A DNA stretch of 62,927 nt. It comes from Acidobacteriota bacterium (lineage in GTDB: Bacteria; Acidobacteriota; Terriglobia; Bryobacterales; Bryobacteraceae). The DNA lies in contig JANXXI010000193.1 of the NCBI GenBank assembly GCA_025350695.1, positions 1-62,927 of the forward strand. Direction: 5' to 3'. A model generated the notes under the pieces. The model searched no databases and had not been told where the DNA came from. It saw only the letters and a program-made list of their open reading frames with translations. This document shows, one piece after another, positions 1 through 62,927 of the stretch. Position 1 is the first letter of the stretch; each line of letters opens with the position of its first letter. A program made the position numbers and the translations under genes.

Positions 1-377
1 CTCGTATACTCGCAATTACAAACATCGGTGATCACCAGCAGACGCGGCAATTCCCGCTTGATTGCCGACACCGCGCGCTGGACAATGCCGTCAGCAGCAT
101 AGCCGCCGGTGGCTTCTTCGTCCTTATGTTCGGGGATACCGAAAAGAATTACACCACCGATCCCGGTCAACTGAGCTTCACGGCAAATCGCAATCGTCTC
201 ATCAATCGAGGTTTGGTAATTGCCAGGCATGGAGCTGATTTCCTTGCGAACTCCCTCCCCATTGACGACAAAAAGAGGCAGGATGAAATTCGCCGGTTCG
301 AGGGAAGTTTCTCGAACAATGCGGCGGATTTCAGGAGTGGAACGCAAGCGGCGCAGCCGTTGAACAGGAAAAGCCAT
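1..377 (-). CDS. hemB: Delta-aminolevulinic acid dehydratase (porphobilinogen synthase), N-terminal part
   Basis: Condenses two 5-aminolevulinate molecules to porphobilinogen in cytoplasmic tetrapyrrole (haem) synthesis. The 125 visible codons start at the ATG on 375-377 with MAFPVQRLRRLRSTPEIRR and carry family landmarks: PANFILPLFVVNG followed by a KEISSMPG stretch, the GGVILFGIPEHKDE strand, and TDVCNCEYT, which begins the metal-binding cysteine region seen in zinc-type HemB enzymes. The rest, including the active-site lysines, lies left of the window. Identification rests on these motifs and is firm. Only 21 bases separate it from the end of the next gene upstream on the same strand, so it may be co-transcribed with it. 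Confidence 0.93.
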   Translation of the reverse strand, partial: MAFPVQRLRRLRSTPEIRRIVRETSLEPANFILPLFVVNGEGVRKEISSMPGNYQTSIDETIAICREAQLTGIGGVILFGIPEHKDEEATGGYAADGIVQRAVSAIKRELPRLLVITDVCNCEYT

Positions 378-398
378 AAGCCGATTATAACTTCGCGG

Positions 399-980
399 CT
401 AGAAGTTGGCCCATACGGGTCGCATAACCAAAGCAGTAATCACACCCAATATAAGTCCAACAATCGGTTTTTCCTGGGCGATGGATCCAAGCGCTGAGAA
501 AATCAGACTGAGCACCGCAATGCCGAATTTTAGAACAGCGAACGTTCGGGCGGTGTAGGCCCAACCATCATCGGGCCCATGCATCAATTGCTGCAATAGA
601 GCATAGTTCTCTATCCCGTCAAACAAACCGGCGGCTACCATGGCGACACTGAGAATTAGACCGAGTTCGGCCAACGGCCAGCCGCGTTCCTCAAAACCGT
701 CGCGAGCCCACAAGCAGGCCAGGCCGATGGAAGTGACGTACGCGCCAATGAAAAAGAAATCGAAACCCAAGCAAAATGCGGCAAGGCGCATTCCTTCGGC
801 TCCCCACTCATTCATCAGTTTTTGTGATTGTGCTGCCGATCCGGCTAATTCCCACGCCACTATCGAATGAGGCGTGGCTCTATCGAGATAGCTGGAAGAG
901 ACCAACACACCGATGGCGGAAGCTATGGTCATTAACACCGACCACGGCCACAGAGAAGAGCTCCAAAGCGGTTGACGCAC
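399..980 (-). CDS. Four-helix integral membrane protein of unknown function
   Basis: A 193-residue protein not recognised as a named family. Four hydrophobic stretches are visible: near residues 10-30 (SVLMTIASAIGVLVSSS), 65-88, 103-120 (LGLILSVAMVAAGLFDG) and 150-185. This is the layout of a small polytopic inner-membrane protein. The start is GTG at 978-980, which directly abuts the TAG stop (981-983) of the upstream gene on the same strand, so translation is probably coupled. No enzymatic motif is visible. It sits between a secreted repeat protein and hemB, and nothing in the context gives a job. Confidence 0.7.
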   Translation of the reverse strand: MRQPLWSSSLWPWSVLMTIASAIGVLVSSSYLDRATPHSIVAWELAGSAAQSQKLMNEWGAEGMRLAAFCLGFDFFFIGAYVTSIGLACLWARDGFEERGWPLAELGLILSVAMVAAGLFDGIENYALLQQLMHGPDDGWAYTARTFAVLKFGIAVLSLIFSALGSIAQEKPIVGLILGVITALVMRPVWANF

Positions 981-1928
981 CTAGGGATTATTACATTGTC
1001 CGGTGCAGTTTCGCTCGCTAATTTTTGAAACAGGCCCCAGGACATTACCGCCGTCAAGAGTTGGCCGGCGAATGCTAAAGACCTCTTTTAGATCGCCGCC
1101 AGCACCGGAAGCTTTTTCGATGATCTGTTGTTCGCGGAATTGAAGCCCCCCGCTGTCATACCTTCCCGGCGTGTTCGTGCCAAAAACATCTACTTTTGTG
1201 ACGCTAGATCCGTCTTTGGTCGTCTTCGTTTCGCTGATGGTTTGTTTGGCCAACTGTAGCTGAATGCCGTCTTGTGCGTAGGTGGTGGTGGTTTCTTTTA
1301 CCGAGCCGTCTTTTTCCAGTTTTTCAACCAGTAATCGTCCCGCAGGTTGCAGGCTACCATTCAAATCGCGCCGCTCAATCGCCACATCCTCTTTCGATGA
1401 GGTCTTCGTGGCTACAACATTTCCCACCTGGCGCTCCACAACTTCCTCACCATTGAGGGTTGATCGCACGACGGTTTTTTCATAGGCGCTGGTATCCGCG
1501 CCGGTCTTCCGAGTTACTTTGAGCTCCTTCTCCCCCAAGGCGAAAGAACCGTTCAAATCCGCGCGGTAGCTGGAGACTTCAACCGACGTTGAACCATCGG
1601 CATTTTTACGTTCCGTAGTCACTATTTTTCGCGCTTGCCCGGGATTGCCGTTTGTGTCGTAGGGGATCACGACACGTTCCACAATTTTGCTGGTTTCCGT
1701 TTTGCTGATTACTTTCTCCTCCACTCTCTCAAGAGGAGCCGCTATTCCGTTCAAGGTGGTGAGCGTTTGGACGGAACTGCTACCATCCTTTGAAACTACC
1801 TGTTGACTGTCACCTGCCGAAATAGCGTTCCCGTTGGGATCGTAAATGGAGGTTCCGGAGGTGCTGCGCTGTGAAGGCTGCGAGAGCAAGAATGCAGGCG
1901 CGAGGATAGTAAAGACGTACCACTTCAT
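981..1928 (-). CDS. Secreted repeat protein with DLNG-type repeats
   Basis: A 315-residue protein starting at the ATG on 1926-1928 (MKWYVFTILAPAFLLSQPS), a signal peptide; an upstream in-frame start would bury it. The mature part is made of degenerate 40-50 residue units, each with a D/T-LNG or DTNGN turn (YDPNGN, YDTNGN, RADLNGS, RSTLNGE, RRDLNGS, PTLDGG) followed by charged, Thr-rich strands such as KTETSK, KVTRKT and SETKTTKDGSS. The pattern suggests a repetitive beta-rich extracytoplasmic protein. Four residues from the C-terminus are two cysteines (NCTGQCNNP). No named family is recognised. It abuts the downstream membrane-protein gene with no gap. Confidence 0.7.
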   Translation of the reverse strand: MKWYVFTILAPAFLLSQPSQRSTSGTSIYDPNGNAISAGDSQQVVSKDGSSSVQTLTTLNGIAAPLERVEEKVISKTETSKIVERVVIPYDTNGNPGQARKIVTTERKNADGSTSVEVSSYRADLNGSFALGEKELKVTRKTGADTSAYEKTVVRSTLNGEEVVERQVGNVVATKTSSKEDVAIERRDLNGSLQPAGRLLVEKLEKDGSVKETTTTYAQDGIQLQLAKQTISETKTTKDGSSVTKVDVFGTNTPGRYDSGGLQFREQQIIEKASGAGGDLKEVFSIRRPTLDGGNVLGPVSKISERNCTGQCNNP

Positions 1929-2003
1929 AATTCTTAAACTAAGGCAAATGAGGGCAGTTGGCAATCAGGGAAAAACCTGAGGACGGCCCTAAGGTCTGAC
2001 CAG

Positions 2004-2873
2004 CTAAACTGCCTTTAATTCCGGAGCCAAAGCCTCGTTCATTGATCCTTGGCGATACCCTTCCAAATCGATGGTCACGTAGTGAAATCCCAGTGGCTTG
2101 AAGATAGCGGTCATTTTAGTGAACATGTCCCGGCTCAAAGCTTTTTCGATCTCATCCGTAGCAACTTCAATTCGAACCAATTTATCGTGAAAGCGAACGC
2201 GGAATTGACGAAAACCTAGCGCCTTCAATTCCTCCTCCCCTTGCTCCACAATCTTGATTGTCTCCTTGGTTACCGCCGTGCCATAGGGTACCCGGGAACT
2301 AAGGCAAGCCGAGGCCGGCCGATCCCAGGTGGGCAACCCAGCTATCCGCGAAAGCTCACGGATTTCAGCCTTGCTCAATCCGGCATCAACTAACGGAGCC
2401 TTCACCTGATGATTCTTCGCGGCACGTTGGCCTGGCCGGAAATCGCCAAGGTCGTCGGTATTCACTCCATAGATCACATGAGTCACGCCACGTTCAGCGC
2501 ACACTTGATCTAGCCGTGAAAACAGTTCGTCCTTGCAATGAAAGCAACGGTTGGAATCGTTCTTCACGTAATCGGGATTCTCGAATTCAAACGTGTCGAT
2601 ATATTCATGCCGGATCCCAAACTGCGCGGCAAACGCTTCAGCATCACGCTTGTGGGATTCGGGGATGGAGGCTGAATCGGCCGTGACTGCCACGGCCTTC
2701 GAACCGAGCACGCAATGAGCCGCCCAGGCCAGATACGCCGAATCAGTCCCGCCGGAATAGGCAATGATCACTTGGTCCATCTCACGCAGCAAATCGAAAA
2801 GCAATCCTTGCTTTGTGCTGAGCGACGCCGGATTCACAACTTTAGGTACGGTCAAATTGACCAACGTGGCCAT
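2004..2873 (-). CDS. larE: LarE-family ATP-dependent sacrificial sulfur transferase
   Basis: A 289-residue PP-loop enzyme. The adenylation P-loop SGGTDS is at residues 40-45, a cysteine pair NRCFHC ends at 113, and PASACLSSRVPYG places C190 where LarE family members keep the cysteine whose sulfur is donated to the nickel-pincer nucleotide precursor. In lactate racemase maturation LarE works with LarB and LarC; neither is in this window. The gene instead starts eight bases after a tungsten-type aldehyde oxidoreductase on the same strand, so its sulfur may serve another enzyme (inference). A perfect TATAAT (2881-2886) lies seven bases before the ATG, so it may also have its own leaderless transcript. 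Confidence 0.9.
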   Translation of the reverse strand: MATLVNLTVPKVVNPASLSTKQGLLFDLLREMDQVIIAYSGGTDSAYLAWAAHCVLGSKAVAVTADSASIPESHKRDAEAFAAQFGIRHEYIDTFEFENPDYVKNDSNRCFHCKDELFSRLDQVCAERGVTHVIYGVNTDDLGDFRPGQRAAKNHQVKAPLVDAGLSKAEIRELSRIAGLPTWDRPASACLSSRVPYGTAVTKETIKIVEQGEEELKALGFRQFRVRFHDKLVRIEVATDEIEKALSRDMFTKMTAIFKPLGFHYVTIDLEGYRQGSMNEALAPELKAV

Positions 2874-2880
2874 AGATTTA

Positions 2881-2886
2881 ATTATA
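2881..2886 (-). promoter_or_regulatory. -10 hexamer TATAAT seven bases before larE
   Basis: Exact consensus hexamer on the minus strand, overlapping the stop codon of the preceding gene. The distance to the larE ATG would place the transcription start at or next to the start codon. No convincing -35 box was found. Confidence 0.35.
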
Positions 2887-4747
2887 CCGGGATGCCGTGA
2901 TGAAGCAGCGCAGCCGCACTGGGGATTCCTTTGTCACTCCAACCCATCAAGCCGTAGTAGGTTCCAATAGCCGCCTCAAATTGGGCGCGATCCAGCTTGT
3001 CCCCGGAGCGCGGACCGCCGTCAATCGCTTCATTGAAGAACCGCGTCGGCAACGTGTCCTCACTCGCCGTAATCCCTTCACGCAGATTGTAGACGCGCAT
3101 GATCTGATTGCGCCGCTCTCCCCATTGCATCAGTTCGTAGTCGCTAGTCTCCCAGCCCGTGATGGCGGCTACCATCGAAGCCATTTCCGGCATGGTCAGA
3201 ATGCGGGTTGGGGCAGACGCAAAGAGGCAGAAGCCCAAGGCGTCCGCTGCCGACCAAAGCGTGTTCAGCACCTTGTACCGGCGCACTTTTTCGGCGCTCA
3301 GTTCATTCATCGGAATACGGTCGTGAATTCCCAGCGTGCGCGCCAAATTCAAAGAATGTTCCCACCCAGCGCCTGTATCGAAATCCCAATCGTGTTCGGC
3401 GATGTCATATCGAGGACCAGTGGGCGAAGTCGCGTAGCCTAGCGCCAGCCCTGTTTGCGATCGCGGCTCGAAGCAGACCATTTCAAGGCCTTTTACCTCC
3501 ATCGCAAAGTGGGAAGCGGCTCCACCAAACTGATCGGCTGCCATGCGCACGCCATCGGCCAGAATGTCGCCCAAACCGTGGCGATGTGTGATGTCCTTCA
3601 TCAAAGCCAAGGCTCCAACGGGGTCCCCAAAAACTGGCCCACCTTCCAAAATGGAATGCTCGCGCAACTCCATGGAGAACGAAAGGACAAAGCCGAGCGA
3701 AACCGGATCAAGCCCGGATTGGTTACAAAGATTATTGGCCGCTAATACCCAATCAAGATCCGTGATCCCGAGGTTCGGTCCCATCGTACCGGTGATCTCC
3801 TGGTGCATACCGCTTGCTTGCAGGGGTAGGCGTGACGAGAACCCTTTGGGGTGGATACGCTGAATACAATCGTTCGGACAATTGGCGCACGCGGCCACAC
3901 CGGCGGTACGCTTCAAATACTCTTCGGTTGAAAAGCGCTCAGTTCCTTCAAGCGTCGCCTTGGAATAGTTATTCACGCATAGCGCCGCCTGTAGTCCGTG
4001 AAGATGGATCCAATTAGAAAACCCCGGGGGCTGCTTCTGCCAATTGCTTAGCGGATTACGCGCGATTCTTTCGGCAAAGGAAATACTGATAGCCTCAAGG
4101 GCGGATGGGTTCGCCACTTCAGGCAAAGTTCCATCCACAATCGCTACCGCCTTCAAATTCTTCGACCCCATCACCGCGCCCATACCCATCCGCATCGCCT
4201 GAAAAGTCCCATCAGTAACGATTGAGGCAAAACGAACAAGTTTCTCACCGGCCGGCCCAATGGCCGCCACTTGCGCCGCGGCGCCAAATTTCGTTTCGAT
4301 TGCCTCGGTGGTTTCAAGAGTAGTCATGCCCCAAAGTTTGGAGGCGTCCAAGAAACTAACTTTTCCGTCTTCGATAATCACCGAAACGGGTGCGTCAGAG
4401 CGCCCGGTGAAAACGATCGCCTCCGCGCCAGATTGTTTCAGCGCCTGGGCAAACGGACCTTCACTGCGAGCTTCACCAATGCCGAATGTGAGTGGGCTCT
4501 TGGCGCACACCACGAATCGGGAAAGCCCCGGAGCCTTGTGTCCGGCTATCACCGAAGACGCAAAAATCAGGGGATTCCGTGGATCGAACGGGTCGAGTCT
4601 CGGAGGGGTTATTTCCAAAAGCAGCTTCGTCGCCAGCAAACCGCCGCCGGCCCACTGTCTAAAAAACGTCTCCGATCTCGTTTCCCAAATTGCTGTTTGA
4701 GTGGTCAGGTCAATCCAAAGAACTTTTGCGTAAAAGCCAAGGGGCAT
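2882..4747 (-). CDS. Aldehyde:ferredoxin oxidoreductase family protein (tungsten/molybdenum pterin, 4Fe-4S)
   Basis: A 621-residue cytoplasmic enzyme of the AOR superfamily, which oxidises aldehydes to acids with ferredoxin or related acceptors using a bis-pterin tungsten centre. The N-terminal domain reads FYAKVLWIDLTT with WAGGGLLATKLL, and RMGMGAVMGSKNLKAVAI is the family pterin-binding segment. The 4Fe-4S ligands are visible as C287-x2-C290-x3-C294 (CANCPNDC) plus C507 in ALGFCLF. Length matches the family (about 600-630). Start is ATG at 4745-4747, with TACGAT seven bases upstream. It diverges from the STAS gene and is followed by larE. The true substrate cannot be read from the sequence. 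Confidence 0.9.
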   Translation of the reverse strand: MPLGFYAKVLWIDLTTQTAIWETRSETFFRQWAGGGLLATKLLLEITPPRLDPFDPRNPLIFASSVIAGHKAPGLSRFVVCAKSPLTFGIGEARSEGPFAQALKQSGAEAIVFTGRSDAPVSVIIEDGKVSFLDASKLWGMTTLETTEAIETKFGAAAQVAAIGPAGEKLVRFASIVTDGTFQAMRMGMGAVMGSKNLKAVAIVDGTLPEVANPSALEAISISFAERIARNPLSNWQKQPPGFSNWIHLHGLQAALCVNNYSKATLEGTERFSTEEYLKRTAGVAACANCPNDCIQRIHPKGFSSRLPLQASGMHQEITGTMGPNLGITDLDWVLAANNLCNQSGLDPVSLGFVLSFSMELREHSILEGGPVFGDPVGALALMKDITHRHGLGDILADGVRMAADQFGGAASHFAMEVKGLEMVCFEPRSQTGLALGYATSPTGPRYDIAEHDWDFDTGAGWEHSLNLARTLGIHDRIPMNELSAEKVRRYKVLNTLWSAADALGFCLFASAPTRILTMPEMASMVAAITGWETSDYELMQWGERRNQIMRVYNLREGITASEDTLPTRFFNEAIDGGPRSGDKLDRAQFEAAIGTYYGLMGWSDKGIPSAAALLHHGIPV

Positions 4748-4754
4748 TAATGTG

Positions 4755-4787
4755 ATCGTAAGCTATGTTGGCTGCAAATGCTAGAAT
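4755..4787. promoter_or_regulatory. Compact divergent promoter region with two start-proximal -10 hexamers
   Basis: Only 46 bases separate the divergent starts of the aldehyde oxidoreductase (minus) and the STAS gene (plus). The minus strand has TACGAT at 4755-4760, seven bases before its ATG. The plus strand has TAGAAT at 4782-4787, six bases before its ATG. Neither gene has room for a normal leader or a Shine-Dalgarno site if these hexamers are used. Confidence 0.4.
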
Positions 4788-4793
4788 GCCAGA

Positions 4794-5207
4794 ATGAAGG
4801 TCAATATTGGGGAACGTGAGCATGAGGGGGTTATCCTGCTCGATCTTAACGGTCGACTGGTGGCTGGAGAGAACGTGGCGGCTCTGCGGGAAAAGATCAC
4901 GGAGCTGGTTACCTCAGGTAAAGTTAATGCAGTTCTGAACTTGCAGCATGTGGATTATATCGACTCGTCGGGCTTAGGCGCCATGGTGATGTGTTTCACA
5001 TCGATACGTCGAGCTGAGGGGAAGCTTAAACTACTGAATTTGACGCGCCGCAACGTGGAGCTTTTGGTGTTGACTAAGCTCGAAACGGTGTTTGAAGTTT
5101 TTGACGAAGAGCAACAGGCCATCAACAGCTTTTTCCCGAACCGCGAGATTCGCCGGTTCGACATTTTGAGCTTTATTCAACAGCAGAAGGCAGAAGGAAA
5201 GCTGTGA
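4794..5207 (+). CDS. STAS-domain anti-sigma-factor antagonist (SpoIIAA/RsbV type)
   Basis: A 137-residue protein whose first about 100 residues form a STAS domain: GVILLDLNGRLVAGEN, NAVLNLQHVDYIDSSGLGAMV (cut here at the phosphorylatable-serine loop DSSGLG) and LKLLNLTRRNVELLVLTKL. In this family the serine is phosphorylated by an anti-sigma-factor kinase, controlling release of a sigma factor. A charged tail of about 25 residues (RRFDILSFIQQQKAEGKL) follows. No partner kinase or sigma factor is adjacent; the ECF sigma factor at 10 kb is a different type. A TAGAAT hexamer six bases before the ATG suggests a leaderless transcript. Confidence 0.88.
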   Translation: MKVNIGEREHEGVILLDLNGRLVAGENVAALREKITELVTSGKVNAVLNLQHVDYIDSSGLGAMVMCFTSIRRAEGKLKLLNLTRRNVELLVLTKLETVFEVFDEEQQAINSFFPNREIRRFDILSFIQQQKAEGKL

Positions 5208-5253
5208 GCCAAGTACATTGCAACCGGCAATGGGTAACCGCTACCCTGAAAGC

Positions 5254-5745
5254 ATGGCGACGCACTCGCAGCAGCGGCAAATGTTGAATGAAGGTTCGCG
5301 GGCTCCTGAACTCAATTTCGAAAAGCTCACCGGAGGTACTACCACCCTATCCGAGATTCGATCCAAAGGCCCCGCCCTACTGGCCTTCTACAAAATCTCG
5401 TGCCCAACCTGCCAGCTCACCTTCCCGTTCCTCGAACGTCTTTCGAAAAATGAAAACCTGCAGGTAATCGGAATCTGCCAGGACGAACCGGCCGGGGCCG
5501 TCGAGTTCAACAAAGTGTTTGGCATTCACTTCCCTATTCTGCTCGACACCGAGCAGTCCGGCTACGCAGCAGGCAACGCTTTCGGAATCTCCCACGTGCC
5601 ATCCATGTTTGTGGTCGAACGCGACGGGAAAATCTCAGTGGCCGAACAGGGCTTCGCCAAGGCACTCCTCGAAGAATTAGGCGAACGGGCGGGCGTCACG
5701 GTGTTCACTGAGGCGGATACGGTCCCCCTTTATAAACCTGGCTGA
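5254..5745 (+). CDS. Thioredoxin-fold redoxin (TlpA/AhpC-TSA-like)
   Basis: A 163-residue protein of the thioredoxin-like redoxin group, a thiol reductant or peroxidase. The redox site is C-P-T-C in FYKISCPTCQLTFPF, followed by ICQDEP, LLDTEQSGYAAGNAFGIS, and the cis-proline loop HVPSMFVVERDG. The ATG at 5254 (MATHSQQRQ) is preferred over an in-frame start 36 bases earlier because GAAAG lies upstream and the redoxin homology starts soon after (EGSRAPELNFEKL). No signal peptide is evident, so it is probably cytoplasmic. It begins 46 bases after the STAS gene on the same strand. Confidence 0.85.
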   Translation: MATHSQQRQMLNEGSRAPELNFEKLTGGTTTLSEIRSKGPALLAFYKISCPTCQLTFPFLERLSKNENLQVIGICQDEPAGAVEFNKVFGIHFPILLDTEQSGYAAGNAFGISHVPSMFVVERDGKISVAEQGFAKALLEELGERAGVTVFTEADTVPLYKPG

Positions 5746-5839
5746 GGGTCTAGAAACTAGTCTTCCCGTGTGGAAGACGCCCCTAAAACCAAGAGCGATG
5801 AGAATTGTTTAGAATCCTAAGGTAAACTGGTAGGAACGC

Positions 5840-6337
5840 ATGGCACTAATCGGTGAAATTTTCGGTTCAGCGGCGGCAATCGCCAAAGGGATGGGCGTCA
5901 CCTTCAAGGAGATGATGCAGCCCACTGTCACGGAGGATTACCCGGATGCTCCAGTGAATTTCCAGGAACGGTATCGCGGCAAGCATGAACTGCAGCGCGA
6001 TGCCCACGGCATGGAAAAGTGCGTCGCATGCTTTTTGTGCGCGGCTGCCTGCCCAGTAAACTGCATCTATATTGAAGCGGCCGAAAACACCGAACAGAAG
6101 CGGATCTCGGGCGGCGAGCGTTATGCCGAGGTTTACAATATCGACTACTCGCGCTGCATCTTTTGTGGATTTTGCGTGGAAGCTTGCCCTACCGACGCTA
6201 TAACCCACGGTCACGGATTTGAGTTGGCAAGTTACAATACATCCACCCTGGTGATGCGCAAGGAAAACATGCTGGTGCAAATTCCGGTGGGAGTTCATGC
6301 ACCCGTAGTTCATGAAGAAGCCGCAGGCGGCCACTAG
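5840..6337 (+). CDS. nuoI: NADH-quinone oxidoreductase subunit I (two 4Fe-4S)
   Basis: A 165-residue peripheral-arm subunit of complex I. Two cysteine sets are intact: CVACFLCAAACP (C-x2-C-x2-C-x3-CP) and CIFCGFCVEACP, separated by the YAEVYNIDYSR spacer typical of NuoI. The N-terminus (LIGEIFGSAAAIAKGMGVTFKEMMQPTVTEDYPD) matches the family's membrane-edge helix. GGTAGGAACGC precedes the ATG. No other nuo gene is near, so it is an isolated copy. The gene could instead serve another ferredoxin-linked complex, but the sequence is NuoI-like throughout. Confidence 0.9.
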   Translation: MALIGEIFGSAAAIAKGMGVTFKEMMQPTVTEDYPDAPVNFQERYRGKHELQRDAHGMEKCVACFLCAAACPVNCIYIEAAENTEQKRISGGERYAEVYNIDYSRCIFCGFCVEACPTDAITHGHGFELASYNTSTLVMRKENMLVQIPVGVHAPVVHEEAAGGH

Positions 6338-6351
6338 AAGTTTCTTACAGT

Positions 6352-6694
6352 ATGATCACTGGCGCGCACACGATCCTGTACAGCACGAATCCCGAAGCTG
6401 ATCGCGCTTTTTTCCGCGATGTTCTGAAATTTCCTTACGTTGACGTCGGACACGGTTGGCTCATCTTCGCACTACCGCCATCCGAAATCGCAATCCACCC
6501 TTCCGACAAAAACAACTACCATGAGTTCTATCTCAATGTGTGACGACGTTGAAGCTCTTTTGGCGGACATGAAGGGCAAAGGTGTGGAATGCGACTCCCT
6601 GCAGCGCGAACGATGGGGCATCCTGACTAAAATTGCCTTGCCGGGCGGGGGAAAGGTCGGTATCTACCAACCGCTGCATCCCCGCCCGGTATAG
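6352..6694 (+). pseudogene. VOC/glyoxalase-fold protein interrupted by a single-base frameshift
   Basis: Frame 1 from the ATG at 6352 gives a normal VOC N-terminus (TGAHTILYSTNPEADRAFF, FPYVDVGHGWLIFALPP, YHEFYLNV) and ends at TGA 6541-6543. The next frame continues the fold as MCDDVEALLADMKGKGVECD and ALPGGGKVGIYQPLHPRP, ending at 6694. Removing one A from the AA at 6535-6536 restores a continuous protein of about 113 residues reading FYLMCDDVEA, as expected for the family. Either the gene is inactivated or this is an insertion error in the assembly. Confidence 0.8.
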
Positions 6695-6716
6695 CAACCA
6701 TCGGGCGTGAGGTGTT

Positions 6717-8945
6717 CTACCGTCCCGTAATGTGCTGCACGAAAGCAAGTGCGGCCAACTGGTTGAGTTTGTCGGAAGAAATGCGTCCAATCAGCAGCTT
6801 GGCTTGCCCGGGTCTTGAAATCACCTCGAAACCAAGTTTCTTCAAAGCGGCCAAATTGGCGTCGTTCACGTCGGTCACGTATAGGCGAATTTCAACCTTC
6901 GCAGCCCCGCCATTTGCGGCAACCGTAACCACATCCTGACTAATTTTCTTCGACAACTCATTTTGTCTCGGTTCGACCTCCCACACTCGATTAGGGGCTG
7001 GAGAATACGGCTCATTCATAGGCCTTGCTCGAATCGCCATTCTGCTGTCACTCGCAAACCCTGGGGTCGACATCGCCACTCCGGCGACTCCAGGTTGAAC
7101 GCCTGCACCCATCCCAAATCCCTCATGCCTCGTTCCCTCAGGCAATTCCACGGGAACTTGAATGGTTCTAAAATGGCCGCCTTCATTCACCACACGATCC
7201 TCCACGGCCACAAACGAGGTGAATGCCGTCATCAGCTGGAAATCTAACCCCAGCTTGGCGATGGCGTCCCGATTGATCGCCGCATTCGCGCTTTCTAGAG
7301 CATCAATTCTGCGTCTAGCCCAGAGCGTCGCAATTGAGCTATTTTCAGGCTGACCCTCCGGAAAATTCACCTCCACCACCCGCTCAAAGCCCTTGCCTGC
7401 CATCTTTCCGGTGATCTTCAGCTTGCCTCTGGCCCCATGGGTATATCGGCCGGCCAACACAATTGGCTTGGCGCTAAATAGGTCCAGCACGCGCGTCGGT
7501 TCAACGTCCTTCACCGGCAGACCATTCCATTCCAAGCGAATATCCGTCAGCAACGGATCGTGAACACGCTGCGAAAAACGCTTCGCCGCCAGCGATCCAT
7601 CGTCGCTCAAGTTGACGTAATCCACCTCGCCCCGGCCATGCTCCGCCATCTTGTCCAGCAAATAATGATTCACCGCCGAGCCGATGCCGAACGAGAATAT
7701 CCTTGCATTCGGATGCCGGTCGATCTCCGCTAAAATCTCCGCTTCGTTGCCAACGTAGCCGTCGGTCATGAAACAAACCACCCGCATCGGACCGTCACTT
7801 GGCGCTCCATCAAGGGATGCGCGAATCGCCTTCATCATCTCGGTTCCACCGCTGCCATAATGGCCGTCAATGAATCGCTTTGCCTGAGCAATGTTCTCAG
7901 CCGATGCCGCCACTGGACGCTGGAAGAGGATCCGCGTGTCGCCGGAAAAAGTGATCAGGTTAAACGTGTCGCGAGGGTTCAGCGTATCCAACGCGTAACG
8001 CATCGATTCTTTGGCTTTCTCAATTGGAAAGCCATTCATCGAGCCCGAGGTATCCAGCACAAACACCAGTTCTCTCGGAATGATCTCGCTGGCCATTATG
8101 CGGGCCGGCGGTTCGAGAACCAGGTTGAAATAGCCCGTCTCACCAATCTTGTGGGTCAAAAGTGAATCGCCGATATTCTGCCGCGCGGTTGACCACGTAA
8201 GCCGAAAATCTTTGTTGGGAATTTCATTCTTGGTCCGCAGACGCAGCGATGCGAAAGACCCGGACTTTTTAGCCACCTCAATTTCGTGCGTGTTGGAATC
8301 CATCATCTGAATCGCGGCCCCAGCGTCCAGTTTCACGGAAACCGAAATGTCATGCCCTGCCCGAGTGCCCTTGGCTGCTACGGGCGGATTGATGTTGCCA
8401 GTCGCCCCCTGCGGCATGTAGCGCGGCCCGACCACCATGGGGAAGAGGAATTCATACTTTCCCGATTCATAAGGCAGTTGTTCTATGTACTGAATCTCCA
8501 CCTTGACCGTGGAACCTGGCGTGATGTTGGCGATGGATTGAGCGAAAATGTTCGGACGTTCCTGGTCAAGCAGGCCCGCAATCCTGCCACTGTTCCTGGC
8601 TTGTTCGTAAAGCTTGCGAGCCTCCTCCCGGGTCTTAACCGAGCCCTTGATGGTACGGTCCCCCACTTTGATATTCATCGCATTCACGGCGGCGCGATGA
8701 GGAAGCGGGAAAACATACATCGCCTCAATGGTGGATGACGATGGGTTGTAGAACGTCTGAGTGACCACAACACGGGCCATGACGCCGCTGATGTCGGCCT
8801 TCACGTCGGTGTGTTTAAGCGGACAGACAGCATCCTCGCCCGCACGGTCCAGACGGACAAGGGTTCCCGGTGTAGCTGCACCCGCGGAACCAAGTATGGT
8901 GGCGCCCAGAAGTATGTGGCGCAAAGTTGAAGAGGGGTAAGTCAT
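6717..8945 (-). CDS. Secreted VIT-domain / von Willebrand factor A protein
   Basis: A 742-residue exported protein. After a signal peptide (HILLGATILGSAGAATPG) comes a VIT domain (about residues 40-165, with VVVTQTFYNPSSSTIEAMYVFPLP as its core). A vWA domain follows at about 290-460, with the MIDAS motif D298-T-S300-G-S302 (FVLDTSGSM) and GTEMMKAI further on. A C-terminal part contains ATLWARRRIDALE. This is the inter-alpha-trypsin-inhibitor-like layout found in many bacteria, usually a surface or periplasmic adhesive or scaffold protein. It lies downstream of, and collinear with, the ECF sigma and anti-sigma genes, which suggests it is their main target (inference). Confidence 0.88.
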   Translation of the reverse strand: MTYPSSTLRHILLGATILGSAGAATPGTLVRLDRAGEDAVCPLKHTDVKADISGVMARVVVTQTFYNPSSSTIEAMYVFPLPHRAAVNAMNIKVGDRTIKGSVKTREEARKLYEQARNSGRIAGLLDQERPNIFAQSIANITPGSTVKVEIQYIEQLPYESGKYEFLFPMVVGPRYMPQGATGNINPPVAAKGTRAGHDISVSVKLDAGAAIQMMDSNTHEIEVAKKSGSFASLRLRTKNEIPNKDFRLTWSTARQNIGDSLLTHKIGETGYFNLVLEPPARIMASEIIPRELVFVLDTSGSMNGFPIEKAKESMRYALDTLNPRDTFNLITFSGDTRILFQRPVAASAENIAQAKRFIDGHYGSGGTEMMKAIRASLDGAPSDGPMRVVCFMTDGYVGNEAEILAEIDRHPNARIFSFGIGSAVNHYLLDKMAEHGRGEVDYVNLSDDGSLAAKRFSQRVHDPLLTDIRLEWNGLPVKDVEPTRVLDLFSAKPIVLAGRYTHGARGKLKITGKMAGKGFERVVEVNFPEGQPENSSIATLWARRRIDALESANAAINRDAIAKLGLDFQLMTAFTSFVAVEDRVVNEGGHFRTIQVPVELPEGTRHEGFGMGAGVQPGVAGVAMSTPGFASDSRMAIRARPMNEPYSPAPNRVWEVEPRQNELSKKISQDVVTVAANGGAAKVEIRLYVTDVNDANLAALKKLGFEVISRPGQAKLLIGRISSDKLNQLAALAFVQHITGR

Positions 8946-8998
8946 GTGAAATCTCCTTGCACAAAGGACATTTCACTTGGGGAAGAATCCTTTCAAAA

Positions 8999-10102
8999 TT
9001 ATTTGTAAGTAATTTTGATGTCGATCTGGGTCGGAGCCACAAACGCGTCCGCCGAAGCGCTGCGCGCTAGGGCCGCCTTCTTACTCAACCCCGCAGTCGG
9101 ATCCACTTGAAAGGTCACGCCGATCAAGGTTTCTCCCGAAGTCTTGTCCAATACCAACTCGCCGCCTTCAGGCGTCAAGTAACGTTGTCCAGCAGTGACA
9201 ATCTGCGACGAGATTTGACCGGAGTTGTTCACCGTCATCCGTCCCGTGAGCGGTGCAACTAAAGCCACTCGCACGGTGTCCCCTTTTTGAAATACCTGAT
9301 TTTGACTAGCAGGGATAAACTCGCCCGCCGCATTCTTCAGCAGGATAGTGTAAGGAGGCAGTGGCATCATACTCATCACCGGACTCATGGGTGCGGAGAG
9401 CGTCGGCCTTGCTCGCCATTCCATCGCGCGGGGCGCTTCTGAGGGCTGGCGTACGCCTCCTCCCATTCCGGCAGCCAAACGGCCCGCGGTTGGCGCGGTG
9501 ACATCTACTTCCGCCGCACGAGCGGGGCCATTGACCGGCGCCGTTTCCATCTTTTCTCTCACAACCTTATTTTCGGCAACCATGATTTCCTGCCTTGGTT
9601 CAGGTGGTTTGACGGGAACCGCCACAACCGAATCCGACAAAGATACCTGCTTGGCCCGGCCATCTGTAATCGGCTTGTCCTGTTGAGTCGGAGCAACGGG
9701 TTTTGCTTTCGCGATACTGGCGGACGCCGGAGCCGTGATCCGCGGCGCGGGGGGCGCCTCGGCTTGTATTTGTTGAGGGGCGTGGTTTTCCGCCGTTAAG
9801 GTCTTGTCAGGAACATCGCTCGAACGCACAAAGACGAACACAATCGCGGTCGTTGCCGCAGCAGCCAAGCCACCCGCCCAAACAAACCAGCGGCTTCGCT
9901 TTGGCTTCAATCCTTCAATGACGCGAGCCTTCGCCCCGGGCATGGCCAGTACGTCCCGCAACGCATCCTCATGCGCCAGCGCTTCAAACAAAACTTGATC
10001 CTCAAGGGCGGCGGCATACAATTTCTCGCGCTCAGCCGCCGTCAATTGTCCAGAGGCGTACAGCGCGGTCAATCGATCTAGTTCGTTTTTGTCCGCTTTC
10101 AT
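8999..10102 (-). CDS. Single-pass membrane anti-sigma-like protein with DUF4384-type C-terminus
   Basis: A 367-residue protein. The N-terminal 65 residues (LDRLTALYASGQLTAAEREKL) are a soluble helical segment like the sigma-binding part of transmembrane anti-sigma factors, but lack the HxxxCxxC zinc motif. A transmembrane helix follows at about 72-92 (WFVWAGGLAAAATTAIVFVFV). Next is a Pro/Ala/Lys-rich linker to about 240. The extracytoplasmic domain (YTILLKNAAGEFIPAS, GDTVRVALVAPLTGRM, GQRYLTPEGGELVLDK) resembles DUF4384. Its ATG overlaps the sigma-factor stop by four bases (ATGA, 10099-10102), indicating translational coupling and a sigma/anti-sigma pair. Confidence 0.78.
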   Translation of the reverse strand: MKADKNELDRLTALYASGQLTAAEREKLYAAALEDQVLFEALAHEDALRDVLAMPGAKARVIEGLKPKRSRWFVWAGGLAAAATTAIVFVFVRSSDVPDKTLTAENHAPQQIQAEAPPAPRITAPASASIAKAKPVAPTQQDKPITDGRAKQVSLSDSVVAVPVKPPEPRQEIMVAENKVVREKMETAPVNGPARAAEVDVTAPTAGRLAAGMGGGVRQPSEAPRAMEWRARPTLSAPMSPVMSMMPLPPYTILLKNAAGEFIPASQNQVFQKGDTVRVALVAPLTGRMTVNNSGQISSQIVTAGQRYLTPEGGELVLDKTSGETLIGVTFQVDPTAGLSKKAALARSASADAFVAPTQIDIKITYK

Positions 10103-10638
10103 TTGCCGCCTCCTTTTTCTAGAGATTCCATCGCCGTCATCAGTTCCTTACGGCACCGCGATTCCCAGGTATATACCGTATTGATGCTTTCCACGCTTAG
10201 AAGCTTCTGGATTTCCGGAAACCCCTTGCCTTCCAGTTTCCAACGAAAAATGTTACGGCAGCGTTCCCCCATCCTGGCCAACGCGGTCTCAAGCCGCTGC
10301 AGACGCCTTTGCCGGTCAATCAGAACCTCCTGGCTTTCGCCCGGATCAGCCAGCGGCAGTTCGGTGACATCTTTCTGCGTCGTTTCCCCGCGACGGGATT
10401 CTTTGTGACGCAAGCCCATCAATTTCATGCGCATGATCTCAAAGCAAAGCTTTAACAGTTCGTCCAGGCTTTCCACATGACGGTACTTTTCTTCGAGAAC
10501 CACAAAAACCTCCTGCGCCAGATCCTCGGCAACATCCCGCCTATAACGGGATGCCGCGAATGCGGCCATCCTTTCACGCAACCGCCCAAGTATTTCGTCA
10601 CGAGACAATCCATCCCAGTATAGAGAATCGGCGCCCAA
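10099..10638 (-). CDS. ECF-type RNA polymerase sigma-70 factor
   Basis: A 179-residue sigma factor. Region 2 is visible as RYRRDVAEDLAQEVFVVLEEKY with IMRMKLMGLRHKESR. Region 4 is at about 115-170 (RRLQRLETALARMGERCRNIFRWKLEGKG, then SINTVYTWESRCRKEL as the DNA-recognition helix). Start is TTG on 10636-10638; no better in-frame start keeps region 2 intact. It is the first gene of a three-gene set with the anti-sigma-like and VIT/vWA genes. The intergenic region to the divergent gene is 29 bases, so both promoters must overlap. Confidence 0.85.
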   Translation of the reverse strand: MGADSLYWDGLSRDEILGRLRERMAAFAASRYRRDVAEDLAQEVFVVLEEKYRHVESLDELLKLCFEIMRMKLMGLRHKESRRGETTQKDVTELPLADPGESQEVLIDRQRRLQRLETALARMGERCRNIFRWKLEGKGFPEIQKLLSVESINTVYTWESRCRKELMTAMESLEKGGGK

Positions 10639-10653
10639 CGCCGAATTTCCCGG

Positions 10654-10659
10654 TATAGT
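10654..10659 (+). promoter_or_regulatory. -10 hexamer TATAGT eight bases before a GTG start
   Basis: Lies between the divergent sigma-factor and hypothetical genes. On the opposite strand TATACC overlaps the same bases, 13 nt before the sigma-factor TTG, so the two promoters appear interlocked. Confidence 0.35.
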
Positions 10660-10667
10660 AAAAACAG

Positions 10668-11210
10668 GTGCGCTACTGGCTTTCTAATCACGTCCCCCCG
10701 TTCGACCGGGTTCTGATCATTGAAAGCGGTTCGCGCGATCTTGTCGAGGATCTGCTTCCAGGTCTCTACGAAATTTACGGCGATAAGATGCAGTTGGACC
10801 TGGTCACCTGCTTTGCGGGAGCGCCAGCTACCTTGCGCCCCAACGCCCGCATTTGGCGCGTGAACGATTACCCCGGAACCAAAGGCCGTCGCGATCTGCT
10901 CAACCAATTGCGGCAGGCCAACTACGGCGTCGCAGGAATCTTATGCTCAAACGAAGCCATTATGTTGAAGTGGAAATGGTTCCTCGCGGTCGGTCTTCCC
11001 GCGAAAATCTTCGCCCTCAATGAGAACGGAGACTACTTTTGGCTCGACCGTGGTCATTGGTCAACAATTCGGCATTTTTTATTGTTTCGATTGGGGTTAG
11101 CCGGGGCAAGCGCGGTTCCAACCATCGGCAGGTTATTGCTTTTTCCGTTCGCCGTGGCCTACCTTTTTGCATATGCGGCGGCTGTCCATCTGCGACGCGC
11201 CTCGCGTTAA
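10668..11210 (+). CDS. Conserved-looking hypothetical protein with C-terminal membrane helix
   Basis: A 180-residue protein starting at GTG 10668. The first about 125 residues look like an alpha/beta fold: FDRVLIIESGSRDLVEDLLPGL, a second strand LDLVTCFAG, then ARIWRVNDYPGTKGRRDLLNQL. This is reminiscent of the nucleotide- or sugar-binding halves of glycosyltransferase-like proteins, but no catalytic motif identifies it. The C-terminal 45 residues (FLLFRLGLAGASAV, LLLFPFAVAYLFAYAAAV) form one or two membrane helices ending in HLRRASR. It is divergent from the sigma operon. Function unknown. Confidence 0.6.
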   Translation: MRYWLSNHVPPFDRVLIIESGSRDLVEDLLPGLYEIYGDKMQLDLVTCFAGAPATLRPNARIWRVNDYPGTKGRRDLLNQLRQANYGVAGILCSNEAIMLKWKWFLAVGLPAKIFALNENGDYFWLDRGHWSTIRHFLLFRLGLAGASAVPTIGRLLLFPFAVAYLFAYAAAVHLRRASR

Positions 11211-11292
11211 CGGAGACTTATATTGTCCCAGGGCATGGGGTCCATAAAATAATACGTTTGGGTTTCCGTCACAGACTTACCCGATCCTCCGC

Positions 11293-11298
11293 TATAAT
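11293..11298 (+). promoter_or_regulatory. Candidate -10 box upstream of glnA
   Basis: Perfect TATAAT about 105 bases before the glnA ATG, in the 192-base gap after the hypothetical gene. No clear -35 match is present. A second possible site is the TTGACT at 11340-11345, whose downstream partner (TGTAGA) is poor. Confidence 0.3.
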
Positions 11299-11402
11299 CG
11301 AAATTCGGCGGTTTCGGAAACCTTAAGCGGCTGGCTTGGGTTGACTAAAATCCACCCGCTAACCTGTAGAGTTTATTCCACGGATCACCCTGAAGGAGAT
11401 TG

Positions 11403-12833
11403 ATGTCGAACGAACTGCAAAACTTCCTGTCGCTTCCCTATGAGGAGCTCGAAGAACTGAATCTGCACGCCAAGCAACAGCGTAAAAACCGCGTTGACCC
11501 AGGGAAGATTCAAGAAGAACGCTTAAAGTACCTGACGGACGAAAAGCGCATTAAAGCTGTGACGGTTATGTTCAGCGACCTTGAAGGCCGCCTGCACATG
11601 CTCGACTATGACAAGAAATTCCTTGTCAATAGCTGGGACAACCTCACGTTTGATGGCTCCTCCATTCGCGGCTTTACCGCCCAAAAAGAGAGCGATCTGC
11701 GCCTAGGTATGGATTGGAGTGCCTTCTACTGGACGCCTTCCGACGTATTTGGATCGGGCAAAGTGCTGGTATTTGGCGAAGTAATTGACAAAGACGGTTC
11801 GCCCTACGGAGCCGACATGCGCGGCATTTTGAAGGCCTACGCCAAAGGCAAGTTCAAATCCGATGGCTATACCCTGAACGCCGCCAACGAAATCGAAGGG
11901 TTCTTATTCAATGGCTTGGATGCGGAACGCCGCTATCATGAAACCGGCAAGTTTGAGTATGTGAATACTGGTGGCTACTACCACTCCATGCCCAGCGATC
12001 CGCTTCGTCTGTTCATCGACAAGGCCGCCGAAGTGCAGCGCGCCATGGGCTTCGAGAACGAAAAGGATCACCCGGAAGTTGCGCCTTCGCAATTTGAAAT
12101 CAACTATAGCTACGGCGAAGTGGTTGCCGCAGCCGATCAAATTCAGCTTTATAAGCTCATCTGCCGTCAGGTTGCCACCAAGATGGGACTCACCGCTTGC
12201 TTCTTGCCCAAGCCTGTTGTTGGCGTAAATGGAAATGGTATGCACACCAACGTTTCCATCACCAAGGACGGAAAGAACCTGTTCTGGGATCCAAAGGGAG
12301 AAGAGAAGGTCAGCAAAATGGCCTGGTCGTTCGTCGACAAGATCTTGACTCACGGTAACGACATCTGCCTGATGCTCAACGCCAGCGTCAACGCCTACCG
12401 CCGCCTCGATCCGCACTTTGAAGCTCCGAACCAGATTAAGGCTTCGGCCGTTGATCGCGGCTCCATGGTCCGAATCCCGATTGGCAATGAGAAGAGTTCG
12501 CGCGTGGAAGTTCGTTCGGTTGGTCCGGACGCTAATCCTTACATGGTCCTCTATTCAGTGTTCAAAACCGGCCTTGATGGCCACACCTCGAAGATCAAGA
12601 ATCTTCGCCAGGCTGATCGTTACCTGCCCGACAATATCTATACGGCTCTTGAGAATTTCAATAAGGCCGAATGGACCACAAAATTGTTAGGTGAGGACGT
12701 GAAGGGCCGTTACTCTGAATTGAAACAGGCTTCCGCTGACCGCTGCGCCCGTTTGCTCGGAACGGTCGTCAAGACGCAGGAAGTGCAATTCCATCACGAA
12801 GTCTACAACCAATGGTTGTGGAACCAGTTCTAA
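11403..12833 (+). CDS. glnA: Glutamine synthetase, type I
   Basis: ATP-dependent synthesis of glutamine from glutamate and ammonium; cytoplasmic dodecamer in this family. The 476-residue protein has FDGSSIRGF near residue 85, the metal- and glutamate-binding segment starting NAANEIEGFLF, the GYYHSMPSDPLR region, VVGVNGNGMHTNVSI (substrate loop) and KSSRVEVRSVGPDANPY. The adenylylation-site tyrosine motif NLYDLP is not evident; the matching region reads RYLPDNIYT, so covalent control is doubtful. ATG at 11403 is chosen over the TTG three bases earlier because AAGGAG (11393-11398) sits four bases upstream. A strong terminator follows 21 bases after the stop. Confidence 0.95.
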   Translation: MSNELQNFLSLPYEELEELNLHAKQQRKNRVDPGKIQEERLKYLTDEKRIKAVTVMFSDLEGRLHMLDYDKKFLVNSWDNLTFDGSSIRGFTAQKESDLRLGMDWSAFYWTPSDVFGSGKVLVFGEVIDKDGSPYGADMRGILKAYAKGKFKSDGYTLNAANEIEGFLFNGLDAERRYHETGKFEYVNTGGYYHSMPSDPLRLFIDKAAEVQRAMGFENEKDHPEVAPSQFEINYSYGEVVAAADQIQLYKLICRQVATKMGLTACFLPKPVVGVNGNGMHTNVSITKDGKNLFWDPKGEEKVSKMAWSFVDKILTHGNDICLMLNASVNAYRRLDPHFEAPNQIKASAVDRGSMVRIPIGNEKSSRVEVRSVGPDANPYMVLYSVFKTGLDGHTSKIKNLRQADRYLPDNIYTALENFNKAEWTTKLLGEDVKGRYSELKQASADRCARLLGTVVKTQEVQFHHEVYNQWLWNQF

Positions 12834-12854
12834 ACAGCAGTTTGAACTAAGACG

Positions 12855-12884
12855 AAAAGCCCCGGTCGAAAGATCGGGGCTTTT
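12855..12884. terminator. Intrinsic terminator after glnA, probably bidirectional
   Basis: AAAAGCCCCG at 12855-12864 pairs with CGGGGCTTTT at 12875-12884. Further pairs (T-A, C-G and one G-T) close a GAAA tetraloop (12868-12871). The stem is flanked by A-run and T-run, so it can stop glnA from the left and the convergent gene from the right. Confidence 0.9.
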
Positions 12885-12895
12885 CTTTAGGCAGC

Positions 12896-14212
12896 CTACT
12901 TTTGTACCGTGATGCTGCAGCACTTGTCGTTAGTCAGCGACGTTACCCCACCAATGCGCGCTATCACCGCATGGTCCCCGTTCGCGAGCGAATCAGGAAC
13001 GACAACGTTGAACTGAAAGAGCCCAGCATACGGCGGCACTAACCCGGCAAAAGCAACGTTCGCTTGAACGCCACCAATGGTGATCACCGGTTGCACGCTC
13101 AGCGGCGCAAGCTTGTCCGTTAATTGACCGGCAGTTATAGCCGGGTTCGTTGCACCGAACCCAGTGCCGTAGAAAATGATCGTTTCGCCCGGTTTAGCTG
13201 GCGCAGTAGCCGTCGGCGCGGAACTAAACAGCCCGGCTTCCCCCAGAAGCGCGTTGTCAGCGTGGGTTGCTGCCAGGTAAGCGCCATCGAAGGTAAAGAA
13301 GGCTGGAGACGATGCATTTAGCTGAGCCGTTGCTGCGGCGCTCGTTTGGCCATTCACGGTTACCTTCACCTCCACAGGACCTTGCGCATCGTCTGCTGGA
13401 GACAGCGCGTTAATCTGAGTAGGACTGATGTAGTAAATGTACGCGGCTTTTCCGTTGACGGTCACACTTGTCCCATCAAGTGAGGTTGGCAGCTTTCCGC
13501 CAGCCAGTTCCGCCGAAGTCCAAGTGCGCGAATTCGAACCGAGCCTAGTCCCGCTAATCGTAATCCAGGAATTCTGCGTGATACCGGCTTGGAAGCTAGC
13601 CCCGTTTACCACGCCGCCGGTTGAACTGATTGCAGGAGCGGGCGCTGACGCGGCCGGCTGAAGCGATAAGCTTGTCGTGTAGATTCTGTCCCCCGAAGTG
13701 GCATTGTTTCCATCAGCTGCATTCCCGGCGGCATAAAGAACAATATTGCCAACGTTAGTCGCAGGAGGAGTCCAATCGATATTGAATGATTTTCCGGTGG
13801 CGCCCGTTTGGGTATGGGTGGCGAATTGCACTACGGTGGCGGCGGTGCAGGGCGCTCGGCGTCCGTTCTCGCAAATGATTTGAGCGGCATTATCCACTGC
13901 GGCCAGTGTTCCAGCTTGCCCGTTGACTAAATCACTGCTAAGCCGGGCCGTCAACTCGAACCCAAAGCGCCTCTGCGCCGAATCGGAAACGGTAACCGTG
14001 ATTCGCTGCTTCACTCCAGGCGTGTAGCTAGAGGAAGTCGCGATGCTAACGCTTCCCGGCCCACCATTTAAAGGAGTGCTGCCTCCGTGGCAGGAAATGC
14101 AAGTGCCATCGCCCGGAGCGCCAGTATAGCGTGGGTCGGCCCCAGGCAGGTCAGCCCAAATGGGAGCAATCGAAACAACAGAAGTGACGAAAAGTTGTAA
14201 TGATAGTTTCAT
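12896..14212 (-). CDS. Secreted CxxCH-containing protein with Solibacter-type C-terminal domain
   Basis: A 438-residue exported protein. A signal peptide (QLFVTSVVSIAPIWADLPG) is followed by DGTCISCHGGSTPLNGG, a single CxxCH haem-type motif at the head of a beta domain (VSIATSSSYTPGVKQRITVTV) like the 'choice-of-anchor V' group. From about residue 200 (GGVVNGASFQAGITQNSWITI) to the end is a domain like TIGR03437: an NGASF start, AYIYYISPTQINALSP, IIFYGTGFGATNPAI, and a terminal beta strand. That domain was described largely from Solibacter proteins, so it is lineage evidence. Role unknown; extracytoplasmic location is likely. Confidence 0.82.
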   Translation of the reverse strand: MKLSLQLFVTSVVSIAPIWADLPGADPRYTGAPGDGTCISCHGGSTPLNGGPGSVSIATSSSYTPGVKQRITVTVSDSAQRRFGFELTARLSSDLVNGQAGTLAAVDNAAQIICENGRRAPCTAATVVQFATHTQTGATGKSFNIDWTPPATNVGNIVLYAAGNAADGNNATSGDRIYTTSLSLQPAASAPAPAISSTGGVVNGASFQAGITQNSWITISGTRLGSNSRTWTSAELAGGKLPTSLDGTSVTVNGKAAYIYYISPTQINALSPADDAQGPVEVKVTVNGQTSAAATAQLNASSPAFFTFDGAYLAATHADNALLGEAGLFSSAPTATAPAKPGETIIFYGTGFGATNPAITAGQLTDKLAPLSVQPVITIGGVQANVAFAGLVPPYAGLFQFNVVVPDSLANGDHAVIARIGGVTSLTNDKCCSITVQK

Positions 14213-14527
14213 AAGTAAGACAGAGGTCTACTGTTCTAACACGAATATCGGATGTGCGGCCATCAAATCGAATGCATTTAACGTTTACTATGCGTAGTGG
14301 GGTCGGAGTGGTAACTTCTTCACCCCACAGCGAACAAAATGGTAATTATTGCCGCCCACTAAGTTGGGCCTCCATGCAAGACATGGCAAACAAATGGGCC
14401 GTTTACTTTGGCACTTAACGTGCTGACTTTTCACAGAATCTCAGACTTTCAAGAAGTTTTAGGGGAGCCCACGCGAAGGTCGGGATGATGAGATGTTGAC
14501 TCAATCTTTGGAATAAAGGATGAAACC
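14213..14527. other. 315-base intergenic stretch without a recognisable gene
   Basis: Lies between the divergently oriented CxxCH protein and a small hypothetical gene. Small hairpin-forming sequences exist (GCAC-TTAAC-GTGC near 14412), but no conserved RNA, repeat or convincing promoter pair was recognised. Confidence 0.4.
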
Positions 14528-14935
14528 ATGGCGCGTCTTAACCGCTTCATTGTTCGAAATACTATTGTTGCCCTTGGCATACTTACCCTCGGTTCTTTTT
14601 TTGCCATCCGAGGAAACCCCTGCGTTGAAAGGGAGAGTTCTGAAATTACTTCTCCTGATAAGAAATACACTTTGCGCGTGGGCCGCTCGGCCTGCGGCGC
14701 GAGCCAACAAGACAAGACATTTGTCAGCCTCGAACGAAAAACTTGGCTCCCTAGTTGGCTGGGCGCAATGGAATCCAAGGTGTGGCTGCAAGGAACAATC
14801 GACATCATTCCGCAATGGCTTGGTAATAATAAGCTAGTGCTGAACTGCTGGTCCTGCGATCAAGCAGTAATTGCCGAATTGACCCAGGTCAAGGTAGGAA
14901 AGATGCACGCCCAACCGGAAACATTTCGTTTCTGA
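14528..14935 (+). CDS. Small exported or membrane-anchored hypothetical protein
   Basis: A 135-residue protein preceded by AAAGGA (14515-14520), seven bases from the ATG. The N-terminus MARLNRFIVRNTIVALGILTLGSFF is a signal anchor or signal peptide. The rest is a small beta-rich domain (SPDKKYTLRVGRSACG, SKVWLQGTIDIIPQWLGNNKLVLNCWSC) with four cysteines after the anchor that could form disulfides. ITSPDKKYTLRV resembles small secreted proteins that carry a DGKY/DKKY strand, but no named family is assigned. It ends one base before the stop of the convergent permease gene. Confidence 0.65.
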   Translation: MARLNRFIVRNTIVALGILTLGSFFAIRGNPCVERESSEITSPDKKYTLRVGRSACGASQQDKTFVSLERKTWLPSWLGAMESKVWLQGTIDIIPQWLGNNKLVLNCWSCDQAVIAELTQVKVGKMHAQPETFRF

Positions 14936-16369
14936 CTATTCGCCGTTGAAGCCGGTTAGCCCAGCCGTCCGCTTTCGTCCGTAGAGGAAGTAGATCACTA
15001 AACCGATAGCCAGCCAAACAAAGAACCTAATCCAGGTTTCCGTGGGAAGGCTGGCCATTAGCGCCAGACAGCACAGGATGCTGACAATCGGCAGGAATGG
15101 TGACCACGGTACACGAAAGCCGCGAGGTCTGTCTGGTTGCGTGCGGCGCAGAACAATTACACCTATCGACGTTAGCACGAAGGCGAAAAGCGTTCCGATG
15201 TTCGACAAATCCGCCAGCGTTCCGATATCCAGCAGCCCTGCCGGAATGCCAACAACCAAACCAGCAATCCAGGTAGCCACATGGGGTGTTTTGTATTTGG
15301 GATGCACATTGGAGAAGCAGTCTGGTAGCAGTCGGTCGCGCGACATGGCAAACCATACGCGCGCTTGGCCATACTGAAACACCAACAACGAACTCAGCAT
15401 GCCGACAATGGCCCCAGCACTCACGGCAATGTTTAGGTGCGAATAGCCAATCTGCTTCAATGCATTCGCTACGGGCGCAGCATTGTTTAGACTATGCCAG
15501 TCGACAATGCCCGTTAAAACTAACGCTACCGACGCGTACAAAGTAGCGCACAAGAGCAGCGTAAGTAGAATCCCCCGCGGCATGTCACGCTGGGGATTCT
15601 TGCACTCCTCGGCCGCTGTCGAAACCGAATCAAAACCGATGTAGGTGAAAAACACGATAGCCGCGCCAGACATGATGCCCTTAAATCCGTTAGGTGCGAA
15701 AGGATGCCAGTTCGATGTGTTCACGGCGCTTGCCGCACCAAAGATAAAGGCTAGAATCGCTCCTAGCTTGATGACTACCATTACGTTATTTGCCCCGGCG
15801 CCTTCCTTGGCGCCCCGCACCAGAATCCAGCTCAGGAGAAGAATAATCAGCAGCGCCGGTAGATTGAAGATCGCCCCCGTCCGCTCGCCGCCAATCCACG
15901 GAGGAGTCGAGAGCCACACGGGTAGATGGACGCCAAACAGCGCGTCGAGAATGGCATTAAAATAGGCGGAAAAACCTACAGCGACCGCCATGTTCGAGAC
16001 GGCGTATTCCAAGATCAAATCCCAGCCGATAATCCAAGCAATAAGTTCGCCAAGAGTTGCGTAGGTATAAGTGTAAGCGCTCCCCGCGATGGGAATCATC
16101 GCGGCGAGTTCGGCATAACAAAGCGCCGCAAAACTACAGGCGAACGCCACTAGTAAAAAGGAAACAGCAATAGCAGGGCCGGCGCCGGGGCGTCCAACTT
16201 CGCCCACTGCCGCCGTCCCTGTCAGTGTGAATATTCCGGAACCAATTACCGCACCAATTCCCAGGGCCGTTAGGCTCCAGACTCCTAATGTTTTTTGGAG
16301 CCGACGCTCTCCTTGCTCGGATGAGGCAAGAAGAGCGTCGATGGATTTTGTGCGAAAAAGGGAGCTCAC
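14936..16369 (-). CDS. APC-superfamily amino acid permease (cationic amino acid transporter type)
   Basis: A 477-residue inner-membrane transporter with about 12 helices. The consensus opening of TM1 (LGIGAVIGSGIFTLTGTAAV) is at residues 36-55; CYAELAAMIPIAGSAYTYTY is TM3. FFTYIGFDSVSTAAEECKNPQRDMPRGIL is the signature loop of the CAT branch. The N-terminal LFRTKSIDALLASSEQGERRLQKTLG is also typical of that branch. Start is GTG on 16367-16369, six bases after the stop of a small basic protein gene. No Shine-Dalgarno is visible, which favours coupling to the upstream gene. Substrate specificity cannot be told. Confidence 0.9.
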   Translation of the reverse strand: MSSLFRTKSIDALLASSEQGERRLQKTLGVWSLTALGIGAVIGSGIFTLTGTAAVGEVGRPGAGPAIAVSFLLVAFACSFAALCYAELAAMIPIAGSAYTYTYATLGELIAWIIGWDLILEYAVSNMAVAVGFSAYFNAILDALFGVHLPVWLSTPPWIGGERTGAIFNLPALLIILLLSWILVRGAKEGAGANNVMVVIKLGAILAFIFGAASAVNTSNWHPFAPNGFKGIMSGAAIVFFTYIGFDSVSTAAEECKNPQRDMPRGILLTLLLCATLYASVALVLTGIVDWHSLNNAAPVANALKQIGYSHLNIAVSAGAIVGMLSSLLVFQYGQARVWFAMSRDRLLPDCFSNVHPKYKTPHVATWIAGLVVGIPAGLLDIGTLADLSNIGTLFAFVLTSIGVIVLRRTQPDRPRGFRVPWSPFLPIVSILCCLALMASLPTETWIRFFVWLAIGLVIYFLYGRKRTAGLTGFNGE

Positions 16370-16374
16370 GCCAT

Positions 16375-16533
16375 TTAGCGTTTCCGCTGACCCTTGCTTA
16401 CCGTCTTAACTTTCTTCTTCATCGAACCGCGGGCAACGCCCGTGGCGCGTTTGGCCTTTGGTGCGCACTTTTTCCGCGCCGCGCGCTTCAACTTTTTCCG
16501 TTCCAATGTATCTTCAACGTGCTTAGTGTTCAT
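16375..16533 (-). CDS. 52-residue highly basic protein, translationally coupled to uvrD
   Basis: Start ATG 16531-16533 overlaps the uvrD stop (ATGA, 16530-16533); stop TAA is 16375-16377. The protein begins MNTKHVEDTLERKKLKRAARKK and ends VKTVSKGQRKR. About 22 of 52 residues are Lys or Arg, with one Cys and an Ala-Lys-Arg core (KAKRATGVARGSMKKK). It is too short for routine gene calling. The composition suggests a nucleic-acid-binding peptide, similar in flavour to histone-H1-like or ribosomal-associated tails, but no family is recognised. The four-base overlap and the permease GTG six bases downstream support it being a real gene of a uvrD operon. Confidence 0.65.
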   Translation of the reverse strand: MNTKHVEDTLERKKLKRAARKKCAPKAKRATGVARGSMKKKVKTVSKGQRKR

Positions 16534-19316
16534 TCAGTCTTTATCCCTGCAAATTTGGCCACCAGTTTCTTCAGTCCGAAACCGGGGAAGCTTATAGTAA
16601 GTTTAGCATCTTCTCCCTCACCCTCTTGGCGAAGGACAACTCCGGCGCCATATTTGGCGTGACGGATCGATTTTCCAACGATGGAACTCTTCTTGGGCGA
16701 GGCTGCTTGCCGGGCCGCATATTGGGCCGAACCCAAATTAGAAACCGGAGCAACGGGTGGCCGCGACAATGGGGCGGGTACGGTTGGAGGGCTCGGGGTC
16801 TCCCATGGCGGCCGATTCGTAGACGACGAAGTAGATGGCCGATAGCTTTGCGGAGCAGCCACAGGACGCGGCGGAGGCGGAGCTGCATTTGGTAGATTAG
16901 GGGCCTGCCACGGTGGCCGCGCCGCGGGCTGACTGACCATAGTTCGGGCAGAAGCGGCGGTGGAATTGGGAAGGTTTGGGGCTTCCCAGGGAGGCCGTTG
17001 ACTGTCGGATTTCGCCAAGGGAGCGCGCGTCGGCGCCGTCTTCGCGGCGGTAGGACGCTGAGGCAATTCCAGATCCCCAAACATGGACTGCTGACGCGGC
17101 GCAGGCGGAGGCGTCGCCTCCGGCGCTCTGGGAATCGGTTGCGGAACGGCCCGTGAAGCCTGCGGCGTGGCTGGCGCAGACGGGCCGGATGACCGTGACT
17201 GCGCAGGCGGTTGCGTCGGTGGCCACTGTTTCGGCGTGATCCCTCGCTCAGCAAAAAACTGATTGATGTTGTCCAGCGAATTGTATGTCTTGCCGTTAAA
17301 CAGATTCTTCTTGGCCGATTGACGCACTTCGTGGGTCTCAATCGTCAGGTCGACCCCAGAATAATTCCTCGAAGCACCCGCCCCCATGTGAGTCACCAGA
17401 TTGGGAGGTAGTTCACTCAAGAATCTGGACGGAATGGTTTCTTCAGAGGGGCCGCCTCCGAATTTGCGGCGCGACCTTGCCCAACTCAGCGTCAGTTTTT
17501 TCTCGGCGCGGGTCAGACCGACGTAACAGAGACGGCGTTCCTCTTCCATCTGCATCTCGTCGTCAAGCGACCGGCTATGAGGGAACAAGCCATCTTCCAA
17601 GCCTGCGATAAACACGGCGGGAAATTCCAGCCCCTTCGCGTTGTGCATCGTCAGCAGACTCACTTGCGCTGCTTCGTCGATTCCGTCGGAATCGGCCACC
17701 AGCGCGACATTGTCGAGGAAATCGGCCACCGTCTCTTCGCGCTCCGTAGCTTCGGCCGCTGCATTCAGCAATTCGTTCAGATTTTCCTTGCGCGCTTCCG
17801 ACTCCGGCGTCCGTTCCCCTTCAAGCATCCGCATGTACCCAGATCGCTCAATGATAGTCGCCAGTAGCCGGTCCACTGGAGTGGTTTGCGCGAGCTGATG
17901 CAATTCCTCAAGCAGTTTGGCAAAGGCTCCCAGCGAAGATTCGGCCCTGGGACCCAGTTGCCGCTTTTCCACCATCTCCTGCATAGCCTTCCAGAGGCTA
18001 ATACCATGCTCGTGCGAATACTTCTCCACCTGCTCCATCGTCGATTTCCCGATGCCGCGTGCCGGAGTGTTTACGATCCGCGAGACGCTTACCGTATCGT
18101 CGGGCAGAACAGAAGCCTTAAGGTAGGAAAGAATGTCTTTGACTTCCGCCCGCTGATAAAAACTGGTGCCACCAACCACCACGTACTTACGGTTGTACCT
18201 TCGTAACGCCTCTTCAATTTGCCGCGACTGCGAATTTGTGCGGTAGAGAATGGCTACTTTCCACTTCTGATGCTCGAAGAGGATTTTCTCGATGGAATTG
18301 GCGATGTACAGGGCTTCATTCTCACCATCAAGCGACTCGTAAATTATGATCTTGTCGCCCTCGCCCTCATCAGTCCATAGCCGCTTCCCTTTACGCTGGG
18401 TATTGTTCTCAACCACGGCCGTGGCCGCTTCAAGAATGTTTTGGGTCGACCGGTAGTTCTGTTCCAAACGAATCACTTTCGAGCCGGGGTAGTCGTTCTC
18501 AAAATCCAGAATATTGCGAATATCGGCGCCACGCCAACCGTATATCGATTGATCCTCATCGCCAACGACAACTACGTTTTGGTGTTCGCTCGAAAGCAGG
18601 CGCATCATGTCGTACTGCGTTCGATTCGTATCCTGGTATTCGTCGATCATCAGATACTGGATCATCCGGTTGTAGTTCCGGCACAGATCTTTATCGTGAC
18701 GCAGCAGGCGGACAGCTTCGTTCAATAAATCGTCAAAATCCAGAGCATTGGCTTGCCGCAGCCGTGATTCATACTGCTCGTAAACCACCGCCAGCCGCTG
18801 CATTTTCTGGTCGCCGGCGTACTTGTAGAAATCCTGGGGCTTCTCTTGTGAGTTTTTGGCCTGGCTGATGCGAGAAAGCGCCGCGCGGTACTTCATAAAC
18901 TCTTCATCGAGGCCAATGGCCTTGAAGATCGACTTCACCAACGACAACTGGTCGTCCGCATCGTAGATATTGAAGGTGCGGGTAAAACCTGGCCGTATTT
19001 CAGCGAGCTTGTCACCATCGCGCCGCAGCATTCTTACCGAGAAGGAATGAAACGTGGACACCCTGGGAACCCGATTTGGGTTCGTTTCGCCAAGGATCTT
19101 CCCAACCCGGTTCCGCATCTCCTGGGCCGCCTTATTCGTGAAGGTAACGGCCATGATGGAAGACGGGTAGACCTCATGGGAACGGATCAAATGGCCCATG
19201 CGATGTGTGATCACACGAGTTTTACCGCTACCTGCGCCGGCAAGTATTAATAACGGGCCTTCAACGTGGGCCGCCGCTTCTCTTTGTTGGGGGTTGAGAC
19301 CTTGTAAAAAGTCCAT
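16530..19316 (-). CDS. uvrD: UvrD/PcrA superfamily 1A DNA helicase with repeat-bearing C-terminal linker
   Basis: A 928-residue ATP-dependent 3'-5' DNA helicase for repair and replication-fork maintenance. Walker A AGAGSGKT is at 26-33. Motif II (DEYQDTN), VVGDEDQSIYGWRGAD, EQNYRSTQNIL and the late motif VSLLTMHNAKGLEFPAVFI are all present. From about 650 comes a Pro/Ala/Ser-rich linker carrying three RPPW[EQ] repeats with tryptophans at 777, 803 and 838. The last about 50 residues (IVGKSIRHAKYGAGVVL) form the Tudor-like domain that in PcrA contacts RNA polymerase. The linker makes it longer than typical PcrA (about 720-740). Confidence 0.94.
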   Translation of the reverse strand: MDFLQGLNPQQREAAAHVEGPLLILAGAGSGKTRVITHRMGHLIRSHEVYPSSIMAVTFTNKAAQEMRNRVGKILGETNPNRVPRVSTFHSFSVRMLRRDGDKLAEIRPGFTRTFNIYDADDQLSLVKSIFKAIGLDEEFMKYRAALSRISQAKNSQEKPQDFYKYAGDQKMQRLAVVYEQYESRLRQANALDFDDLLNEAVRLLRHDKDLCRNYNRMIQYLMIDEYQDTNRTQYDMMRLLSSEHQNVVVVGDEDQSIYGWRGADIRNILDFENDYPGSKVIRLEQNYRSTQNILEAATAVVENNTQRKGKRLWTDEGEGDKIIIYESLDGENEALYIANSIEKILFEHQKWKVAILYRTNSQSRQIEEALRRYNRKYVVVGGTSFYQRAEVKDILSYLKASVLPDDTVSVSRIVNTPARGIGKSTMEQVEKYSHEHGISLWKAMQEMVEKRQLGPRAESSLGAFAKLLEELHQLAQTTPVDRLLATIIERSGYMRMLEGERTPESEARKENLNELLNAAAEATEREETVADFLDNVALVADSDGIDEAAQVSLLTMHNAKGLEFPAVFIAGLEDGLFPHSRSLDDEMQMEEERRLCYVGLTRAEKKLTLSWARSRRKFGGGPSEETIPSRFLSELPPNLVTHMGAGASRNYSGVDLTIETHEVRQSAKKNLFNGKTYNSLDNINQFFAERGITPKQWPPTQPPAQSRSSGPSAPATPQASRAVPQPIPRAPEATPPPAPRQQSMFGDLELPQRPTAAKTAPTRAPLAKSDSQRPPWEAPNLPNSTAASARTMVSQPAARPPWQAPNLPNAAPPPPRPVAAPQSYRPSTSSSTNRPPWETPSPPTVPAPLSRPPVAPVSNLGSAQYAARQAASPKKSSIVGKSIRHAKYGAGVVLRQEGEGEDAKLTISFPGFGLKKLVAKFAGIKTE

Positions 19317-19437
19317 GGAATGAAGGAGATCTCAGTGTAGCATAGAGGTCGTCTGACACTAGTGTAAAGATTATCACCCTCGCAATTGTTCCGCTTTTAC
19401 CAAGCTTAAGGTAATTGTCTTAATGTTCCAGGACCTC

Positions 19438-19443
19438 TATAAC
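19438..19443 (+). promoter_or_regulatory. -10-like TATAAC six bases before a small gene
   Basis: The spacing to the ATG at 19450 leaves no room for a ribosome binding site, consistent with a leaderless transcript. It lies in the 133-base divergent gap with uvrD. Confidence 0.35.
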
Positions 19444-19449
19444 TAATGT

Positions 19450-19635
19450 ATGTCAGCGAAAGATCCGTTTGAAAGAGCCCTAGAAGGAAAGACCATTGAC
19501 CAAAAGCTGCAGTTCCTCTACCATCGTCGTCAAGCGATCGACAATCTAATCCGGTCACTCGAAGCAGTGAGCCGTGCAAAGGCTGAAACCCCTAAGTCCG
19601 AACCCACCACCTATTGGCCGGCGATGGTAGCCTGA
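19450..19635 (+). CDS. Small helical hypothetical protein (61 residues)
   Basis: Starts MSAKDPFERALEGKTIDQKL and has a mostly helical, charged composition (FLYHRRQAIDNLIRSLEAVSRAKAE) ending in a Pro/Thr tail with YWPAMVA. No transmembrane segment or signal. It resembles short Phd- or regulator-like helical proteins but no family is identified. It is convergent with the REC-XRE regulator, whose stop is nine bases beyond its end. Coding status is supported by the upstream TATAAC and by lack of a better explanation on the other strand. Confidence 0.5.
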   Translation: MSAKDPFERALEGKTIDQKLQFLYHRRQAIDNLIRSLEAVSRAKAETPKSEPTTYWPAMVA

Positions 19636-19643
19636 TGACGCCA

Positions 19644-20276
19644 TTAGAAGTCTATGGAAGCCAGCAGTTCGCTTGGTTTTTTATCGAAGGCTTTGCAAAT
19701 AGCCAGCATGCTTTCCATGCTGGGCAAATGAGCTCCCCGTTCAATGGAACTGATCTGGGAGACGCTTAGAGCGGTAAAGGATGCCACATCCTTCAAGGAC
19801 CAATCGCGTTCAACTCGTAATATTTTGATGCGATGACCTAACCGCTCTCTCAGCCTATCTTGGGCTGTGCGTCCTAACCCGTAGCCTTCAACCGCATTGT
19901 TTAAAGTCAGGCGTAGTTGGGCTAAGGAGAACGGTTTGGCCAGGTAATCGAACACCTTCATTTTAAAAGTGGCCCGCATGTCCTCCATGGAAGGATAGCC
20001 GGTGACGATAATGACGCAGAGGCCTGGCCAGCGCGCAAATAACTGCTCCAGAACTTTGTCGCCGCGAAACTCGCCCATGTTCATATCAAGCATCACGATG
20101 TCTGGGAGACGTTGCTCATTGTGAAGGAACAGATCGTCGGGGTGCGAAAAAGTGAAGACACGATAACCCCCTTCGGCAATCAGCACGTCCTCTATGTAGG
20201 AACGAAAATCTGCGTCATCATCGAGAACGGCGATCTCCACGATGCCGGTCGAAGTTTCCGGGGCGATATCTTTCAT
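19644..20276 (-). CDS. Response regulator with receiver domain fused to an XRE-type helix-turn-helix
   Basis: A 210-residue regulator. The receiver domain (about 12-130) has the acidic pocket EIAVLDDDADF, the phosphoacceptor D64 in DIVMLDMNMG, the switch Thr in IIVTGYPS and K in YLAKPFSL. The output domain (about 148-205) is a Cro/CI-type HTH: RIKILRVERDWSLKDVASFT, then LSVSQISSIERGAHLPSMESML. Receiver-XRE fusions are much less common than OmpR- or NarL-type outputs. No histidine kinase is adjacent, so the partner must be elsewhere. Start ATG on 20274-20276. Confidence 0.87.
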   Translation of the reverse strand: MKDIAPETSTGIVEIAVLDDDADFRSYIEDVLIAEGGYRVFTFSHPDDLFLHNEQRLPDIVMLDMNMGEFRGDKVLEQLFARWPGLCVIIVTGYPSMEDMRATFKMKVFDYLAKPFSLAQLRLTLNNAVEGYGLGRTAQDRLRERLGHRIKILRVERDWSLKDVASFTALSVSQISSIERGAHLPSMESMLAICKAFDKKPSELLASIDF

Positions 20277-20437
20277 CTCGGTAGCGATCTTTACAGTTTA
20301 TAGGGAAAACGCGATGGCGTCGATGAGCGGGAAATGTAGCCACGGAAAAGTGAGTGGCTTTGGACCAGATCAGCGAGGATGATATGGCCCAGTACGCGCG
20401 GACAGCTAATTGTTACTCGTCCTAAAACGAAACCCCG

Positions 20438-20811
20438 CTAGTCTTTTACTTTTTTGGCGGCCTCTGCAGCAGCTGCGTTTGCTTTGTCAGCCGCCTTTGC
20501 CGCTGCTCCTTCAACCTTCTCAGCTGCTTTTGCGGCTGCCCCTTCTACTTTTTCAACCGCTTTGTTGACGGCGCCTTCTACCCTATCGCTTGCTTCTCGC
20601 GATTTGGCTGCAGCGCGTCTGAAGGCGCGGCCCCCGCTTCTCGCGCCTTGTCGGCGGAGGCGGAAGCGGCTTCCTTGGCTCTATCGGCGGAAGCAGCGGC
20701 TTCCATTCTTGCCTTTTCAGCGTTAGAAGCATTTTCCGAACTGCCGCACCCGATGAGTGAGGTAAGCGCGATGGCTATAGTACAAGTAATTAGTTTTAGT
20801 TTCGTTGATAT
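20438..20811 (-). pseudogene. Ala/Lys-rich small lipoprotein gene, frameshifted and without a normal start codon
   Basis: One frame reads KLKLITCTIAIALTSLIGCG, a lipoprotein signal with lipobox LIGC, then SSENASNAEKARMEAAASADR and AKEAASASADKAREAG before ending in TAG. The next frame carries on the same Ala/Lys/Glu pattern (AAAKSREASDRVEGAVNKAVEK, cut short here) with KVEGAAAKAAEKVEGAAAKAA and a final KKVKD. One missing base, most simply in the G5 run (20631-20635 as C5 on plus), joins the two. No ATG, GTG or TTG opens the frame; the best position after GTTGGAGAC is ATA at 20809-20811. Original product probably an outer-membrane Lpp/YtxH-like coiled-coil lipoprotein. Confidence 0.6.
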
Positions 20812-20847
20812 TAAGTCTCCAACTGAAGTTTATCATGACGGCTAGAA

Positions 20848-21228
20848 CTACCCTTCTTTCTCATACTGCATAGCTCCGACGTGGTTACCCTCGGTATCGT
20901 GAAAATAGACTCCCGAACCAACCGTCGGAATCGTGAATTTCGCCATTACAATTTTTCCACCGTGCGCTTCGATAGCGGCAATCGCTTGATCAATATTTGC
21001 CACACCGAGGGTGCACTCAAAACCCTTCATGCCGGTCCCCGTCAATGGCTGTTGCCGTTTATGCATTAGCCCGCCCACTCCCGGATCGCTATCGTCTCCG
21101 GTCTGGATAAGATAAAAATCAGGAGGCCCCCAGGGTTGAAAGCGCCAACCGAAAGCCAGTTCGTAAAACTTGCGAGCCCTAGCAACGTCATCGACATGAA
21201 TCGCGAATCGTGAAATGTTGTTTGCCAT
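20848..21228 (-). CDS. VOC-family (glyoxalase/bleomycin-resistance fold) protein
   Basis: A 126-residue single-domain VOC protein starting at ATG 21226-21228 (MANNISRFAIHVDDVARARKFY); an upstream start 34 codons earlier would add residues with no family character. The beta-alpha-beta modules are ISRFAIHVDDVARARKFYELAFGWRF and ECTLGVANIDQAIAAIEAHGGKIVM. The metal positions include H10 and E in YFHDTEGNHVG. Reaction unknown, as is usual for this superfamily. A TATACT hexamer six bases before the ATG suggests a leaderless message. Confidence 0.85.
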   Translation of the reverse strand: MANNISRFAIHVDDVARARKFYELAFGWRFQPWGPPDFYLIQTGDDSDPGVGGLMHKRQQPLTGTGMKGFECTLGVANIDQAIAAIEAHGGKIVMAKFTIPTVGSGVYFHDTEGNHVGAMQYEKEG

Positions 21229-21234
21229 GAAGCC

Positions 21235-21240
21235 AGTATA
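21235..21240 (-). promoter_or_regulatory. -10 hexamer TATACT six bases before the VOC gene
   Basis: Minus-strand hexamer at a distance that would start transcription at the ATG itself. No Shine-Dalgarno is present between them. Confidence 0.4.
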
Positions 21241-21332
21241 GGACCTTCTCCCGGCCGAGACTTGTGAAGCCCCGCCAAAACATGACTGGAATTCGCCATT
21301 CGCCACGTGAGTGGTAAAATTGAGGTTCAATC

Positions 21333-22538
21333 ATGAGTTCTTCAATTTTCTCAGCCGTGGAAATGGCCCCTCGCGACCCAATTCTTGGCGTCACAGAAGC
21401 TTTCAATGCAGATACCAGACCCACCAAGGTCAATTTGGGGGTAGGCGTCTATTGTGACGATACGGGAAAGATTCCCCTGCTTGCCGCCGTGCGCGCGGCA
21501 GAGAAAACTCGCGTCGATGCCGCCCCTGCCAGAGGCTATCAACCGATCGATGGGTTGGCAGCCTACAATCAAGCCGTTCAGATTCTGGTCTTCGGCAAAG
21601 GGTCGGAGGTGCTTGAAAATGGCCGGGTGATGACCATTGAAGCCTTAGGCGGAACAGGCGCGCTGAAGGTTGGCGCCGACTATCTGCGCCGGCTTCTGCC
21701 TAAATCCACCATCTACATCAGTGACCCAAGTTGGGAAAATCATCGCGCCTTGTTTGAACATGCCGGCTTCGTGGTTGAAAATTATCCCTACTTCGACCCA
21801 GCAACCCGGGGCGTGAATTTTCCAGCCATGAAGAGTTATCTTGCTGGGCTTCCGGCCGATAGTATCGTTGTGCTGCACGCATGCTGCCACAACCCCACTG
21901 GCGCGGACATGAGCGATGAGCAATGGGATGAAGTGGTGACCATGGTTAGGGATCGCGGTCTTGTGGCGTTCCTCGATATGGCCTATCAGGGGTTCGCCGA
22001 CGGCATTGAGTCGGATGGCGCGGCCGTCCGCAAGTTCGCGGCATCAGGCTTGCAGTTTCTCGTCTCCAGTTCTTTCTCGAAATCCTTTTCACTATACGGC
22101 GAGCGGGTGGGCGCGCTCTCCATCGTTACTGCCAGCAAAGAGGAAACCGCCCGTGTCCTTTCGCAGGTAAAGCGAATTATTCGGACCAACTATTCAAACC
22201 CGCCGACGCATGGCGGCGCGCTGGTTACCGCGGTGTTGTCGAACCCGGAACTTCGCCAGACTTGGGAAAGCGAACTGGGCGGGATGCGCGACCGCATCAG
22301 AACTATGCGTACAGGTTTGGTTGAGGCGCTGAAAGCGAAGGGTGTGAAACAGGATTTTTCGTTCATAGCCCGGCAGCGCGGCATGTTCTCATACACTGGG
22401 CTGACAACAGATCAAGTGGAGAAGTTGAAAACAGAGCACGGAGTGTACGCGATCAATACTGGGCGAGTCTGCTTAGCGGCCTTGAATTCGCGCAACATGG
22501 ACCATGTGGCAGATTCGATAGCCAGCGTTCTAGACTGA
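21333..22538 (+). CDS. tyrB: Aromatic/aspartate aminotransferase (class I, PLP)
   Basis: A 401-residue PLP enzyme of the AspC/TyrB subgroup, transferring amino groups between aspartate or aromatic amino acids and 2-oxoglutarate. Diagnostic are APRDPILGVTEAFNAD, KVNLGVGVYCDDTGKIPLL, the PLP-phosphate and ring contacts in LHACCHNPTGAD, DMAYQGFADG, and the Schiff-base lysine in SSSFSKSFSLYGERVGAL. The C-terminus GMFSYTGLTTDQV and INTGRVCLAALN fit. Length is normal. It is divergent from the VOC gene; no regulatory site was recognised. AspC or TyrB specificity is not settled. Confidence 0.9.
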   Translation: MSSSIFSAVEMAPRDPILGVTEAFNADTRPTKVNLGVGVYCDDTGKIPLLAAVRAAEKTRVDAAPARGYQPIDGLAAYNQAVQILVFGKGSEVLENGRVMTIEALGGTGALKVGADYLRRLLPKSTIYISDPSWENHRALFEHAGFVVENYPYFDPATRGVNFPAMKSYLAGLPADSIVVLHACCHNPTGADMSDEQWDEVVTMVRDRGLVAFLDMAYQGFADGIESDGAAVRKFAASGLQFLVSSSFSKSFSLYGERVGALSIVTASKEETARVLSQVKRIIRTNYSNPPTHGGALVTAVLSNPELRQTWESELGGMRDRIRTMRTGLVEALKAKGVKQDFSFIARQRGMFSYTGLTTDQVEKLKTEHGVYAINTGRVCLAALNSRNMDHVADSIASVLD

Positions 22539-22569
22539 CGCTTGCGACTCCAAGGGAGTATTCGGAAAT

Positions 22570-23352
22570 TTGTTAGCCCATCGTGGCCGTTCCCAAATTC
22601 CGCTCGCCGTGGAACAGGAACCGTTCCTCGCCGTTCGTTCCCTTCCCTTTGGATTGCCGAACGGCTATGTCATCCAGCCGCACTCGCATGATTGGCATCA
22701 ACTTTTATACGCGTCGGCCGGCGCGATGACGGTCCACGCCGGACAAGCTTCTTGGATGATCCCTTCGGAACGCTGCGTTTGGATCCCTGCCGGGTGTCTA
22801 CATTCCATTCGGACGTGGGGCAGTGTGGAAATGCGCACTCTCTACTTTGAACCGACGCGTCTTGCCGTCTCTCCAAAGCAAGATTGCCAGGTCTTGTCGG
22901 TATCCCCCCTCCTGCGAGAGCTAATCTTGCGGACGGTGGAAATGGGGGCTCTCGATTCACGCCAAACACCACATCAACTATTGTTTGGCGTCTTGCTCGA
23001 AGAAATCCGTATGGCCCCGCTACTTCCCTTATCCTTGGCGATGCCGAGCGACGAACGAGCGGCGAATGTCGCCAAATACTTGATAGACGATCCAACCGTT
23101 GAGGAAACTATCGAACAGTTGGGAAAGCGCTTTGGAGCCTCATCGCGCACGCTTGAGAGACGCTTTCAAACCGAAACTGGGTTGAGCTTTGGACTCTGGC
23201 GTCAAAAATCGAGGATGCTCAACTCGCTACGCTCGCTCAGCTCTGAAGGATCAGTTACAACTGCGGCGCTTGATTGCGGCTACTCCAGCGTAAGCGCCTA
23301 CATCGCCGCATTCAAGAAAACCTTCGGGTGCACACCCAGTCGCTTTCGCTAA
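22570..23352 (+). CDS. AraC-family transcriptional regulator with N-terminal cupin
   Basis: A 260-residue regulator. The cupin sensor (about 25-100) shows IQPHSHDWHQLLYASAGAMTV and WIPAGCLHSI, the ligand- or metal-binding histidines. The C-terminal pair of helix-turn-helix motifs is at about 170-260: VEETIEQLGKRFGASSRTLER and VTTAALDCGYSSVSAYIAAF ending TFGCTPSRFR. A TTG start (22570) is used because no ATG precedes the cupin. AGGGAG lies 14 bases upstream. It ends 10 bases before the enolase-superfamily gene and may regulate it. Confidence 0.87.
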   Translation: MLAHRGRSQIPLAVEQEPFLAVRSLPFGLPNGYVIQPHSHDWHQLLYASAGAMTVHAGQASWMIPSERCVWIPAGCLHSIRTWGSVEMRTLYFEPTRLAVSPKQDCQVLSVSPLLRELILRTVEMGALDSRQTPHQLLFGVLLEEIRMAPLLPLSLAMPSDERAANVAKYLIDDPTVEETIEQLGKRFGASSRTLERRFQTETGLSFGLWRQKSRMLNSLRSLSSEGSVTTAALDCGYSSVSAYIAAFKKTFGCTPSRFR

Positions 23353-23355
23353 AAT
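23350..23355 (+). promoter_or_regulatory. -10 hexamer TAAAAT seven bases before the enolase-superfamily gene
   Basis: Overlaps the TAA stop of the AraC gene. The position would give an mRNA starting at or near the ATG. Confidence 0.35.
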
Positions 23356-23362
23356 TCAACAG

Positions 23363-24562
23363 ATGTCATTGTTAGCCAAACTGTCCAGACGCGCGTTTCT
23401 AGCCAGCATGCCAATGTTTGCCGCGGCGCGCCGGCTGAACGCAAAGAACCTCACCACACGAAAGCATAGCATCGGCAATCGCGACTATTTGTTCCTGGAA
23501 ATTAAAACCGACGGAGGTATCACCGGCATTGGCGAAGGGTCTGTCTCCGGCCGCGTGGAGATTGTGGAACAGGCCATTAAGTGGTTCGCGCCTTACCTTG
23601 TGGGAAAGCCGGCCGGTGGCATTGAGGATCATTGGAACAAGGCTTACTACCAGTTCTCGCGTTATCGTAACGGCCCGATACTAATGACCGCACGTGCTGC
23701 GGTCGACATTGCGCTTTGGGATATCGAAGAGCAAAGGTTGGGTGAGCCCATTTGGCGGCTGATGGGGGCGGAAGAAGCCCGGCCGATGCGCGTATATTAC
23801 AGCCACTGGAGCCATGGAATGGAACCTCGACCTCCAGACAAGTTGGCGGAGCTTGCGGCGAAGACCAAGGCAGAAGGATGGACATGCGTCAAAAGGCTGT
23901 TGCCTAAGGGTGGCACTGAGGCGGAGCGGCTTCGGCGGTTGGTGGCCGAAGTTGAGGCCGTGCGCCGCGGTGGTGGACCCGATCTTGAAATCGGTCTAGA
24001 GATGTGGGAAACCTTCAGCGTTCGCTCCGCCATCGACTTCGCCAAAGCGGCGGCCCCATTCCGTCCGATGTTTATCGAAGAACCAACCTTGCGCGAGACG
24101 CCCCAGGCCTTGGGCGAAATTGCCGCGCACAGTCCGGTGGCGTTGGCCGGTGGCGAGGGCCTTATTTCACGCTACGAATTTAAGCAGTTGTTGGATGCCA
24201 AGGGTGCGCGCATCCTTCAACCCGACGTAATCCACTGCGGCGGTATCACGGAGATCCGGAAGATCGCCGCGCTGGGAGAATTGTACGGTGCGGAGATGTC
24301 TCCCCATATGTATTACGGACCGGTGGCCCACGTGGCATCGCTTCATTCCATGGCCGGCGTTCGCAATTTTCTGATGCAGGAATGGGACCAAGGTATGGCG
24401 CGGACGTTCGCGGGTCTGACTAAAGGAACGTTCCCACAGGTGAAGAACGGGCACGTCACGTTGAGCGATAAACCGGGCCTGGGATTAACCATGGATTGGC
24501 TGGATTGGGATCGCCGCTATCCGTACAAATCGCAAAGTCTACGACCGCCGGGAGGACAGTAG
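23363..24562 (+). CDS. Tat-exported mandelate racemase/enolase-superfamily enzyme
   Basis: A 399-residue sugar-acid dehydratase-like protein. The N-terminus MSLLAKLSRRAFLASMPMFAAA is a twin-arginine signal, so it acts in the periplasm. The capping domain contains EIKTDGGITGIGEGSV. The barrel metal ligands are expected at E in EIGLEMWE (Asp in most relatives), E in FIEEPT and E in ALAGGEGLIS. The acid/base His is in MSPHMYYG, and the lysine segment is TCVKRLLPK. The Asp-to-Glu replacement is unusual and specificity is uncertain. It follows the AraC gene and precedes a DPP IV peptidase. Confidence 0.85.
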   Translation: MSLLAKLSRRAFLASMPMFAAARRLNAKNLTTRKHSIGNRDYLFLEIKTDGGITGIGEGSVSGRVEIVEQAIKWFAPYLVGKPAGGIEDHWNKAYYQFSRYRNGPILMTARAAVDIALWDIEEQRLGEPIWRLMGAEEARPMRVYYSHWSHGMEPRPPDKLAELAAKTKAEGWTCVKRLLPKGGTEAERLRRLVAEVEAVRRGGGPDLEIGLEMWETFSVRSAIDFAKAAAPFRPMFIEEPTLRETPQALGEIAAHSPVALAGGEGLISRYEFKQLLDAKGARILQPDVIHCGGITEIRKIAALGELYGAEMSPHMYYGPVAHVASLHSMAGVRNFLMQEWDQGMARTFAGLTKGTFPQVKNGHVTLSDKPGLGLTMDWLDWDRRYPYKSQSLRPPGGQ

Positions 24563-24591
24563 CCATACGGTTGCTATCATCAACAATAGCC

Positions 24592-26748
24592 ATGAACACT
24601 CGATTAATTGCTTTGCTATTCTGCTCTCTATCCTTGGGATGGTCGCAGTCCCTGAAACCTGTTACTCTCGATGCCGTATCAGGTGGACGAGGACGCGGCG
24701 ACTCGGGCGGTGGCGGAACAATCGTCTGGACGCCCGATGGGAAAAGCTTTGCCTACACTGAAGGCAAGGGTTTGATGCTGTACGAGGCAGCCACGGGAAA
24801 GCGCAGCGAACTGGCCAATTTGGAAGCACTCGAAGAGCTAGTGGTGGAGGCACCGGAAAAGAAGCAATTCGATTGGGAAAACCGGCGGGTGCGTGAAGCA
24901 GAAATGCAGTGGGCTCCTGATGGGAAGCGCTTTCTCTATGCCTCTGGAGGTGATTTATTCATTTGGGATCAGGCTTGGGTGCAGTTGACGGCCACTCCGA
25001 TTGAGGAGCGAGATGCTCGTCTTTCGCCGGATGGAAAACTTGTGGCCTTTCGCCGCGATAACGATTTGTATGCCATCGAAATCTCCAGCAAGAAAGAGAC
25101 GCGCCTTACCACCGGCGGCTCCGATTTGCTGCGCAACGGGCGACTGGATTGGGTTTACCCTGAAGAACTAAATTTGGGTCGGGCATTCTGGTGGGCTCCG
25201 GATTCAAGCGCGGTCGCCTACATGCAATTCGACGTCAGCAAACAAATGCTGCATCCTCACGTGGATTTTGTGTCGGCTAATCGGGCTGTTTATGAACCGG
25301 AACGCTATCCCAAAGCCGGGTCCCCAAATGCCGATGTGAAACTGGGAGTGATCAGCGCTACCGGCGGCGAAACCAAATGGATGAATTTAGGTGAGATGAA
25401 GAACATGCTTCTCGCACGGGTGGACTGGACGCCGGATAGCAAGGAAATCTTCGCCCAGAAACTTACCCGCAACCAGAACATGCTTCAGTTGCTGGCGGTG
25501 GACGCAAAATCTGGGAACTTTCACCAAGTGCTTGAAGAAAGAGATTGGGCATGGGTGAACGTTCGCTCCTTGCTGCGGTTCCTTCCTAGGTCCGGACAAT
25601 TCGTTTGGAGCAGCGAGCGTAGCGGTTTCACGCATCTGTACCTCTATTCCATGAATGGCGAATTACGCACGCAGCTGACTAGCGGCGATTGGGAAGTAAC
25701 CGACGTCACGGCAGTGGATGAGGCTGGGCGGAATTTGTATTTCGTTTCCAGCGCCGTTAGCCCGTTGGAACGTCATTTGTATCGCGTTAGTTTGGACGGA
25801 GGCGCCCCCTTGCAACTGACCAAAGTGGCCGGTACCCACGCAGTTTCCATGAACCCCAACGGCGCGTTCTATATGGACACTCACTCCAACTTCATGCAAC
25901 CATCGCGCCGCACGTTGCATGACGGAGGGGGCAAAGAACTCGCGGTTTGGCACGAGGCCGATCGTAAAGTGCTGACGGAATACAATATTCTGAGAACAGA
26001 AATTGTGGAAGTGAAAAGCAGTTTGGGCGACATCATGTATGCGCGGATGATCAAGCCCGTCAATTTTGATCCATCGAAGAAATATCCGGCGATCGTGGTC
26101 GTTTACGGCGGCCCCGGAGTTCAGACCATCCGCAATTCTTTTAGCGGGTTAAGTTGGGAACAGGCGCTGGCGCACAGAGGCTATGTCATCTGGCAGTTGG
26201 ATAATCATGGGTCTTCAGGGCGTGGGCACAAATGGGAATCGCGAGTGTTCCGTAGGCTCGGCGAACAGGAATTGACGGATCAACGGGCTGGCGTCGATCA
26301 TTTGGTTTCGATGGGGTTCGTCGATAAGGATCGCATGGGCGTTTACGGCTGGAGCTACGGCGGATTCATGACGCTCTATTCCCTATTCAACGCGCCGAAA
26401 CTGTTTAAGGCAGGCGTGGCCGGGGCGCCAGTAACCGACTGGCGGCACTACGACACAATCTACACCGAGCGCTACATGGATACGCCGCAAGAAAATCCGG
26501 CGGGCTACAAGTACAGCTCGCCTCTGAACCAAGCGGAGAATTTGCGAGCGAAGCTCATGATTGTGCATAACATTGAAGACGACAACGTGCTGTTCCAGAA
26601 TTCAATGCAAATGTTGGACGCGCTCCAACAGGCGAACAAGCCATTTGAGACGATGATTTATCCGCAAAAGGCGCACGGTGTTTCGGGACCCGCGCGAAAG
26701 CATATGCTTGAGGCGATGACTGCGTTCTTTGATCGCAACTTGAAATAG
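24592..26748 (+). CDS. Secreted dipeptidyl-peptidase IV family serine peptidase (S9B)
   Basis: A 718-residue exported exopeptidase releasing dipeptides after N-terminal Xaa-Pro or Xaa-Ala. The ATG at 24592 starts a signal peptide (MNTRLIALLFCSLSLGWSQ). An eight-bladed propeller domain (about 60-470) includes the substrate N-terminus-binding pair in WVYPEELNLGRAFWWAPDS. The hydrolase domain has nucleophile S588 in GWSYGGFMT, Asp in IEDDNVLFQ (663-666) and H695 in KAHGVSG. The stop is six bases from that of the convergent phosphodiesterase gene. Probably periplasmic protein recycling. Confidence 0.93.
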   Translation: MNTRLIALLFCSLSLGWSQSLKPVTLDAVSGGRGRGDSGGGGTIVWTPDGKSFAYTEGKGLMLYEAATGKRSELANLEALEELVVEAPEKKQFDWENRRVREAEMQWAPDGKRFLYASGGDLFIWDQAWVQLTATPIEERDARLSPDGKLVAFRRDNDLYAIEISSKKETRLTTGGSDLLRNGRLDWVYPEELNLGRAFWWAPDSSAVAYMQFDVSKQMLHPHVDFVSANRAVYEPERYPKAGSPNADVKLGVISATGGETKWMNLGEMKNMLLARVDWTPDSKEIFAQKLTRNQNMLQLLAVDAKSGNFHQVLEERDWAWVNVRSLLRFLPRSGQFVWSSERSGFTHLYLYSMNGELRTQLTSGDWEVTDVTAVDEAGRNLYFVSSAVSPLERHLYRVSLDGGAPLQLTKVAGTHAVSMNPNGAFYMDTHSNFMQPSRRTLHDGGGKELAVWHEADRKVLTEYNILRTEIVEVKSSLGDIMYARMIKPVNFDPSKKYPAIVVVYGGPGVQTIRNSFSGLSWEQALAHRGYVIWQLDNHGSSGRGHKWESRVFRRLGEQELTDQRAGVDHLVSMGFVDKDRMGVYGWSYGGFMTLYSLFNAPKLFKAGVAGAPVTDWRHYDTIYTERYMDTPQENPAGYKYSSPLNQAENLRAKLMIVHNIEDDNVLFQNSMQMLDALQQANKPFETMIYPQKAHGVSGPARKHMLEAMTAFFDRNLK

Positions 26749-26754
26749 GATTTT

Positions 26755-27621
26755 TCAGATCGCCGGTTTACCAATCCAGCAGGCGTGCGGCTTAACGCCG
26801 AAGAGTTTTGCCAGGGTTGGCGCGGTATCGAATGTGTCCACGGGTCGTTCCAGTTCCCTTCCCTTGGGCACTCCCGGGCCAGCCATGATCCAGGGAATTT
26901 CCACGTGGGCGCTTGAGAGGCCACCGTGAGATTTCCCCTGTCCGCCGTGGTCGGCTGTGACTAGAATAACGGTTGTTGCTTCAAGACCCGCCGCCTTCAC
27001 CGCATCCATCACTCCCCCAATCAATCCGTCGATCTTCGTAACCGCGGCATAATAATCCAGTGTCCACCAACCCTTTTCATGCCCGGCATGGTCCACGTCA
27101 TCGAGATGCAGAAACAGTAGATCCGGCTTCGTTTCCCGCCACCAGGAAATGGCGCGGTCCGTCGCCGCCGTCGAGCCCTTCACATGCTCCAACAGATTCG
27201 GCGCCTGTGGCTCAACCAACCTTCCGTATCCCTGCCAGTCGTGGATGATTCCGATGCGCAACTTTGGCTTCCCTTCCCGCAATTGGGCGAAGACGGTGGG
27301 AAACAGTCCGGACGGTCCCTTACACACTGGGCTGAGGTCGAACTTATCCGGCATCCACTCGTTCGACGTAATTCCGTGATGCGCCGGAGTTGCGCCCATG
27401 ATCATCGACGCCCAGTTGGGGCTTGATACGGTGGGAATTACCGCCCGTGCTTTCAGTGTCCAGGAACCGCGGGCCATCAATTCGTGAATGCGTGGCGTTG
27501 CTGCATCGCGAACGGCTGATCCACCAAGGCCGTCGACGCCAATTACAATGACGCTCGCGGGTTGGCCACCGGCTACTTGGGTAAGGGTCCAGAAAAGAAA
27601 AAGACTTGAAAGAAAGCGCAT
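26755..27621 (-). CDS. Secreted type I phosphodiesterase / alkaline-phosphatase-superfamily protein
   Basis: A 288-residue exported protein (signal MRFLSSLFLFWTLTQVAGGQ) of the nucleotide pyrophosphatase/phosphodiesterase group. Metal-site residues are visible in VIGVDGLGG (first Asp), TVSSPNWASMIMG (nucleophile position, Ser or Thr), LHLDDVDHAGHEKGWW (Asp and two His) and VTADHGGQGKSHG (Asp-His). The C-terminus (DTFDTAPTLAKLFGV) is the family's last helix. It would hydrolyse phosphoesters in the periplasm; the substrate is unknown. It is convergent with the DPP IV gene. Confidence 0.88.
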   Translation of the reverse strand: MRFLSSLFLFWTLTQVAGGQPASVIVIGVDGLGGSAVRDAATPRIHELMARGSWTLKARAVIPTVSSPNWASMIMGATPAHHGITSNEWMPDKFDLSPVCKGPSGLFPTVFAQLREGKPKLRIGIIHDWQGYGRLVEPQAPNLLEHVKGSTAATDRAISWWRETKPDLLFLHLDDVDHAGHEKGWWTLDYYAAVTKIDGLIGGVMDAVKAAGLEATTVILVTADHGGQGKSHGGLSSAHVEIPWIMAGPGVPKGRELERPVDTFDTAPTLAKLFGVKPHACWIGKPAI

Positions 27622-27676
27622 TTATCTTTTAAGCCTAAATCAAATTCATTGCAGCGGCATGAACTGCTAGCGGCAG

Positions 27677-27780
27677 CGACTAGCCCACGACTTGCCCACA
27701 ACGGGAATCGCGGGATTCTTCCGAACCCTGTCCGCTGTTGGGACGAGGAACCATCCCCCGATTCCATCGGGGGCTAGTCG
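27677..27780. repeat. 104-base structured intergenic element with 10-bp terminal inverted repeats
   Basis: CGACTAGCCC (27677-27686) and GGGCTAGTCG (27771-27780) are perfect inverted repeats. Inside lie GAATC/GATTC (27705-27718) and an 8-bp hairpin CCCCCGAT/ATCGGGGG (27755-27773, TCC loop). That hairpin shares GGG (27771-27773) with the outer arm, so the two stems exclude each other in part. It lies between the FAD-enzyme gene end and the phosphodiesterase start. It could be a small palindromic repeat or a leader RNA of the phosphodiesterase gene. Confidence 0.5.
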
Positions 27781-27839
27781 AAATGTCCGTTTGGAAGCAG
27801 CACTAGTCACGCTAGGAACCTAAGTGAACAGTGTTGTAG

Positions 27840-29402
27840 CTAGCGGATCGATTGGGGAACCAGGGGCTGTGTGGATTCCATCTTCTTCAATTCGTCCTCC
27901 ATTCCAACCTCGCCAGCCTCGTGGTATTCTTCATCCACATTCACACGCCACAGGTCATAAAAAGGACCGATGCCGGTCTTCGCGGCAACAATGTTCCGTG
28001 CCGCAAGCATCGCGGTAAGCATGGAATGATCCTGATTGTTGTAGCGATGCATGCCGTTGCGGCCGGCCAATTGCAGGTTTGGCACAGTCTTCAGGAAGGC
28101 TCTAATAGCATCAATGCCGCGCTGGTAGCTATCGTCATAAACCGGATAGGCTTTCGGCATGCGAACTACAGTGCCGTCAATCACGTCGTCCGGATTCACC
28201 AGACCCAAATGTCCAACTTCTCGCTTTGCTAGTTCCACCAGTTCGTGATCGGGCGTCGTCCACAAGCCATCCCCTTCGAAGCAGAAATACTCAAGGCCGA
28301 TGCAGCCATTGGCCGGATCGGGGACCATCTCCGGACTCCAACTCTTGTAGTTTTGAATGCGGCCAACCTTCACGCCAGGCTCGTGAATGTAGATCCAGTT
28401 GTCTGGGAAAACGTTGTCGCCTTTGATGATCAACGCGACGGTCAAAAAATCGCGATAGTGGAAATCGTTCGCGGCGCTGCGAAGTTCCGCCGACGGTGGC
28501 GGATCCAATTTTTCGATCAGTTCCTTGATCGGCATGCTGCTTACAAAATATTCGCCATCGTAGCGTTTGCCCCCGGCATCCACCGAAGTCACGCGCCCTG
28601 GCTCCCAATGGATCTTCTCGACAGGCGCTTCCATCACCACTTTGTGCCCTTGCTCCAGAATCAAATCACGCGTCTTTTGCCACATCATCCCCGGCCCCTT
28701 GCGAGGATACTGGAATTCGTGAATCAGCGTTTTGATTACTTGCGATTTATCTGAGTTCGACTGGGGCTTTATAGCGTTCCATACGGCGCTGAACAAGGAG
28801 AGCCCCTTGATCCGTTGCGCAGCCCATTCGGCCTTGATATTTTTACACGGAATGCCCCACACCTTTTCAGTGTAGGACTCAAAGAAGATGCTAAACAGCC
28901 GTTTGCCGAAACGGTTGGAAACCCAAGCCTGAAAGTTGTCTTCGGGCTTTGTTGGGAATATCTGCGCCCACAAATAGGAGAGTCCGCAACGCACCGCCTC
29001 AAAGATGCCCAAACCGAACAGCGCGTTCTTGGCTTCCAGAGGATAGGCGAAGAATTTGCGTTTATAGAAGATCCGGCTCATCCGGGGCCTGGAAAGAAAA
29101 TCGCCTCCAAGCACTTCCTGCCACATCTTTTCCACCACACCAACCTTCGTGAAAAAGCGATGCCCACCGATGTCGAACAGATAACCCTTATATTCGGCCG
29201 TGCGTGAAATGCCGCCAACCACGTCGTCCTTCTCAAGAACAACAGTCTTGATCCCGTTCTTTGAAAGCTCGTAGGCCGCACTCAAGCCCGCTGGTCCCGC
29301 GCCGATGATCACCACCGAAGGTTCGCCCGCCGATGGCGAAATGGATTCGCCCAAATTCCGCTGTAATGCTTCTAAGCTCTTGACTGTCGATTCAGTGCTC
29401 AT
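27840..29402 (-). CDS. FAD-dependent amine-oxidase-like oxidoreductase
   Basis: A 520-residue flavoprotein. The Rossmann FAD motif VVIIGAGPAGLSAAYELSKNG is at about 30-50 (quoted span VVIIGAGPAGLSA), then VLEKDDVVGGISRT and the GGHRFF motif shared with UDP-galactopyranose mutase, phytoene-desaturase-like and protoporphyrinogen-oxidase-like proteins. The C-terminal FAD contact is LQLAGRNGMHRYNNQDHSM. Its ATG overlaps the DUF362 stop (ATGA, 29399-29402), and it ends a three-gene operon that begins with a squalene-cyclase-repeat protein. The substrate is not evident; terpenoid or glycan modification are both plausible. Confidence 0.82.
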   Translation of the reverse strand: MSTESTVKSLEALQRNLGESISPSAGEPSVVIIGAGPAGLSAAYELSKNGIKTVVLEKDDVVGGISRTAEYKGYLFDIGGHRFFTKVGVVEKMWQEVLGGDFLSRPRMSRIFYKRKFFAYPLEAKNALFGLGIFEAVRCGLSYLWAQIFPTKPEDNFQAWVSNRFGKRLFSIFFESYTEKVWGIPCKNIKAEWAAQRIKGLSLFSAVWNAIKPQSNSDKSQVIKTLIHEFQYPRKGPGMMWQKTRDLILEQGHKVVMEAPVEKIHWEPGRVTSVDAGGKRYDGEYFVSSMPIKELIEKLDPPPSAELRSAANDFHYRDFLTVALIIKGDNVFPDNWIYIHEPGVKVGRIQNYKSWSPEMVPDPANGCIGLEYFCFEGDGLWTTPDHELVELAKREVGHLGLVNPDDVIDGTVVRMPKAYPVYDDSYQRGIDAIRAFLKTVPNLQLAGRNGMHRYNNQDHSMLTAMLAARNIVAAKTGIGPFYDLWRVNVDEEYHEAGEVGMEDELKKMESTQPLVPQSIR

Positions 29403-30370
29403 ATGCGTAGGTGGGCAAATTCCTTGATCAGTTCAAAATTAGTCTGAACGCTGGCTATGGTCTCACCGCGCTGTTCAATGCGCGATTCCTCGGCAATCCC
29501 CAACGATTTAGCACCCAGGATGTACTCCACCTTAAGCGGATCGATCCCCATGATTCGGCAACACGTGGCGTCCACCGCAATATTGTCGGTCCCCATCACC
29601 AACACGCCAGCCTTTTTGGGTGTCCCTTGAATAGGCCCGTTGCCTTCCATGCCCACGATGCCGTCAACAATGGCGAAGGTCTTCCGGAAGATGCGGTTGA
29701 GCTCAATGATCGACACTGGAATGCCGGTATGGTGAAGAAAGTTCTTAGGCCAGCCATAAACCGATCCAGGAACCAGGCCGAAGAAATTCTTCATGGAGAG
29801 TGTTGCCCCAGCCCAATGATGGGTCTTCATCTTGGCCAGGGACACAACCAAGTCAGCTCCAAGCGCCGTGTTGGGAAGGTAAATTTCTTTGTGTTCCGCG
29901 AATTTCGCCACGCTTGTCACGTCATCACGATTCAAATCCACGAAGCTCGCCTCAAATTTCGACAACCCTCGGTAGCCCGCCTCTTCGGCAATGCCGAACG
30001 CGTCGCGCCGATGCCCTGGACCTTCCCCGATCAACACCGTAGCGCCCAAGCTTTGAAACGCACCCCATGCCGCGGCAACCACCGCCACTTCCGTATTGAT
30101 GGCCGTGTCCTTGTCAAACTCCACCAAGTTCGGCTTAAGCAGGACGGTCTTACCTTTTACATCCAATCCGCATTCGCGAATCCCTTGTAGAATTTTTTGA
30201 GTTAGATCCTCACTGTAGGAAGCGGCTTTGACCACCGCCACTACCGATTTGCCTTGTTTTGGAAGTTCCGCTTTTTTCACGAAGGTACACCCGGCAGCCG
30301 CGATCCCGGTCGCGGCTAAACCCCAAAATTCCCGTCTGGACGAATTGGATGTCATAGGAAAATCCGCCAT
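29399..30370 (-). CDS. DUF362 protein with Tat-like signal
   Basis: A 323-residue protein of the DUF362 family. The N-terminus TSNSSRREFWGLAATGIAAAGC has a twin-arginine-like RREF motif and a possible lipobox (AAAGC). Family segments are KTVLLKPNLVEFD, VVAAAWGAFQSLGATVLIGEGPG, LVVSLAKMKTHHWAGATLSMKN (the conserved metal- or substrate-contact region), and VDATCCRIMGIDPLKVEYI. No ferredoxin-type cysteine clusters are present. Biochemical activity of the family is poorly defined. It sits four bases after the squalene-cyclase-repeat gene and overlaps the FAD-enzyme gene by four bases. Confidence 0.85.
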   Translation of the reverse strand: MADFPMTSNSSRREFWGLAATGIAAAGCTFVKKAELPKQGKSVVAVVKAASYSEDLTQKILQGIRECGLDVKGKTVLLKPNLVEFDKDTAINTEVAVVAAAWGAFQSLGATVLIGEGPGHRRDAFGIAEEAGYRGLSKFEASFVDLNRDDVTSVAKFAEHKEIYLPNTALGADLVVSLAKMKTHHWAGATLSMKNFFGLVPGSVYGWPKNFLHHTGIPVSIIELNRIFRKTFAIVDGIVGMEGNGPIQGTPKKAGVLVMGTDNIAVDATCCRIMGIDPLKVEYILGAKSLGIAEESRIEQRGETIASVQTNFELIKEFAHLRI

Positions 30371-30374
30371 TGCT

Positions 30375-31259
30375 CTAAGCCGCGGGCCTTAGCAGCGAAA
30401 AACTACCTTCTGAACAACCAATAGCTTCGATACCGGCGACCAGTAAATCCCGGCCTGGATCTTTGGGCGATTCTGTTCCCAGATTCAACCCATAGGTACG
30501 CAGGCTGACTTTTAGCAGAGCACTACCAAGTGGAGATTGCCCGTCGTCATAAAGCCGCTTCGCCCTGGCCAGTGCGGGGCCTAACTCCGCATCCCGATTA
30601 CCCTGCAGGCCAAGTAACGCTAAGGCCGTAGTTTCGGGGTAAGAAGGAAGCTGCACGCCCAAGGCTTCTTTACTCCCGTAGTTCCATCCGCCGTCAGTAC
30701 AACGGCGGCGCAGAATCATTCCTTCGCCAAGAATGATCCGCCGCTTAACTAATGCGCCGGGAATCTGCGGAGCCGCCTTCTTAAGAGCAACCAAAGAGTG
30801 AGCCGTGGGTTCGATCCAACTGGCCGTGCCTGGACGCCAAGGCCAACCTCGATATCGAAGGTCGTGCCCGGTGGGTGATATCTTTGTGACATAAGAGATC
30901 ATCCGGTCAAGCAGCTTGCCTTCAGCCCCAGCTGAATCAAGGAGCCAATCCACGCCATTGCGAAAGTGGCCGTCGTAAACGCCACGCACGCAGTGGAGGG
31001 TTATGGCTAAGGCCGTCGTCCAGTGGGCATCTTCGACACATGAAGTCGGCCGCCAGGCGCCATCTTCCCGTTGCCACTGGCGCATCAGATTCCAACCCTT
31101 GTCCCAGGTCGCGGTTCCGGCGTCTTGATGCTGCGCCAAAAGAGCGTAGGCCGTTGGTTCCAACCACGAGCGCTTTCCAGGAAAGTATCCCCATCCCCCA
31201 TCGGAGTTTTGGGACTCTTTGAGCAAGCGAAGGCGGCGGCCTAGATAGCTTTCTAGCAT
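30375..31259 (-). CDS. Prenyltransferase/squalene-cyclase repeat (alpha/alpha barrel) protein
   Basis: A 294-residue protein built of QW-like helical repeats: LLKESQNSDGGWGYFPGKRS, LMRQWQREDGAWRPT, and RRRCTDGGWNYGSKEA, with periodic EPTAYALLA / EPTAHSLVAL helices. It is less than half the size of a squalene-hopene cyclase and lacks a visible DxDD acid motif, so cyclase activity is doubtful. A single half-barrel binding or transferring an isoprenoid is more likely. It is first in an operon with DUF362 and FAD-enzyme genes. Confidence 0.8.
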   Translation of the reverse strand: MLESYLGRRLRLLKESQNSDGGWGYFPGKRSWLEPTAYALLAQHQDAGTATWDKGWNLMRQWQREDGAWRPTSCVEDAHWTTALAITLHCVRGVYDGHFRNGVDWLLDSAGAEGKLLDRMISYVTKISPTGHDLRYRGWPWRPGTASWIEPTAHSLVALKKAAPQIPGALVKRRIILGEGMILRRRCTDGGWNYGSKEALGVQLPSYPETTALALLGLQGNRDAELGPALARAKRLYDDGQSPLGSALLKVSLRTYGLNLGTESPKDPGRDLLVAGIEAIGCSEGSFSLLRPAA

Positions 31260-31337
31260 AATCCCTAGATCGGCGGATAAGAAGCACTTCTTTAATCCAG
31301 AGATCCGACCAGGGATTCAGGGAGGAGTTTCTAGGAA

Positions 31338-31365
31338 TTATCCCTTGACACTCATCCCTTGACGA
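31338..31365. repeat. 14-bp near-duplication at the leuS 3' end
   Basis: ATCCCTTGAC occurs twice, 14 bases apart, the second copy covering the leuS stop codon. It is a short tandem duplication just behind the gene, probably a slippage scar. Confidence 0.5.
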
Positions 31366-33799
31366 CCACGTTAACTAGCTTATCGAGCACCACGATCACC
31401 TTCACAACCGGCTTGCCGGCCATGAACGATTGGACCTTCTCGTTGGCCATGGCCATCTTTTCCAGTTCTTCCTTGGTCGTGCCAAATGCGACGGCCAGCC
31501 GGCTGCGAACCTTCCCGTTCACTTGAAGAATTACCTCTGCGCCGTCTTCCTTCGCCAGTTCTGGATCAAACGTTGGCCAGGCTTGCTTTAATACCGGACC
31601 TTCGCGGCCGATTTCCGCCCACATCTCCTCGCAAATGTACGGAGCAAAGGGAGCCAGCAAAAGGATGATTCGTTCCAGCACATCCTTCACCACCGGGCCG
31701 CTGAGGTTCGCCTCATGAGCGTAGAGCTCGTTGATCAGTTCCATGAATGCGGCGATGGAAGTGTTAAAGTGCCAACGGGATTCAAAATCAACCGAAATCT
31801 TTTCAATCACCTGATGCAGCTTGCGCAAGACTTTACGATCCGCCTCAGTCGGCTCACCGGGCGAGTGCATCCGGTCAGCATTGCGGGTTACGAAACGGTA
31901 AACCCGATCAATGAAGCGGTAAGCACCCTTGGCCCCTGCATCGGTAAAATCCAAGTCGCGTTCCGGGGGTGCGGCGAATAGCTCAAACAGGCGGCCAGTG
32001 TCGGCTCCATATTGTTCCACCAGAGTGTCCGCGCTGATGACGTTGCCTTTATTTTTCGACATCTTGGCCCCGTCTTTGATGACCATGCCCTGCGTGAACA
32101 ACCGCGCGGTCGGCTCATCGTTCGAGATTAGACCCAGGTCGCGCATTACCTTCGTCCAGAAGCGCGAGTAAATCAGGTGGAGAATCGCGTGCTCCACGCC
32201 GCCAATGTATTGGTCAATAGGGAACCAATAGTCAATCTTCTTCTTGTCGAACGGAGCCGTGCTGTTCTTGTTGTCACAGTAGCGGTAGAAATACCAGGAG
32301 GAATCGACGAACGTATCCATCGTGTCCGTCTCGCGTTCGGCGGCCGCTCCACAGGTGGGGCACTTCACGTTGACAAATTCGGGCACCATCGCTAGTGGCG
32401 ATTTGCCTTTGCCGGTGAACTGAACATTGTCCGGCAACACCACTGGCAACTGATCGTCAGGAACAGGAACAACGCCGCATTGCTTGCAGTGAATAAACGG
32501 AATGGGAGTGCCCCAATAGCGCTGACGGGAAATTCCCCAGTCTTTGATGCGGAACGTGATTGAGGATTCGCCGAAGCCTTCTTTCTTCGCCAGATCCGAC
32601 ATCTGTTTGCGCGCATCAGCGCTTGAAAGGCCAGTCCAAGCTCCAGAATTTTCAACGATTCCGTAGTCGCCAAATGCCGCTTCTACTTTCGCCGGTAGTG
32701 CGCCGTCAACAGGCCTAACCACCGGAATGATGGGAATGCCGTAGGTAGTGCAGAATTCAAAATCCCGTTCATCGTGAGCGGGCACCGCCATGATCGCGCC
32801 CGTCCCGTAACCCATCAATACGAAGTTTCCGATCCAGATAGGCACGCGCTGTTGGTTGTAGGGATTAACCGCATATGCCCCTGTAAACAAACCTTCCTTT
32901 GAGACGTCCCCTGGTCCCTTCGTGGCCAGGTAGTCGATCATCGCCTTAACCTTGCCGTATTCTTCACCTTTAACCAACTGGGCCGTCAAGGGATGTTCTG
33001 GGGCAAGAATCACGCACGTCGCCCCGTAAATGGTATCCACCCTGGTGGTGAAAACGCGGATCTTCTCAGCGGTCCCTTCCAGCGTGAAATCGACTTCCGT
33101 GCCTTCACTGCGCCCTATCCAATTGCGCTGCATGGCCAAAACGCGATCGGGCCAGCCCCCTTCCAGTTTCTGCATGGCGTCCAGCAGTTCCTGGGCATAC
33201 GCGGTGATCTTCAAGAACCACTGCACAAGCTCTTTCTGTTCAACCGGAGTATCTTCGTGCCGCCAGCAACAGCCATTTACTACCTGTTCGTTGGCAAGCA
33301 CCGTGGCGCAGAGCGTGCACCAATTCACACGAGCGTTCTTGCGGTATGCCAGGCCCTTTTCGTACATACGCAGAAACATCCACTGATTCCAGCGGTAGTA
33401 TTCGGGCTGACAGGTGGAAATCTCGCGATCCCAATCGTAGCTGAAGCCCATGCGCCGATGCTGGCGCTTCATGTGCTCAATGTTGTAGTTGGTCCACTCG
33501 CCCGGCTGTCGATTATTCTTGATCGCCGCATTTTCAGCCGGAAGCCCAAAGGCATCCCAACCCATTGGATGAAGTACGTTGAAACCGCGCATCCATTTAT
33601 ACCGCGCCAGCGCATCGCCGATTGCGTAGTTACGAATGTGCCCGATGTGAAGCGTGCCGCTTGGATAAGGAAGCATCTCCAGTACGTAATATTTCGGCTT
33701 ACTGGAATTTTCCTCTGGCGCGAATAGCTTTGGATCTGCAGCCCAGCGTTCGCTCCACTTCAATTCAATTGCATTATGTTCGTAAATTTTTTCGGGCAT
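31352..33799 (-). CDS. leuS: Leucyl-tRNA synthetase
   Basis: An 815-residue class I synthetase charging tRNA-Leu. ATG at 33797-33799 (MPEKIYEHNAIELKWSERW) is the family start; an earlier in-frame start would add a non-family leader. HIGH motif HIGHIRNYAIGDALARYKWM is at about 50, the editing domain includes VFTTRVDTIYGATC and VPAHDERDFEF, zinc-ribbon-like cysteines appear in CKQCGVVP and VKCPTCGAA, and the KMSKS motif is KMSKNKGN. The C-terminal LVNVVVKG domain is complete. Adjacent nfo lies upstream on the same strand, 49 bases away. Confidence 0.96.
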   Translation of the reverse strand: MPEKIYEHNAIELKWSERWAADPKLFAPEENSSKPKYYVLEMLPYPSGTLHIGHIRNYAIGDALARYKWMRGFNVLHPMGWDAFGLPAENAAIKNNRQPGEWTNYNIEHMKRQHRRMGFSYDWDREISTCQPEYYRWNQWMFLRMYEKGLAYRKNARVNWCTLCATVLANEQVVNGCCWRHEDTPVEQKELVQWFLKITAYAQELLDAMQKLEGGWPDRVLAMQRNWIGRSEGTEVDFTLEGTAEKIRVFTTRVDTIYGATCVILAPEHPLTAQLVKGEEYGKVKAMIDYLATKGPGDVSKEGLFTGAYAVNPYNQQRVPIWIGNFVLMGYGTGAIMAVPAHDERDFEFCTTYGIPIIPVVRPVDGALPAKVEAAFGDYGIVENSGAWTGLSSADARKQMSDLAKKEGFGESSITFRIKDWGISRQRYWGTPIPFIHCKQCGVVPVPDDQLPVVLPDNVQFTGKGKSPLAMVPEFVNVKCPTCGAAAERETDTMDTFVDSSWYFYRYCDNKNSTAPFDKKKIDYWFPIDQYIGGVEHAILHLIYSRFWTKVMRDLGLISNDEPTARLFTQGMVIKDGAKMSKNKGNVISADTLVEQYGADTGRLFELFAAPPERDLDFTDAGAKGAYRFIDRVYRFVTRNADRMHSPGEPTEADRKVLRKLHQVIEKISVDFESRWHFNTSIAAFMELINELYAHEANLSGPVVKDVLERIILLLAPFAPYICEEMWAEIGREGPVLKQAWPTFDPELAKEDGAEVILQVNGKVRSRLAVAFGTTKEELEKMAMANEKVQSFMAGKPVVKVIVVLDKLVNVVVKG

Positions 33800-33848
33800 G
33801 ATGTCTTTGAGAGAGGACCTTGGCGGAAGCAAAGGCGCTTCTTCTATC

Positions 33849-34706
33849 TTAACCCGGACGTCTTAAGTTCCTTAATGCCGCCATATCGCGCGCATGACCA
33901 CCGTCTTCGGAAGGCGTCTCCAGAATAAAGGCCTTATCCCGCAAACGAGGCTCGTTGATAATACGGTCAAATGCCTCGATAGTAATTTGCCCCTTTCCGA
34001 TGTTATCGTGCCTGTCTACGCGCGAACCGAAGGCGGGTTTTGAATCGTTGGTATGAATCACAGGCACGTTCTCCAATCCCAGTAACTGCTCGACGTGGGC
34101 CAAGGTTGCGGCCAAACCATCGGCCTCATGAATGGGAAACCCAGCTGCGAACAAATGGCACGTGTCCAGGCAGTAGCCAATTGGGATTGCCACGTTATCC
34201 TGACTGCCTTGCTTCAACGCAGCAAGTTCTTCCAGCTTGCATCCCACCGCGGCGCCTTGCCCTGCTGTGTTCTCCAGCAGAATCTTTAAGCGGTTTGATG
34301 CTTTATCCTTCGCCGCTTCTATCAGACCTTCAACGCCCAATTTGATTGCATCTTCAATCGCCAAGTCCTTGGAACTTCCAGGGTGCACCACCAGATATTC
34401 GGCCCCGATCACTAGGGCTCGCTCAATTTCGCCGCGAAAGGCCGAGATCGATTTCGCCCGGATGCCGGAATCGGCCGAACAAAGATTGATCAGGTAGTTG
34501 GCGTGAATCACCAGTGGAAACAGATCCAGCTTGGTGCGCGCCCGTTCGAGCAATAGCGCCTGCGTGCGATCGGGCGGCGGGGCATGCCACATCCTCGGGC
34601 TGGACGAAAAGATCTGGAAGGTGTTACCGCCAAGACCGGCAACAAACTCCGCTGTTTTCTCCAGCGTGCCGGCAGACGAGGCGTGAAATCCCAAACGAAA
34701 AGACAT
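33849..34706 (-). CDS. nfo: Endonuclease IV (AP endonuclease)
   Basis: A 285-residue TIM-barrel AP endonuclease using three zinc ions to cut DNA 5' to abasic sites. Motifs are LGFHASSAGTLEKTAEFV, HANYLINLCS, YLVVHPGSSK, LLENTAGQGAAVGCKLEE, YCLDTCHLFAAGF, VIHTNDSKPAFGSRVDRHDNIGKG and FILETPSEDGGHARD, which hold the His/Asp/Glu metal ligands. Length is normal. TAGAAT lies six bases before the ATG, with no Shine-Dalgarno, so it is likely leaderless. Upstream of leuS on the same strand. Confidence 0.94.
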   Translation of the reverse strand: MSFRLGFHASSAGTLEKTAEFVAGLGGNTFQIFSSSPRMWHAPPPDRTQALLLERARTKLDLFPLVIHANYLINLCSADSGIRAKSISAFRGEIERALVIGAEYLVVHPGSSKDLAIEDAIKLGVEGLIEAAKDKASNRLKILLENTAGQGAAVGCKLEELAALKQGSQDNVAIPIGYCLDTCHLFAAGFPIHEADGLAATLAHVEQLLGLENVPVIHTNDSKPAFGSRVDRHDNIGKGQITIEAFDRIINEPRLRDKAFILETPSEDGGHARDMAALRNLRRPG

Positions 34707-34712
34707 CTATTG

Positions 34713-34718
34713 ATTCTA
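34713..34718 (-). promoter_or_regulatory. -10 hexamer TAGAAT six bases before nfo
   Basis: Placement predicts transcription starting at the nfo ATG. Purine-rich ribosome site absent. Confidence 0.4.
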
Positions 34719-34820
34719 TCCGTCCGCTCTCCGGCATTGGTGCTAAGAAACACGCCTTAGAGTATTTGTGTCGTCCGTACCATGTATTCCCTTTCTTGAA
34801 AACTGGATGATGGATCTGTA

Positions 34821-35471
34821 ATGAAACTCTTCGTTTTCTCCGCGCTGTTTGCAATTTCGCTTCATGCTGGCGTTTTTACTTTAACGGGCGTCGATAATTC
34901 CCGCGGAGCAAACGTCACTGTAAACGAGAACGGCACACCTTTTGCTGGATTCGCCGGCGTGCTCTACGGAACCTACAATGGAGTCAGTGTTTCCCCGCTA
35001 TTTTGCGTTGATCTGTTCACGGATATCGGTTACGCTGCTTACAATTCGATTCCCACCGGGCCAAACGTCGCCAGAAATGAAGACCGGACTGCTTGGCTCT
35101 ATTTGAATCGGTTTTGAACGGTGAATTCAACCGATTCCGGATTGGCCATGCAATTAGCCATCTGGGACATCGTTCACGACAATGGAGATGGCTTTACAAC
35201 AGGACTCGTCCAGTGGGGACCTTCCAGCATTACCGGCTTGACACAGGTTCAAATAGACCTCGCCAACGGCTACCTCGCCGACAGTCTTGGCCACTCGGCT
35301 ACAACCGGCTTTTCAATTTACCAGAACTTCGATCAAGGCACGGGCGCCCCCGCTCAGACGCTGCTCGGTGCTCAGGCGCCTGAATCGACTACGGTACTCT
35401 TGACTGCCGCCGGTGTGTTTATGATTTTGGCAAGAGTGAATGTGAAGCGGACCTTGGCCGAGCAACAGTAG
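34821..35471 (+). pseudogene. PEP-CTERM-like secreted protein interrupted by an in-frame TGA
   Basis: A continuous frame with one stop, TGA 35115-35117. The first part has a signal peptide (MKLFVFSALFAISLHAGVF) and a beta-rich domain (GVLYGTYNGVSVSPLFCVDLF, TAWLYLNRF). The second part starts at GTG 35121, three bases after the TGA, and reads LAMQLAIWDIVHDNGDGF and ends in APESTTVLLTAAGVFMILARVN, a PEP-CTERM-type exosortase signal (PE motif, helix, basic tail). The whole would be a 216-residue exported protein. The TGA sits in the loop of a perfect 9-bp hairpin (35105-35137). Nonsense decay, coupled termination-reinitiation or recoding are possible. Confidence 0.7.
35105..35137 (+). other. 9-bp perfect hairpin enclosing an in-frame TGA
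   Basis: GAATCGGTT (35105-35113) and AACCGATTC (35129-35137) are exact inverted repeats with a 15-base loop that contains both TGA (35115-35117) and GTG (35121-35123). A second inner pairing CGGT/ACCG (35119-35133) is possible as an alternative. Confidence 0.55.
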
Positions 35472-35472
35472 A

Positions 35473-36282
35473 ATAATTACTGTTGCGGCGATATCTAAAC
35501 GCGTTATTCCAACTGCCCAGCCGGGTGAATCGCCATTTACTCTCCACTGGAAGGGGAATCGCCAGGCGCGCCGCACGCATGCCGCCTACTGGAACCCGCA
35601 CCTGAAATCTTCGAAGAACGCCCAGCAGCGATGGGCTTCCGGGTGTAGCGGTCAAGAGGTCGCGATTCTCGGCGCAGGCCGGTTGCTCGATGTGGCAGTT
35701 GATCCCCTCAGTCAATCTTTCAAACGGCTTTGGCTGATTGACGCCGACCCGCTTTCCGTCCCCAGTTGGCGCTCCATCACCGCACCAGTCAGGTGGGATC
35801 TAGCCGATCTAAGCGGCGTGTTGAAACTCTGGACCAAAACCATTGAAGCCACCACGGGAAGCTGGGAGACGTTCCTGAAAACAATTGAAGCACTTCCCCG
35901 TCCCGAAGCAGCCTATTTCCCAGTGCAGGCTGACGGCGTGGTTTCCCTGAACCTTTTGGGCCAAATTCCCGTCGTGTGGCAAGATATTCTTGAGGTAATA
36001 CTTCTCGCCCGATTTGGAAAGACTTTTGTTCAAACGAGGGAGCCGCAATGGTTGCGTGCTTTTTCCAACGGGGTGCGTTGGTTAGTCGAGCAACATTTGG
36101 AATTATTGACGAAATCTCGAGCAGAAAATATCCTAATCATCTCCGACCTGGAATACTTGAGCTACGGCCTCGATCCGTTCCCTCCACCGCGTGGGATGCT
36201 TCGCTTGGATTCGAAAATAAGAAGGCCCGCATGCTCTTGCCTTAAGCTCATGCGGGCCGTGTTCGATCAGAAACCTGCTTAG
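35473..36282 (+). CDS. Rossmann-fold (SAM-dependent methyltransferase-like) protein, start codon unclear
   Basis: Protein-like sequence extends well upstream of the first standard start (TTG 35683): ISKRVIPTAQPGESPFTLHW, ARRTHAAYWNPHLKSSKNAQQ, RWASGCSGQEVAILGAG. Downstream it continues as RLLDVAVDPLSQSFKRLWLIDADPL. The VAILGAGRLLDV loop and WLIDADP strand match methyltransferase motifs I and II; VSLNLLGQIPV fits the next strand. No ATG, GTG or TTG opens this frame between the stop at 35443 and 35683. The best position is ATA or ATT at 35473-35478, right after the preceding gene's stop. Either a rare initiator is used or the start has mutated. The last 20 residues overlap the opposing gene's terminator. 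Confidence 0.6.
   Translation: MITVAAISKRVIPTAQPGESPFTLHWKGNRQARRTHAAYWNPHLKSSKNAQQRWASGCSGQEVAILGAGRLLDVAVDPLSQSFKRLWLIDADPLSVPSWRSITAPVRWDLADLSGVLKLWTKTIEATTGSWETFLKTIEALPRPEAAYFPVQADGVVSLNLLGQIPVVWQDILEVILLARFGKTFVQTREPQWLRAFSNGVRWLVEQHLELLTKSRAENILIISDLEYLSYGLDPFPPPRGMLRLDSKIRRPACSCLKLMRAVFDQKPA
36224..36258 (-). terminator. Intrinsic terminator of the DUF1326 gene inside the opposing gene
   Basis: GGCCCGCATG (36224-36233) pairs perfectly with CATGCGGGCC (36249-36258). Read on the minus strand it follows the DUF1326 stop by about 20 bases and runs into TTCTTATTTT, a U-rich tract. On the plus strand it lies within the 3' end of the methyltransferase-like gene. Confidence 0.75.
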
Positions 36283-36953
36283 TCGTTGTACTGGAACGTT
36301 CCGACAAAAGCGCTACGCTTTTCCGGGCTGGACCAGGTGGTGCCCAGCGCGTTCCCCGTATAGTTGTGAGCCAATGCGTAGGCTGGCATGGCATGCTTCA
36401 CATCCGTCAACGGCTGATACCAAACCAACTCGTTCGAACAAAGATGATCGCCGTCGATGATCGGACGGGTCTCAATGGCCGCGAACTTGCCTGCCTTCAA
36501 AATCGCCTTGGAACTGTGAACATCTTCGTTGGCGAAAGTCAGGCTGACAGGCGCATATTCCACGCGCACAACATTGTGCAGCAAGTCCTTCGACATTCTC
36601 TTGGCGAAGTTCTGCAAGGCCTGACGCTGTTCCACATTAGCCTTTTCGTCAACAATCAGCACCGAACGAACCGGATAAGCATTGTGATGAACATCGCCCA
36701 AGGTTCCGGAAGCTTTTACCGCGGCAACAATGCCGAGGCCGGTGAGGTCAACACCATCAAAGCTGCCCTTGTCGATCTTCCAGCCAAACACCGCTAAGTC
36801 GCCTACAAGTTCCACTTCAGAGTTAGCGAAACAAGGCCCAGTGAAGACGTCGGCAGTGCGTGCCTCTACATAAGCGCCACGGATTTGGTTCGACGGCAAG
36901 CCGGCGCCCATCAAGACGGAAGCGGATAAAAAGATAGTAAGGAATTGTTTCAT
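36279..36953 (-). CDS. Exported DUF1326 protein
   Basis: A 224-residue protein with a signal peptide (MKQFLTIFLSASVLMGAGLP). The core matches DUF1326: GAYVEARTADVFTGPCFANSE, AVFGWKIDKGSFDGVDLTGL, VAAVKASGTLGD, then SVLIVDEKANVEQRQALQNFA. Biochemical role unknown. AGGAG lies upstream of the ATG and TATAAA about 20 bases further, so this gene has a conventional leader, unlike several neighbours. It overlaps the convergent gene by four bases. Confidence 0.85.
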   Translation of the reverse strand: MKQFLTIFLSASVLMGAGLPSNQIRGAYVEARTADVFTGPCFANSEVELVGDLAVFGWKIDKGSFDGVDLTGLGIVAAVKASGTLGDVHHNAYPVRSVLIVDEKANVEQRQALQNFAKRMSKDLLHNVVRVEYAPVSLTFANEDVHSSKAILKAGKFAAIETRPIIDGDHLCSNELVWYQPLTDVKHAMPAYALAHNYTGNALGTTWSSPEKRSAFVGTFQYND

Positions 36954-37146
36954 ACCGGGATCTCCTGCCCAGTCTTTATATTACAACCTTGCGAAAACGG
37001 AAGCAATGGGTCGCCCTGTCATAACAATATCGCCCAGTCAGAAGCGCCAATTTGGCCTTCGGGACAAAATGTCCAATGCAATTCAGAGACGTCTGACTTG
37101 TTTTCAACCACTTACAGATGGCAACCCAATTGCCTATTAGGAGTTC

Positions 37147-38829
37147 ATGAAAAGAACAATCTGGACAATCGTGAGTATCCTAGTTGTGGCGACGGGGCTG
37201 CACGGGCAGCGCTTGGGCAGCGTGGTGACCTCAAAGCTCTCCCCGGATCTTGCCAGCGCGATTGAATCAGGAACTGAAGGGGATCTCGATTTGATCATCC
37301 GCTTCAAAGAAGGCGCCACGTCGAGAGGCGTTGGAACCCATTCTGTGACTTCGCGCAACGTCAGACTGCGGCACGATCTCTCGTTGATTCGAAGCGCTGC
37401 GATTCGCGTTCCGGCCGCGGAGATCGCAAGCTTGGCGGCAAATGGGGAAATCGAATATATCACGCCCGACCGTGACATTACACCGACGCTCGACAAGGGA
37501 AGAGGCGCTACACAGGCCGACGTGCAGTGGAGCACCACAGGTTACGATGGAGACGGAGTCAGGATCGCAATCATTGATAGCGGCATCAATTCCAATGAGG
37601 CATTTGTTAACGGAACATCTTCCCGGCTTGTCTACCAGAAGTCGTTCATTACCGGGGTCACCAGCACAGCCGATGGTTATGGGCACGGTACACATGTCGC
37701 CTCCATCATCGCTGGCGACGGCGAGGGATCGGATGTAAATGCGGCCAAATACAGAGGAATTGCTCCCTTCGCCGACATTGTAAATTTAAGAGTGCTGGAC
37801 GACAACGGAGCAGGCAAAGACAGCTACGTGATTGCCGCCCTTCAGTGGATAGTCGCCAACAGGAAAGATCCAGCGGCGAATCTGAACATTCGAGTCGTGA
37901 ATCTTTCCCTCGGACGTCCGGTGTTTGAAAGTTACAAGTCTGATCCGCTATGCCAAGCAGTTGAAGCCGCTTGGAAAGCAGGGGTCGTAGTGGTGGTGGC
38001 GGCGGGAAATGAAGGCCGCTTGGGCTACAGTGTCACCGGCGGATATGGAACCATCACTTCTCCTGGTAACGATCCTTATGCAATTACGGTGGGAGCCGCC
38101 AATACCTTTGGAACCTTCACTCGTAGCGATGACATGCCGGCGTCCTACAGCTCGAAGGGTCCCAGCGCGGTGGACCATATCGTAAAGCCGGACATCCTGG
38201 CTCCTGGCAATAAGATTGTTGCCCTGGCGTCAGGTAAGCTCAAAGCAAATAATCCAGCAAATGTTGTGGATCCTGCCAACAGCTATATGCAATTGAGTGG
38301 CACCAGCATGGCGGCTCCATTCGCCGCCGGGGCGGCCTTGCTGATGATCGACAGCAACCCTTCGTATACTCCGGATCAAGTCAAGTACCTGATGATGAAG
38401 ACGGCGTGGCGCGGATTCGCGGCGTCTTCCACCGTAACCGATCCGGCCACAGCCGCGAAGTTCACCGTGAAAAACGATATTTTTACCGTCGGAGCCGGAT
38501 ACCTCGACATTGATGCCGCGGTCAAAGGATCTTATGCTGGAACATCTTCATCCCAGTCCCCGGCAGCGGTGTACAACTCAACCACGAAGAAAGTCACGCT
38601 CGTGAGCGGGTCAAACGTAGTTTGGGGAGACTCGACAACTCCGTACAACGTGGTCTGGGGAGCCAATGTTGTCGCCGGTACGAATGTCGTTTGGGGCGAC
38701 AGCGTAGTCTGGGGCAACGCCACACCCATCGCGAACAACGTGGTTTGGGGCGACAAATGCATCATGAGTCTCGTGAAAAACGATCTAATCGCTGGCGAGA
38801 CCGTAAGCTTGCTGCTCAAGGGCGAATAA
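37147..38829 (+). CDS. Secreted subtilisin-family serine protease with C-terminal VVWG repeats
   Basis: A 560-residue exported S8 peptidase. Signal peptide 1-20; inhibitor-like propeptide (IIRFKEGATSRGVGTHSV, IEYITPDRDITPT) to about 115. The catalytic triad is D144 (IAIIDSGIN), H180 (GHGTHVAS) and S387 (GTSMAAPFAAG), with oxyanion N288 (AAGNEG). After residue 480 come five VVWG copies (491, 502, 514, 520, 532), mostly NVVWG[DNA], ending with a cysteine. AGGAG precedes the ATG. A terminator follows. Confidence 0.93.
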   Translation: MKRTIWTIVSILVVATGLHGQRLGSVVTSKLSPDLASAIESGTEGDLDLIIRFKEGATSRGVGTHSVTSRNVRLRHDLSLIRSAAIRVPAAEIASLAANGEIEYITPDRDITPTLDKGRGATQADVQWSTTGYDGDGVRIAIIDSGINSNEAFVNGTSSRLVYQKSFITGVTSTADGYGHGTHVASIIAGDGEGSDVNAAKYRGIAPFADIVNLRVLDDNGAGKDSYVIAALQWIVANRKDPAANLNIRVVNLSLGRPVFESYKSDPLCQAVEAAWKAGVVVVVAAGNEGRLGYSVTGGYGTITSPGNDPYAITVGAANTFGTFTRSDDMPASYSSKGPSAVDHIVKPDILAPGNKIVALASGKLKANNPANVVDPANSYMQLSGTSMAAPFAAGAALLMIDSNPSYTPDQVKYLMMKTAWRGFAASSTVTDPATAAKFTVKNDIFTVGAGYLDIDAAVKGSYAGTSSSQSPAAVYNSTTKKVTLVSGSNVVWGDSTTPYNVVWGANVVAGTNVVWGDSVVWGNATPIANNVVWGDKCIMSLVKNDLIAGETVSLLLKGE

Positions 38830-38844
38830 TTTCCGGATGAAAAA

Positions 38845-38874
38845 AGGCCCAGTCCGCATTGCCGGACTGGGCCT
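38845..38874. terminator. Strong intrinsic terminator after the subtilase gene
   Basis: A 12-bp perfect stem, AGGCCCAGTCCG (38845-38856) with CGGACTGGGCCT (38863-38874), six-base loop, flanked by A6 on the left and T6 on the right. It can serve the subtilase and the convergent small gene. Confidence 0.92.
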
Positions 38875-38892
38875 CATTTTTTATGCAACAAC

Positions 38893-39123
38893 CTACAGAG
38901 CGTGGTAACACTTCCTGGTTTCATTGCACTCATACTCATCCACAACCTTGCTATCGGGCCCTAAACAATTCTGCGTCTTGTGGCACCAAAACAGCCGGTC
39001 GTTACCATGCGGAACATCAGGATCCCACTCGGCCGGAATGTACATCCCTTTCCATCGGATGTGGTCGCAACGATCATCATCGATGACCGTCACCCCCGCT
39101 TGCTCCCGATTAAAGACCGACAT
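38893..39123 (-). CDS. Small cysteine- and histidine-containing protein, possible metal binder
   Basis: A 76-residue protein starting MSVFNREQAGVTVIDDDRC with five cysteines: one in DDRCDH, two in LFWCHKTQNCLGPD and two in EYECNETRKCYH. The His and Cys placement suggests a small zinc-binding or disulfide-stabilised fold, but no family is recognised. It is upstream of the shared terminator and 65 bases from the molybdoenzyme operon on the same strand. The coding assignment rests on its position between terminator and operon and on balanced composition. Confidence 0.6.
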   Translation of the reverse strand: MSVFNREQAGVTVIDDDRCDHIRWKGMYIPAEWDPDVPHGNDRLFWCHKTQNCLGPDSKVVDEYECNETRKCYHAL

Positions 39124-39188
39124 ATCTCACCTCGCAAAACCGCCCCCCTGCGAGCCGTGACCGTAAGGGAGCGGTGCTCTACTTAGAA

Positions 39189-40166
39189 CTAAATCGCTAT
39201 ACCAGCAGCCCTCAGAATCGCCCGCTTCACGGCTACTTTGGCCAACTGGACCTTGTAGCTATTGCCCGACAACGGCGTGGCATTAGCAACCGCCGCCTCA
39301 CCGGCCTTATCGGCCAGTTCAACATTGATCGTCTTACCCGTCAGCATCTGTTCCGCCTGCGATGCGCGCCACGGCGTCGCCGCCACATGACCCATCACAA
39401 CCGTCGCCGATTTCACTACATTGCCCGCCATCGTCAGATTCACAGCGGCAGCCGTCAAAGGCCAATCCACCGCTTCTCTGTGACGGACTTCGTAATTAGC
39501 ATTCTTCCCAGCCGCCGGAATGACAATCTGCGTCAGAATTTCATTCGGCTTCAAAGCAATCTCCCGCTCCCCATTTGACTTCGGAGAAACAAAGAATTCG
39601 CTCACCGGAATCTCTCGCTTTCCGCTTGCCGATTGCAGCGTAACTTTGGCGCCAAGCGCGATCAGCGCCGGACCGAAGCTGGATGCGCTGACGAACCAAG
39701 CCGGACCACTTCCGAAAATAGCGTGGTATTTATTCTCGCCAGTGGCAACCAAGCTTTTGCCGCTTTCATCCTGACCCAACAATCCCGATCCACCTCGGAA
39801 ATACCAACACCGTGGGCGCTGGCATAAATCGCCGCCCACCGTACCCATATTCCGCAGTTGAGGACTGGAAACTTCCATCGCCGCCTGTGCCAGGGACGGG
39901 TACATCTGCTTCACCATCGCGTTCGACGAAAGCTCGTCCAAAGTGACCGTTGCGCCGATGCGCAGACCGCTTCCCACTTTGGAAATGCCGCCCAGCTCTT
40001 TGATGTTCTTGATGTTCACCACCCGCTTAGGCGAGTGGATGTACTCTTTCATCAAACTAAGGAGATCGGTGCCGCCCGCCAAAACATCGGCCTCACCCCA
40101 CGCCGAGCCCAAAAGGCCCAACGCGTCGTTCAGCGTTGTAGGATTCGCGTATTCGAAGTTCTGCAT
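39189..40166 (-). CDS. Molybdoenzyme FAD-binding medium subunit (CoxM/XdhB type)
   Basis: A 325-residue FAD subunit of a xanthine-dehydrogenase-family enzyme. ATG at 40164-40166 (MQNFEYANPTTLNDAL) follows GGAGGA by several bases and starts one base after the large-subunit stop, so translation is coupled. FAD contacts are ADVLAGGTDLLSLMKE, ELSSNAMVKQMYPSLAQAA and MGTVGGDLCQRPRCWYFRG. The C-terminal CO-dehydrogenase flavoprotein domain is present (EVRHREAVDWPLTAAAVNL). Third gene of the operon. Confidence 0.92.
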   Translation of the reverse strand: MQNFEYANPTTLNDALGLLGSAWGEADVLAGGTDLLSLMKEYIHSPKRVVNIKNIKELGGISKVGSGLRIGATVTLDELSSNAMVKQMYPSLAQAAMEVSSPQLRNMGTVGGDLCQRPRCWYFRGGSGLLGQDESGKSLVATGENKYHAIFGSGPAWFVSASSFGPALIALGAKVTLQSASGKREIPVSEFFVSPKSNGEREIALKPNEILTQIVIPAAGKNANYEVRHREAVDWPLTAAAVNLTMAGNVVKSATVVMGHVAATPWRASQAEQMLTGKTINVELADKAGEAAVANATPLSGNSYKVQLAKVAVKRAILRAAGIAI

Positions 40167-40167
40167 G

Positions 40168-42312
40168 TTATGCGTTCCTCCTGTCAGATGATAAGGCCGC
40201 CAGAACACGATCAGGCGTTAAGGGAACCATGGGAACCCTGACACCCAAAGCGTTGGCCGCCGCATTGGCGATTGCCGCCAAGCCACCAATTGCGCAAGGT
40301 TCGCCCAAGCCGATAATGCCCCGCTTGTCGTTCTCCGGCGTAATATCCATGTGCACCACAATTTCCCCGATGTCGCCCATTCCAGCCAGCTTGTAGAACT
40401 CCATATCGTCGTTCAACACATGGCCAGTAACGCGATCCATCACCCGTTCTTCCATCAATCCAGAGCAGATGCTCATGATGCATGCGCCGTAAACCTGACT
40501 TGCCGCAGTCTTCGGATTCACTACCAATCCGCAATCCTGCACGGCCACCATCTTCCGCATTCTCACGATGCCGGTTTCCACGTCCACTTCCACTTCAGCC
40601 ATCTGGATACCAGCCGCACCCAAAGTGTTCAACCCTTCCTTGGCCGCTTGCGCCGGAACGTTCTCGCCCATTTCCGAGATGCGGTCCACACCCAGCTTCT
40701 GGCAAGCCTGCTTCCAGGTAAGCCCCTTGGCGGGATTCCCCTTCTGCTGGATCTTGTTGTCCACAGCTTCCAATTGATCCGCCGGAACCCCAAGCCCTGG
40801 TGAGACGCGTTCAAACAACTTCTCCAAAGCATTCACAGCCGCTTTACGGGTGGAGGAACTAACGCCGCCAATCGTGGTCGAGCCGCCCGAAGGTCCGGAG
40901 GCCGGGAAAGCATTGTCGCCCAGCTTCACTCGCACCGCACTCATCGGCAAGCCAAACGTTTCCGCCGCTACCTGCGTGATACAAGTGCGGGTACCGGTGC
41001 CGATATCCTGGCTCCCAATTTCCACTTCAATAGTACCGTCGGCATTGATCGAGACTTTGCACTTCGAAGCATGCCCAGCACCGCCCCAAGTCGCCATTCC
41101 CAAACCAACACCACGACGAATATTGCCGGTTTCAGCACCGCGGGGATGCCACTTTTTCTTCCAGTCCATCAGTTCCGCGGCCTTAACCAACTGCTTGCGG
41201 TAAACCTCAGGACGCGCCGACATCTCCACGTTCTTGTGAAACAGATCCCATGGATCCATATTCAGCTTCGCCGCCAAATCCTCCAGCGCCGAGCAAGTCA
41301 GGAAGCTCGCCTGCGGATGATTCGGAGCGCGCCATGCACGCGCCGGACCAGCATTCAACGAAACCGCCGTATGATTCAACCGGAAGTTCTCGATCTTGGT
41401 CATCACGTAAGGAATAGGAGGCATACCGCCGCCGCCAACTCCACCCGACGCCCACGATTCCGATTGCCACGCTATGATCTTGCCATCGGCATTTGCGCCA
41501 ACTTTGATCTTCGCGAAAGCGCTCGGGCGAACGCCGCCAATGGTCAACTCATTGGAGCGATCAAGATAAACCTTAACCGGACGACCGCCGCTTTCCTTAG
41601 AAAGCTTGGCCCCTTCCGAACCCCATCTGTCCGACGGAAACTTCGATCCGAAGCCGCCGCCAACGTGATCCATCTGAACCTTCACATCGGTTGCGGGAAT
41701 TTCCAACTGCTTAGCTAAATCACCGCCGATCGAAGAAACAGCCTGGGTAGATGGCCACAAGTTAACCGTGCCGCCTGTCCACTGCACAACGTTCCCATGC
41801 GGTTCCAGACAGCAGTGCGTGATTACCGGGCAACCGTACTGGCCATCAATCACGGCCGCTGCTTCCTTGAAAGCCTTGTCCGGGTCGCCAGTCACTTGTT
41901 CGCCCGCAGCCTTGGCGCGGGAACCTACTTTGCTCAGATCCTGCTCCTGCACCACGTGCGGCAGAATTTCGTAGTCTACTTTGATTGCGCGAATAGCGTC
42001 TTTAGCAATTTCCTCGCGCACAGCGCTGACAATCGCCACTTCCGCTCCAGCCCATTGCAGTTCCGCTCCAGGACCGGCAATGATGCGAACCGCTGTCACG
42101 CCTTCCATCGCTTTAGCTGCGGAAATGTCGATGCTCTTCACTTTGGCGTGAGCATGAGGGCTATGCAAAAAGACGCCGAACAGTTGTCCGGGCTTATTTA
42201 AATCGGAAGAGTATTTCGCGCGACCGCTAGCTTTCTGCGGTCCATCCAGGCGGTCGAAGGATTTCCCCATCACCGCGCGCTTGTTCATTGGTGGCCAACT
42301 ATATTCAGGCAT
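40168..42312 (-). CDS. Molybdoenzyme large subunit (molybdopterin-cytosine-dinucleotide-binding, XdhC/PaoC family)
   Basis: A 714-residue catalytic subunit of the xanthine oxidase family. Visible are FDRLDGPQKASGRAKYSSD, VGGGFGSKFPSD, the substrate-channel segment GPARAWRAPNHPQASFLT, QDIGTGTRTCITQVAAETFG, and the catalytic Glu region GLGEPCAIGGLAAIANA near the end. Overlaps the small subunit by eight bases and abuts the FAD subunit. A Tat signal on the small subunit would export the assembled complex, as in periplasmic aldehyde oxidase PaoABC. Aldehyde or aromatic N-heterocycle substrates are both possible. Confidence 0.92.
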   Translation of the reverse strand: MPEYSWPPMNKRAVMGKSFDRLDGPQKASGRAKYSSDLNKPGQLFGVFLHSPHAHAKVKSIDISAAKAMEGVTAVRIIAGPGAELQWAGAEVAIVSAVREEIAKDAIRAIKVDYEILPHVVQEQDLSKVGSRAKAAGEQVTGDPDKAFKEAAAVIDGQYGCPVITHCCLEPHGNVVQWTGGTVNLWPSTQAVSSIGGDLAKQLEIPATDVKVQMDHVGGGFGSKFPSDRWGSEGAKLSKESGGRPVKVYLDRSNELTIGGVRPSAFAKIKVGANADGKIIAWQSESWASGGVGGGGMPPIPYVMTKIENFRLNHTAVSLNAGPARAWRAPNHPQASFLTCSALEDLAAKLNMDPWDLFHKNVEMSARPEVYRKQLVKAAELMDWKKKWHPRGAETGNIRRGVGLGMATWGGAGHASKCKVSINADGTIEVEIGSQDIGTGTRTCITQVAAETFGLPMSAVRVKLGDNAFPASGPSGGSTTIGGVSSSTRKAAVNALEKLFERVSPGLGVPADQLEAVDNKIQQKGNPAKGLTWKQACQKLGVDRISEMGENVPAQAAKEGLNTLGAAGIQMAEVEVDVETGIVRMRKMVAVQDCGLVVNPKTAASQVYGACIMSICSGLMEERVMDRVTGHVLNDDMEFYKLAGMGDIGEIVVHMDITPENDKRGIIGLGEPCAIGGLAAIANAAANALGVRVPMVPLTPDRVLAALSSDRRNA

Positions 42313-42931
42313 TGCGCATACTCCTTGAAGCTTCCAGAACAGCCTCTCTCATGCCGACGTAGGTTCCGCAACGGCAGATGTTGCCGCTTAAGCCCTTCTG
42401 TACTTGCTCGCGGGTCGGGTTGGGGTTCTTATCAAGGAACGCCTTCGCCGCCATCACGAACCCAGGCGTGCAGTAGCCGCATTGTTGAGCATCATGTTTG
42501 ACGAACGCCGCCGATACGGGGTGCAGCTTACCAGGCCCACCCAAACTTTCGATGGTTGCGATCTGCTTGCCCACCGCGTCGATTGCAAGCACCGAGCAGC
42601 CGTAAACCGTCTTGCCGTTCACCATAATCGTGCAAGCGCCGCAGGTGCCACGATCGCACACGCGCTTTGCGCCAGTCAGATCCAATTTATGCCGCAACGC
42701 ATCAAGTAGCGTAACGCGCGGTTCCACGGCAAGGTTCGTGGGTTTGCCGTTGATGTTCAATGTGATTGCAACTTCGCCTAGCCCAGACAGTTTACCGGCC
42801 GCTTGCGCGTCGGCTTCCTGTACGGCAAGACTTGTAGCTAGAAGGCCGCCCCCAACGGAGGCGCCTCCCAGAAAACCGCGGCGTGAAACCGCTGGTTTAG
42901 TTTGTTTTTCTTTATCCTTTATGGAACTCAC
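42305..42931 (-). CDS. Molybdoenzyme 2Fe-2S small subunit with Tat signal
   Basis: A 208-residue iron-sulfur subunit. GTG at 42929-42931 begins SSIKDKEKQTKPAVSRRGFL, a twin-arginine signal (SRRGFLGG). Plant-type cluster ligands are CDRGTCGACTIMVNGKTVYGC, given here in two parts: CDRGTCGAC and NGKTVYGC. The second cluster is QCGYCTPGFVMAA plus NICRCGTYVGM. An upstream frame start would hide the Tat signal and is rejected. First gene of the three-gene operon; the region to the right holds a non-coding stretch and a small membrane-protein gene. Confidence 0.92.
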   Translation of the reverse strand: MSSIKDKEKQTKPAVSRRGFLGGASVGGGLLATSLAVQEADAQAAGKLSGLGEVAITLNINGKPTNLAVEPRVTLLDALRHKLDLTGAKRVCDRGTCGACTIMVNGKTVYGCSVLAIDAVGKQIATIESLGGPGKLHPVSAAFVKHDAQQCGYCTPGFVMAAKAFLDKNPNPTREQVQKGLSGNICRCGTYVGMREAVLEASRSMRNA

Positions 42932-43198
42932 CGGATACCATCCTTTCAGTGTGGTTCTAACCCCCGCCAAAACTGTCGGAGCAAAGATCTGTCTATATAT
43001 ACCAAAGCTGAGGGGCAGTTTGGGGGAGATACAAAAAGTTGGCCGACCCAAGGTCGGCAGTCGGCCCTCAAGGACCACCTGCCAAGTCGCCCGAAATCAA
43101 AGCGAAATCAAGCAAATCTCGTGAATTTGAAATCCGTAAGCTAGACTTGAGGCCCAAAGCGCGATGGCCTATTAAACTTCGCAAGTTCCATCACATCC
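42932..43198. other. 267-base intergenic region between molybdoenzyme operon and membrane-protein gene
   Basis: Should hold the divergent promoters. No consensus pair was recognised. The last 50 bases keep the membrane-protein frame open but have no start codon; an ATG at 43164 would join it only with one added base. Confidence 0.35.
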
Positions 43199-43651
43199 TT
43201 GCCGCTTGTCTTGGGTCTAACAATTCTCTTCGGTATTGTTGCGATCTTACCGGTCGTCGGGGCACTTCACTATTGGGTTCATGTGCTACATCACGGTCTC
43301 TTCGTTCGGTCAGGAATGGCGCCTTTGCTCGAGTTGCTTGCAGCCTGGGCGCCAATGCTGGAAACCTCTGTGTTCTTGGCTTCCATTTTTGGACTAGCAA
43401 TTAATGTTCTCGACAGCGATCGACCGTATCGCTATACAATGGCGCAATCAATCGCTGTATTAGCCGGTCTTGCTCTCGGCGTGTTTGCGCTGGCCCCAGT
43501 CCTCTTAAGTGTCGCTGCCGACGGCTTATTCTCAGTGCCGGAATTTGAACATCTAACTAGGACTTCGTTGCTCTATCCGCAGCTCATATGCGCACCGATC
43601 GCCCAGCTTTTCTTCTTTCCAGTAGCCAAGTCTAGTTACGGGCATTCCTAA
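43199..43651 (+). CDS. Hypothetical integral membrane protein (four helices)
   Basis: A 150-residue hydrophobic protein beginning at TTG 43199 (first residues MPLVLGLTILFGIVAILPVVG). Helices are visible at about 3-22, 42-68, 78-105 and 125-145. HYWVHVLHHG sits in the first loop. No family is recognised. The start is doubtful, since coding-like sequence (LLNFASSITS) continues upstream without a start codon. Function unknown. Confidence 0.5.
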   Translation: MPLVLGLTILFGIVAILPVVGALHYWVHVLHHGLFVRSGMAPLLELLAAWAPMLETSVFLASIFGLAINVLDSDRPYRYTMAQSIAVLAGLALGVFALAPVLLSVAADGLFSVPEFEHLTRTSLLYPQLICAPIAQLFFFPVAKSSYGHS

Positions 43652-43840
43652 CGGTTATCGCACGAGAGCCCGAAGCCGTCCGCCGCGCACTGCTAGCCTA
43701 CCGGGCCGAATTTGTCTACCAAATGCTCGATCATTGTGTGTTGCACTAAGAATGCTTTCTGCCCCCCTTTATGTCCTCCTGCGCATGCTTATAATGAGTC
43801 TAAAGCAGCAGACGATGAACTCTCGAAGGAATGAGAACAT

Positions 43841-44099
43841 ATGGAAGCCAACCCGCAGCAAGACCGCCAACATGCTCACGCCCTTCTCGACCTCGTTCCA
43901 CCATCCAAGCTCGGCGCCGTCCGCAATCTTCTCGAAGTGTTTCTCCACGAGGACATCGATACCCTAAGCTCCTCCGAAGCCAAAGCCGTCGCGGAGCCGA
44001 CGAGTGGAATAAGCATCCCCCCCCATTCGACACGAACAAATCCTCGCCGAGTTCGGGCTCTCCATGGCCGACTGGGAAAAAATGAGCCGCGAGCCTTAA
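43841..44099 (+). pseudogene. Antitoxin-like gene with two single-base deletions
   Basis: Begins MEANPQQDRQHAHALLDLVP and SKLGAVRNLLEVFLHEDIDT, an N-terminus typical of small antitoxin-like proteins paired with RelE toxins. After GCGGAG (43991-43996) one base is missing; the next frame gives ADEWNKHPP. A second missing base in the C8 run (44017-44024) leads to RHEQILAEFGLSMADWEKMS, ending REP and TAA at 44097-44099. Repairing both gives one continuous protein of about 86 residues. The ATG is preceded by AAGGA. Confidence 0.75.
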
Positions 44100-44353
44100 A
44101 CCGGGGCCAAGCGTATCGTATGGTCCGGACAAGCTCAAGCTGACGTTCGTTCCATCGAACAGCCCATCGCAATCCAGATCCTCAAAACTTTGGGACGCTA
44201 CCTGCTCCGGGTGAAGGCGCAACCAAGCAACTCAAGGGTGTCACGCCGCCGCTAATTCGATTACGGGCGCAAAATCATCGCATCTTCTTCCGTGACCACG
44301 GAGACTACCTCCACATAGAACGCATCTTGGACCGCAAGGAGGCTTACCGCTAA
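44100..44353 (+). pseudogene. RelE/ParE-family toxin gene, start lost and frameshifted
   Basis: Reads AKRIVWSGQAQADVRSIEQP and IAIQILKTLGRYLL, then shifts near 44206-44210; one added base gives GEGATKQLKGVTPPLIRLRA and HRIFFRDHGDYLHIERILDR ending KEAYR. This is the standard RelE fold order (KRIVWS, RYLLTGEG, LRxxHRIFF, IERILDRKEAYR). No ATG, GTG or TTG opens the frame after the antitoxin stop. It pairs with the broken antitoxin as a dead toxin-antitoxin module. Confidence 0.75.
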
Positions 44354-44401
44354 AGTCACACCCCACCCCCACCCACCCTTTGCTAAAATCGCAGTGACTC
44401 C

Positions 44402-45505
44402 ATGCCTCGGTTCTTTCCCATCTCCCTCGCGCTCCTGCTAACCGCCGCCCTCCTCACAGCCGCCGGAAAAAAGAAGCCCGAGGACATTACCCAAACCCAC
44501 GAAATCCTCCCAGACCCGCCCGCCGCCGTCGTCACCGAAACTGCCAAGCTCGAATTCCGCTCCACGCCCCTTTCCGCCAAAGGCCTCCTCTCCGCGCAAA
44601 CCCGCGACGCCCTCAAAGAGCTGCTCAAAATAGCCAAGACCGGCCAAGTCGTCAAGCTCAGAGCCCTCGTCGCCGGCTCCGGCGATCTGCGACGCGTCGG
44701 CAACCTAGTCAGCGAAGCCTTCACCGCGAAGCGGCTACCAATCCCCGCCCTCAGCGTCATTCAAATAGGCCAGCTTCCCTTGGTCGGCGCGCAGATCCAA
44801 TTCGAAGCCATCATTGCCGGCAAAAAATCGGTGAACCCCAACGGGCTCGGCTTCCTATCAGGCATGGGCGGCGCCGCCAAGGACCCGCAATCGAAGCTCA
44901 ACGAACTCACTACCAAAGCAATTAACGACCTTCGCACCGCCGCCAAATTCGCAGGCTCGGAACCTGCCGACATGCTCCGCGTCACCTGCCTGCTCTCAGC
45001 TCTCGATCAACACACCGAACTTCGCGGCATGGTCACAACGGCCTTCCCCTCCGCCTCCGTAACAATGGTGCAGGCCGAACGCTCCATGAACAACGCGCTC
45101 TCCGAATGCGAAGGAATCGTGCGCCTACGCCAAAAAGCGTCCGGCCCGCTAGTCCACCTCAGCCCAAAGGAAATGAGCCCGTCGCCCAATTATTCAAAGG
45201 CCGCTCTCGTCTCCTCAGACCGCATCATCTTCACCGGCGCGCAAGTCGGCTTCCACTACCAGGATGCCGATGTCCGCTTAGCCTTCCAACGCATGGCGAA
45301 GGTGCTCGAACAAAACCAAGGCAGCATCAAGCGCGTAGCCTTCTCCAACTTCTATCCGGTTACCGCGGGCATGATCGAAAAAATTCGCAATATTCGCTTT
45401 GAGTTTTTCGACAAAGATCATCCGCCCGCCGCCACCATGATCACGTTTGAAAGCGTCCCCGGCATGGATGCGTCGATGGCCATTGAACTGGTAGCAGTCC
45501 CGTAG
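44402..45505 (+). CDS. Exported protein with three tandem RidA (YjgF/YER057c)-like domains
   Basis: A 367-residue protein with signal peptide MPRFFPISLALLLTAALLTAAG. Three consecutive units of about 100 residues carry RidA-like sequence: LKIAKTGQVVKLRALVAGSG / IQIGQLPLVGAQIQFEAIIAG; LRTAAKFAGSEPADMLRVTC; and YSKAALVSSDRIIFTGAQVG with MAKVLEQNQGSIKRVAFSNF and FESVPGMDASMAIELVAVP. RidA acts in the cytosol as an enamine/imine deaminase trimer; here one polypeptide could form a pseudo-trimer outside the cytoplasm. The active-site arginine of canonical RidA (TSG-Q...R) is not clear in each unit, so activity is uncertain. Confidence 0.75.
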   Translation: MPRFFPISLALLLTAALLTAAGKKKPEDITQTHEILPDPPAAVVTETAKLEFRSTPLSAKGLLSAQTRDALKELLKIAKTGQVVKLRALVAGSGDLRRVGNLVSEAFTAKRLPIPALSVIQIGQLPLVGAQIQFEAIIAGKKSVNPNGLGFLSGMGGAAKDPQSKLNELTTKAINDLRTAAKFAGSEPADMLRVTCLLSALDQHTELRGMVTTAFPSASVTMVQAERSMNNALSECEGIVRLRQKASGPLVHLSPKEMSPSPNYSKAALVSSDRIIFTGAQVGFHYQDADVRLAFQRMAKVLEQNQGSIKRVAFSNFYPVTAGMIEKIRNIRFEFFDKDHPPAATMITFESVPGMDASMAIELVAVP

Positions 45506-45513
45506 ATTTCCGA

Positions 45514-45894
45514 ATGGCAACCACAGCCCACTACCGCCTGCGTCTAACCGCCCTGCTTGGGTTGATGGCTGGGGCTGCCGGATCGCTTGCCTTCATGCTC
45601 CACGCCGGACGCCGCAATAATTCCAAGCTGCTGATGTTTATCATGGCGATCTGGGTACTCTCCCCTTTCATGGTCCTCTTCGCGGCCAGCTTGGTTTCAA
45701 AATATTGGCAGCCGGCCACGCGGAAGCTGCTCGCCGGTGGAATGATTATTTTGTCGCTGGGGTCTTTAGCCGTGTACATCGTGGATGCCATGAGGCAACC
45801 CAAACCGCAGGCCGCGTTCGTATTCGTTGTCTTTCCGCCTATCTCGTGGGTTCTGATCGCAATTGCTTGCATTGCCATCAAGCTGCGACGTTAG
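45514..45894 (+). CDS. Small membrane protein of unknown function
   Basis: A 126-residue protein with four predicted helices: LTALLGLMAGAAGSLAFML, LLMFIMAIWVLSPFMVLFAAS, LLAGGMIILSLGSLAVYIV and FVFVVFPPISWVLIAIACIAI. It begins nine bases after the triple-RidA gene and ends 42 bases before the sugar kinase gene, so it may share a transcript. No named family. No catalytic motif. Confidence 0.6.
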   Translation: MATTAHYRLRLTALLGLMAGAAGSLAFMLHAGRRNNSKLLMFIMAIWVLSPFMVLFAASLVSKYWQPATRKLLAGGMIILSLGSLAVYIVDAMRQPKPQAAFVFVVFPPISWVLIAIACIAIKLRR

Positions 45895-45921
45895 AATTTC
45901 GACCGCAGCCGCTCCCCGCAG

Positions 45922-45927
45922 TACAAT
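45922..45927 (+). promoter_or_regulatory. -10 hexamer TACAAT eight bases before kdgK
   Basis: Followed by an overlapping TAGAAT (45927-45932). The distance to the ATG leaves no space for a ribosome binding site. Confidence 0.35.
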
Positions 45928-45935
45928 AGAATTTT

Positions 45936-46973
45936 ATGCCCAAACTTCTCGTTTCCTTTGGCGAAATCATGCTTCGCCTTGCTCCCCCAGGTTTTGAACG
46001 TTTCCTGCAATCCCCTCAATTTCTAGCTACCTTCGGCGGCGGCGAAGCCAACGTCGCAGTTGCCGTCTCCGGTTTCGGCATGCCGGCCCGCTACGTCACC
46101 CTGCTCCCCGATAAAAACGCCCTAACCGATTCCTTTATCGGCGAAATGGGCCGCTTCGGCGTCGACGCTTCAGGCATTATCAGAACAAACAAGGGACGCT
46201 TCGGAATCTACTTCGTCGAGCCCGGCGCCAATCAACGCGGTTCCAAAGTTCTCTACGACCGCGCCCATTCCTCCATCGCCGAAGGCAAGCCCGGAGACAT
46301 CGATTGGGATAAGGCCTTCAAAGGCGCAACTTGGTTCCATATCACCGGCATCACCCCAGCCATCAGCGAAGGCGCCGCGGAACTCGCAATGGAAAGCGTC
46401 AAAGCAGCCAAAGCTAAGAAGATCACCGTCTCCTGCGATCTCAACTATCGTAAAAACCTTTGGAAGTGGGGCAAACAACCCAAGGACGTCATGTCGCAAT
46501 TGTTCGAATATGTCGACGTCGGAATCGCCAATGAAGAGGATTGCCAGATGGCCCTCGGCATTCAGGTCGATGTCGATGTGCACTCCGGCTCACTCGATCA
46601 TTCCCAATACGAAAAGCTAACTAATAAGGTCCTGGCCCAGTATCCCAAGCTGAAGAAGATCGCCGTCACGCTCCGCGAATCTCACAGCGCTTCGCACAAC
46701 GGTTGGTCAGCGTGCCTTAACAATCGCAAGCAATTCCTGCTCAGCAAACATTACGACATCACGAATATCGTAGACCGCGTCGGCGGCGGAGATTGTTTCG
46801 CCGGCGGACTCATTTTCGGGTTGAACGCCTCGGCCGATGATCAAGCAGCCCTCGAATTCGCGGTCGCCGCCTCATGTCTGAAGCACTCCATTCCAGGCGA
46901 CTTCAATCGCTTCTCAACAGAGGAAGTGATGGGCCTCATCAAGGGCGGGGGCTCAGGCCGGGTGCAGCGATAA
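45936..46973 (+). CDS. kdgK: 2-keto-3-deoxygluconate kinase, PfkB family
   Basis: A 345-residue ribokinase-fold kinase, phosphorylating KDG to KDPG in pectin and uronate breakdown. N-terminal [20 protein letters not shown] is characteristic of the KdgK branch. [17 protein letters not shown] is the sugar loop, [14 protein letters not shown] and [13 protein letters not shown] follow, and [17 protein letters not shown] is the PfkB signature 2 with catalytic Asp (GGGD). Related sugar kinases cannot be excluded. A short gene begins two bases after its stop, suggesting coupling. Confidence 0.88.
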
Positions 46974-46975
46974 CG

Positions 46976-47434
46976 GTGACTGCGAACTTAGCCAGTAGCG
47001 AAGAAGCGCTTGATCAGTTCTTAGACGATTTTGAGCAGGCGCGTATTCCCTTTTCCGATTGGACTCATGCCGCCCACATCACAATGGCCTGCTGCTATAT
47101 TCGAAAACTGCCCAAGGCTGATCTGCTCTCAACCGTTCGCCGCAACATCAAAACTTATAACGTTCGCGGTGGTGGCAAGAATACGGATACAAGCGGATAC
47201 CATGAAACGCTAACAGTCCTCTGGTTGTGGGTGCTGGCCGACTACTTAGAATCGTTTCCTGCTCAGACGCCTCGCCTGGAACAGGTACGCAAGGCGGTAG
47301 AAGAATTCAGTGGAAACCGCCTGTATCCGGAATATTACTCGTACGATGTTGTAAAGTCGGTCGAAGCACGCCGAATCTGGATGGAACCAGATGTGAAGCA
47401 GCTTCCTGACAACGGTTCCCCTTTGGAAGAATAG
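46976..47434 (+). CDS. Uncharacterised conserved-type protein (HAAH motif)
   Basis: A 152-residue protein starting at GTG 46976, just after the kdgK stop (46971-46973). The stretch FEQARIPFSDWTHAAHITMA recalls a widespread uncharacterised family with a W/Y-xHxxHLxxAW signature. A GGGKNTDTSGYHETLTVLWL segment adds His and Glu residues that could bind metal. No transmembrane helix or signal. Likely coupled to kdgK; ends seven bases before the aldo/keto reductase gene. Confidence 0.7.
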   Translation: MTANLASSEEALDQFLDDFEQARIPFSDWTHAAHITMACCYIRKLPKADLLSTVRRNIKTYNVRGGGKNTDTSGYHETLTVLWLWVLADYLESFPAQTPRLEQVRKAVEEFSGNRLYPEYYSYDVVKSVEARRIWMEPDVKQLPDNGSPLEE

Positions 47435-47437
47435 AAT
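47432..47437 (+). promoter_or_regulatory. -10-like TAGAAT four bases before the aldo/keto reductase
   Basis: Overlaps the stop of the preceding gene. Closer than ideal for a leaderless start, so low confidence. Confidence 0.25.
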
Positions 47438-47441
47438 TTTT

Positions 47442-48410
47442 ATGGAAAAAGTAAAGCTAAACGGAACTTCAATTGAAGTTTCCAGACTTTGCCTGGGCAC
47501 GATGACCTTCGGCAAGCAAGCCTCGGAGGCCGAGTCCATTCGTATGGTGGAAGCCGCCATCGACGGAGGCATTAATTTCTTCGATACGGCCAACGTCTAT
47601 AATACGGGGGCTTCGGAAATTCTGTTGGGCAGGGCCCTGGGCAGCAAGCGCCGTCATGTCGTGGTCGCCAGCAAAGTGCGCGGAAAAATGGGTCCGTGGC
47701 CCGACGACGTCGGGTTGTCGAAGCAAGCCATTCATAAGGCCATTGACGAATCGCTCCATCGCCTCAATACCGACTATCTAGACATCTACTATCTTCACCA
47801 ACCGGACTACGACGTACCTATCGAAGAATCTCTTGAGACGATGGATAGCCTCGTCAAATCAGGTAAAGTCCGTCATGTTGCAAGTTCCAATTACGCCGCA
47901 TGGCAGGTAGCGCAATGCCGAGCCATTGCCGCTACAAACGGCTATCAACCTATTCACATCACCCAGCCCATGTACAACTTGATTGCCCGCGGTCTCGAAC
48001 AGGAATTCCTGCCGATGTGTAAATCCTACGGTATTTCCACGTTTGTGTACAACCCGCTTGCAGGTGGTCTGCTGACAGGCAAGCAACGGCAGGAACAGCC
48101 ACTGCCAGGAACGCGCTTCGATGGCAATCAACAATACCTGGAACGCTATTGGCATCAGCAATCCTTTACAGCGGTGGCCGACTTGAAACGAATCGCCGTT
48201 CATGCGCGGCGCAGCATGGTTAGCCTATCCTTGTGCTGGCTCTTGCATCACACCGAAGCCACCGGAATTATCTTGGGTGCTTCCAGCAAGGAACAACTTG
48301 TCTCGAACTTGAAAGAAGCCGCGTTAGGCCCGCTCAAGGAAGAAACTGTGGTCCAGTGCAATCTAGTCTGGGACCGATTGCGCGGCGTCACGCCAAAGTA
48401 CAACCGCTAA
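47442..48410 (+). CDS. Aldo/keto reductase
   Basis: A 322-residue NADPH-dependent TIM-barrel oxidoreductase. The catalytic tetrad is visible: D and Y in FFDTANVYNTGASEILLG, K in VVASKVRGKMG and H in YYLHQPDYDVPIEES. The C-terminal cofactor segment ILGASSKEQLVSNL is standard. MEKVKLNGTSIEVSRLCLGT is a typical AKR start. Gene order suggests a role in sugar or sugar-acid metabolism (with kdgK upstream). Substrate unknown. Confidence 0.93.
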   Translation: MEKVKLNGTSIEVSRLCLGTMTFGKQASEAESIRMVEAAIDGGINFFDTANVYNTGASEILLGRALGSKRRHVVVASKVRGKMGPWPDDVGLSKQAIHKAIDESLHRLNTDYLDIYYLHQPDYDVPIEESLETMDSLVKSGKVRHVASSNYAAWQVAQCRAIAATNGYQPIHITQPMYNLIARGLEQEFLPMCKSYGISTFVYNPLAGGLLTGKQRQEQPLPGTRFDGNQQYLERYWHQQSFTAVADLKRIAVHARRSMVSLSLCWLLHHTEATGIILGASSKEQLVSNLKEAALGPLKEETVVQCNLVWDRLRGVTPKYNR

Positions 48411-48425
48411 GGCATTGAGCTGCCC

Positions 48426-50636
48426 TTACTCCTTGCCCTGCACCCATTGCCAATTGAAGCGCGCATGCTTAATCGACTTGCGCTCTTCGCCAGCTTTAGG
48501 GTCATTGTTGAAAATGCTGTAACTCACATGAATCGTGCCATCCGCGGCTTGAATCGCTGAAGGATAGTGAAACGATCCTGCTCCTACGGGAGCCAATTCC
48601 AAATGCCGCTTCCATTTCCAAGTCTTGCCCTCGTCGGTTGAAACACGAACCAGCAAGGAGTGCCGGCCGTTTTCCGTATCATTGCCCACCATCACCCAAT
48701 ACCCTTCCTTGGTCTGGATGGCATCCACGCTGGATCCAGGGTTGGGGAAATCGGTGTCCACTGTGCCGGACCAGGTCATGCCCTGATCTTTCGAGACACT
48801 CATATGGACGCGCTTAGGCGGCGGGCCGTTGTCGCGCATATAAGCGACAAGATCACCGTTCGACTTGACCACTACCGCAGGCTGAATATTTCCAAGCCCC
48901 ACGATAGGCTCGCTTGCCGACCACGTTTCCCCGCCGTCGTCACTGATGCCCATTAGCGACATCGAATATCCATCGGAATACAGCGGAACCAGCATTCGGC
49001 CATTGGCCAGTTCCACCGGATGCGTCCGAGTGAACCAACCCAGACGACTGAACTGTTCGTCCTTGGCAAGATCGATCATCTTCTTGATACGCGGATTGTC
49101 TGAATTTCCCAAGACTTCTTCCACACGCTTGGCCATGTTCGTCGGCGCTAGCAAAAGATTGTCTGACTTGTTCCAAATCGGTGGACCATCGGCCTGCATG
49201 TAGTCGGAGGAAACCTTGTACTTCATCAAGGCCGATTCCCATTTGTGCGCCAGAATAACCGGCCACATCAACCACAAACGCTGCCGCTTGTCGACGTAGA
49301 GCACTGGATTGGTGTCCGGGAAATTCGGCGAATCGGCCAACAGAAATGGCTTCGTCCAAACGCCGGTGGCGCGGGGCTTACGGGCTCCCATGATAACCAC
49401 GTCATCGGCAGTGCGTTCCCCAGAACCATGGAACCAGGTGGCCATCAAATCTCCGTTAGGCAACTCAACGATGGAAGAAGAATGGTTGTGCCAATGCTCC
49501 ATCGGAAACAACAACTCAGTTTGAAGCAGCGGCGTCGCCGTATAGTTTGAGGTAGGCACATCCCAAATGGTTGCGCCGATGTAGCGTTCCTTATCGGCGC
49601 CTTCGTTGTAGTAGTAGGCCGTCATCATGCGGCCATCTGGACGCTGCACAGTTCGCGTGTAGCCAAGGTCCCAAGTAGCGGCATCTTGTCGAAGGATAAT
49701 CTCCTCACCCCAATGCTCGCCGGCATCGTCGGAGACCTTTGCCCGAATGCCATAGGGGGCTTTGCGGTAGCCGTAGGTCACAACCAGCCGGCCATCGCGA
49801 AGCTTAACCAGCATCGGCGGATTGCCACCGATTTCGTCCACAATGCGATTCACTTTATGCCAGCTGAGTCCATTGTCGTCGCTGCGGTAGCCGTCAATGA
49901 AATTGCGGTAACGAACCAAGGTCAGAATAGAATTAGCCGACAGCCGCAACGATGAGGGCATGATGGAAAACTCGTTCCCTTCAGGTTCCGGAGTTACCCA
50001 GGAAAGTTGCTTCCATGTGCGGCCGCCATCAATTGTGCGAGCGCAGAGCACACGGCCCTCTTTAGAGTTGGATTTCGCAGCGGTCAGGAAGATGGTCATC
50101 GTGTTGACGCCATCCACAATGTAGTCAGTGCGCGCGGCGATGCCCTTCGTCCCGAAATCCGGCATCTCGAACGGACCGGTCCAACTCTTGCCGCGATCAT
50201 AAGAATAGGCGAAGCGCGAAGGACCAACGTGGATATCGGCCATACGCGCCGTGAAGGCAAAATTGGGGTCTAGAAAATTGATGGCTTTCGTCAGCTTCGT
50301 CACCGGATTACCGTCGGATTCGGTGATGACGCCAGCCTGCTTCAACCCTGGCGGCGGTTTTAACCCTTGCGGCTTCTCGGTGGTCCAAGTTACTCCGCCG
50401 TCCAGACTGCGGGCCAGCAGATGTTCCGCCGGCTTAGTGTAGTCGATGGAGTGGCCCTTGTCACTCTGCTTGAAATAGCCGGCTTCAAAGCCGACAACAA
50501 TTTCGTTGCCCCACGACCAGATGTGGTGGTTGGCGGGCCATCCCCCGTAGCGGCCGGATTGCTTATAAACAACGTGGTGCTCAACAGCCGCGAAGAGATT
50601 GAAGGCGAGCAGCGAAAAAATAGCGAGGCGTTTCAT
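48426..50636 (-). CDS. Secreted exo-alpha-sialidase-like BNR/Asp-box protein
   Basis: A 736-residue exported protein (signal MKRLAIFSLLAFNLFAAVEHH) of the BNR propeller class. Several Asp-box repeats are intact: SLDGGVTWTT, SYDRGKSWTG, TIDGGRTWKQ, SDDNGLSWHK, SKDQGMTWSG and STDEGKTWKW. Sialidases have an arginine triad that cannot be assigned confidently here, so glycosidase activity is plausible but the exact sugar is not. TTG six bases earlier is rejected in favour of ATG 50634-50636. Confidence 0.85.
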   Translation of the reverse strand: MKRLAIFSLLAFNLFAAVEHHVVYKQSGRYGGWPANHHIWSWGNEIVVGFEAGYFKQSDKGHSIDYTKPAEHLLARSLDGGVTWTTEKPQGLKPPPGLKQAGVITESDGNPVTKLTKAINFLDPNFAFTARMADIHVGPSRFAYSYDRGKSWTGPFEMPDFGTKGIAARTDYIVDGVNTMTIFLTAAKSNSKEGRVLCARTIDGGRTWKQLSWVTPEPEGNEFSIMPSSLRLSANSILTLVRYRNFIDGYRSDDNGLSWHKVNRIVDEIGGNPPMLVKLRDGRLVVTYGYRKAPYGIRAKVSDDAGEHWGEEIILRQDAATWDLGYTRTVQRPDGRMMTAYYYNEGADKERYIGATIWDVPTSNYTATPLLQTELLFPMEHWHNHSSSIVELPNGDLMATWFHGSGERTADDVVIMGARKPRATGVWTKPFLLADSPNFPDTNPVLYVDKRQRLWLMWPVILAHKWESALMKYKVSSDYMQADGPPIWNKSDNLLLAPTNMAKRVEEVLGNSDNPRIKKMIDLAKDEQFSRLGWFTRTHPVELANGRMLVPLYSDGYSMSLMGISDDGGETWSASEPIVGLGNIQPAVVVKSNGDLVAYMRDNGPPPKRVHMSVSKDQGMTWSGTVDTDFPNPGSSVDAIQTKEGYWVMVGNDTENGRHSLLVRVSTDEGKTWKWKRHLELAPVGAGSFHYPSAIQAADGTIHVSYSIFNNDPKAGEERKSIKHARFNWQWVQGKE

Positions 50637-50645
50637 CACCAAGCT

Positions 50646-50651
50646 AGTATA
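50646..50651 (-). promoter_or_regulatory. -10 hexamer TATACT nine bases before the sialidase-like gene
   Basis: Placed so that transcription would start close to the ATG; only a short or no leader is possible. Confidence 0.3.
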
Positions 50652-50658
50652 TCTACTC

Positions 50659-51117
50659 TTAATCCAGGATTAAGCTAAGCCGGTTAAAATTGCCTCGGTC
50701 GAGTGCCTTGGAACGATGAATCTTTGAGCGTCGAACTTGAACGAAAGTGTTGGACTCGCTAGTCTCTACCGGGTAAATGTTCACGTCCCCGCTTTCACCG
50801 GCTCCTATCTTCCTGGCGGCATCGGCGCTGGCATATCCTAAAATCATGACGTCACCGTCCTTCAAACGGTGCACTTCGTAACCCAGGTAGCTTGGCTTGG
50901 CGAATAAGCCAGTCTCATGCTCCGCTGGGCTGTAGGTAAAACCGAAATAATTCGCCGTAAGATGGCTAATCAGTTCGCCTTCCAGATTAACCGGAATCAG
51001 GGTTACTTCGTTCTTGGCCCGGGACGAAGCGCGTTCCGGGGTTTCATACATGGCGGCGGTTGTGGCGAAGCCTCCGCTAAGAGTGTGGACTGTTGTGATT
51101 GAGGTTAGATCGGCCAT
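50659..51117 (-). CDS. Hypothetical protein, 152 residues
   Basis: Begins MADLTSITTVHTLSGGFATTA and has mixed alpha/beta composition (KNEVTLIPVNLEGELISHLT, GYEVHRLKDGDVMILGYASA) with no signal peptide or membrane segment. NTFVQVRRSKIHRSKALDRG near the end is basic. No family is recognised. It lies directly upstream of the sialidase-like gene on the same strand (22-base gap) and divergent from the esterase-lactonase fusion with 76 bases between, so shared regulation is possible. Confidence 0.65.
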   Translation of the reverse strand: MADLTSITTVHTLSGGFATTAAMYETPERASSRAKNEVTLIPVNLEGELISHLTANYFGFTYSPAEHETGLFAKPSYLGYEVHRLKDGDVMILGYASADAARKIGAGESGDVNIYPVETSESNTFVQVRRSKIHRSKALDRGNFNRLSLILD

Positions 51118-51193
51118 AGGTTCAACTTTCTATTTTACAACGACGGGCAGCTTGGCTAGCAGTTGCGATAGCATGATTCTTACTCCACCCAAT

Positions 51194-52927
51194 ATGAAAA
51201 ACAGATCAGCCATCCTGTTATTGTTCGCCGCCGCAACCGCGAGAGCTCAAGAAACCTACGTTCCTGGCCCCGATTCCCAGCGCCAACCGAACGTTCCCAA
51301 AGGCGTTTTGGTGGCCGGCAAATGGACGACTTCAAAGGTATACCCCGGGACGGTTCGCGATTACTGGGTCTACGTGCCGTCGCAATATAAGGCTGACAAA
51401 CCCGCCCCCGTGATGATCTTTCAAGATGGCGGCGGCTATATGAATGAGACCTCTGGAGCCAAAGTCCCCGTGGTGCTGGACAACCTCATCCATAAGGGCG
51501 AGATTCCACCTATGATCGCCATCTTCATCAACCCGGGAGTTACACCGGCGCTGAACGAGAACTCGCAAGCCCGGTACCACCGCAGTTACGAGTACGACGC
51601 GGTGACCGATGTTTATGCCGGCTTCCTGATTAACGAGATCATTCCGGAAGTTCGTAAATCGTACAACCTGTCGAAGGATCCGAACGACTGGGCTTTGGCC
51701 GGTGGGAGTTCGGGAGGCATCGCGGCATTTGTGGCGGCTTGGGAACGACCGGATCAATTCCGGCGCGTGATGAGCTTCATCGGTAGTTACGCGAACTTGC
51801 GCGGAGGGCAGTCGCTCAGTTCGATGGTGCGCAAAATGGAGCCAAAACCGTTACGCGTATTCCTGCAAGATGGCAGCAACGACCAAAGCATTTACGGTGG
51901 CAATTGGTTTATGGGGAATCAGGATTTATACGGATCGCTGAAGTACTCGGGCTACGACGCCACCTTCGTTATCGGAACTGGCGGCCATGATGGAAAGCAG
52001 ACCGCGGCTATCATGCCCGATGCGATTCGTTGGCTGTGGCGAGAGTATCCTAAGCCGATTGAAAGGTCGAAGAAAGGCGGTCCCCGCCAGTATGTGATGG
52101 ACATCATCGACACCGATAAGGATTGGGAGTTGGTTTCCTCTGGCCATAGATTTACTGAAGGTCCAGCGGTCAATAAGCTGGGCGAAGTTTTCTTTACGGA
52201 TATTCCAAATAACCGCATCCACAAGATCGGGCTCGACGGCAAAGTTACGGTGTTTAAAGAAGACACGGGTGGCACGAATGGTTTGAAGTTTGGCCCGGAC
52301 GGCCGTTTGTATGGTTGCCAGAACGGGCGCAAGAAAATCGTCGCTTGGGACATGAATGGCAAGGAAACGGTGATTGCGGACGGTGTTAACTCTAACGACC
52401 TTGCGGTAACGGCCAAAGGCGAAATCTACTTCACCGAGCCGCCTACGAAGAAAGTTTGGTTCATCGACGCAAATGGATCGAAGCGGGTGGTCCACGAAGG
52501 AATCACCTTTCCGAATGGCATTCAGTTGACCCCCGACCAAGCTGTATTGGATGTGGTGGATATGAATGGCAAATGGGTTTGGTCGTTCCAGATTCTACCG
52601 GATGGCTCACTGGTGAACGGGGCTCCGTTCCATCGATTGGAGACCAAGGACGACAAGGTGGCTGCCGGGGGCGATGGAATGACTATGGATACGGAGGCCC
52701 ATCTGTACGTAGCTACCGATCTGGGAATTCAAGTTATAGACGCGCCGGGCCGCGTGGTTGGCATCATTAGCAAGCCTCAGCGCGGACCACTTTCGAATGT
52801 GGTTTTTGGCGGTCCCGACATGAAGACACTTTATGTGACGGCTGGCGATAAGGTGTTCAAGCGGCCAGCGAAGCGGCAGGGTGTGGCCGCATGGACGCTG
52901 ATCAAGCCACCGAGACCGGGATTATAA
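51194..52927 (+). CDS. Exported esterase-SMP-30/gluconolactonase fusion
   Basis: A 577-residue two-domain protein. After the signal peptide (MKNRSAILLLFAAATARAQ) the first half (about 25-290) is an alpha/beta-hydrolase of the esterase D / enterochelin esterase type, with nucleophile motif ALAGGSSGGIAAF. The second half (about 305-575) is an SMP-30 propeller: WELVSSGHRFTEGPAVNKLG, VFFTDIPNNRIHKIGLDG, GGTNGLKFGPDGRLYGCQNG, NSNDLAVTAKGEIYFTE and GDGMTMDTEAHLYVATDLG, holding the metal-binding Glu, Asn and Asp. Together they could remove an ester and open a lactone in the periplasm. ATG 51194 precedes the signal; longer frames upstream are rejected. Confidence 0.88.
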   Translation: MKNRSAILLLFAAATARAQETYVPGPDSQRQPNVPKGVLVAGKWTTSKVYPGTVRDYWVYVPSQYKADKPAPVMIFQDGGGYMNETSGAKVPVVLDNLIHKGEIPPMIAIFINPGVTPALNENSQARYHRSYEYDAVTDVYAGFLINEIIPEVRKSYNLSKDPNDWALAGGSSGGIAAFVAAWERPDQFRRVMSFIGSYANLRGGQSLSSMVRKMEPKPLRVFLQDGSNDQSIYGGNWFMGNQDLYGSLKYSGYDATFVIGTGGHDGKQTAAIMPDAIRWLWREYPKPIERSKKGGPRQYVMDIIDTDKDWELVSSGHRFTEGPAVNKLGEVFFTDIPNNRIHKIGLDGKVTVFKEDTGGTNGLKFGPDGRLYGCQNGRKKIVAWDMNGKETVIADGVNSNDLAVTAKGEIYFTEPPTKKVWFIDANGSKRVVHEGITFPNGIQLTPDQAVLDVVDMNGKWVWSFQILPDGSLVNGAPFHRLETKDDKVAAGGDGMTMDTEAHLYVATDLGIQVIDAPGRVVGIISKPQRGPLSNVVFGGPDMKTLYVTAGDKVFKRPAKRQGVAAWTLIKPPRPGL

Positions 52928-52931
52928 GAAC

Positions 52932-53333
52932 ATGGCAACACTAGGAACGATTGAGTACGCGGACGCTGGGCCTGAGGTCAAGGCGGTTTATGACGACATC
53001 ATGGCCGTGCGGCAGACGGATTACATCAACAACTTTTGGAAGGCGCTGGCGCATGATCCGACTACATTGAAACGAACGTGGGAGAGCATTAAGCAGATTA
53101 TGGGACCAGGCGGCGTGATTGATCCACTCGTAAAAGAGATGGTCTATATCGCGGTTAGCGTTACGAATCAATGCGGCTATTGTATTGCGTCGCACACGGC
53201 GGCGGCTCGTAAAGGCGGCATGAGTGATGCCATGTTTGCAGAGCTGATGGCGGTGGTCGGCATGGCCAACGAAACGAACAAACTTGTTACGGGATATCAG
53301 GTGGAGATTGATGAACGCTTTAAGACTAAGTAG
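52932..53333 (+). CDS. AhpD/carboxymuconolactone decarboxylase-like protein
   Basis: A 133-residue helical protein with the redox motif CGYCIASHTAAARKGGM: CxxC and the following His of AhpD-type alkylhydroperoxidases. KEMVYIAVSVTNQCGYCIAS is the core helix. It starts four bases after the esterase-lactonase stop, in the same operon. In this setting it is more likely a peroxidase-like or uncharacterised CMD enzyme than a protocatechuate-pathway decarboxylase. Its 3' end overlaps the next gene by 23 bases. Confidence 0.88.
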   Translation: MATLGTIEYADAGPEVKAVYDDIMAVRQTDYINNFWKALAHDPTTLKRTWESIKQIMGPGGVIDPLVKEMVYIAVSVTNQCGYCIASHTAAARKGGMSDAMFAELMAVVGMANETNKLVTGYQVEIDERFKTK

Positions 53334-54291
53334 CTGCTTTGTACTGACGGGGCTTACGGCCTTTGGGCAAGCGGATGCTCCAACGGCCCAGATTTCCAAT
53401 GGAGCAATTACGGCAAAGTTCTATTTGCCCGATGCGACGAAGGGTTACTATCGCGGTACCCGCTTCGATTGGTCGGGGCAAATTTCCAGCCTCAAAACGG
53501 CGAAGCATGAGTATTTTGGCCAATGGAATGCGAAGTATGACCCCCGTCTGCACGATGCCATCATGGGGCCAGTTGAGGAGTTCCGAACCAACGGCGCGGG
53601 GCTGGGATATGACGAGGCGAAGCCGCAGGATACATTCATCCGGATCGGCGTCGGGGTGGTTCGCAAGCCCGACGAAAAGCAGTACGAAGTTTTTAAGAGT
53701 TACGATATCGTCGATCCGGGCAAGTGGACAGTGAAGCGCGGCGCGAAGCAAATCACGTTTGTTCACGACTTGAAAGACGGCAAGGGTTACGCGTATCGCT
53801 ACACGAAAACGGTGCGGCTAGTGGGGGCGACCAACACTATGGTGATTGAGCATTCGCTCAAAAACGTCGGCAGGAAACTCATCGAAACCTCGCAATACAA
53901 TCACAACTTCTTCGTGATGGACGGGGCGCCTACTGGGCCAGATTCGCATGTAGAGTTCCCGTTCGAATTGCAGCCGGTACGAGCGTTTCAGGGGGGCATT
54001 GCAGAGTCGAAAGGCAAAACCATTGGCTACAACTCCGAGTTGAAGCCGGGCCAATCGGTGATCGCGGAATTCAAAGGGTTCGGCCCGACGGCGGCTGACT
54101 ACGACATTAAACTAGAGAATCATAAGGCCGGCGCCGGGGTCCGAATTCGAGGGGATCAGCCGCTGTCGAAGGTCGTCTACTGGTCGATCCGCAGCACGTT
54201 TTGTCCTGAGCCCTACATTGATTTGAAAGTGGCGCCGGGCCGTGAAATCAAGTGGAAATACACCTATGACTTCTACGACATCAAGCGCTGA
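53311..54291 (+). CDS. Exported mutarotase-like hypothetical protein
   Basis: A 326-residue protein starting at ATG 53311 (MNALRLSSCFVLTGLTAFGQAD, a signal peptide). The fold appears beta-sandwich with aldose-1-epimerase character: KFYLPDATKGYYRGTRFDWSG near the start, EFRTNGAGLGYDEAKPQDTF, HNFFVMDGAPTG, and YWSIRSTFCPEPYIDL. HN and GP residues in HNFF and AGAG could bind sugars. No catalytic residue is confirmed. Overlaps both neighbours (23 and 26 bases), which supports a tight operon. Confidence 0.75.
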   Translation: MNALRLSSCFVLTGLTAFGQADAPTAQISNGAITAKFYLPDATKGYYRGTRFDWSGQISSLKTAKHEYFGQWNAKYDPRLHDAIMGPVEEFRTNGAGLGYDEAKPQDTFIRIGVGVVRKPDEKQYEVFKSYDIVDPGKWTVKRGAKQITFVHDLKDGKGYAYRYTKTVRLVGATNTMVIEHSLKNVGRKLIETSQYNHNFFVMDGAPTGPDSHVEFPFELQPVRAFQGGIAESKGKTIGYNSELKPGQSVIAEFKGFGPTAADYDIKLENHKAGAGVRIRGDQPLSKVVYWSIRSTFCPEPYIDLKVAPGREIKWKYTYDFYDIKR

Positions 54292-55048
54292 GGAGTGGGC
54301 GCTCCGAGTCCAATTGGCGGCGGCGTACCGCATCATCGATCACTTGGGCTGGTCGGAACTAATTTGGACGCACACCACGGTTCGCGTTCCGGGGCCTGAG
54401 CATCACTTCCTGATTAATCCGTACGGCAAGCTGTTCGGCGAAATTTGTGCGTCGAACTTGGTCAAGATCGATATGGACGGCAAGCTGGTGGCGGGCCAGC
54501 CGGAACAGGAATTCAACCCGGCCGGGTTTGTGATTCATTCGGCCATTCACATGGCGCGGCCTGATGCTAAGTGCGTGATGCATACGCATACGACTGCGGG
54601 CATGGCGGTGGCGGCGCTGAAGTGCGGCTTGCTCCCCATTAGTATGTACTCGCTGGGGTTCTATGAATCGGTGGCCTATCACGACTTCGAGGGGCCAAGC
54701 ACCGATCTTGCCGAACGACGGCGGATTGCGGAACATTTGGGTTCGTTTCACGCAATGATCATGCGCACGCACGGATTACTTGTTTGCGGCGAAACGATCG
54801 GCCAGACTTTTGTTCGCATGTACCGGCTGGAACGTTCGTGCCAGATCCAGTTGGCGGCGCAGGCGGCGCAGGCGGCGCAGTCCGAATTGATTGTCCCCGA
54901 TAGGGACGTGTGTGAGACTAGCCGCGAAAAAAGCGATGCGTTTCTTTCGATCAAAGAGAACGAAGGTTGGTACAGCAAGGTGGCGAATCCGGAGTTTGAC
55001 GCGATGGTGCGTTTGATGGATAAGAAAGATCCGTCGTTCCGGTTGTAG
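54266..55048 (+). CDS. Class II aldolase/adducin family protein
   Basis: A 260-residue cytoplasmic zinc enzyme of the fuculose-phosphate aldolase/araD group, or a related decarboxylase. The zinc histidines are in CVMHTHTTAGMAV and in MRTHGLLVCGETIGQTF; LINPYGKLFGEICASNLVKI is the substrate-phosphate region. ATG 54266 overlaps the upstream gene by 26 bases; an earlier ATG (54242) is possible. The neighbouring enolase-superfamily gene points to sugar-acid catabolism. An AQAAQAAQ triple repeat at about 210 is unusual. Confidence 0.88.
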   Translation: MTSTTSSAEEWALRVQLAAAYRIIDHLGWSELIWTHTTVRVPGPEHHFLINPYGKLFGEICASNLVKIDMDGKLVAGQPEQEFNPAGFVIHSAIHMARPDAKCVMHTHTTAGMAVAALKCGLLPISMYSLGFYESVAYHDFEGPSTDLAERRRIAEHLGSFHAMIMRTHGLLVCGETIGQTFVRMYRLERSCQIQLAAQAAQAAQSELIVPDRDVCETSREKSDAFLSIKENEGWYSKVANPEFDAMVRLMDKKDPSFRL

Positions 55049-55072
55049 AGTTTCATAGATGAGGATATTTCC

Positions 55073-56323
55073 ATGATCCGAAGAGAGTTTTTGACCAGCT
55101 TAGCGGCGGGGTCCATTGCCCTGCCCTTGCATTTGAAGGCCCAAGGGTTGCGCGGCAAGGTGAAAATCACCGATGTCAAAGGCATGATCGTCCGCGGCAC
55201 CTGGGATTGGAACCTAGTTAAAATTGAGACCGACGCAGGCGTTTCGGGCATCGGCGAAGCCTACTGGGGACCTGGAGTAAAGGACCTGATCCTGAAGCAA
55301 CTGAAGCCGCTGATTATCGGCGAAGATCCGCTGAACGTGGATAAGCTCTATACGAAGATGTTGATGCGCAGCGCGGGAGCGGGAGCAATTGGCGGCGTCA
55401 CCGTCACTGCGGCGAGCGGCATCGAAATTGCATTGTGGGACCTGGCGGGAAAGTTGCTGAATACATCGGCCGTGAATCTTCTGGGCGGAAAGTTTCGCGA
55501 CAAGGTTCGATTCTACCGAACGCTCCAGACGATCAATCCGATCGACAGCAGGTCGGCGTACAAAGACACAATTGCCAGCGTGCGGGCGGAAAAGTTTGGT
55601 TGGACAGCGTTCAAGTTTCAAGGGGATGGCATTCCGGTTGCAGCCGATCCAACCTTCAGCGAGGTGGGGCATGATGCGTACAATCGAAACCTGACCGCGA
55701 AGGATTTGCGCCGCATCGCTACCGGTATGGAATGGGTCCGCGAGGAGTTGGGTCCGGATATTGACTTCGCCGTTGAAGCGCATTGGCGGTATGACACTCG
55801 CGATGCGATCAAGATGGCGAAGGCCATTGAGCATTTGAAGCCGATGTGGCTGGAAGATCCAGTTCCCCCGGACAATGTGGAGGCGATGGCGCGCGTGACG
55901 CATGCGGTGGAGGTGCCGATTTGCACGGGCGAGAATTTGTATACCAAGCAAGGCTTCCGCAAGCTGATCGAATTGCAGGCGTGCGATGCGGTGCATATCG
56001 ACATCCCGAAGAGCGGCGGATTGCTCGAATCAAAGCGCATTCACGATCATGCGGACATGTATTACATTTGGACGGCGGCACACAATCCGGCGAGCCCGAT
56101 TGGAACAATTGCGTCGTGCCATGCAGCGGCGAGTATGCGGACGTTTCGCGTGCATGAGTTGGCCAAGTACATTGACTGGTGGCAGGATCTGATTTCGTAT
56201 GACGGCAAACCGATCATCAAGAATGGGTACTTGGAGTTGAATGATAAGCCGGGGTATGGTTTTACGTTGAATGAGGATGTGGCGCGCCGGAATTTGGCGC
56301 CGGGCGAGACTTGGTGGGGGTAG
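55073..56323 (+). CDS. Tat-exported sugar-acid dehydratase, enolase superfamily
   Basis: A 416-residue enzyme of the mandelate racemase/galactonate dehydratase type, starting MIRREFLTSLAAGSIALPLH, a twin-arginine signal. Barrel metal ligands are E in DFAVEAHWRYD, E in WLEDPVPPDN and E in ICTGENLYTKQGF. The catalytic lysine region is TAFKFQGDG and the distal His AAHNPASPIGTIASCHAAAS. That segment is typical of galactonate- and gluconate-type dehydratases. Product would be a 2-keto-3-deoxy acid for the downstream kinase or aldolase (inference). Periplasmic location is unusual for this enzyme class. Confidence 0.88.
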   Translation: MIRREFLTSLAAGSIALPLHLKAQGLRGKVKITDVKGMIVRGTWDWNLVKIETDAGVSGIGEAYWGPGVKDLILKQLKPLIIGEDPLNVDKLYTKMLMRSAGAGAIGGVTVTAASGIEIALWDLAGKLLNTSAVNLLGGKFRDKVRFYRTLQTINPIDSRSAYKDTIASVRAEKFGWTAFKFQGDGIPVAADPTFSEVGHDAYNRNLTAKDLRRIATGMEWVREELGPDIDFAVEAHWRYDTRDAIKMAKAIEHLKPMWLEDPVPPDNVEAMARVTHAVEVPICTGENLYTKQGFRKLIELQACDAVHIDIPKSGGLLESKRIHDHADMYYIWTAAHNPASPIGTIASCHAAASMRTFRVHELAKYIDWWQDLISYDGKPIIKNGYLELNDKPGYGFTLNEDVARRNLAPGETWWG

Positions 56324-56668
56324 AAAGACACTACTCCCGCACACCTTGTCTTTTTCATTCTTGTAAACCCGTGGGGCCGCCACATTTCACCCGTTACGCT
56401 GCCCGCCAAGACAATGCTGCCTGCTTTACAGGCGAGGTGGCTCGGTTCCCCAACCGAACCACCTCTACAGGTTTTCCATGCGACGACCCACTGAGGTTTT
56501 TAAGCTGATCGAATCGATCCGACAGCTGTTCTCCCTTTTGAGGGGGAGAACTTGAACGAGAGCATTCTGGCCAGAAGTTGATCTCTCTGGTTAAACAGTA
56601 GCAGGCGATGTCAAGGAATCGGCGGATGGATTTTGCTAAAGTACAGACAAGAAGGCAGATAATTATTT
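56324..56668. other. 345-base intergenic region with a strong stem-loop
   Basis: Contains a 14-base-arm hairpin at 56434-56465 (see separate entry). No gene of the right length was found; several short frames lack starts or signals. Confidence 0.45.
56434..56465. repeat. Stem-loop with 14-base arms
   Basis: GAGGTGGCTCGGTT (56434-56447) and AACCGAACCACCTC (56452-56465) pair except for one mismatch, with a CCCC loop. A repetitive element or the terminator of the dehydratase gene are both possible; the downstream sequence is not a clean U-run. Confidence 0.6.
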
Positions 56669-59446
56669 ATGAGCATTTGCAATCAGGGTTTCGCTTTCCG
56701 AGTTGGTTATTTTTTCGCAGTATTTACCCACTGCGTCTTGGCGCAAAAGTATGTAATTTCGACTGTAGCCGGTGGAGTTCCACCGCCAACTCCGGCCATC
56801 GCAACAACGAGCTCAATCTATCCGCCCTCGGGACTGACAGTCAATGCGGACGGGGTCGTTTTTTTCACAAGTTACCACTGCGTTTTCCGGTTGGATCGCG
56901 ACGGTACTGTGAAGCGAATTGCTGGAAGTTCGCGACGCGGCTTTTCGGGTGATGGTGGACAGGCGGAAAATGCTGAATTCATATTTCCCTTTGGTATTAC
57001 TGCTGACACGGCCGGGAATATTTATGTCGCCGACCGCGCTAACAATAGAGTTCGCAAGATTTTAAAAAGCGGCGTTATTACGACTGTTGCCGGAAATGGG
57101 GCCAATACTTCATTTGGTCTAATTCCCAGCAACGTGGCAACAAAAATAGCCATGTCTCCCAAAGAGTTGGCGACAGACAGAAAGGGAAACCTATACATCC
57201 CTGGCGGAATCATCCGCAAAGTTTCACCTAACGGAATCATTACAACAATAGCCGGAGGCGGGCAAGCTACAGGTGACGGCGTACACGCCATGGACGCACA
57301 ACTGAATGTCTACGCAATGGTCTTGGATGATTTGGGCCAAATCTTCTTTTCCGACGGGGGAAGTCATAGAATCCGAAAGATATCTACCGACGGAGTTATC
57401 ACTACTGTAGCCGGAACCGGAGTTCAAGGATTTTCCGGGGACGGCGGTCCTGCGCTATTAGCTCAAATTAATGTCCCGAGCGGAATATCTTTGGACCCCA
57501 TGGGAAATCTGTTTTTTGTCGACCAAGGGAATAACGTTGTCCGAAGGATTTCAGTTGATGGGACAATCACAACATTCGCGGGTGGGGGAACTGTGTTTCC
57601 TGGAAATGCGGTGAAGGCAACCAATGCCGCGCTGACGGAACTTTCGGGAGTTGCAGCAGCGCCTGACGGCTCCGTTTACATTGCGGCGGGCTGGATTCAG
57701 AGAGTGACGGCGGACGGCGTCATAACTATCGTATCGGGCAATGGGACGTACAGTTTCGGAGGGGATGGAGGGCCGGCCAGCAAGGCGCAACTTCAGAACC
57801 CGTCTGCCGTGGCGGTGGACGAAAAAGGCAACCTGTTCATCAACGATCGCGAAAACGCACTGATTCGCAAAGTGGGCGCAGATGGGATTATAAACACTGT
57901 AGCCGGCAACGGGAAAGCTGGCTATCTCCGAGATGGAAATAAGGCTACGGCGGGGCCTGTGCAAGCTGGGGGATTGGCAGTAGATTCCAATGGCGATCTA
58001 TTGTTTACGGAACCATTCAATCACCTGGTTCGAAAGCTGCTGCCTAACGGAACAATTTTCACTATCGCCGGCACTCGAATCTCTGGCTATTCTGGCGATG
58101 GAGGCCCCGCTCTCAAGGCACAATTCCAAGCCCCAGGAAGTATAGCAATTGATTTAGCTGGAAACGTTTTCGTCTGCGACAGTGGCAACTATGTAGTTAG
58201 AAAAATCACTACGGACGGAAGCATTGCGACGATCGCGGGTAATGGCACACGGGGGTTCTCCGGGGACGGAGGGCCAGCAATATTTGCCCAATTCACCGAG
58301 CTCACAAGTATTGCCGTAGACCAAACTGGAAATGTGTTTGTTGCCGACGTAGGCAACGGCCGTATCCGAAAGATTTCGCCAAACGGAATTATTTCCACGG
58401 CAGCAGGAAACGGGAAAGGCTTTTTATCCCTCTCAGGGGATAGCCGCCCAGCTGTCTCAATTCAATATCTAATTCCAGATGCCTTTGCCTTAGACACGGA
58501 CGGAAGCCTTATTGTAGCTGGCCCTCTTCCTGTCCGAATTCACAAATTCGCGCCTGACGGCACAGCCACAATCATCGCGGGCGGAGGAAGAGCAACGGGT
58601 GATGGACTACCAGCGACAAGCAATATCCTAGTTGCGGTTTCGAGCTTGACAGCAGACAAACAGGGCAGAATCTATGTTGCGGAGGCGACAGGCGCCATTC
58701 GAGTGCTGCAGCCGGTGACTGAGTCCGTTGTAATCGGCGCGGTAGTCGATGCGGCAAGCCAGCGCACTTCTCCGGTATCACCTGGAGAGATTTTGGTAAT
58801 TTATGGCGTTGGATTGGGGCCGGGGTCGCTAGTTCAAAACCAGCCGAGGAATGGCGTTTTCGAAAATCAAGTTGGCGGAACCACCGTGACAGTGAATGGG
58901 ATTTCCGCGCCGTTGCTGTATTCCTCGGCGACGCAGGTTGCGGCAATAGCGCCATATGCCCTTGATGGGCAAGCCGCGAAGATCCTTGTTAGTTACCAGG
59001 GAAGCACGTCTGCAGCGTTCAATGTCGCTGTTGCATCAGCCGCTCCTGCCATTTTTTCATTGAACGGAAGTGGGGCCGGTCAAACGGCTAGTGTGAACGG
59101 TGATGGAACCATAAACGATCCTGCCAATCCGGCAAAAGCCGGTGGCTATTTGTCTTTGTACGTAACAGGGGTGGGTCAAACCACTCCAGGCGGTCAGGAC
59201 GGAGTCCTTGGTCCGCTGTCAATTCCCAGATCGCAACCGGTGCTTCCAATCAAGGTCAAGGTGGATGGGATGGAGGCGCAAGTCTTGTATGCCGGTGCGG
59301 CTCCGCTGCAAGTGGCCGGACTGATGCAAGTCGTAATTCAAATTCCAGTTGGAGTAAGGCCAGGAGGTTATGTGCCGGTTGAGTTACAGGTGGGGGATAG
59401 GTCAAACGTATCGGAGGCGGCTTGGGTCGCGGTTGTTGAGAATTAG
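56669..59446 (+). CDS. Secreted NHL-repeat protein with Solibacter-type C-terminal domain
   Basis: A 925-residue exported protein. Roughly ten NHL-like units of about 55 residues each have the pattern ITTVAGTGVQGFSGDGGPAL or IATIAGNGTRGFSGDGGPAI, followed by ANNRVRKI- and GNGRIRKI-type turns, which fold as a beta-propeller or two. The last about 210 residues (GAVVDAASQRTSPVSPGEIL onwards, with YGVGLGPGSLVQNQPRNG and TQVAAIAPYALDG) match TIGR03437. Signal peptide is plausible (GYFFAVFTHCVLAQ). Likely binds ligands on the surface. Confidence 0.87.
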   Translation: MSICNQGFAFRVGYFFAVFTHCVLAQKYVISTVAGGVPPPTPAIATTSSIYPPSGLTVNADGVVFFTSYHCVFRLDRDGTVKRIAGSSRRGFSGDGGQAENAEFIFPFGITADTAGNIYVADRANNRVRKILKSGVITTVAGNGANTSFGLIPSNVATKIAMSPKELATDRKGNLYIPGGIIRKVSPNGIITTIAGGGQATGDGVHAMDAQLNVYAMVLDDLGQIFFSDGGSHRIRKISTDGVITTVAGTGVQGFSGDGGPALLAQINVPSGISLDPMGNLFFVDQGNNVVRRISVDGTITTFAGGGTVFPGNAVKATNAALTELSGVAAAPDGSVYIAAGWIQRVTADGVITIVSGNGTYSFGGDGGPASKAQLQNPSAVAVDEKGNLFINDRENALIRKVGADGIINTVAGNGKAGYLRDGNKATAGPVQAGGLAVDSNGDLLFTEPFNHLVRKLLPNGTIFTIAGTRISGYSGDGGPALKAQFQAPGSIAIDLAGNVFVCDSGNYVVRKITTDGSIATIAGNGTRGFSGDGGPAIFAQFTELTSIAVDQTGNVFVADVGNGRIRKISPNGIISTAAGNGKGFLSLSGDSRPAVSIQYLIPDAFALDTDGSLIVAGPLPVRIHKFAPDGTATIIAGGGRATGDGLPATSNILVAVSSLTADKQGRIYVAEATGAIRVLQPVTESVVIGAVVDAASQRTSPVSPGEILVIYGVGLGPGSLVQNQPRNGVFENQVGGTTVTVNGISAPLLYSSATQVAAIAPYALDGQAAKILVSYQGSTSAAFNVAVASAAPAIFSLNGSGAGQTASVNGDGTINDPANPAKAGGYLSLYVTGVGQTTPGGQDGVLGPLSIPRSQPVLPIKVKVDGMEAQVLYAGAAPLQVAGLMQVVIQIPVGVRPGGYVPVELQVGDRSNVSEAAWVAVVEN

Positions 59447-59604
59447 AGCCTCCCGGTTTTAGAGAAATCTGAAAAGTTGGTGAACTGAAGAAGCAGCCTT
59501 CTACTATTTGGAAATTGTGTCGGGAATGAACAGTTCAATAAATATGAAGTGAGAGTGCTTTGGTAAAACGCATCTATCTCCCGAGGGGCGGGGCTTGCGA
59601 AATG

Positions 59605-60402
59605 TTACTTCACAATTAACCCTTGTCCGGTCGGCAACGTGAGGATCACTGCACCTAGGCGCTGTGCCACCTCATCAAGCGCCTGTGCTTGGCACTCGTG
59701 CCCATCGTAGGCATAGTCATCCAGAAGGACGAATGCGCCAGGAGAGAGGCGTGGCCATAAAAATTCAAGCGCTGCCGATTCTGGCGCTGCGCAGTTCATA
59801 TCTATGTGAAGGAAAGCAACCTTTGAAATAATCAGGCTGGACAGAATTCCTGGGACGGCGCCCTGAATAACGTGGGCGTTCTTCCATTCGGAGAAGTTGG
59901 CTTGCACTCGCTCTAGATCAGTAACATATGCACGCGCAGACAAAGCAGCTTCTGCAATTTTCAGTCGGCCATTTGTGATTTCTTGCGGGGAATATTGGTC
60001 AAGTATTGGGCCTGCAAACGTGTCGACCAAGTAGAAGCCGCGTTCGCGGGAATTCCAATCTAAGTAGTTCATGATGGCGGAGCTGATGAAGCCCGCGTTA
60101 ACTCCACATTCAACGAAGTCTCCGGAGACGGAGAGGGCCTTTAATGCCGACCAGAGGGCAACGTGAACTCTCCATTCAAATTTGGGGTCAATACCAAGGC
60201 TGGCCTTAATTCCACGTTTGTACGCTGGCTGGAAGCGTGGGTCCGAATGAAAGCGGGGATAGTGGGCCGTAAACATTCCGTCTTGGCCATAGTTCTTTTG
60301 GACGTCGACCAGGGCAACATCGAAGGTGGCTGCGAGTTTACGGATTAGGGATTTGAGCAAGTACTTCCGTTTTGTCCAGGAATATGGAATTTTGCGCCAC
60401 AA
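59605..60402 (-). CDS. TylF/MycF-family O-methyltransferase-like protein
   Basis: A 265-residue SAM-dependent methyltransferase of the macrocin O-methyltransferase (TylF) group. The SAM strand is VSGDFVECGVNAGFISSAIM, followed by FYLVDTFAGPILDQYSP; HIDMNCAAPESAALEFLWPR and GAFVLLDDYAYDGHECQAQA carry the metal-binding acidic residues. LPTGQGLIVK ends the family domain. It usually methylates sugar hydroxyls. It lies upstream, on the same strand, of an aldolase gene, separated by a repeat element. Confidence 0.87.
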   Translation of the reverse strand: MWRKIPYSWTKRKYLLKSLIRKLAATFDVALVDVQKNYGQDGMFTAHYPRFHSDPRFQPAYKRGIKASLGIDPKFEWRVHVALWSALKALSVSGDFVECGVNAGFISSAIMNYLDWNSRERGFYLVDTFAGPILDQYSPQEITNGRLKIAEAALSARAYVTDLERVQANFSEWKNAHVIQGAVPGILSSLIISKVAFLHIDMNCAAPESAALEFLWPRLSPGAFVLLDDYAYDGHECQAQALDEVAQRLGAVILTLPTGQGLIVK

Positions 60403-60409
60403 ACCCTAC

Positions 60410-60455
60410 AGGCTGGCCAGGGGGCCAGCCGCAGACCAGGGGGTCTGCCCACTTT
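60410..60455. repeat. Dispersed double-hairpin repeat, copy 1
   Basis: Two adjacent hairpins: GGCTGGCC/GGCCAGCC (loop AGGG) and GCAGACC/GGTCTGC (loop AGGG), followed by CCCACTTT. Nearly identical to the copy at 61404-61448 and in the same orientation. It lies between the methyltransferase gene and the aldolase gene. Confidence 0.85.
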
Positions 60456-60478
60456 GCACGCGGTTTGTTTCGGGCTTT

Positions 60479-61318
60479 CTACATCAACGAAGTTGCGCGG
60501 CGGACCCACTGCTTGCCCTGCTTCGCGATCTCTTCCATATCCTTCACATACGCCGTTGCCTGAGTCAAAACATGATGCAGATCATTTCCCACGCTGATGA
60601 ACGTGAATCCTTTTTCAAGAAACTCGCCCACGCGAGCGGTGCCGAACAGGAACACGCCCAGAATGATATCGTGCTTCTTCGCCTCGGCGATCAGCTTATC
60701 CGTGGCCGCGCCTAGCTCTTTCGACGTGTACATCAGCGGGAATTCGTAGGTCTCGAAAAGCCCCATCGACATGCACAGATCGTTCTGGCCGAGGAACAAC
60801 ATATCCACACCAGGAACAGCGGCGATTTCGGTCATATTCTTGATGCAGTCGGCGGTTTCCACCTGCAGGGCGATGATCACGTTCTTGTTGGAATTGCCCA
60901 CGTAACCGAGCAAGCCAGCCTTGTTGGTGCAGCGTTGTGGGAAGTAGACTGAACGAGTCCCGACTGTTGGGTACAGGGCGCAGCTTACGGCTTGGCGGGC
61001 CTCTTCGGCGTCGTTGATATAGGGGACTAGGATGCCATCCGCGCCAAGGTCGAGAGCCTGTTGGATGCCCGCGCGGTCGGCATAGCCGGCCACGCGCACC
61101 ATGGATTTTGCGCCTCCACTGGAGATGGCGCAGAGCATGGCGGAAAGCTTTTCGTAACCCATGGGGCCGTGTTGGGTGTCGACCAGCAGCCAGTCGTAAC
61201 CGCTGTGGGCTAGCTGTTCGGCTACGGTGGGACTGTGGGAGTTAACGAAGAGTCCCATCTTGGGGGAGCCGGCGCGGAGTTGTGCTTTGAACTCGGCGCC
61301 GGATACGGGGGTTGACAT
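60479..61318 (-). CDS. HpcH/HpaI-family 2-keto-3-deoxy acid aldolase
   Basis: A 279-residue TIM-barrel aldolase of the HpcH/HpaI group (2-keto-3-deoxy-L-rhamnonate or 4-hydroxy-2-oxoheptanedioate type), cleaving to pyruvate and an aldehyde. MGLFVNSHSPTVAEQL, YDWLLVDTQHGPMGYEKLSA (catalytic Asp-His region), VPYINDAEEARQAVSCALYP, IALQVETADCIKNMTEIAAV and GVDMLFLGQNDLCMSMG (metal Glu and Asp) are visible. It is bracketed by two copies of a double-hairpin repeat. It would finish the route from sugar acids in this region. Confidence 0.9.
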   Translation of the reverse strand: MSTPVSGAEFKAQLRAGSPKMGLFVNSHSPTVAEQLAHSGYDWLLVDTQHGPMGYEKLSAMLCAISSGGAKSMVRVAGYADRAGIQQALDLGADGILVPYINDAEEARQAVSCALYPTVGTRSVYFPQRCTNKAGLLGYVGNSNKNVIIALQVETADCIKNMTEIAAVPGVDMLFLGQNDLCMSMGLFETYEFPLMYTSKELGAATDKLIAEAKKHDIILGVFLFGTARVGEFLEKGFTFISVGNDLHHVLTQATAYVKDMEEIAKQGKQWVRRATSLM

Positions 61319-61403
61319 GTTTTGAATAGTGCTCCTTTTCTCTGTCTAGGATACGTGATGGGGGGGCGGGCGTCAAAGTTCGGGCAGGGTTCAGATCCTC
61401 AGC

Positions 61404-61448
61404 AGGCTGGCCGGGGGCCAGCCGCAGACCAGGGGGTCTACCCCACTT
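61404..61448. repeat. Dispersed double-hairpin repeat, copy 2
   Basis: Matches copy 1 at about 44 of 46 positions: GGCTGGCC/GGCCAGCC with loop GGG and a weakened second hairpin (AGACC/GGTCT). It lies between the aldolase and hydrolase genes, in the same orientation. Confidence 0.85.
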
Positions 61449-61473
61449 TTTTTGCCTTTACATAGTTAATAAC

Positions 61474-62607
61474 TTAGTTGGTTGGTTTCGGGGCTGCACT
61501 TGGCGGAGGACCGCCTTGGCGGGGTGGTGGTTGAGTCAGGAATAGTTTGATATCTGTCGATGCCTTTGTTTCTATTCCAGGCTTTTGCATAAATCCTAGA
61601 TCGCGGAACCAGTCTATGAAACGGTTTTGCCAGGCGCCAAAGGGCATGTTGCTTCGATCTGTCAAACCGCCGCTCATGCGGGTACCGTCGGGCAAAGCGT
61701 CGCCGGGGTGGCGGCCGTTACCGTAAATATGCATTTCATTGTTGGGAATTCCCGCGGCTAGCATTGCGCTGAAATAATCCATGGCCCAGATGGCGTGCCC
61801 ACGGTCTCCTGCGCCCGCTGTGGCGATGAAGGCGGGCGGAGCGTTGCGCGGGATTGGCGGAGCCGTCCGGTTACGCGCAAAGGGCGTGGGGCCGGGGTAA
61901 ATGATGCCGACGAAGTCAGGGCGGGAGGTGACGCCGGCTAGGGGATCGGTGGGGTCGTTATTCTTTTTATCAAAATCTTCAAACAGCACGGCGGCGGGCG
62001 AAGACAGTTCGGCTCCGGCGGAGAAGCCCATGATGCCGATCTTGTTCGGGTCGATGTTCCATTCCTTGGCATAGGCTCGGACCAAGCGGATAGCTTGGAG
62101 GGCGTCGTTCACGGCGTCGGTTTGCGGATTGTAGCCGTCCTTGCGAAGGCGGTTACGGAGGATGACGGTGTTGACGCCATAGTTATAGAAGAACGGCACG
62201 AAGTCGGCCGATTCGCCGCCAACGTTTAATGTGTTGTGCCCACCGCCTGCGGCGAGGATCATTACTGCGCCGGTGTTTAGGCCGCGGTCGACGGGATGCC
62301 ACTCTATCGAGGGATTGTGAATTCCGATGATGCTGGCGATACGGCCTGGCACGGCTTGGCTCATGTTATAGACTTCGGGTTCTTTGATCTTATCCATCTT
62401 TAGGAACGGCGAACCTGGAGGATAGAGCGGGACCACTACTCCGCCCGGGAGAATGGGCTGCGGCGTATATGGGGCATCGGTTGCAGGCGCGGGTTTGGGC
62501 AGATTCATCGGCTCTGGAAGCGGTGGTAGTTTGCCTTGCGCGAAGACGTTTAGGGTCATGACAGGCAACAAGAGGAGTGCGCGAAAATCGATTTTATTGA
62601 ATTTCAT
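61474..62607 (-). CDS. Exported alpha/beta-hydrolase (esterase/lipase-type)
   Basis: A 377-residue secreted protein. The N-terminus MKFNKIDFRALLLLPVMTLN is a signal peptide, followed by a Pro-rich 40-residue stretch (LPPLPEPMNLPKPAPATDAP). The catalytic domain has the oxyanion GGGH at 121-124, nucleophile S196 in IGIMGFSAGAELSS and a His near GNGRHPGDALPDG. Related to polysaccharide esterases of the Abhydrolase_3/BD-FAE type. The C-terminus is again Pro-rich (PPPRQGGPPPSAAPKP). Probably releases acyl groups from plant polymers (inference). Confidence 0.85.
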   Translation of the reverse strand: MKFNKIDFRALLLLPVMTLNVFAQGKLPPLPEPMNLPKPAPATDAPYTPQPILPGGVVVPLYPPGSPFLKMDKIKEPEVYNMSQAVPGRIASIIGIHNPSIEWHPVDRGLNTGAVMILAAGGGHNTLNVGGESADFVPFFYNYGVNTVILRNRLRKDGYNPQTDAVNDALQAIRLVRAYAKEWNIDPNKIGIMGFSAGAELSSPAAVLFEDFDKKNNDPTDPLAGVTSRPDFVGIIYPGPTPFARNRTAPPIPRNAPPAFIATAGAGDRGHAIWAMDYFSAMLAAGIPNNEMHIYGNGRHPGDALPDGTRMSGGLTDRSNMPFGAWQNRFIDWFRDLGFMQKPGIETKASTDIKLFLTQPPPRQGGPPPSAAPKPTN

Positions 62608-62613
62608 ATGGAG

Positions 62614-62629
62614 GTCAATTTAGATTGAC
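62614..62629. promoter_or_regulatory. 6-bp perfect palindrome in the hydrolase leader
   Basis: GTCAAT-TTAG-ATTGAC lies seven bases from the ATG. It could be a regulator operator or a small hairpin that blocks ribosome entry. Confidence 0.35.
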
Positions 62630-62648
62630 TTTACCATGCTTCAAGACT

Positions 62649-62677
62649 AATTAAGACACGAAGCTGCGCTGAGTCAA
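62649..62677 (-). promoter_or_regulatory. Candidate promoter of the exported hydrolase
   Basis: Minus strand TTGACT (62672-62677), 17-base spacer, TTAATT (62649-62654). The -35 is close to consensus, the -10 is weak. The palindrome at 62614-62629 lies between it and the gene. Confidence 0.35.
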
Positions 62678-62857
62678 GACTATCACTTTTGGCAAAAGTA
62701 CTAAATACTTCTTTGTATTGACACAGTATGAAACGACCTCCGATTTCTCTGGTCACAATGAAATTTCAAAAAAACAAATAACTCAACAAGACTGAATCAC
62801 ACTTGTCCAAATTAGGAATTCCGAAAGCAGGGAATGGGCATGGCAAAATAGAGGCGA

Positions 62858-62927
62858 ATGAATCGGGAACAAGTGGAATCGACGACAATGCGGTCTGTAG
62901 GCTACGACGGCAGGAGTAAAATTCTGG
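62858..62927 (+). CDS. KTSC-domain protein, N-terminal part
   Basis: Begins at ATG 62858, after GAGG, with MNREQVESTTMRSVGYDGRS followed by KIL, the opening strand of KTSC domains (short proteins with a VxS-S-x-x-x-x-G-Y-D pattern). It is truncated by the window end after 23 codons. Such domains occur on lysyl-tRNA-synthetase-like proteins and as stand-alone small proteins; this one looks stand-alone. Confidence 0.7.
   Translation, partial: MNREQVESTTMRSVGYDGRSKIL

Follow-up and report, generated by a model that had tools for sequence, protein, structure and literature searches.

The lactate racemase LarA depends on a rare nickel cofactor, the nickel-pincer nucleotide (NPN), and the residue numbering of LarA implies spacings of 10 and 16 residues around Lys184 (PMC7583248). 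The LarA superfamily (DUF2088/Lar_N), which comprises lactate racemase and NPN-dependent 2-hydroxyacid racemases/epimerases, shares Pfam clan CL0471 with DUF362, and because of this shared clan DUF362 has served as an outgroup (PMC11770544). According to a genome survey, about 15% of the genomes surveyed make NPN in the absence of LarA, and the NPN user in these genomes is not known (PMC11796402); another report suspects a nickel-pincer enzyme in Haloferax volcanii (PMC8305020). In class II terpene cyclases, the DxDD motif is described as highly conserved with its central Asp as the general acid (PMC9814783). In the literature on DUF362/PF04015/COG2006 and among the best-ranked matches for NPN, LarA, larBCE or Tat, a scope that mostly excluded subscription papers and bioRxiv preprints, we found no earlier claim of NPN use by DUF362. 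PMC12423673 was a false lead, as it concerns DUF3623.

The window analysed here is the whole stretch of 62,927 nucleotides of an Acidobacteriota bacterium. A preliminary description had placed three open reading frames (ORFs) on the minus strand in 27840-31259, and all three were confirmed there; the first two, CYC and the DUF362 gene, are separated by 4 bases (30371-30374), and the DUF362 and FAD genes overlap by 4 bases (29399-29402). The features are:

30375..31259, minus strand: CYC, ORF of 294 aa, first gene of the pair
31152..31169, minus strand: SWLEPT of CYC (S31-W-L-E34-P-T36), with E34 at the place of the general-acid Asp of the class II cyclase DxDD motif
29399..30370, minus strand: DUF362 protein, ORF of 323 aa, PF04015 at 155.9 bits, LarA-like predicted fold, second gene of the pair
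30251..30370, minus strand: residues 1-40 of the DUF362 protein, putative twin-arginine signal and lipobox-like AAGC, from the sequence and the N-termini of relatives
30332-30337, minus strand: RR of the DUF362 protein, residues 12-13, from the sequence
30002..30022, minus strand: GPGH120RRD loop of the DUF362 protein, with His120 as a candidate for the second catalytic histidine, close to LarA His108
29732..29821, minus strand: His184, Lys194 and His213 of the DUF362 protein, proposed to correspond to LarA His174, Lys184 and His200
27840..29402, minus strand: FAD enzyme, ORF of 520 aa, PRK07208 / UDP-galactopyranose-mutase-like group, lineage-specific third gene outside the conserved unit
2004..2873, minus strand: larE (NPN sulfur transferase), TIGR00268 at 311.9 bits against a cut-off of 150, same contig, outside the pair

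A scan for promoters and terminators did no better than chance (1 promoter-like sequence against 3.0 expected; 6 terminator-like sequences against 6.0).

The conserved pair and the FAD gene

In three partly overlapping samples (for instance, locus L087 is genome G005 and L123 is G328), the DUF362 gene adjoins CYC in 40 of 42 relative loci; in a sample of 396 genomes of the phylum, 15 others have a CYC match and 14 of these show the pairing; and among 41 relatives, a strong CYC match and a close DUF362 protein occur in exactly the same 15 genomes (the DUF362 match is at E 1e-76 or better in 14 and is cut by a contig end in G027). Among these 41 relatives, CYC lies beside DUF362 wherever the contig allowed checking; in G010 the two genes are on different contigs. 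Ten short CYC matches (L128-L137) were excluded because they covered the protein only in part, and G025, G036 and G373 were likewise not counted as having CYC. At least 26 of 40 pairs have an available start codon that gives a 4-base overlap between CYC and DUF362, and G328 carries three diverged copies of the pair, each of which keeps both genes. Mirror trees of CYC and DUF362 correlated at r 0.90 over 51 loci, a value reached in none of 1000 permutations and much of which is explained by shared species history. Across the 42 loci, 14 additional regions and the window itself, no other gene cluster neighboured the pair at more than 8 loci; the larger neighbour clusters are, as judged by position, shadow ORFs overlapping the pair. 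In total, the association of CYC with the DUF362 protein that had been described from the window is borne out by near-constant pairing, and we conclude that the conserved unit is a two-gene module of CYC and DUF362 and not a trio.

The FAD enzyme matches Amino_oxidase (PF01593; 78.1 bits, cut-off 19.8), its translation contains the GGHRFF motif reported earlier, and it is best placed in NCBIfam NF005548/PRK07208.1-4 ("hypothetical protein"; 705.7 bits, cut-off 389). With solved UDP-galactopyranose mutases it scores up to 79.2 bits, and it falls far under the cut-off of the UGM equivalog TIGR00031 (30.4 bits against 303.75). At L098, an FAD homologue of 43% identity lies on the opposite strand.

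The preliminary description proposed that the three genes form one dedicated pathway that oxidatively modifies a lipid of polyprenyl or hopanoid-like type, in which the FAD enzyme would be the oxidase. The tight spacing of the three genes in the window, the recurrence of the trio in L087 and L090, and the homology of CYC to class II cyclases fit this proposal; by contrast, these two loci are the only ones of 42 in which the FAD gene lies beside the pair on the same strand (L115 and L119, two others of these loci, have a contig end ahead of the place of the FAD gene), and the gene is absent from the same-genus genome G001, where the best match had E 1.2e-5. Moreover, G025, G032 and G037 encode the FAD enzyme at 63-65% identity with no full-length CYC match, and in G008 the FAD gene and the pair are on separate contigs, with a glycosyltransferase-like gene next to the FAD gene; this was the only clear neighbour in the surroundings of the FAD gene in G005, G008, G032 and G037. 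Thus, the neighbourhood search across relatives found that the FAD gene is not conserved together with the pair, an outcome that the preliminary description itself had named as refuting. The trio was rejected as a conserved pathway on its co-occurrence in 2 of 42 relatives and its same-genus absence; we regard it as largely refuted, and a joint lipid-oxidising pathway as very unlikely. The FAD enzyme probably joined the pair in a few genomes and would not be required.

CYC and the class II terpene cyclases

The AlphaFold model of CYC (pLDDT 93.4) has the complete alpha6/alpha6 barrel of a single-domain class II terpene cyclase, and aligned by VIA-align with a drimenyl diphosphate synthase variant (Z 23.4) and a squalene-hopene cyclase (Z 23.1); the single-domain class II cyclases MstE (6sbb) and the SHCs 8paj and 8pak, as well as SsDMS, share this complete barrel (Z 19-23). 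The CYC family profile matched solved class II cyclases (E 4.2e-22 for SsDMS and 4.1e-13 for SHC), with 8paj and 8pak also matched; no paper on 8paj/8pak was among the literature matches listed. In Pfam, CYC itself had nothing above cut-off (its top match, SQHop_cyclase_C, reached 14.5 bits where 26.1 are required), and other members of the family matched SQHop_cyclase, in its C part in 37/41 and its N part in 39/41, with E up to 0.1 as the sole threshold. Profile match and predicted fold together support the homology of CYC to class II terpene cyclases. It had also been described as under half the usual length, which holds against squalene-hopene cyclase chains of 619-631 residues; length by itself is no sign of abnormality, because single-domain-sized class II cyclases of ~340-365 residues (8paj, 8pak, MstE) have been solved.

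Unlike class II cyclases, CYC lacks DxDD, as originally noted; the motif is present in none of the 41 sequences used for conservation counts, and the family has WxEPT or similar in its place. E34 of this motif aligns in hmmsearch with a Glu of 7xr7, a D303E variant of SsDMS, where the identification of this Glu as residue 303 comes from the entry title. E34, E150, W139, W141 and W148 are each invariant (41/41), which suggests a ligand site. With the DxDD acid replaced by a conserved Glu, CYC would therefore be less likely an ordinary polyprene cyclase than a protein that binds or prepares a hydrophobic substrate or that retains the DUF362 protein. The N-terminus of CYC is not hydrophobic.

The DUF362 protein and the NPN site of LarA

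The DUF362 protein is well over the Pfam cut-off for PF04015 (24 bits); its nearest named NCBIfam model, NF052623 (Npun_F2552 family), gave 110.3 bits, under the cut-off of 500. The predicted structure (pLDDT 82.6; weak around residues 201-210, pLDDT 57) aligned at Z 14.9-16.6 with 11 entries whose titles name lactate/malate racemase or a LarA-like protein, over 204-213 residues (rmsd 3.1-3.5), compared with Z ≤6.3 for unrelated folds and 13.8 for an unnamed Thermotoga protein. Foldseek TM-scores against LarA were modest (0.34-0.46). The model thus predicts that the DUF362 protein has the LarA fold, as does the LarA superfamily, to which it is similar at Z up to 16.6. LarA has ~420-430 residues, whereas the DUF362 protein has 323 residues, a Tat-type signal peptide and no match to Lar_N (PF09861) in Pfam at E up to 0.1, where only PF04015 and a sub-threshold Muramidase were returned. 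Sequence searches with the protein gave no credible solved relative, and a profile of the subfamily alone failed to detect LarA (hhalign P 0.14% and 0.47%, with the LarA of the same genome and the neighbouring NPN isomerase family as targets).

Richer DUF362 and LarA profiles aligned in hhalign with P 91.4% and E 9.2e-7, using sets that had passed motif and length filters (28/32 DUF362 and 25/30 LarA sequences), a filter that favours the motif in question; an unfiltered repeat aligned the same residues with weaker statistics (P 73.9%, E 2.8e-5). For the filtered profiles, the reversed control gave E 0.42 and the best of 30 column shuffles E 0.12. Filtered and unfiltered, His184 aligns with the catalytic His174 of LarA and Lys194 with the NPN-tethering Lys184. 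His213 aligns with the nickel ligand His200 in global hhalign only, next to a low-confidence region of the model; this alignment and the motif spacing support His213 as a candidate nickel ligand, so that the LarA-like arrangement would comprise an aligned His, the tethering Lys and a later His at the nickel-ligand position. His184, Lys194, His213 and the GPGHRRD loop are all kept in 38/38 relatives. His120 of this loop falls one or two residues off LarA His108 in both alignments, and no residue clearly matches LarA Asp72 or Arg75 in the DUF362 alignments.

Among 32 other DUF362 proteins examined, 29 contain H-x9-KN and three showed none, and 26 of these 29 have a His 14 or 15 residues past the Lys, compared with 16 residues in 25/30 LarA sequences; the first H-x9-KN per protein was scored (in L004, another motif has a His 14 residues past the Lys), the frames of the proteins lacking the motif or the later His were chosen by script, and the Lys of the LarA from the same genome was taken as Lys184 from the 10- and 16-residue spacings in the numbering of PMC7583248. 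The later His is missing in L002 and L003, two further DUF362 proteins encoded by the genome from which the window comes. The window's subfamily differs from other DUF362 proteins in GPGHRRD, the Tat-type signal and the adjoining CYC, and its K-to-H spacing is 4-5 residues longer than in most others examined. The metal-dependent role that the preliminary description gave to the DUF362 protein is plausible from the predicted LarA fold and the putative NPN-site residues.

The twin Arg is present in 36 of 38 aligned relatives, and the N-terminus is hydrophobic. By its sequence, the DUF362 protein therefore carries a Tat-type signal and would probably be exported. A lipobox tally (12/40) was set aside because the script picked a later RR in several sequences.

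Genes for LarC, the NPN nickel-insertase, and LarA were found in the window's genome, and LarE is encoded on the window's contig. LarC does not track the DUF362 protein among the 41 relatives, because LarC is universal (41/41) and 14 of them have no match to the window's DUF362. In LarA-negative Acidobacteriota (n=34), DUF362 was present in 14/16 LarC-positive and 1/18 LarC-negative genomes (Fisher p 1.6e-6), with tables of 14/1/2/13 for genomes at least 90% complete (p 2.2e-5) and 8/1/1/9 at the level of families (p 0.001); these counts come from one phylum and hand-compiled genome lists, take tree structure into account only in the family-level table, and score as DUF362-negative G064 and G090, which have sub-cut-off DUF362 matches that share a frame with a LarA-type match. 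LarA-positive genomes showed no association between DUF362 and LarC (p 1.0). Counter-examples are G053 (99% complete), with DUF362 and neither LarC nor LarA, and G063 and G091, with LarC and neither DUF362 nor LarA. Of the 14 genomes taken as controls, two contain LarC but neither DUF362 nor Lar_N (Corynebacterium glutamicum and Methanocaldococcus jannaschii), and one, Bacteroides ihuae, contains DUF362 but no LarC. In the window's genome, its own LarA could be the sole NPN user.

A candidate NPN enzyme with a cyclase-like partner

The reading that we tentatively prefer is a two-gene module of a Tat-exported, NPN-type DUF362 enzyme and CYC as its cyclase-like cytoplasmic partner. The DUF362 protein would fold in the cytoplasm around NPN held by Lys194, with His213 ligating the nickel, and would then be exported by Tat and remain on the outer side of the inner membrane; there it may catalyse LarA-type hydride transfer on a hydroxylated substrate (racemisation, epimerisation or a related oxidation/reduction). 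CYC would have one of two tasks: binding or preparing a hydrophobic substrate, or retaining the DUF362 protein until the cofactor has been inserted. With slightly more reserve, we propose that DUF362 is a second, unrecognised NPN family accounting for the non-LarA users expected in genomes that make NPN and lack LarA. The window's subfamily would then be an NPN enzyme exported by Tat, active on the outer side of the inner membrane, and its terpene-cyclase-like partner of a single domain would be obligate.

The LarA fold and the His/Lys/His site might instead serve a ligand other than NPN, such as a plain metal ion or a nucleotide; the DUF362 protein would then be a Tat-exported binding protein or hydrolase, with CYC preparing or carrying a lipid substrate. 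That the subfamily profile alone misses LarA, that Asp72 and Arg75 are unmatched, that G053 has DUF362 without LarC and that the Pfam entry PF04015 is still a domain of unknown function agree with this alternative. However, the exact H-x9-K spacing and the later His in most DUF362 proteins examined fit the NPN tether and nickel ligand of LarA, and DUF362 tracks LarC in LarA-negative genomes; we consider a non-NPN ligand somewhat unlikely.

TorD is a chaperone for another Tat substrate, and NapD likewise; CYC could similarly be a dedicated cytoplasmic chaperone that keeps the DUF362 protein back until it has received its cofactor and then passes it on to Tat. Such a role would suit a protein without a hydrophobic N-terminus that is encoded near-constantly and directly upstream of a protein with a Tat-type signal, with a potential 4-base overlap in most pairs and with CYC and DUF362 both kept in each diverged copy in G328. 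It is unlikely, given that CYC is homologous to enzymes and keeps its Glu and Trp residues and that, to our knowledge, the NPN enzymes described so far require no such chaperone. We find it quite unlikely that CYC itself functions as a single-domain class II terpene cyclase, in which Glu34 replaces the DxDD Asp and whose cyclic terpenoid product is modified by the DUF362 protein. Fold and profile match such cyclases, single-domain-sized ones included, and the invariant Glu34 aligns with the general acid; by contrast, DxDD is missing throughout the family and, from the entry titles, the solved SsDMS Glu variant is a mutant crystallised with substrate, which suggests low activity.

In the preferred reading of an NPN-type enzyme, the DUF362 protein may belong to the long-sought group of proteins that use the rare nickel cofactor of LarA. 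If DUF362 is the missing NPN user, a large family of "unknown function" would gain a cofactor and a chemistry. Moreover, the Tat-type signal of the window's DUF362 protein would place this cofactor outside the cytoplasm, and its near-constant terpene-cyclase-like partner would be a second unusual feature.

A conserved pair of genes for a cyclase-like protein and a DUF362 protein

The preliminary description placed three genes in an operon and read it as a dedicated oxidative modification of a polyprenyl or hopanoid-like substrate. The three genes are indeed found on the same minus strand, with the 4-base gap and the 4-base overlap confirmed:

31259-30375, minus strand: CYC, 294-aa class II terpene-cyclase-like barrel protein
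30370-29399, minus strand: DUF362 protein (PF04015), 323 aa
29402-27840, minus strand: FAD enzyme, 520 aa

A gene whose translation was recognised by eye as leucyl-tRNA synthetase ends 92 bases upstream of CYC on the same strand, and a phosphodiesterase-type gene (PF01663) lies 218 bases past the FAD gene. The window, C129, is a complete contig within the 7.19-Mb assembly.

A scan of genome contigs for CYC gave 52 loci, of which 42, with a match across most of the protein or to the contig end, were kept and ten with short matches were left out. In 40 of these 42 loci, CYC is directly followed by a DUF362 gene from the subfamily of the window's protein; in L119 the contig stops within CYC, and in L098, the only other exception, no DUF362 gene was found. 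A start codon allowing the 4-base overlap with CYC is present in at least 26 of these 40 pairs. Nearly all the full-length CYC relatives on contigs with a name have titles of Acidobacteria, Bryobacterales or Terriglobia, and one (L109) is titled Acidimicrobiia. A strong CYC match (E 1.8e-22 or better) is present in 15 of 41 related genomes, and the same 15 have a close DUF362 protein, which adjoins CYC in 14 and is on a separate contig in G010; in G027 the DUF362 match is truncated by the contig end. In an evenly drawn phylum sample of 396 genomes, CYC was matched in 16, and beyond the window's own genome DUF362 is adjacent in 14 of 15; the fifteenth, G373, has a long repeat protein and no adjacent DUF362. 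These three samples partly overlap. Moreover, one genome (G328) has three diverged pairs, all complete. The distances of CYC and DUF362 correlate with r 0.90 across 51 loci, a correlation that owes part to shared ancestry. No further general neighbour of the pair was found among the compared loci.

By contrast with its place in the proposed three-gene unit, the FAD gene comes after the pair, in the same orientation, only in L087 and L090 (2/42 loci; the contigs of L115 and L119 end before its place, and those of L089 and L114 run out no more than 450 bases from it). It is absent from G001, of the same genus, in which the pair is present at 75% and 84% identity. Relatives of the FAD enzyme with 60-65% identity across nearly the full length are found in G008, on a different contig from the pair and beside a glycosyltransferase-like gene, and in G025, G032 and G037, which have no full-length CYC match. 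The enzyme falls in the PRK07208 group; it is similar to UDP-galactopyranose mutase, yet scores under that family's cut-off. We conclude that the FAD gene is outside the conserved CYC-DUF362 unit.

Several individual loci have features of their own. The DUF362 gene of L108 (6847-7878) and the CYC gene of L126 (4653-5466) are each broken into two ORFs by a frameshift or assembly error. The G373 protein (L212, contig C195) is very long, has cyclase-type repeats, is apparently secreted (by eye) and matches the CYC profile weakly, with no DUF362 within 1.5 kb. The clade of L117, L118, L120, L121 and L122 shares three same-strand genes downstream of the pair, for a small protein with a single hydrophobic stretch, a protein resembling an outer-membrane lipoprotein carrier and a multi-spanning protein resembling an acyltransferase (all by eye).

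CYC is a cyclase homologue without DxDD

The CYC model is a complete alpha6/alpha6 barrel (pLDDT 93.4). It is matched best, at Z about 23, by squalene-hopene cyclase and drimenyl diphosphate synthase; single-domain-sized cyclases reach Z 19-21. Because many unrelated alpha/alpha barrels (glycosidases, epimerases) likewise reach Z 18-21, the kinship to cyclases rests on the sequence search, in which the CYC family profile matched SsDMS with E 4.2e-22 and squalene-hopene cyclase with E 4.1e-13. In type II terpene synthases, the central Asp of DxDD is the general acid (PMC9814783). DxDD, already reported as lacking in CYC, is missing in 41/41 family members, which instead have an invariant Glu in the motif S-W-L-E34-P-T. 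In hmmsearch this Glu aligned to the Glu of the D303E variant of SsDMS, which, going by the entry titles, we infer to be residue 303, the general acid. Thus, CYC is homologous to the class II cyclases but lacks the catalytic motif that defines them. No hydrophobic N terminus was found in CYC.

The DUF362 protein is predicted to resemble lactate racemase

The N terminus of the DUF362 protein is hydrophobic and lipobox-like with a twin-arginine, both Arg being kept in 36/38 aligned relatives; an N terminus of this kind makes export by Tat, with retention at the membrane, the most likely fate of the protein.

The predicted fold is that of LarA, the nickel enzyme lactate racemase. The model matched eleven entries titled lactate/malate racemase or LarA-like with Z 14.9-16.6 and an unnamed Thermotoga protein (4nar) with Z 13.8, and among 1000 chains compared no other fold exceeded Z 6.3; Foldseek TM-scores to LarA were modest (0.34-0.46). 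In Pfam, DUF362 already shares a clan with the LarA domain (PMC11770544).

LarA holds the nickel-pincer nucleotide (NPN) through Arg75, Lys184 and His200, with His108 and His174 as acid/base residues (PMC7583248, PMC12611868). In a profile-profile alignment (P 91.4%, E 9.2e-7; with unfiltered sets P 73.9%, E 2.8e-5), DUF362 His184 falls on the equivalent of LarA His174 and Lys194 on that of Lys184, while a reversed LarA profile gave E 0.42 and the best of 30 shuffled ones E 0.12. The profile of the window's DUF362 subfamily, used alone, did not show the relation to LarA. In a global alignment, His213 falls on the nickel-ligand position of LarA. His184, Lys194 and His213 are invariant in 38/38. 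Of 32 other DUF362 proteins, drawn from the phylum sample and from the genome of the window, 29 have H-x9-KN, and in 26 of these a His stands 14-15 residues past the Lys; L002 and L003, from the window's genome, are two of the exceptions, without the later His. The Lys-to-His spacing is 16 in LarA (25/30), 19 in the window's subfamily and 14-15 in most of the other DUF362 proteins examined. For LarA Asp72 and Arg75, the DUF362 protein shows no clear equivalent. With no Lar_N match found and only some of the LarA site residues clearly aligned, the protein is not filed as a LarA.

NPN supply and a proposed role for the pair

The window encodes LarE, the NPN sulfur transferase:

2004-2873, minus strand: larE

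An aldehyde ferredoxin oxidoreductase gene (2882-4747, minus strand) lies 8 bases from it. The genome also has genes for LarC, the NPN nickel-insertase (contig C101), and LarA (C216); among the 41 relatives, LarC is found in all and LarE scores over the cut-off in 40. With genes for LarE, LarC and LarA present, NPN is probably available, and LarA could be its sole user there.

Across 60 Acidobacteriota genomes, LarC and DUF362 occur together in 28, DUF362 only in 3, LarC only in 11 and neither in 18 (p 2.8e-5). In the 34 LarA-negative genomes the counts are 14, 1, 2 and 17 (p 1.6e-6) and, by family, 8, 1, 1 and 9 (p 0.001). No association was found in the 26 LarA-positive genomes (p 1.0); this would be expected if LarA by itself is enough to explain LarC. 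The LarA-negative exceptions are G053, G063 and G091; the latter two have LarC with neither Lar_N nor DUF362, which could point to another NPN user or to a relative that escaped the search. G052 (75% complete) and G088 (79% complete) have DUF362 and LarA without a LarC match. Among 14 control genomes, the combination predicted if DUF362 proteins use NPN, LarC with DUF362 and without Lar_N, is found in Synechococcus elongatus and Haloferax volcanii; all three occur in Thermotoga maritima and Methanosarcina acetivorans; and C. glutamicum, M. jannaschii and B. ihuae are at odds with this idea.

Judged from match coordinates, a DUF362 match lies about 2 kb or less from a LarA-type match in five other Acidobacteriota genomes (G056:C134, G070:C131, G083:C101, G086:C42 and G096:C141). 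Eight CYC loci (L093, L094, L096, L098, L101, L102, L112 and L126) each have, about 1-7 kb from CYC, a gene assigned to one and the same cluster; the one member tested, in L126, is a nickel pincer cofactor-dependent isomerase of group 22 (442.7 bits vs 400), and the proximity may be the coincidence of a conserved region.

Beyond the computed pairing, predicted fold and residues, we infer a mechanism in which NPN would be the cofactor of the DUF362 protein. It would be loaded in the cytoplasm, and the loaded protein would then be exported folded via Tat to the outer face of the inner membrane, where it would act by hydride transfer on a substrate with a hydroxyl group. CYC would assist the DUF362 protein on the cytoplasmic side, as its dedicated chaperone or by making ready or handing over a hydrophobic substrate.

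In a survey, about 15% of the genomes, many cyanobacteria included, have larB, larC and larE without larA, suggesting non-LarA NPN proteins (PMC11796402). If true, NPN use by DUF362 proteins would fill this gap stated in print, that of the NPN users in genomes without larA.
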